A stretch of 16,764 nucleotides of DNA from contig JANXXG010000310.1 in the NCBI GenBank assembly GCA_025350745.1, positions 1 to 16,764 of the forward strand, given 5' to 3'. The notes beneath the pieces are model-generated. The model searched no databases and was not told the DNA's origin. It saw only the letters and a program-made list of their open reading frames with translations. Within the stretch, counting starts at the first letter, position 1; each line of letters opens with the position of its first letter. This DNA is from Chloroflexota bacterium. Its GTDB lineage: Bacteria; Chloroflexota; Limnocylindria; P2-11E. The translations under genes were made by a program, and so were the position numbers. Shown one piece after another: positions 1-16,764 of the stretch.

Positions 1-2906
1 GCCGTGGCTCCACCGAACCAGTGGATGTAGCTCGCGAGGTAGACGCCGACCGGGAAGATGGCGAATGACAGGAACAGGAACGCGGCGTTCAGTCCCTTCC
101 GGGCAAGGAGGTCGAGTGGTCCGCCGGTGCCCGGGCGGCCGCGCTCGTACGCGTATGCGGTGACCGCGAGCGACACGACAAGGACGCCGGCCAGGGCGTA
201 GAACGACGCCCACTTGGACGCCGCGCCCAGGCCGAACAGGGCACCCGCGATGAGCAGATCGGCCCACGATGAGAGCCGCGGACGGTGGGCCGCGACGATG
301 AAATACCAGCCCGCGACGATGAAGAGCCCGACGTAGATGTCGTTCATGCCGATCCGGGCCTGCGCGAACATCGACCCGTCCAGGACGACGACGACCCCCA
401 CGAGCACGGGGATGATCCGGGACCGGAACAGCCGGCTTGCGAGCAGCACGAGCATGAACGCGAGCAGCGACCCGGCGATGACCCCAGGGAGCCGCCACGA
501 CAGGGCGAGCCGTCCGGTCTCGATCCGCTCCGCGGTCCCTGCACCGACCGCGACCAGCGTGTCTCCAGTGGTGTCGACCCCGAGCCGGGTCCCGCTGCTC
601 GGGATCGCCGCGAACGGTGAGAGGCCGTGTACGTCGACCACGACCACTCTCCCGTCAGCGACGGCGTAGAGGAAGTCGGTGCGCGGCACGACCGTCATCG
701 CGGTCACAGCCGCCGCAAACGTGCCGGTCCTCGCATTGGCAAGCGGCACGGTGTCCTTGTGGCCATCGTTGACGTCGATCGAGTCGAGGACGGGCTCGTC
801 CGCGCGAGCGAGCACGATCGCGCCGGGACCCTGGGCGAACGCGATCGCGCGCTCCTTGGCCACGCCCGGATAGACCTTCGATTCGGTCAAGGTCGCGGGG
901 TCGAGCACGTGCACCGACCCGGTCGGGTCGAGGACGTAGAGGTCCGAGCCGTCCAGCTTGCTCGCGAAGCCGATGGCCGGAACATCAACGACGACTGGAT
1001 CCGCGGTGATGGACGGGAACGAGGCGGTCCACGTCGCCGTGCCGACGATCACCCGGCCACGGACCACGGCGAACGCGGTGACGGGCCCCGGGCGCGGCAA
1101 TGCGTGGAATGCGAGCCCTTGTCGGAGGGGCTCGCGCGAAGCGCGGGTCACCAGATCGAACGCAAGGTCACCCACCTCGTCCTTTGTGACGACGTACAGA
1201 TGATCGCCGTCGACCGCCATCGCGATCGGTGCGGCGAGCATCGTCGCAAGTCGCCGCGGGTCGGCGCCGTTCCGATCGCGCAGCTGGATCGTGCCGTCGC
1301 TGAGGCCGTAGACCCGCGTGCCGTCGTTGGAAACGGTGAAGGCCGTGACATTCGCGGGTGCGGGCTCGCTGCCGGTCACGCGGTCATCGCCGAACGCGAG
1401 AACGCCAAGGGCCATGATCTCCTTCGCGAGGTGCGGGTGCGTCCATTCGTAGGGGTCCCGTTGGGCCAGGAGCTCGAACGCCGTGCGCGCGTGATAGACC
1501 TCGTCGAAGTACATGTCGCGCGGCCAATCGAGCCGGAACCCGCGACTCCCGAGGACCACGAGCCCCACCATCACCGCGAGGGCGAGATCGCTCCGCATCG
1601 CCGGTCCCCCGATCGAGAACGCCGGCGGCAGCGTCCACCGCGTGCCCGCCGCCACGGGTGGCGTCCCGGCCACAGGCGTCGCCTCGGCGCTCGGCGCGAG
1701 GCTCGCATCGCCGGCCAAAAGGAGGAAGCAGCTATAGAGCGCGAGCCCGAGCAGCGCGACCGCGAGGACGACCTGCCCGGGTCGGGTGAAGATCGTTGCC
1801 TCGAGCCACGGCGGTGCGAGCAGGTCATCCTGCGGATATCGGGTGAACGCGAAATAGAGGGTCAGGAAAAAGCCGCCGGCGATCAATAGGTACGGCACGA
1901 GCACGCGACGCCGGGCGACGGCGAACGGCAGCAGCAGGACGAGCGCCGGGAAGAGGTAGCGCTCGTGTGCGCGGGTCGGCAGGAAGTAGAACGCCATCAC
2001 CGCGACGGCACCGGCCGCGATCAGCGCCGCGGTGTCTCGTCGCCACCAGAGTGGGACCACCGACGCGACAAGACCGAGCCCGAGCAGGATCGCGCTCGGG
2101 ACGAACCATCCGGCGTCGTCCTTCCAGAAGTCGAGGAAGATGCTCGGCAGGTTGAACGCATACAGGGACGAGTACGGGTACGTCTCGGACGCGCTGCGAA
2201 CGAGCCCGATGAACGCACCCGGGGTCATGCCGAAAGGCAGCGCGAGTAGGAGCATCGTGACCGCGGCGGTCCCCGCCGCCCGCGCGATCGCGCCACGGTC
2301 GCTCGACCGGATCGTCTCGACGAGCGCCGCGACGAGCACGACGCCGAGCACGAGTCCGAACTGCGGCTTCGTCATCGTCGCGACGCCCGCGAGCAGGCCC
2401 GCGAGCGTCCAACGCCTCGAGCCCGCCGCGATCAGGGCGGCGAGGAACGGGAGCGTGCCAACGGCGTCGACCTGGCCCCAGTACGGACCGGCGAAGATCG
2501 GTGCCGGCTGCAGCATCCAGATACCCGCCGCGAGCACCGCGGCGGTCTCGCCGCCGTACCGTCGCACGAGCGGCACGAGCAGCAGCACGATCCCGATGTC
2601 CGCCGGGATGCTGATCGCCTTCACCGCGAGTCGCAGGAGGTCGCCGTGGAACACGGTGCCCAACAGCCAGAGGACATAGAGGAACGCGGGCGGGTAGTCG
2701 CTGAAGTAGCCCGGCTCATAGAACCGCGCGGGGCCGACCGAGGCGAGCTTCTCGGCCCAGGCCATGAACGTGCCGACATCGGATGGGAACCCCGCGGTCC
2801 GGATGACGAGGAGCCGGAGAACGACGCCGACGATCACGACGGCCGCGATCGCGATATTCGCGCGGCGACGCGCCGCTGCCGTGCGATCTTCCGCCGCGTC
2901 CGTCAT
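1..2906 (-). CDS. Fused GT-C glycosyltransferase: Gpi18-like half plus PMT-family protein O-mannosyltransferase with inserted beta-propeller (partial at 3' end)
   Basis: The reading frame is open from the ATG at 2906 to the left edge (968 codons, C-terminus missing). Residues 1–400 look like a Gpi18/mannosyltransferase-type GT-C membrane protein: hydrophobic segments throughout, YPP near 71–73, GQVD at 144–147, TKPQF at 179–183 and HERYLFP at 314–320. A Pro/Ala-rich linker (403–430) leads to a second GT-C protein of PMT type: DEVYHA at 468–473 (Asp-Glu of the catalytic loop), HPHLAKE at 490–496, SWRLPG at 804–809, DGSMFAQARIGMND at 843–856 and ASKW near 900. PMT enzymes transfer mannose from a polyprenyl-phosphate donor to Ser/Thr of exported proteins at the outer face of the membrane. 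Between the HPHL helix and the WR motif lie about 295 extra residues with repeated short beta-strands (VYGLSDG, LYVVTKD, LYVLDPTG, LYAVADG), best read as an extracytoplasmic beta-propeller. The start overlaps the upstream gene's stop (ATGA). The family assignments are firm for PMT and good for the N-terminal half. Acceptor and sugar are inferred. Confidence 0.85.
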   Translation of the reverse strand, partial: MTDAAEDRTAAARRRANIAIAAVVIVGVVLRLLVIRTAGFPSDVGTFMAWAEKLASVGPARFYEPGYFSDYPPAFLYVLWLLGTVFHGDLLRLAVKAISIPADIGIVLLLVPLVRRYGGETAAVLAAGIWMLQPAPIFAGPYWGQVDAVGTLPFLAALIAAGSRRWTLAGLLAGVATMTKPQFGLVLGVVLVAALVETIRSSDRGAIARAAGTAAVTMLLLALPFGMTPGAFIGLVRSASETYPYSSLYAFNLPSIFLDFWKDDAGWFVPSAILLGLGLVASVVPLWWRRDTAALIAAGAVAVMAFYFLPTRAHERYLFPALVLLLPFAVARRRVLVPYLLIAGGFFLTLYFAFTRYPQDDLLAPPWLEATIFTRPGQVVLAVALLGLALYSCFLLLAGDASLAPSAEATPVAGTPPVAAGTRWTLPPAFSIGGPAMRSDLALAVMVGLVVLGSRGFRLDWPRDMYFDEVYHARTAFELLAQRDPYEWTHPHLAKEIMALGVLAFGDDRVTGSEPAPANVTAFTVSNDGTRVYGLSDGTIQLRDRNGADPRRLATMLAAPIAMAVDGDHLYVVTKDEVGDLAFDLVTRASREPLRQGLAFHALPRPGPVTAFAVVRGRVIVGTATWTASFPSITADPVVVDVPAIGFASKLDGSDLYVLDPTGSVHVLDPATLTESKVYPGVAKERAIAFAQGPGAIVLARADEPVLDSIDVNDGHKDTVPLANARTGTFAAAVTAMTVVPRTDFLYAVADGRVVVVDVHGLSPFAAIPSSGTRLGVDTTGDTLVAVGAGTAERIETGRLALSWRLPGVIAGSLLAFMLVLLASRLFRSRIIPVLVGVVVVLDGSMFAQARIGMNDIYVGLFIVAGWYFIVAAHRPRLSSWADLLIAGALFGLGAASKWASFYALAGVLVVSLAVTAYAYERGRPGTGGPLDLLARKGLNAAFLFLSFAIFPVGVYLASYIHWFGGAT

Positions 2907-4129
2907 TGCCACCAGCCATACCGGATGATCGCGACCGTCGCGTAGATGTTGAACGCGATGGCGATCGCAGTGGCGACGAGGAACAGGATGGACGGGCGTG
3001 ACCGCCACACCCCGTTCCGCAGCGCGTCACCGCTCACGGCGAGCGCGACGAGGAACGGCTGCGCGTCGATGCTGAAGCGGTAGCCGAGCTGCCCGAAACC
3101 GACGGTCGCGTGAGTGACGTCGGGAATGAGCGCGAGACCCGCGGCGAGGGCGGTCGCTGTGACCGCGGCCGACCGCCGCGCGCCTTGAAGGCCGGCGAAC
3201 GCATAGAGGAGCGCCGGTGTCGTGAGGAACAGGCCCATGCCGGCGAAGCGTGGACGAAGGAAGTACCAGACGTTCGGCACGAAGTCCGGTGGCTCCATGA
3301 AGATCGCGTAGAAGTGGCGAGGGAGGTAGGAGAGCGAGAACAGCCCGTGATCGAAGAAGAAGTCACCGTCGGCGAGTCGCACATAGCCCGCATCGCCGAT
3401 CGTGCCCCAACGCAGGATGTTGTAGCCGGCATACACGATCAAGAGCGGGACCCCGCCCGCGATGACGCGGACCAGGGTGCGCGGGAATGGCGCACCAGCG
3501 CGCCGCGCCGCGAGCATCGCGAGCGCTGGCACCACCGCCGCGACCGGCAGGCGGGCGAGCGCGGCGAGGCCGATCGCCAGGCCGATGCCCCACGCCGCAC
3601 CGCCCCGCGCAGCGATCAGGAACGCGACGGACGTGAAGAGCATCGCGACGGCGTGCGCGGCGAACCACGCGCGGCCATCGGCGCTCGTGAACAACAAGGT
3701 CGTGCCGAAGGCCGAGAGGAGCGCGCCGGTCAGCGCGACCCAACGTGGGGCGCCGTACGCGCGGAGCGCGAGATAGAGGACGCCGGCGGATGCGCCGCCG
3801 CAGATCTGCGACACGACGTCCTGCGCGGTCGCGGTCCCGAGGAACAGGAGTGGGATCGCGAGGACCGCCGGAAGCGGCGGGTACGCCACACACCATCGGC
3901 CATCGCCGCAGGACAGGAGCTCGTTCAGCCACGGCGGGTCCGTGGTGAGCCAGTAGCGGCCGTGGAGGAACGCGTCAGCCAAACGGCCGTAGTAGTCGTA
4001 GACGGTGGGCGCGCCCCACCCCAGGATCAGGTAAGCGACGACGGCCAGAGCACCCACAGCGATGGCGATGGATGGTTCCCCACCCCACCACGACCGGTCG
4101 GCCGGCCCCGTCCGCCGCATGCGCATCAC
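2903..4129 (-). CDS. Multi-pass membrane protein, probable GT-C/family 39-like glycosyltransferase
   Basis: This is a 408-residue hydrophobic protein with roughly nine to eleven predicted membrane segments, the first at about 20–38. The first extracytoplasmic loop carries YDYYGRLADAFLHGRYW followed by DPPWLNE and a Cys pair (C74, C80, spaced CGDGRWC) that could form a disulfide. An acidic aromatic first loop is usual in GT-C enzymes that use polyprenyl-phosphate sugars, but I see no motif that fixes donor or acceptor. The call may start at GTG 4129 or ATG 4126. No Shine-Dalgarno is visible at either, and only 26 bp separate it from the divergent GT2 gene. Its stop overlaps the ATG of the PMT fusion gene (ATGA), so the two are probably translationally coupled and act together. 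An oligosaccharide or teichoic-type polymer transferase is a possible alternative. Confidence 0.8.
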   Translation of the reverse strand: MMRMRRTGPADRSWWGGEPSIAIAVGALAVVAYLILGWGAPTVYDYYGRLADAFLHGRYWLTTDPPWLNELLSCGDGRWCVAYPPLPAVLAIPLLFLGTATAQDVVSQICGGASAGVLYLALRAYGAPRWVALTGALLSAFGTTLLFTSADGRAWFAAHAVAMLFTSVAFLIAARGGAAWGIGLAIGLAALARLPVAAVVPALAMLAARRAGAPFPRTLVRVIAGGVPLLIVYAGYNILRWGTIGDAGYVRLADGDFFFDHGLFSLSYLPRHFYAIFMEPPDFVPNVWYFLRPRFAGMGLFLTTPALLYAFAGLQGARRSAAVTATALAAGLALIPDVTHATVGFGQLGYRFSIDAQPFLVALAVSGDALRNGVWRSRPSILFLVATAIAIAFNIYATVAIIRYGWWQ

Positions 4130-4155
4130 AGCGAGAACGCTAGCGTTATCGCGTT
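4130..4155. promoter_or_regulatory. Divergent intergenic region with perfect 12-bp palindrome
   Basis: The 26 bp between the divergent GTG starts at 4129 and 4156 contain the perfect palindrome AACGCTAGCGTT at 4136–4147. Because it is symmetric, TAGCGTT occurs on both strands close to each start codon. It could serve as a -10-like element for two leaderless transcripts or as an operator shared by both genes. No Shine-Dalgarno is seen for either gene, which fits a leaderless arrangement. The palindrome is observed; its function is inferred. Confidence 0.4.
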
Positions 4156-4881
4156 GTGACCGAACGGCTTCCGGGTCTCTCCTTCTTCTTCCCCGCCCGT
4201 GACGAGGAGCTGAACGTCGCGCCGATGGTGGCGCAGGCGCTGACCGCGCTGCCCGAGTACGCGGACCGCATCGAGGTCACGGTGATCGACGACGGCAGCA
4301 GCGACGACACCGGGAAGATCGCGGACGCGCTTGCCCAGACGGATCCGCGGGTCAAGGTCATCCACAACCGTCCCGGCCGCGGGTACGGCGGTGCGGTGCG
4401 CGCGGGTTTCATGAGCGCGACGCAGCCGTTCATCTTCTTCACCGACGGCGATCAGCAGTTCGAGGTCGCCGACTTCGGCAGACTCGTCGCGGCGCTCGGT
4501 CCGGACGTTGACGCGGTGATCGGGTACCGCATCAAGCGCGCCGACCCGTGGCGCCGCCTGCTCGTGTCGGGCGTGTACAACCGGCTCATCAAGGTGTTGT
4601 TCGCGGGCGGATGGCGCGACGTCGACTGCGCGTTCAAGCTCTTCCGCGCGGACGTGTTCACGCGGGTGCCCCTGTCACAGGTGAAGTCGAACGGCGCGTT
4701 CTTCTCTCCGGAGCTCCTCATCACGCTCCGCGCGCAGGGCATCCGGATGCGCGAGGTGGGCATCCCTCATCACCCCCGCATGCACCACGAGCCGAAAGGC
4801 GCGCCGCCGACGGTCATCATCAGGGCGATCCGGGATCTCCTGCTCCTGCGTCTTTCGATGTGGATCGACCCCGACCGATAA
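4156..4881 (+). CDS. Family 2 glycosyltransferase, polyprenyl-phosphate mannose/glucose synthase-like
   Basis: This 241-residue soluble GT-A enzyme has the features of dolichyl/polyprenyl-phosphate sugar synthases: the SFFFPARDEELNV start of the nucleotide-binding fold, VIDDGSSDDTG (DDGS at 45–48), TDGDQQFE (97–103, the metal/sugar-nucleotide Asp motif), DVDAVIGYRIKRADPWRR (117–134) and DCAFKLFR (157–164). There is no C-terminal membrane domain, so it resembles the short DPM1/Ppm1 type. It would move a sugar from a nucleotide sugar to polyprenyl phosphate at the inner membrane face. The divergent membrane GT-C genes would use such a lipid donor outside, which supports a mannosylation role. 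GTG at 4156 is the only start that keeps the conserved N-terminus. This is the only plus-strand gene left of dnaA. Glucose or another sugar rather than mannose is possible. Confidence 0.88.
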   Translation: MTERLPGLSFFFPARDEELNVAPMVAQALTALPEYADRIEVTVIDDGSSDDTGKIADALAQTDPRVKVIHNRPGRGYGGAVRAGFMSATQPFIFFTDGDQQFEVADFGRLVAALGPDVDAVIGYRIKRADPWRRLLVSGVYNRLIKVLFAGGWRDVDCAFKLFRADVFTRVPLSQVKSNGAFFSPELLITLRAQGIRMREVGIPHHPRMHHEPKGAPPTVIIRAIRDLLLLRLSMWIDPDR

Positions 4882-4889
4882 CGGCTACC

Positions 4890-4942
4890 GCTAACGCTTC
4901 GTTCGTTTCGAGCTAACGCTTCGTTCGTTTCGAGCTAACGCT
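4890..4942. repeat. 22-bp tandem repeat (2.4 copies) at convergent gene ends
   Basis: Two identical 22-bp units (4890–4911 and 4912–4933) begin GCTAACGCTTCG and end GTTTCGA. A third partial copy of GCTAACGCT (4934–4942) runs into the last codons of lysA. The repeat fills the 53-bp gap between the GT2 stop (4881) and the lysA stop (4935). The third copy plus its flank can fold as CGAGC-TAAC-GCTCG (4931–4944). A short bidirectional terminator or protein-binding array is possible, but there is no T-tract. Confidence 0.75.
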
Positions 4943-6230
4943 CGAGTCGCCAGATGTCGGCGTGCGTCTCCCGCCTGCGGATCACCCTGGCGCGGCCGTT
5001 CTCGACGATCGCGACCGCAGGTCGGGGGTGATGGTTGTAGTTGGAGGCCATTGCGACGCTATAGGCGCCGGCGGCCGGGATGGCGAGGATCTCGCCCGGA
5101 TCGGGCGACGGCAGCGCGACATCCCGGATGAGGAGATCCCCGCTCTCGCAGTACTTGCCCGCGATCGCGACGTGCTCAGCCGGCGCCGCGGTCGGCCGGT
5201 CGGCGAGCACGGCCGTGTACTCGGCGCCGTACAGGGCGGGCCTGATGTTGTCTCCCATCCCACCGTCGACCGACACGAAGGTGCGTATCCCGGCGACCCG
5301 CTTGGTCCCGACGACGCGATACAGCGCGACCCCGGCGCGGCCAACGAGGGACCGGCCGGGCTCGAGGTAGATCGTTGCCTTTCGCAGCGCGTCCACCGAC
5401 CGGATGGGGCCGGTGACCTCGTTGGCGTACGCGAGAAGATCGAGCACGGCATCTCCGGACCGCAGCGGGATCGCGAGACCGCCACCGACGCCGATCTCGC
5501 GTAGGGCCGTACCGGTCGACGCGCGGATGTCACCGGCGAGCTCGGCCAGCGCTTCGCCCAGCTCGCGGTAGCGCAGAGGCTCGTGGAGCTGGGTCCCGAG
5601 GTGGGCGTGGATGCCGACCAGCGTCAGGTTCTTCGTCGCGACGATCGCGCGGCATTGTGCGAGCGCGTCGCCGCCCGCGATCGGCGCGCCGAACTTGCTG
5701 TCGAGCATGCCTGTCCGAAGATGCGGATGGGTGTCCGCATCGATGCCCGGCGAGACGCGCAGCCAGACCGGCTGTGGTGTCGAGCGCCGAGCGACGATGC
5801 GGCCGAGCCGCTCGATCTCTTCGGCGCCGTCGATCACGATGCGGCCGACCCCGAGCCGCAGTGCCGCGCGCAGCTCGTCATCCGTCTTCGCGTTCCCGTG
5901 CAGCTGGGTCCGCGCCATGGCGAATCCGGCGCGCTTCGCGGCGAGCAGCTCGCCCAGGGATGCGGCGCTGGCGTCGGCATCGGCGCGCGCGAGCAGCGAG
6001 GCGACACCGCGGAGCGCGCAGGCCTTGATCGCGTACGACACCCGGATCGGGCGGGCGGCGCGGAATGCCGCAGCGTAACGACGGTACGCGTCGCGGATGG
6101 TCGCCGCGTCGTAGACGTACAGCGGCGTGCCAAGCCGGTCAGCCAGAGCGACGACGTCGGCGCCCCCGACCCGCAGACGTCCGGCCCGGTCGACGCCCGT
6201 CGCGAGCGGCCAGACCGCTGGGTCGATCAC
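4935..6230 (-). CDS. lysA: Diaminopimelate decarboxylase
   Basis: This PLP enzyme decarboxylates meso-diaminopimelate to L-lysine, the last step of the DAP pathway, in the cytoplasm. The 431-residue protein has the full set of fold-III decarboxylase motifs: SYAIKA with the PLP lysine K69, LHGNAKTDDEL (110–120), HAHLGTQ (208–214), the phosphate-binding GGGLAI (249–254), EPGRS (290–294), VDGGMGDNIRPALYGAEY (321–338), CESGD (361–365; active-site Cys donated across the dimer) and GAYSVAMASNYN (388–399). Length is normal for the family. The start is GTG at 6230, 12 bp after the stop of the DUF151 gene, so it is probably the last gene of the dnaN–recF transcript. Its stop lies inside the third copy of the 22-bp repeat. 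Identification is secure. Confidence 0.96.
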   Translation of the reverse strand: MIDPAVWPLATGVDRAGRLRVGGADVVALADRLGTPLYVYDAATIRDAYRRYAAAFRAARPIRVSYAIKACALRGVASLLARADADASAASLGELLAAKRAGFAMARTQLHGNAKTDDELRAALRLGVGRIVIDGAEEIERLGRIVARRSTPQPVWLRVSPGIDADTHPHLRTGMLDSKFGAPIAGGDALAQCRAIVATKNLTLVGIHAHLGTQLHEPLRYRELGEALAELAGDIRASTGTALREIGVGGGLAIPLRSGDAVLDLLAYANEVTGPIRSVDALRKATIYLEPGRSLVGRAGVALYRVVGTKRVAGIRTFVSVDGGMGDNIRPALYGAEYTAVLADRPTAAPAEHVAIAGKYCESGDLLIRDVALPSPDPGEILAIPAAGAYSVAMASNYNHHPRPAVAIVENGRARVIRRRETHADIWRLER

Positions 6231-6242
6231 GTCCGGCTCTGC

Positions 6243-6830
6243 TCAGCCGTTCGCGGAGCCGCTCGAGCCGGGGTCCGAGCCACTGGAGCCGGGGTCGTCG
6301 GGAAGGCTTTCGATGAATTGCCGGAACACGCCGAGCTCGCCGACGTCCTCGTCATCCTGACCGGCTGCGGCGATGGACGAGCGATCGATGACGTTGACGG
6401 CCACAAGGATCCGGGCATCGCAACGGACGGCCAGCGCGATGGCATCGGAGGCTCGGGAGTCGATCTCGATCTCGTGCTCGCCGACCTGGAGGAAGACGCT
6501 GCCGTGGAAGACGCTGCCCGTGCCGGACGCCTCGGTGACCAGATCCTTGACGACCACGCGAGTGATCTCCACTCCGATCGCCCGGAGCATCGACATCATG
6601 AGGTCGTGCGTCAGGGGCCGATCGCTCGGGATCCCGGCGATACGCGTGGCGATGCTGTGCGCCTGGTCGGCTCCGATCCAGATGGGCACGAGCCTCTCGG
6701 AATCGTATGGCTGCAAGAGAACGACGTGTTGGCCGGTAAGCACGTGCACCCGGACTGACTCGACGGTGCAGAGAACGAGACCATCCGGACCCGTCGGTCG
6801 TTCTGATCCTTCTGAGTTGGGCTCGCCCAC
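6243..6830 (-). CDS. Bifunctional nuclease family protein (DUF151)
   Basis: This 195-residue protein carries the DUF151/BFN core at about 18–150: LVPIWIGADQAHSIA (48–61), RPLTHDLM (71–78), VVVKDL (92–97) and the signature IDSRASDAIALAVR (123–136). Proteins of this family have been described as nucleases acting on RNA or DNA in plants and are widespread in bacteria, where their role is mostly undefined. The C-terminal tail after about 155 is acidic and ends in a duplicated DPGSSGS, probably disordered. The GTG start at 6830 lies 9 bp after the rhomboid stop. The first 17 residues are not conserved-looking and an internal start cannot be excluded, but no better-placed ribosome binding site is visible. 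Family assignment is firm; the cellular role is unknown. Confidence 0.9.
   Translation of the reverse strand: MGEPNSEGSERPTGPDGLVLCTVESVRVHVLTGQHVVLLQPYDSERLVPIWIGADQAHSIATRIAGIPSDRPLTHDLMMSMLRAIGVEITRVVVKDLVTEASGTGSVFHGSVFLQVGEHEIEIDSRASDAIALAVRCDARILVAVNVIDRSSIAAAGQDDEDVGELGVFRQFIESLPDDPGSSGSDPGSSGSANG
6255..6296 (-). repeat. In-frame 21-bp tandem duplication in DUF151 gene tail
   Basis: The units 6255–6275 and 6276–6296 match at 18 of 21 bases and encode two copies of DPGSSGS at residues 179–192. The repeat lies in the low-complexity tail outside the conserved domain, so copy number could vary without affecting the fold. Confidence 0.7.
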
Positions 6831-6839
6831 GGGAAAATG

Positions 6840-7544
6840 CTACCCGTACCGGCTGCGCTGGGTGCCGCGCGGTGTCCGGTCGCGAAGCACGAATACCAGC
6901 ACGAGGCCGGCGAAGAAGCCGAAGAGGTGGGCGAAGTACGCGACCTGATCGCTCGCGACGTGACCCGGCAGGCGCAACGACACGAACGCGTCCAGGATCT
7001 GGATGACGATAAAGAAGCCGATCACGACGATCGCCGGCAGCTGCAGCACGGTGATGAAGATCCCAAGGAAGATCAGCGTCTTGACCCGCGCGCCTGGGAA
7101 CAGCACGAGGTACGCGGCAAGGACGCCCGCGATGGCGCCGGAGGCGCCGAGCATCGGACCTGGCGACACGATCCCCTGGCCGACGGCCGCGACGACCCCG
7201 CACAGCAGGTAGAAGAGGAGATATTGGCCGCTCCCGAGCCGCTCTTCGACGTTATCGCCGAACACCCAGAGATAGAGCATGTTGCCGATGATGTGCAGCC
7301 ATCCGCCGTGCAGGAACATGTGGGTGACGAGCGGCACGAAGGTATTCACCGACCACGCGCCGCTCGCAAGGTCGGCCGTGAACCGAGACCAGTCGAACGC
7401 GTACCGGTCGTAGAACGCTTCGAGCGCACCCGGGGTCCGCTGCAGGCTCACGATGTACAGCCACACCACGATGTTCACGAACAGCAGAAGCCGATTGACG
7501 ATCGCCGGGCCGCGGGTCGGATTGGAGTCCGAGAACGGGATCAC
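6840..7544 (-). CDS. Rhomboid family intramembrane serine protease
   Basis: The 234-residue protein has about six membrane helices and cleaves membrane-anchored substrates within the bilayer. Catalytic features are all present: GASGA with nucleophile S135, the partner H206 in AYFAHLFGF, and the HIIGN pair H84/N88 that matches the oxyanion-hole His/Asn of GlpG-type rhomboids, within HMFLHGGWLHIIGNML (75–90). The VFGDNVEERLG loop (94–104) is typical. The correct start is the GTG at 7544, whose last two bases lie in the stop of the preceding gene (GTGA overlap). A longer in-frame extension to 8045 exists, but that stretch lies inside another gene and its Arg/Gly-rich sequence is non-coding in character. 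Its substrate is unknown; the single-pass propeller protein encoded just upstream is a candidate by context only. Confidence 0.93.
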   Translation of the reverse strand: MIPFSDSNPTRGPAIVNRLLLFVNIVVWLYIVSLQRTPGALEAFYDRYAFDWSRFTADLASGAWSVNTFVPLVTHMFLHGGWLHIIGNMLYLWVFGDNVEERLGSGQYLLFYLLCGVVAAVGQGIVSPGPMLGASGAIAGVLAAYLVLFPGARVKTLIFLGIFITVLQLPAIVVIGFFIVIQILDAFVSLRLPGHVASDQVAYFAHLFGFFAGLVLVFVLRDRTPRGTQRSRYG

Positions 7545-9619
7545 CGGCTGAGGTCGGTCGCCGCGATCTTCGACCCACTGGCCGTGTACACGACGCGAAG
7601 CCCCTCGGACACGAAGAATGACGTCGGCGCCGGAAGGTCGCGGGGCAGGGCGAAGCGGGCGACCTCCCGGCCGTCGCGGGTGAGCTGCACGATCCGCCTG
7701 CCGGGCGCGTCGAGCAGATAGATGTTCCGTTGTGAATCCAACGCCTGGATCGCCGTGGCTCGCACGGGCTCGCCGACCCATTTGATCGCGAAGTCGACCT
7801 TCGTCGCTGTCGTGGCGAGACCGATCCGCTTGAACAGCCCGACGTCGCCGGCCGTGGTGGTGACCCAGACGCTGCCGTCGATGGCCGCGGAGGTGATGCT
7901 GTTCGGTGCGAATGGCTGAGCGAGGACCGGGTCCGCCACGAGGAACTTGTCCTTGTCGCCCTCGTGCCGCCAGATCTGTCCGGAGGCCGCATCGAGCACG
8001 TAGAGGTTGCCGGTGAAGCTCAGTAGGCGGGTCGCGCTCTTCCACTTATCGCTCCCCGGCAGTGCGACCTCGACCACCGTGTTGCCCTCCGCCTTCCAGA
8101 TCTTGTTCTGGTCGTCCAGTGCGAAGAGCGCGTTGTCGATGGCGGCCACGAGGGTCGGGGACCCGACGCCGGCTTTCCCCTTTTGCATCACCACCCCCGC
8201 GACCGTCGTGCCTGGCGGCTGTTCGAAGATGCGCCACAGCCGGCCGCTCCCGGGGTCGGTGGCGTAGAGACCGAACTGCGTTTGGGCGAAGGTTCCGGCC
8301 TTCGCGCCCGCGGCCTGGGTGCCGAGATCGATGAGCACATCGTTCACCCGATCCGACAGGGAATCCGCGCGCGCGCTGAGCGCGGCGATCTGCGGCGCGC
8401 TCGCACCTGGCGCATTTGACGCGTCCTTGAGGTGTGCGCGGGCCGACTCGATCTTCTGGCGGGCCCGGTCCTCATCAGGGCTCGGTCTGCGATCGAGGAA
8501 GGACTGGGCGGAGTCGAGATCGGTCTGGACCGCGAGGATCGCGAGGTTGTAGCTGGCCACCACGTTGTTCGCCTGGAAGTCGCGCACGACGACTGCGCCG
8601 ATGATCAGGGAGACGCCGAGCAGCGCCACCGCGAGGAGACTGATGAGCCGCTGGCTGCGCCGACCCTGTTCGCGCGCCGTCTGCATCGGTCGACCAAGCC
8701 TCGGCGACCGGTGCGGCATCAGCTCGAGCCCGACGGCCACTCCCTTCGTGACCGCGCCGGCCGCCGGAGCGGTCATTGCCCCGACCGCCCGTCCGATCCG
8801 CGGTCGCCGCCGCCAGATCCAATCGACGCGAGAGCGAATGGTCTCGGCGACGAGCACTTCATCGGGCGGACGATTCGGCTCGGGCACCGACACGATCCGT
8901 GGAGCCGTGGTCATCGCGGGCGAGATCTCGATGAGCACCACGCTGTCGCTGCCGGTGCCGCCAGCCGAAACGAACTTCTCGTGGAGCGCTTCCGCGGCGG
9001 CCCGGGGATGGAGCGTCACCGCCGCGTTCAGCAACGCGTCGGCGCCAAGGGCCTCGATGGCCTGTCCTCCCGCGAGGATGATCGTGTCGCCTGGCTCGAC
9101 CGTCTGCTTCCAGACCGACGGCAGGAGGTCCGGGTCGCTGCCGAGCGACGCGGCGCGCCGGACCGTGGTCCGGTGCACGAAGTCCGCGAGCTCGTTCGGA
9201 TCATCTCCGGGAAGGAAGAGTCGCGCCCGGCGGACCAGGAAGATCTGAGCCTGTCCGATGTGGGCCGCATAGAGGTCGTTGTTCACGAGGACCGCGCATG
9301 CGGCATGGAGCGTGACGCGCCCACGCTGATCGCGCAGCTTCACCGCGGCGCGCCGATTCGCGTCACGCAGCGCCTTGCGCATCGCGACCTCGATACCGGC
9401 TGACAGGTCGTACTCGTACTCCTGCCGTGTGAGGTCTGCTACTTCCCGCGCGATCTCCGCGCCGGCTTTCCCCTCCGGAAGGACCTCGCACAGGAAGTAG
9501 AAGCGCCCCTTCGTGCGGAGTGTCGCGCCGAGCGCCGGCTCGCTGACGATGACGGCGTCGGATCCTGCCCGGATATCCGTGGTCGATCCGACCTTTGTGG
9601 AAAAGCCGGTCTGCCTCAC
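7541..9619 (-). CDS. Degenerate PP2C-like domain – transmembrane helix – extracytoplasmic beta-propeller protein
   Basis: The 692-residue protein has three parts. Residues 1–235 follow the PP2C/SpoIIE-type phosphatase layout: an ANRRAAVKL helix (88–96), HIGQAQIFLVR (120–130, where active enzymes have GDSR), EPGDTIILAGG (175–185, normally ...SDG) and a terminal GSDSVVLIEI (223–232, normally DNxT). The early DG motif is replaced by LCEVLPEG (43–50). The metal-binding aspartates thus look lost and the domain is probably a pseudophosphatase. A basic linker precedes one membrane helix (325–346), then a helical, coiled-coil-like segment (355–435), then a propeller of about six blades (445–690; LYVLDAASGQIW, SVWVTTTAGDVGLF, NIYLLDAPGRRIVQL). 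The topology suggests a cytoplasmic PP2C-like part and an outside sensor. The GTG start at 9619 overlaps the dciA stop (GTGA), and its own stop overlaps the rhomboid GTG. Function is unknown; signalling between envelope and cytoplasm is inferred. Confidence 0.85.
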   Translation of the reverse strand: MRQTGFSTKVGSTTDIRAGSDAVIVSEPALGATLRTKGRFYFLCEVLPEGKAGAEIAREVADLTRQEYEYDLSAGIEVAMRKALRDANRRAAVKLRDQRGRVTLHAACAVLVNNDLYAAHIGQAQIFLVRRARLFLPGDDPNELADFVHRTTVRRAASLGSDPDLLPSVWKQTVEPGDTIILAGGQAIEALGADALLNAAVTLHPRAAAEALHEKFVSAGGTGSDSVVLIEISPAMTTAPRIVSVPEPNRPPDEVLVAETIRSRVDWIWRRRPRIGRAVGAMTAPAAGAVTKGVAVGLELMPHRSPRLGRPMQTAREQGRRSQRLISLLAVALLGVSLIIGAVVVRDFQANNVVASYNLAILAVQTDLDSAQSFLDRRPSPDEDRARQKIESARAHLKDASNAPGASAPQIAALSARADSLSDRVNDVLIDLGTQAAGAKAGTFAQTQFGLYATDPGSGRLWRIFEQPPGTTVAGVVMQKGKAGVGSPTLVAAIDNALFALDDQNKIWKAEGNTVVEVALPGSDKWKSATRLLSFTGNLYVLDAASGQIWRHEGDKDKFLVADPVLAQPFAPNSITSAAIDGSVWVTTTAGDVGLFKRIGLATTATKVDFAIKWVGEPVRATAIQALDSQRNIYLLDAPGRRIVQLTRDGREVARFALPRDLPAPTSFFVSEGLRVVYTASGSKIAATDLSR

Positions 9620-9960
9620 CTATGCGGCAGTTTAGAAGGCCGGCCGGAGGTCGATCGGGGGGCACGATCCTGTCCCGGCACCGCGCGGATGTGATCGAGG
9701 TCGCTCCCGGCGGCGCGGCGCGCGATCGCGGCGAGCAGCTCGCTCTCCCGCAGTCGGATCTCGCCGGACCACGCGGCATCGGGCACGCGCACCACGAGCG
9801 TCCGGTCTGTGAGACCAACGGCACTGGTGACGGCGGCGTCGGCTCCAAGGATCTCGCGGGCCGCGGCCGGCCACGCATCGACGGCGGACACCCGTGCGAC
9901 GTCGCGGTCGATGCCGAGCTTCCGCAGGGCCCGGTCGATGGCTCCACCGATCGGCCTCAC
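9616..9960 (-). CDS. dciA: DciA-like protein (DUF721), predicted replicative helicase loader
   Basis: This small 114-residue protein matches the DUF721/DciA pattern: an N-terminal helical stretch (RALRKLGIDRDVARVSAVDAW), the conserved Trp W30 of the VDAWPAAA region, then the beta-rich core TDRTLVVRVPDAAWSGEI (residues 51–68) and LRESELLAAIARRA. DciA assists loading of the replicative DnaB helicase in bacteria that lack DnaC/DnaI. The tail after about 90 is basic and probably flexible. It sits between recF and the PP2C-like gene with GTGA overlaps on both sides (9957–9960 and 9616–9619), the position DUF721 genes commonly occupy. Its small size makes the family call less certain than for recF, but the position supports it strongly. 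Confidence 0.85.
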   Translation of the reverse strand: MRPIGGAIDRALRKLGIDRDVARVSAVDAWPAAAREILGADAAVTSAVGLTDRTLVVRVPDAAWSGEIRLRESELLAAIARRAAGSDLDHIRAVPGQDRAPRSTSGRPSKLPHR

Positions 9961-11087
9961 GCCATATCACCGTCACTGACCCGCAGGATCTCAGCCCGGT
10001 CCGCGAGCTGCGCGGGAACGCCCGCCTCGAATGCCGCCGTGAGCAGGGTCTGCGCGCCATCGGGCAGCGCTTCGACGAGGGCGTTGCGTCGCTCGGGGTC
10101 GAGCTCGCTGAGGACGTCGTCGAGCAGGAACACCGGCAGCTCTCCGACGCGACCCTGGATCCAGGCTGCCTCAGCGAGCTTGAGCGACAGGACCGCGCTC
10201 CGCTGCTCCCCGCGCGAGGCGAACGTCGGCAGCGACCGTCCCATCGCACTGACGGCGAGATCCTCGCGATGCGGACCGACGAGCGTCGTTCCCTGCCAGA
10301 TCTCGCGTTCGCGCTTCTGCTCGAGGAGCGCGCGGTACCCCTCGGCGCGTTCGGCGACCGTGTCTCCTTCGACCTGCGCCGCATACGCGAGCGAGAGAGA
10401 GTCCGCGCCGCTGAACCGCGTCGCCGCGGCGCGGAACGGTGAAACGAGATCGCGGACCGCCTCGAGCCGGCGCAATGAGATCGAGGCGGCGAGCCTGATG
10501 AGCTCGCTATCCCAGAAGGTCAGCTCCATCGACTGCGGCTGCGCCGGGGCGGGCCGGCCATCGGCCCGGAACGCCCGCAGCAGCGAATTCCGCTGCTCGA
10601 GGATCCGTTGGTACTCACGCAGCTCGGACCGGTGCTGGCGCTGCACCTGACCGACCATCGCGTCCAGATACCGGCGTCGGGCACTGGGCGCCTCGGCGAG
10701 GAGCTGGACGTCCTCGGGGAAGAACGAGACGACCGCGAGCTCGCCGATGGCTTCGTCGGCCCGCTTTCCAGCACCATCCAGCAGATACCGGCGGGGACGC
10801 CGACGCTCGCCTTCCGGTGGGGCGAAGAGGACCACGTCCACGGTCCGGGCGTCATCGACACGCTCGACCCGCGCCGACACGCGCCCGGCGTTCGCGCCCC
10901 ACCGGACGAGCTCGGCATCGTCACGCGCCCGGGGTGACTCACCCCGGGCGATGAGATGGATCGCCTCGAGGACGTTCGTCTTTCCGGCACCATTGCGCCC
11001 CACCAGGGCGGTGACCCCGGGAGACAGCACGCGCTCGGTCCGGGCATAGCTCCGGAAGTCTTCGAGCAAGAGTCTTGCGACGCGCAT
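9957..11087 (-). CDS. recF: DNA replication and repair protein RecF
   Basis: This 376-residue SMC-like ATPase binds gapped DNA and helps RecO/RecR load RecA at stalled forks. The sequence shows the RecF-specific start LLLEDFRSYARTERV, Walker A GRNGAGKT (30–37), FFPEDVQLLAEAPSARRRYLD (122–142), LVGPHREDL (269–277), the ABC signature SRGEQRS (291–297) and Walker B VFLLDDVLSELD (319–330). Length is normal. The ATG at 11087 is preceded by AAGGA (11095–11099) at 7-nt spacing, a good ribosome binding site. It follows dnaN after 62 bp that hold a strong hairpin and overlaps dciA by four bases. Identification is secure. Confidence 0.97.
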   Translation of the reverse strand: MRVARLLLEDFRSYARTERVLSPGVTALVGRNGAGKTNVLEAIHLIARGESPRARDDAELVRWGANAGRVSARVERVDDARTVDVVLFAPPEGERRRPRRYLLDGAGKRADEAIGELAVVSFFPEDVQLLAEAPSARRRYLDAMVGQVQRQHRSELREYQRILEQRNSLLRAFRADGRPAPAQPQSMELTFWDSELIRLAASISLRRLEAVRDLVSPFRAAATRFSGADSLSLAYAAQVEGDTVAERAEGYRALLEQKREREIWQGTTLVGPHREDLAVSAMGRSLPTFASRGEQRSAVLSLKLAEAAWIQGRVGELPVFLLDDVLSELDPERRNALVEALPDGAQTLLTAAFEAGVPAQLADRAEILRVSDGDMA

Positions 11088-11103
11088 CGTTTCGTCCTTC
11101 GTG

Positions 11104-11133
11104 CGGCGGCGCCGGCTTTGCCGGCGGCCGCCG
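11104..11133 (-). other. GC-rich hairpin in the dnaN–recF intergenic leader
   Basis: An inverted repeat of 13 pairs with one bulged base (11127) closes a 3-nt loop (11117–11119). Its base lies four bases upstream of the recF ribosome binding site (11095–11099). There is no following T-tract on the transcribed strand, so it is not a typical intrinsic terminator. Processing, partial attenuation or mRNA stabilisation between dnaN and recF would fit. The structure is seen; the role is inferred. Confidence 0.6.
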
Positions 11134-11149
11134 AGCCCCCGTCAAGAGA

Positions 11150-12274
11150 TCAGGAAGGTATGCGGAGCGGCATCACCACGTGGAGATAGGTGTCGTCGCC
11201 CACGATGCGCACGACCCCGGGTGCCAGCGGTCCGCCGAGCTCGAGCGCGATCTCGGACGAGGTAAGGCTGCCGAGCGCGTCGGCGACGAACCGCGAATTG
11301 AACGCGATGGCCGTGGCAGCGCCTTCCACCGATGCGTCGACGCGTGACGTGTTGTCGCCCACTTCGGCCGCGGTGGCGCTGATCGTGAGGGGGACCTCAT
11401 TCGCGGGGTCGACCTGGAACCGCACGATGTTCGCGGCGTCGCGTGCGAAGTACGAGGCGAGCTTTGTCGCTTTCAGCAGCTCGTCCCGCGATACCGTCAC
11501 CTTGGTCGTGTGGCTGGTCGGGATGACCTGGCGGTAGTTCGGGAATTGCCCCTCGATGATCCGTGAGACGAGATCGGCTTCTTCGGTGTGGAAGATGACC
11601 TGGCTCCCGTTGGGCGTCACGAGGATGTCCACCGGTGCGTCCGAGTCATCCACGATGCGCGCCACCTCGAACAGGCTGCGGGCCGGCACGATGATCTCGA
11701 CCTTCGGCTCGACTTTGACGATCAGTGGTGCGCGACGGACCGACAGCCGATACGGATCCGCGGCCGCCATCGTGACCTCGTTGCCATCGAACGTCGTGAG
11801 CACACCGGTGAGGACCGGACGGGAGTCATCTGTGGCGGCGACGAATGCGACCTCGTTGATCATGCGGCGGAGGACGCCCTGGGACATCCGGGTCGTGGGC
11901 TTGTCGGGGATCGCCGGGATGATCGGGAATTCCTCCGCGTCGAGGCCCTTCATGTTCGCCTCGGTGGTCGCGCTCTTGAGATGCACGGTCTTGGTGCGGA
12001 CGTTCAGCGCGATCTCGACGGGGCCAGCGGGCAGCGAATTCACGAAATCGGTGAACAGCTTCGCCGGCACGGTAATCGCACCTTCGTCCTCGATCTTCGC
12101 CGGGACCCAGCAGTTCACGCCGATCTCGAGATTCGTGGCGGTGAGCTTGAGCCTGCCACCGTCGGTCTTGAGGAGCACGTTCCCCAGGATGGGAAGTGTT
12201 CCCCTTGTCGAGACCCCGCGGCCCACGATCGAAAGACCGCGCGCGAGGTTCTCTTGTAAGCAGCTGACCTTCAC
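11150..12274 (-). CDS. dnaN: DNA polymerase III beta subunit (sliding clamp)
   Basis: The ring-shaped dimeric clamp tethers the replicative polymerase to DNA. The protein (374 residues from this start) shows the family pattern: KVSCLQENLARGLSIVGRGV at the N-terminus, TLPILGNVLLKT, DAEEFPIIP, the central-domain ATDDSRPVLTGVL, AADPYRLSVRR, IEGQFPNYRQVIP and the C-terminal DDTYLHVVMPLRIPS, where MPLR near the end is the usual clamp terminus. I chose the GTG at 12274 because GGAGG (12280–12284) lies 5 nt upstream and because clamps of this type begin MKVSCLQ. A GTG at 12286 would add MEDW but has no well-spaced binding site. The gene lies downstream of the origin region and leads the recF–lysA gene train. 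Confidence 0.97.
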   Translation of the reverse strand: MKVSCLQENLARGLSIVGRGVSTRGTLPILGNVLLKTDGGRLKLTATNLEIGVNCWVPAKIEDEGAITVPAKLFTDFVNSLPAGPVEIALNVRTKTVHLKSATTEANMKGLDAEEFPIIPAIPDKPTTRMSQGVLRRMINEVAFVAATDDSRPVLTGVLTTFDGNEVTMAAADPYRLSVRRAPLIVKVEPKVEIIVPARSLFEVARIVDDSDAPVDILVTPNGSQVIFHTEEADLVSRIIEGQFPNYRQVIPTSHTTKVTVSRDELLKATKLASYFARDAANIVRFQVDPANEVPLTISATAAEVGDNTSRVDASVEGAATAIAFNSRFVADALGSLTSSEIALELGGPLAPGVVRIVGDDTYLHVVMPLRIPS

Positions 12275-12279
12275 CCAGT

Positions 12280-12284
12280 CCTCC
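12280..12284 (-). promoter_or_regulatory. dnaN ribosome binding site
   Basis: GGAGG on the minus strand lies 5 nt before the GTG at 12274. It decides the dnaN start over the alternative GTG at 12286. Confidence 0.65.
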
Positions 12285-12323
12285 ACGTCCTCGTACCTAT
12301 AGATCGATTAGAACGCCAGTCGC

Positions 12324-12343
12324 AGTAGTAGTGCTGTGGACTA
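12324..12343 (-). other. Candidate DnaA-box plus DnaA-trio (basal unwinding element)
   Basis: Read on the minus strand, a weak DnaA box TAGTCCACA (12343–12335) is followed by GCA and then CTACTACTG. The CTA CTA steps correspond to 3'-GAT on the other strand, the DnaA-trio element of the Bacillus origin. The AT-rich CTAATCGATCTATAG follows at 12312–12298. The box has two mismatches to TTATCCACA and only two trios are perfect, so this is a candidate. Confidence 0.45.
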
Positions 12344-12347
12344 TGCG

Positions 12348-12413
12348 CCCTTCCCCGTGTAGCCCGTGCTCCGCCTGCTCAAGGTGCGGTTCGCGCCGGT
12401 GGACGGGGAGGGG
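12348..12413. repeat. GC-rich inverted repeat within oriC
   Basis: CCCTTCCCCGT (12348–12358) pairs with ACGGGGAGGGG (12403–12413) at 10 of 11 positions plus one wobble, around a 44-nt loop. It separates the boxes near dnaA from the putative unwinding side. No T-tract is present. Confidence 0.4.
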
Positions 12414-12500
12414 ACGGGCTGCGGATGGTCCAGGACAACCATCAAGCCAGTGTCATAGAACCGTACAAGAAGTCCGTCGCAAGACACGGTATCCGGCGGG

Positions 12501-12509
12501 TTGTCCACG
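12501..12509 (+). other. DnaA box (TTGTCCACG)
   Basis: Two mismatches to TTATCCACA. It is the first of three boxes in the same orientation, 20 bp from the next. Confidence 0.65.
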
Positions 12510-12520
12510 ATTGGGAGGTC

Positions 12521-12529
12521 TTATCCACG
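12521..12529 (+). other. DnaA box (TTATCCACG)
   Basis: One mismatch to TTATCCACA. It is the middle box, 20 and 21 bp from its neighbours. Confidence 0.75.
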
Positions 12530-12541
12530 CCCTGCGGTGCT

Positions 12542-12550
12542 TTATCCACA
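12542..12550 (+). other. DnaA box (TTATCCACA, perfect consensus)
   Basis: A perfect match to the consensus box, 14 bp from the dnaA stop codon. Together with the other two it forms an array with about two-helical-turn spacing. Confidence 0.85.
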
Positions 12551-12563
12551 GAGCCAGGGAGGA

Positions 12564-14045
12564 TCAGTCCGCGTACAGGGACTCCCGGAGCGCGTTGATG
12601 TCACGCCGGAAATCGTCGTTTTCCCCCATCTCGCGCTCGATCTTCTCGCAGCCATGCAGGATGGTCGAGTGATCCCGGCCGCCGAGGGCCTCGCCGATGC
12701 GCATGAGCGGCGCTTCGGTCTCCTCGCGCATGAGGTACATCGCGATCTGGCGCGGGAGGACGATCTGTTTGTCGCGAGCCTTGCCCCGCAGCTGATCTGA
12801 CGGGACGCCGTAGTACTTCGCGACCGTCTCGACGATCCGCTCGGGCGAAAGCGATTGCTTGCGCGGGTTGTAGAGGATGTTCTGGAGCATGGTCTGCGCG
12901 AGCTCGGTCGTGACAGCGACCGCGTTCAGCGTCGCGTAGGCGACGATGCGCGTCAGTGCCCCCTCGAGCTCACGGATATTCGACACGATCCGCTGGGCCA
13001 GAAAGTCGATGACGAGCGGCGGCACCGCGACGTTCGCAGCCTCGGCCTTCGCGCGAAGGATCGCGGTGCGGGTCTCGAGGTCAGGTGCTGAGATGTCGGC
13101 AATGAGGCCCCACTCGAATCTCGACCGCAAGCGGTCCTCGAGCTGCGGGATCGCCTTCGGCGGCCGGTCGCTCGACATGATGATCTGCTTGCCTTCCTCG
13201 TGGATCGCATTGAACGTGTGGAAGAACTCTTCCTGCGTGCCCTCTTTGCCGGCGATGAACTGGATGTCATCGATGAGCAGAACGTCGATCCGGCGGTAGC
13301 GCTCGCGGAACTCCTCGCTCTTTTGGCCGCGGATGGAGTTGATGAACTCATTGGTGAACTTCTCGCTCGTCGCGTACGCCACGCGCTTCTTCGGATGACG
13401 AGCGAGCACCGAGTGACCGATCGCGTGCATGAGATGGGTCTTGCCGAGGCCACTACCGCCGTAGATGAACAACGGGTTGTACGAGTGACCCGGACGCTCG
13501 GCGACCGACAGCGCGGCAGCGTGCGCCAGCCGGTTATTCGAGCCGACCACGAACGTCGCGAACGTGTAGCGAGGATTGAGGATCGCAGTGACCGGGGACT
13601 GATCCGAGCGACGCTCGGAGGGGGGCGCGACCGGCGTGACGGACTGGCCGGAATTGGCGCTGGAACGGCCTGATTCCAGAGAATTCGAGCCGCGCTGCGC
13701 CCCGGTCGCACCCGCGTGCGCCAGGCCACCGGGCACGGTGATGAAGCGCACGTCGACGGTCCGGCCGACGAGACGCTGCAGCGACGCCCGGACCTGGGTG
13801 CGGTATTTGCTTTCGAGCCACTCTCGCGCGAATGCGTTCGGAACTCCGACGCAATAGACATCGTCCTCTTCGCTCAGGACATATGTCTCTTTGAACCATG
13901 TGTCGTAGTTCGCGCGTGGCATCGTGAGCTGCAGGTCGCCGAGGGCGGCCTTCCACAGCTCTTTCAAAGTGGGACGAGTCTCTGCTCCTGGTTGGGTCTC
14001 TGCTCCCAGTTGAGTACCTGGTCGCAGCTGCGGGTCAGACGTCAC
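12564..14045 (-). CDS. dnaA: Chromosomal replication initiator protein DnaA
   Basis: This 493-residue AAA+ initiator binds DnaA boxes and opens the origin. Domain I spans about 25–103 (LKELWKAALGDLQL, NYDTWFKETY, FAREWLESKY). Domain II is a Ser/Gly/Pro-rich linker (about 106–155). Domain III starts at RYTFATFVVGSNN (159–171), with Walker A GGSGLGKT (196–203), Walker B LLIDDIQF (256–263), SSDRPPKAIP (291–300) and RLRSRFEWGL (305–314). Domain IV ends with the DNA-binding signature GGRDHSTILHGCEKI (455–469). Length is slightly above average because of an N-terminal repeat-like extension (QLGAETQPGAETRP). The GTG at 14045 is preceded by GGGGAG (14051–14056) at 5-nt spacing. The ATG slightly upstream is out of frame. 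The adjoining oriC lies downstream of its stop. Confidence 0.98.
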   Translation of the reverse strand: MTSDPQLRPGTQLGAETQPGAETRPTLKELWKAALGDLQLTMPRANYDTWFKETYVLSEEDDVYCVGVPNAFAREWLESKYRTQVRASLQRLVGRTVDVRFITVPGGLAHAGATGAQRGSNSLESGRSSANSGQSVTPVAPPSERRSDQSPVTAILNPRYTFATFVVGSNNRLAHAAALSVAERPGHSYNPLFIYGGSGLGKTHLMHAIGHSVLARHPKKRVAYATSEKFTNEFINSIRGQKSEEFRERYRRIDVLLIDDIQFIAGKEGTQEEFFHTFNAIHEEGKQIIMSSDRPPKAIPQLEDRLRSRFEWGLIADISAPDLETRTAILRAKAEAANVAVPPLVIDFLAQRIVSNIRELEGALTRIVAYATLNAVAVTTELAQTMLQNILYNPRKQSLSPERIVETVAKYYGVPSDQLRGKARDKQIVLPRQIAMYLMREETEAPLMRIGEALGGRDHSTILHGCEKIEREMGENDDFRRDINALRESLYAD

Positions 14046-14155
14046 GATCGCTCCCCATGTAAACGCCCTGCGTGTCGCTCGATGATGGACCCTGCCGCTC
14101 GCGTCGCAAGCACCGAAGGTTCGTCGCTGAAAATGGCTCTCCTGGAAGCCCGCGA

Positions 14156-14185
14156 ACTATACCGCGCCCCCTGAACACCGGGCAA
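14156..14185 (-). promoter_or_regulatory. Predicted sigma70-type promoter of dnaA
   Basis: On the minus strand TTGCCC (14185–14180) and TATAGT (14161–14156) are separated by 18 bp. The predicted transcript would have a leader of roughly 100 nt before the dnaA GTG. The -10 is close to consensus, the -35 less so. The 228-bp divergent dnaA–rpmH region contains no perfect DnaA box that I can see, so no clear autoregulatory site is found here. Confidence 0.5.
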
Positions 14186-14273
14186 GCCGGAGATCGCCAC
14201 CGCGCGCACTGGTAGACTTACGGCACACATCCGACGTGCTCCGCGTCAGCATTTTCGAGAGGGGAACTCGACC

Positions 14274-14411
14274 GTGAAGCGCACTTATCAGCCAAAGACC
14301 CGTCGCCGCGCGCGCGTGCACGGGTTTCGCGCACGCATGAAGACGACCGGGGGCCGAAGGGTCCTAGCCGCGCGTCGCGCGCGGGGTCGCAAGCGCCTCA
14401 CTGTCGTCTAG
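14274..14411 (+). CDS. rpmH: 50S ribosomal protein L34
   Basis: This 45-residue, highly basic protein of the large ribosomal subunit reads [20 protein letters not shown] and continues [24 protein letters not shown]. These are the canonical L34 motifs (KRTYQP, HGFRxRM, GRxVLxxRRxKGRxxL). The start is GTG at 14274, 9 nt after GAGGGG, a reasonable ribosome binding site. It is the first gene of the plus-strand operon and lies 7 bp before rnpA. Identification is secure despite the small size. Confidence 0.97.
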
Positions 14412-14418
14412 CCACGCA

Positions 14419-14760
14419 GTGATGCACGCCGCCAGACTGCGGCGAGGGGAAGACATCGCACGTGTCCGGGCCGAGGGCATTGCGCGGAACGACAAGCTGT
14501 TCTCCCTCCGTGCGCTCAAGAACGACGAACTGTCCGTACGGGTAGCCGTCTCATCGTCGCGCGGCGTCGGCGGGGCCGTGAAGCGCAATCGTGCCCGGCG
14601 ACGCATCCGCGAGGCCGTCCGCATCGCTCTCCGTGACCGCGGACCCGCACGCGGGCCTGGAATGGATCTCGTCTGGCTCGCTCGCCCCGCCGCTCTTCTC
14701 GCATCAGCTCGCGATGTCCGGAGCGCCGTCGAGCGCGAGCTGGGTCGGCTGCTCCCGTGA
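14419..14760 (+). CDS. rnpA: Ribonuclease P protein component
   Basis: This small basic protein binds the RNase P RNA and helps it cleave the 5' leader from precursor tRNA. In 113 residues it shows the RNR signature GGAVKRNRARRRIREAVR (51–68), the upstream strand LSVRVAVSSSRGVG (38–51) and a C-terminal DLVWLARPAA. Length is normal. It may start at GTG 14419 or at ATG 14422, which follow one another; no Shine-Dalgarno is seen in the 7-bp gap, so reinitiation after rpmH is likely. Its stop overlaps the yidD GTG (GTGA). Confidence 0.95.
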   Translation: MMHAARLRRGEDIARVRAEGIARNDKLFSLRALKNDELSVRVAVSSSRGVGGAVKRNRARRRIREAVRIALRDRGPARGPGMDLVWLARPAALLASARDVRSAVERELGRLLP

Positions 14761-14999
14761 CGCGGGTCCTGCTCTCTGCGCTCCGGTTCTACAAGGCCCG
14801 GATCAGCCCGGCCCTGCCGCCGGCCTGTCGCTACGCGCCAACCTGCTCCGAATACGCGATCGAGGCCGTCGAGCGCCACGGCGCGTGGCGAGGCTCGGTC
14901 ATGGCGATCCGCCGCGTCCTCTCCTGCAATCCGTTCGCGCGTGGCGGGTACGACCCGGTGCCCGAGCTCGGCTCGCGGACCCGCCGGGTAGCGCACTAG
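14757..14999 (+). CDS. yidD: Membrane protein insertion efficiency factor YidD
   Basis: This 80-residue protein of the YidD/DUF37 family assists YidC-dependent membrane insertion. It shows the typical amphipathic start LLSALRFYKARISPALPP, PACRYAPTCSEYAIEAVERHG (Cys 24 and 30) and RRVLSCNPFARGGYDPVP (Cys 57). The GTG start shares four bases with the rnpA stop and its stop TAG directly abuts the yidC ATG, so translation of rnpA, yidD and yidC is tightly linked. The last ten residues are less conserved. Confidence 0.95.
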   Translation: MTRVLLSALRFYKARISPALPPACRYAPTCSEYAIEAVERHGAWRGSVMAIRRVLSCNPFARGGYDPVPELGSRTRRVAH

Positions 15000-15953
15000 A
15001 TGCAGATCCTCGCTCCGTACTGGAACTTCGCGCTCGTTCACCCCCTCATCTCGCTGCTCGTCGGCGCGTACGACCTGGTCCATGACTTCGGATTCGCCAT
15101 CGTCGCCGTCACCGTCGTGATCCGGCTCGCGTTGTACCCGCTCTTCGTCACCCAGATCCGCAATCAGCGGGCGATGCAGGAGCTCGCGCCGGCGATGGCC
15201 GACCTGAAAGCGAAGTTCGGCACCGACAAACAGAAGCTGACCCAAGAACAGATGAAGCTCTATCAGGAGCGTGGGTACAACCCCGCCATGGGCTGCCTGC
15301 CGATCTTGCTGCAAATGCCGCTGCTCCTCGCGATGTACGCGGCGTTCATTCAGACGCCGTCCCTCGATGGTGAGCATCTTCGCGAGATCCTCATTCCATT
15401 CGTGCCGGTGCCGATCGGACCAAAAGAGCTGCTGGATCTCACCGCCCACTGGATCCCCTGGATGAGCCAGTGCCCGCCCGCCGTCGCCGGAGCGGCCTGC
15501 GGTCTCGGCGCCCCGGATCCCTGGCACGTCCTTCCGATCATCGCGGGGGCGACGCAGCTCATCTCGTCCGTGATGTTCCAGCCCTCCACCAGGCCGAAGA
15601 CCATCGATCCGCAGCAAAAGATGATGCAGTCGATGCAGTACTACTTCCCGCTCATCACGGTCTTCATCGCGTGGAGCCTGCCAGCAGGGCTCGGGCTGTA
15701 TTGGGTCACGACGACGGTCTTCGGGATCGTGCAGCAGTACTTCGTGAGCGGCTGGGGACAGCTGCCGCGATTCCTCCCGTTCCTCAAGAAGTTCCCGTCG
15801 CCGGCGGACCGCAGCCTTGCGGGCCGGCAGCGCGCGGCCCTCGAAGAGGAGCAGCGAGACATGGCGGCCAAGCCGGCGGCGGTCGTGGTCGACGGACCCG
15901 GCGCGCAACGCTCGCGTGAGGCGCGCAGGCAGAAGAACACCAAGCGGAAGTAG
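15000..15953 (+). CDS. yidC: Membrane protein insertase YidC/Oxa1
   Basis: This 317-residue insertase integrates membrane proteins alone or with SecYEG. It is the short form without the large proteobacterial periplasmic domain. TM1 lies in about 31–52 and contains the functional groove arginine R42 in VTVVIRLALYPL. It is followed by the cytoplasmic hairpin IRNQRAMQELAPAMADLKAK, then GYNPAMGCLPILLQMPLLLAMYAAF, an extracytoplasmic loop with LTAHWIPWM, HVLPIIAGATQLISS, and YYFPLITVFIAWSLPAGLGLYW. The C-terminal tail is basic (RSREARRQKNTKRK), as in forms that contact the ribosome. ATG 15000 follows the yidD stop with no gap. Jag follows after 38 bp. Confidence 0.97.
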   Translation: MQILAPYWNFALVHPLISLLVGAYDLVHDFGFAIVAVTVVIRLALYPLFVTQIRNQRAMQELAPAMADLKAKFGTDKQKLTQEQMKLYQERGYNPAMGCLPILLQMPLLLAMYAAFIQTPSLDGEHLREILIPFVPVPIGPKELLDLTAHWIPWMSQCPPAVAGAACGLGAPDPWHVLPIIAGATQLISSVMFQPSTRPKTIDPQQKMMQSMQYYFPLITVFIAWSLPAGLGLYWVTTTVFGIVQQYFVSGWGQLPRFLPFLKKFPSPADRSLAGRQRAALEEEQRDMAAKPAAVVVDGPGAQRSREARRQKNTKRK

Positions 15954-15991
15954 GGGCGCCCAACGAGGGCCCGATCCAGAGGGGGGACGCG

Positions 15992-16764
15992 ATGCCATTG
16001 CGGGGCGAAGAGTTCACCGGACGTACCGTCGAAGAAGCGATCGAGCGGGGTCTGCTCGATCTCGGGCGCAAGCGATCAGAGGTCGACATCGAGATCCTGG
16101 AGCGCGGGAAGCCCGCGAACATGCTGGGCATGGGCGGGGTCGACGCGCGAGTCCTCCTGTCATTCACCGAGGAAGAGCGGGCCCAGGAGCCCGAACCGGT
16201 CATCGACGAGGCTGAGGTGCCGCGCCGGCCCGACGCCGTGCGCGCCGCCGCGGATCGCGCCGCCGACCGCGCCGCCGACGAGGCCGAGCAGGCCGCACCG
16301 TTGCTCGCGGAGGATCTTGTCGCCGGCCTCGATGTGCTCAAGGCGCTGCTCGCGAAGATGGACGTCGAGGCAAAGATCACGCTTGACGGCCGTCCCGGCC
16401 TGGAGGGCCTCGATATCGAAGGCTCCGAACTCGACGTGCTCATCGGCCGCGGCGGCGAAACGCTCGTCGCGCTCCAGCAGATCGTGTCAGCCATCACCTC
16501 CAAGACGGTCGGGCATACCGTCCACGTGCCGATCGACATCGAGGGGTATCGCCGCCGTCGCGAGGAACAGCTGCGCGAGATCGCCCAGCGTGTCGCCGGT
16601 CGCGTCCGGACCACCAGCCAGGCAGTGACGCTCGAGCCGATGCTCGCGTTCGAGCGGCGCATCGTGCACCTCGCCCTGCAGGGCCAGCCGGGTGTCCGCT
16701 CTGAGTCGGTCGGCATGGATCCAAACCGCCGCGTCGTCGTGAGCTCCACCGCCGCGGGCGCGCT
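15992..16764 (+). CDS. jag: Jag/KhpB RNA-binding protein, KH and R3H domains (partial at 3' end)
   Basis: The frame is open from ATG 15992 to the right edge (257 codons and two bases; probably near its end). A Jag-N domain (9–56: TGRTVEEAIERGLLDLG, PANMLGMGGVDARV) is followed by an Ala/Asp/Glu-rich helical linker (82–104, repeating AADRAADRAAD), a KH domain with GxxG at 152–155 in LIGRGGETLVALQQIV, and an R3H domain (LEPMLAFERRIVHLALQG, R222 and H226 forming RxxxH; SVGMDPNRRVVVSS). KhpB/Jag proteins bind RNA and influence cell division and envelope growth. GAGGGGGGAC upstream is a strong ribosome binding site. Its position after yidC is the classical SpoIIIJ–Jag arrangement. Confidence 0.95.
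   Translation, partial: MPLRGEEFTGRTVEEAIERGLLDLGRKRSEVDIEILERGKPANMLGMGGVDARVLLSFTEEERAQEPEPVIDEAEVPRRPDAVRAAADRAADRAADEAEQAAPLLAEDLVAGLDVLKALLAKMDVEAKITLDGRPGLEGLDIEGSELDVLIGRGGETLVALQQIVSAITSKTVGHTVHVPIDIEGYRRRREEQLREIAQRVAGRVRTTSQAVTLEPMLAFERRIVHLALQGQPGVRSESVGMDPNRRVVVSSTAAGA

Follow-up and report, generated by a model that had tools for sequence, protein, structure and literature searches.

Organization of the locus

The window, a stretch of 16,764 nucleotides making up positions 1 to 16,764 of contig JANXXG010000310.1 of a Chloroflexota bacterium, begins inside a gene on the minus strand (3..2906), whose frame is open from position 2906 down to 3 and runs past the window edge. This frame comprises the first 968 codons of a GT87–PMT fusion, the 3′ end of which lies beyond the window. 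A database protein of 1216 residues, P0001, is identical to the window protein at 967 of 968 positions, the sole difference being at residue 951, and was used as a stand-in for the whole chain. The features of the locus are as follows.

3..2906, minus strand: CDS of the GT87–PMT fusion, first 968 codons (open frame; P0001 twin)
1989..2696, minus strand: Pfam match to GT87, residues 71–306 (module about 1–400), with the conserved D43 upstream (PF09594)
1488..1505, minus strand: DEVYHA, residues 468–473, catalytic Asp-Glu of the PMT module (motif; 72/72 loci)
1419..1439, minus strand: HPHLAKE, residues 490–496, the HPPLxK motif (motif; 72/72 loci)
501..1388, minus strand: inserted β-propeller-like domain, residues 507–802 (profile matches, repeats, class-wide presence)
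492..497, minus strand: WR, residues 804–805, start of TM2 following the insert (motif in class loci)
339..380, minus strand: DGSMFAQARIGMND, residues 843–856, with R851 and D856 (alignment with solved PMTs)
213..215, minus strand: K898, equivalent of the phosphate-binding Lys (alignment; invariant where present)
2903..4129, minus strand: 408-aa membrane protein, possible further glycosyltransferase (weak NF047440 match)
4156..4881, plus strand: GT2, polyprenyl-phosphate-sugar-synthase-like, divergent to the fusion gene (PF00535; linkage)

Two further contigs of the same genome gave matches. Contig C15 carries a C-terminal fragment, ending in a stop of its own, that differs from P0001 at 6 positions over 374 residues, all within residues 881–911; judged by its sequence, this fragment is probably the continuation of the window gene, the differences in the overlap being strain variation. 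Contig C354, a further PMT-family match, was considered as a second copy and rejected: its PMT-like frame, which the contig cuts, contains a DDE stretch, and nothing in it was seen to match the insert of the fusion enzyme.

Upstream of the fusion gene, the 408-aa membrane protein matches NF047440 at 25.8 bits (cut-off 200). Among solved chains the GT2 protein is nearest to ArnC (E = 2e-13), followed by dolichol-phosphate-mannose (DPM) synthase (3.9e-5), and because it is nearer the former, its sugar is possibly not mannose. A divergent relative of this GT2 (at least 40% identity) lies no more than about 5 kb upstream of the fusion gene at 54 of the 77 named loci described below, often separated from it by other genes; where at least 3.4 kb of upstream sequence is present, the linkage holds at 50 of 54 loci, L110, L114, L165 and L166 being without it. 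Beyond these genes the window covers an origin region, with dnaA, dnaN, recF, yidC and jag.

A fusion of GT87 and PMT modules

A single polypeptide combines a GT87-type membrane glycosyltransferase module with a PMT-type (GT39-like) module, and three Pfam matches on P0001 exceed their cut-offs (GT87, 71–306; PMT, 803–958; PMT_4TMC, 974–1145). PF09594 scores 40.9 bits against a cut-off of 25, which places the N-terminal part in GT87, and D43 is invariant in alignments A1 and A5. A relative of type f5, P0121, retains a GT87 match of 26.7 bits, and Pfam lists no GT87 at E = 0.01 for two f3/f4 relatives, L037 and L050, an absence that we count against our preferred explanation. The N-terminal GT87-type module (about residues 1–400) had gone unmentioned in the initial annotation and makes the protein a two-enzyme fusion.

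The same annotation had called the enzyme a PMT, an assignment that is borne out by PF16192 (PMT_4TMC; 56.9 bits, cut-off 32.4, residues 974–1145) and PF02366 (44.0 bits, cut-off 22.7, residues 803–958), both of which place the protein in the PMT superfamily of GT39 type. Leaving the insert out does not extend the PF02366 match, the score changing from 44.0 to 43.9 bits. A PMT-core profile, A4, built from 11 insert-bearing and 19 insert-free sequences, matched four solved chains at E = 0.001 or better, all of them protein mannosyltransferases: yeast Pmt1 (2.2e-32), 9i5k (7.2e-23), Pmt4 (1.5e-21) and Pmt2 (2.3e-12). The chain 9i5k is treated here as ctPmt4, since the residues that the excerpted text of PMC12705809 names for ctPmt4 are found in it under the same numbers. 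No MIR family, the mark of a eukaryotic-type enzyme, was listed by Pfam on P0001 at E values up to 1. The NCBIfam equivalog for protein O-mannosyltransferases, NF058602, scores 28.9 bits on the protein, and 56.2 bits when the insert is left out, both far under the cut-off of 800, a shortfall that counts against our preferred explanation; the fusion protein was not filed under this equivalog.

The residues of the active site can be followed from ctPmt4 into the fusion. DEVYHA is the same motif as the FDEVH of solved PMTs, which in ctPmt4 carries F83 and D84, and HPHLAKE is the same motif as VHPPLAK/VHPPLGK, with H105 in the ctPmt4 HPPLGK; this equivalence is drawn from the motifs and from an alignment of class PMTs with outside PMTs, A4 having left the DE region of the class out of register, with its invariant columns starting at 798. 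Eight of the nine catalytic and donor-binding residues of ctPmt4 that were compared have counterparts in P0001: F83, D84, H105, D197, K244, R666, F669 and H672 correspond to F467, D468, H490, D856, K898, R1074, F1077 and H1080. The ninth, H87, is replaced by Y471, and this Tyr is a point against our preferred explanation. F467, D468 and H490 are conserved in all 72 named class loci with a readable motif, as are both members of the catalytic Asp-Glu pair and K495. D856 and K898 are found in 71 of the 72 (one gap) and R1074, F1077 and H1080 in 70 (two gaps); R851 and D856, which align with the R and D of solved PMTs, are invariant where present. TM1 of the PMT module escaped detection by hydropathy alone, and topology was therefore taken from homology. 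The PMT module has kept its catalytic residues, and it may transfer mannose to Ser/Thr.

A predicted β-propeller in the first extracytoplasmic loop

The insert occupies residues 507–802 and is flanked by HPHLAKEIMALGVLAFG and SWR. It begins 16 residues past H490, which corresponds to the phosphate-contacting His, and ends directly before TM2; hydropathy shows no membrane segment in it, and it lacks Cys. The initial annotation had placed the landmarks correctly at 468–473 (DEVYHA) and 490–496 (HPHLAKE) and gave 804–809 for SWRLPG, which lies at 803–808. It estimated that about 295 residues separate these landmarks. We count 307 residues between HPHLAKE and the Trp of WR, about 296 of which (507–802) are insert, and the PMT signature that it described after the insert, DGSMFAQARIGMND, is found at 843–856. 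Its assignment of the insert to the first extracytoplasmic loop is likewise supported, since the order of the motifs can be combined with the published loop assignment, in which the DE motif lies in the TMH1–2 loop and the MIR domain in the TMH7–8 loop (loop 4) of PMTs (PMC7759382, in excerpt). Among the 120 proteins listed, P0001 included, the distance from HPHLAKE to WR inclusive is 298–318 residues, with P0059 (254) as the exception, and from WR to DGS there are exactly 39 residues in every complete class locus. Given this near-constant length and the fixed spacing that follows it, the long loop is not a product of chance.

Profile comparisons point to a β-propeller, as the initial annotation had claimed, and solved propellers were matched in the kind of profile search that it had suggested. 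An insert profile of 27 sequences gave 138 matches to solved chains at E = 1 or better, led by 1l0q at 1.8e-16, and most of the best 60 of these 138 carry names that we take to be those of propeller proteins (WD40, YncE, BamB, RACK1). When the profile was restricted to the 19 sequences of the window's own family, 39 matches were obtained, again led by 1l0q (E = 4.4e-10) and including three DNA ligases at E of about 0.1. A six-sequence profile gave 13 matches with one clear non-propeller, an enoyl reductase at 0.17, and the reversed six-sequence profile, used as a control, gave 0 matches to solved chains. On the window insert itself Pfam finds no propeller family above cut-off and lists only PD40 (12.3 bits against 20.9).

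Self-comparison of the 27-sequence profile reveals repeats at offsets of about 46, 96, 140, 180 and 232 of 325 columns, multiples of about 41–46 columns that fit seven units. The family-only profile repeats at about 43–57, 117–128 and 207 of 290 columns, more weakly (best P = 1e-4); its best hhalign probability of 57% is modest and counts against our preferred explanation. When alignments A8 and A9 were each column-shuffled once, no repeat was left (best P = 0.44 and 0.98). The inserts of the f1 and f3–f5 types are related to one another (hhalign probability 96, E = 3.8e-9 over 230 columns). With the 1l0q match, a spacing compatible with sevenfold repetition and an empty reversed control, the insert is predicted to be a β-propeller of about seven repeats, the blade number and placement being estimates from the same profiles. 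The architecture as a whole, a propeller-type domain inserted in a PMT loop of a GT87–PMT fusion, is very probably correct as read from these alignments.

Distribution and rate of change of the insert

Homologues with an insertion at the same point, for which the initial annotation had suggested a search, were found throughout the class Limnocylindria. The insert is present at 42 of 44 motif-bearing class loci, with 291–513 residues up to the W, and at 71 of the 72 named loci with a readable motif, with 291–461 residues; the two sets overlap. The 44 loci come from a set of 51 that includes the window's own locus, those left out being a C-terminal piece (L002), four loci with GT87-part matches and no PMT motif (L029–L031 and L034), and L036 and L038, for which profile coordinates indicate a gap of about 330 residues. 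The named loci derive from a scan in which the best 80 of 566 relatives were kept, which yielded 77 loci, every one with Chloroflexi, Chloroflexota or Limnocylindrales in its title; L123, L138, L142, L162 and L170 are unmeasurable and fall outside the 72. The three exceptions, L027 and L028, which stop short of the W, and L128, which is cut off, are explained by contig ends. The insertion is thus found in every complete Limnocylindria-type locus measured. Insert-bearing PMTs may also occur elsewhere, since the scan kept only the best 80 of 566 relatives.

At the level of genomes, 60 of 61 genomes of relatives matched the fusion protein, the unmatched one (G010) being 66% complete, and 57 of 301 genomes of the phylum matched, 37 in the class and 20 outside it. 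Among the genomes listed, at least one class genome (G302) has no match; a further 224 unmatched genomes fall outside that listing. The f5 type has relatives among proteins bearing the names Candidatus Limnocylindrus and Aquidulcis, and its locus L039, in a genome of 1.1 Mb that is 92% complete (G035), keeps both enzyme and insert.

Outside the class the same loop is short. In the 20 loci of other Chloroflexota it spans 33 residues in 14 and 16 residues in 5, and in the last (L088) it was counted as 11 in a misaligned region. Listed relatives of the canonical PMT of L090 (n = 120) have loops of 16 (106 proteins), 17 (13) or 0 residues (1), and among them lie P0327 and P0337, GT87–PMT fusions above both the GT87 and the PMT cut-offs whose loop has 16 residues. 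The initial annotation had named a long loop that is ordinary in this PMT subfamily as a ground for rejecting its reading. That ground applies in part: within the class the long loop is the ordinary state, and in the other PMTs examined it is not. In an unrooted tree of the core only, with 43 rows chosen from larger sets, the 15 insert-bearing rows fall on one side of one branch (support 100/99), which fits a single origin of the insertion and does not prove it.

The insert evolves faster than the enzyme around it. Across 108 full-length homologues its mean identity to P0001 is 55.4%, compared with 80.4 and 74.6% for the PMT flanks and 67.0% for GT87; the linker at 401–435 is the fastest-changing piece of all (40.8%). 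At six f3–f5 loci the insert has 17.3–22.2% identity to P0001 and the PMT parts 46.4–56.5 and 32.5–41.1%. In alignment A8, 16 of 23 invariant insert columns lie from column residue 214 on. Such fast evolution would fit weak constraint as well.

Proposed function and alternatives

Reports available in excerpt offer precedents for parts of this anatomy. In mycobacteria a PMT is reported to start the glycan and a GT87 enzyme, PimE, to extend it, both drawing on polyprenyl-phosphate mannose (PMC12757957); the MIR domain contains sites for mannose and has been suggested to contribute to processivity (PMC12705809, PMC7759382); and in an actinobacterial PMT, where catalysis takes place outside the membrane, acceptors are proposed to be selected by a WW-like hairpin in EL4 (PMC12331936). 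On the basis of the PimE, MIR and EL4-hairpin precedents and of the anatomy, we propose a two-step O-glycosylation. The nearby GT2 would make a polyprenyl-phosphate sugar, mannose being a guess; the PMT module would move the sugar borne on polyprenyl phosphate onto Ser/Thr of exported proteins; and the GT87 module would lengthen the glycan, a step reported in mycobacteria for PimE, a GT87 enzyme on a separate chain. The propeller, situated over the active site, would dock acceptors and present their disordered Ser/Thr stretches, and would be the counterpart in this class of the roles proposed for MIR in loop 4 and for the WW-like EL4 hairpin. By analogy, then, the protein may be a coupled O-glycosylation enzyme with an acceptor-docking propeller, a reading on which our confidence is evenly divided; docking of acceptors is our best guess for the role of the propeller itself, and a finely balanced one. 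More tentative is the extension to the whole class, according to which initiation and elongation would be united in one chain and acceptor specificity set by a fast-evolving propeller in the catalytic loop.

The fusion of PMT and GT87 in a single chain would also suit a propeller that binds sugar, holding the growing glycan or mannosylated product so that the two modules act in turn, and a processivity model with mannose sites exists for the MIR domain of Pmt2 (PMC12705809, in excerpt). This role is possible but unlikely: the insert is poorly conserved (17–22% identity to P0001 at the six f3–f5 loci), unlike a fixed sugar site, and propeller-free fusions exist in P0327 and P0337. Propellers are common protein-binding platforms, and the conserved positions of the insert cluster towards its C-terminal end, beside TM2 (the 16 of 23 columns in A8, and A2), so a platform for assembly with the translocon, YidC, another envelope protein or a dimer partner, with no direct choice of acceptors, has to be weighed as well. 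We consider it unlikely too, as no partner is indicated, though yidC lies within the window.

Two other explanations carry less weight than acceptor docking. The resemblance of the GT2 to ArnC and the NF058602 score under its cut-off would agree with a PMT-like fold that decorates a lipid or cell-wall glycan in place of proteins, as ArnT-type enzymes do; PF16192, a C-terminal region named for protein O-mannosyltransferases, is nevertheless above its cut-off, and the solved chains matched by the core profile are all protein mannosyltransferases, leaving this explanation improbable. That the propeller is a tolerated passenger is very improbable. The loop does tolerate length differences, with 33 residues in 14 of the 20 PMTs of other Chloroflexota and 16 in 5, and the insert evolves more rapidly than the flanking modules, but it is retained at all complete class loci measured, including that of the 1.1-Mb genome.

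The choice of acceptors by PMTs is still discussed in the excerpted literature, where the auxiliary parts named sit in loop 4. Should acceptor docking by the propeller be correct, it would represent a third, independent solution to this choice, beside MIR and the WW-like hairpin. A loop-1 domain next to the catalytic Asp-Glu, kept at every complete class locus measured, amounts to a natural experiment, in which the insert-free fusions and the canonical PMTs provide the enzyme lacking that domain for comparison.

Comparison with known systems

In the titles and abstract openings of open-licence papers, no description of a propeller-bearing PMT architecture was found. The fungal PMTs (yeast Pmt1/Pmt2 and ctPmt4; GT39) share with the class enzyme the PMT core and its DE, HPPLxK, R/D, K and RxxF..H residues. 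What they carry in addition on the luminal side is a MIR β-trefoil in loop 4, between TMH7 and TMH8 (PMC7759382, in excerpt), whereas the class enzyme has its propeller in loop 1, no listed MIR family and a fused GT87 module. The actinobacterial MtPMT is likewise a bacterial PMT, with a lipid-phosphate-mannose donor and extracytoplasmic catalysis; the excerpt of its description proposes the WW-like EL4 hairpin for acceptors and mentions no propeller (PMC12331936), and the class enzyme reaches 28.9 of the 800 bits of NF058602. PimE is of GT87 type, like the N-terminal module, and is reported to extend mycobacterial mannoprotein glycans (PMC12757957, in excerpt) as a stand-alone protein, in contrast to the GT87 fused to PMT here. 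P0327 and P0337 have the same order of two modules as the class enzyme and, with their loop of 16 residues, no propeller. The surface-layer propeller 1l0q, YncE and the PkwA WD40 domain rank among the chains best matched by the insert profiles and, unlike the insert, are not part of a glycosyltransferase.

Length and domain variation among relatives of the GT87-PMT enzyme

The database proteins P0327 and P0337 are GT87-PMT fusions without the propeller, and P0345 and P0359 are proteins of fusion length that likewise have none; all four cluster together in the tree of the PMT core. A second length increase in families f3-f5 (L032-L051) is located between the DGS and MYWYH motifs, where the spacing is 202-378 residues, as compared with 124-150 in f1 and f2. 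In addition, the insert alignment A2 shows a further ~60-80 residues within the insert itself in all but one of its five f3 rows. The 1929-aa relative P0240 carries at its C-terminal end a domain that would provide attachment to the cell wall:

P0240 residues 1884-1928: LysM domain (E 4.1e-6)

The C-terminal piece and genes of the window

Another contig of the source genome, G000:C15 (locus L002), carries a C-terminal piece of the GT87-PMT fusion gene; a PP2C-like gene comes after it, on the opposite strand. Over 374 residues this piece differs from P0001, the near-identical full-length twin, at 6 positions, every one before 912. It is probably the continuation of the window's enzyme gene, with strain variation.

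7544-9619, minus strand: 692-aa protein; by eye, PP2C-like N-terminal half, one membrane segment and ~280-residue tail

A Pfam search of this protein returned zero matches. By eye, the ~280 residues after the membrane segment have a strand-repeat look, and this C-terminal stretch is possibly a second extracytoplasmic propeller.

2903-4129, minus strand: 408-aa membrane protein

Matches to this protein, part of them weak, occur in 36 of the 77 named loci, and it shows a weak likeness to the putative glycosyltransferases LA_3751/LA_3752.
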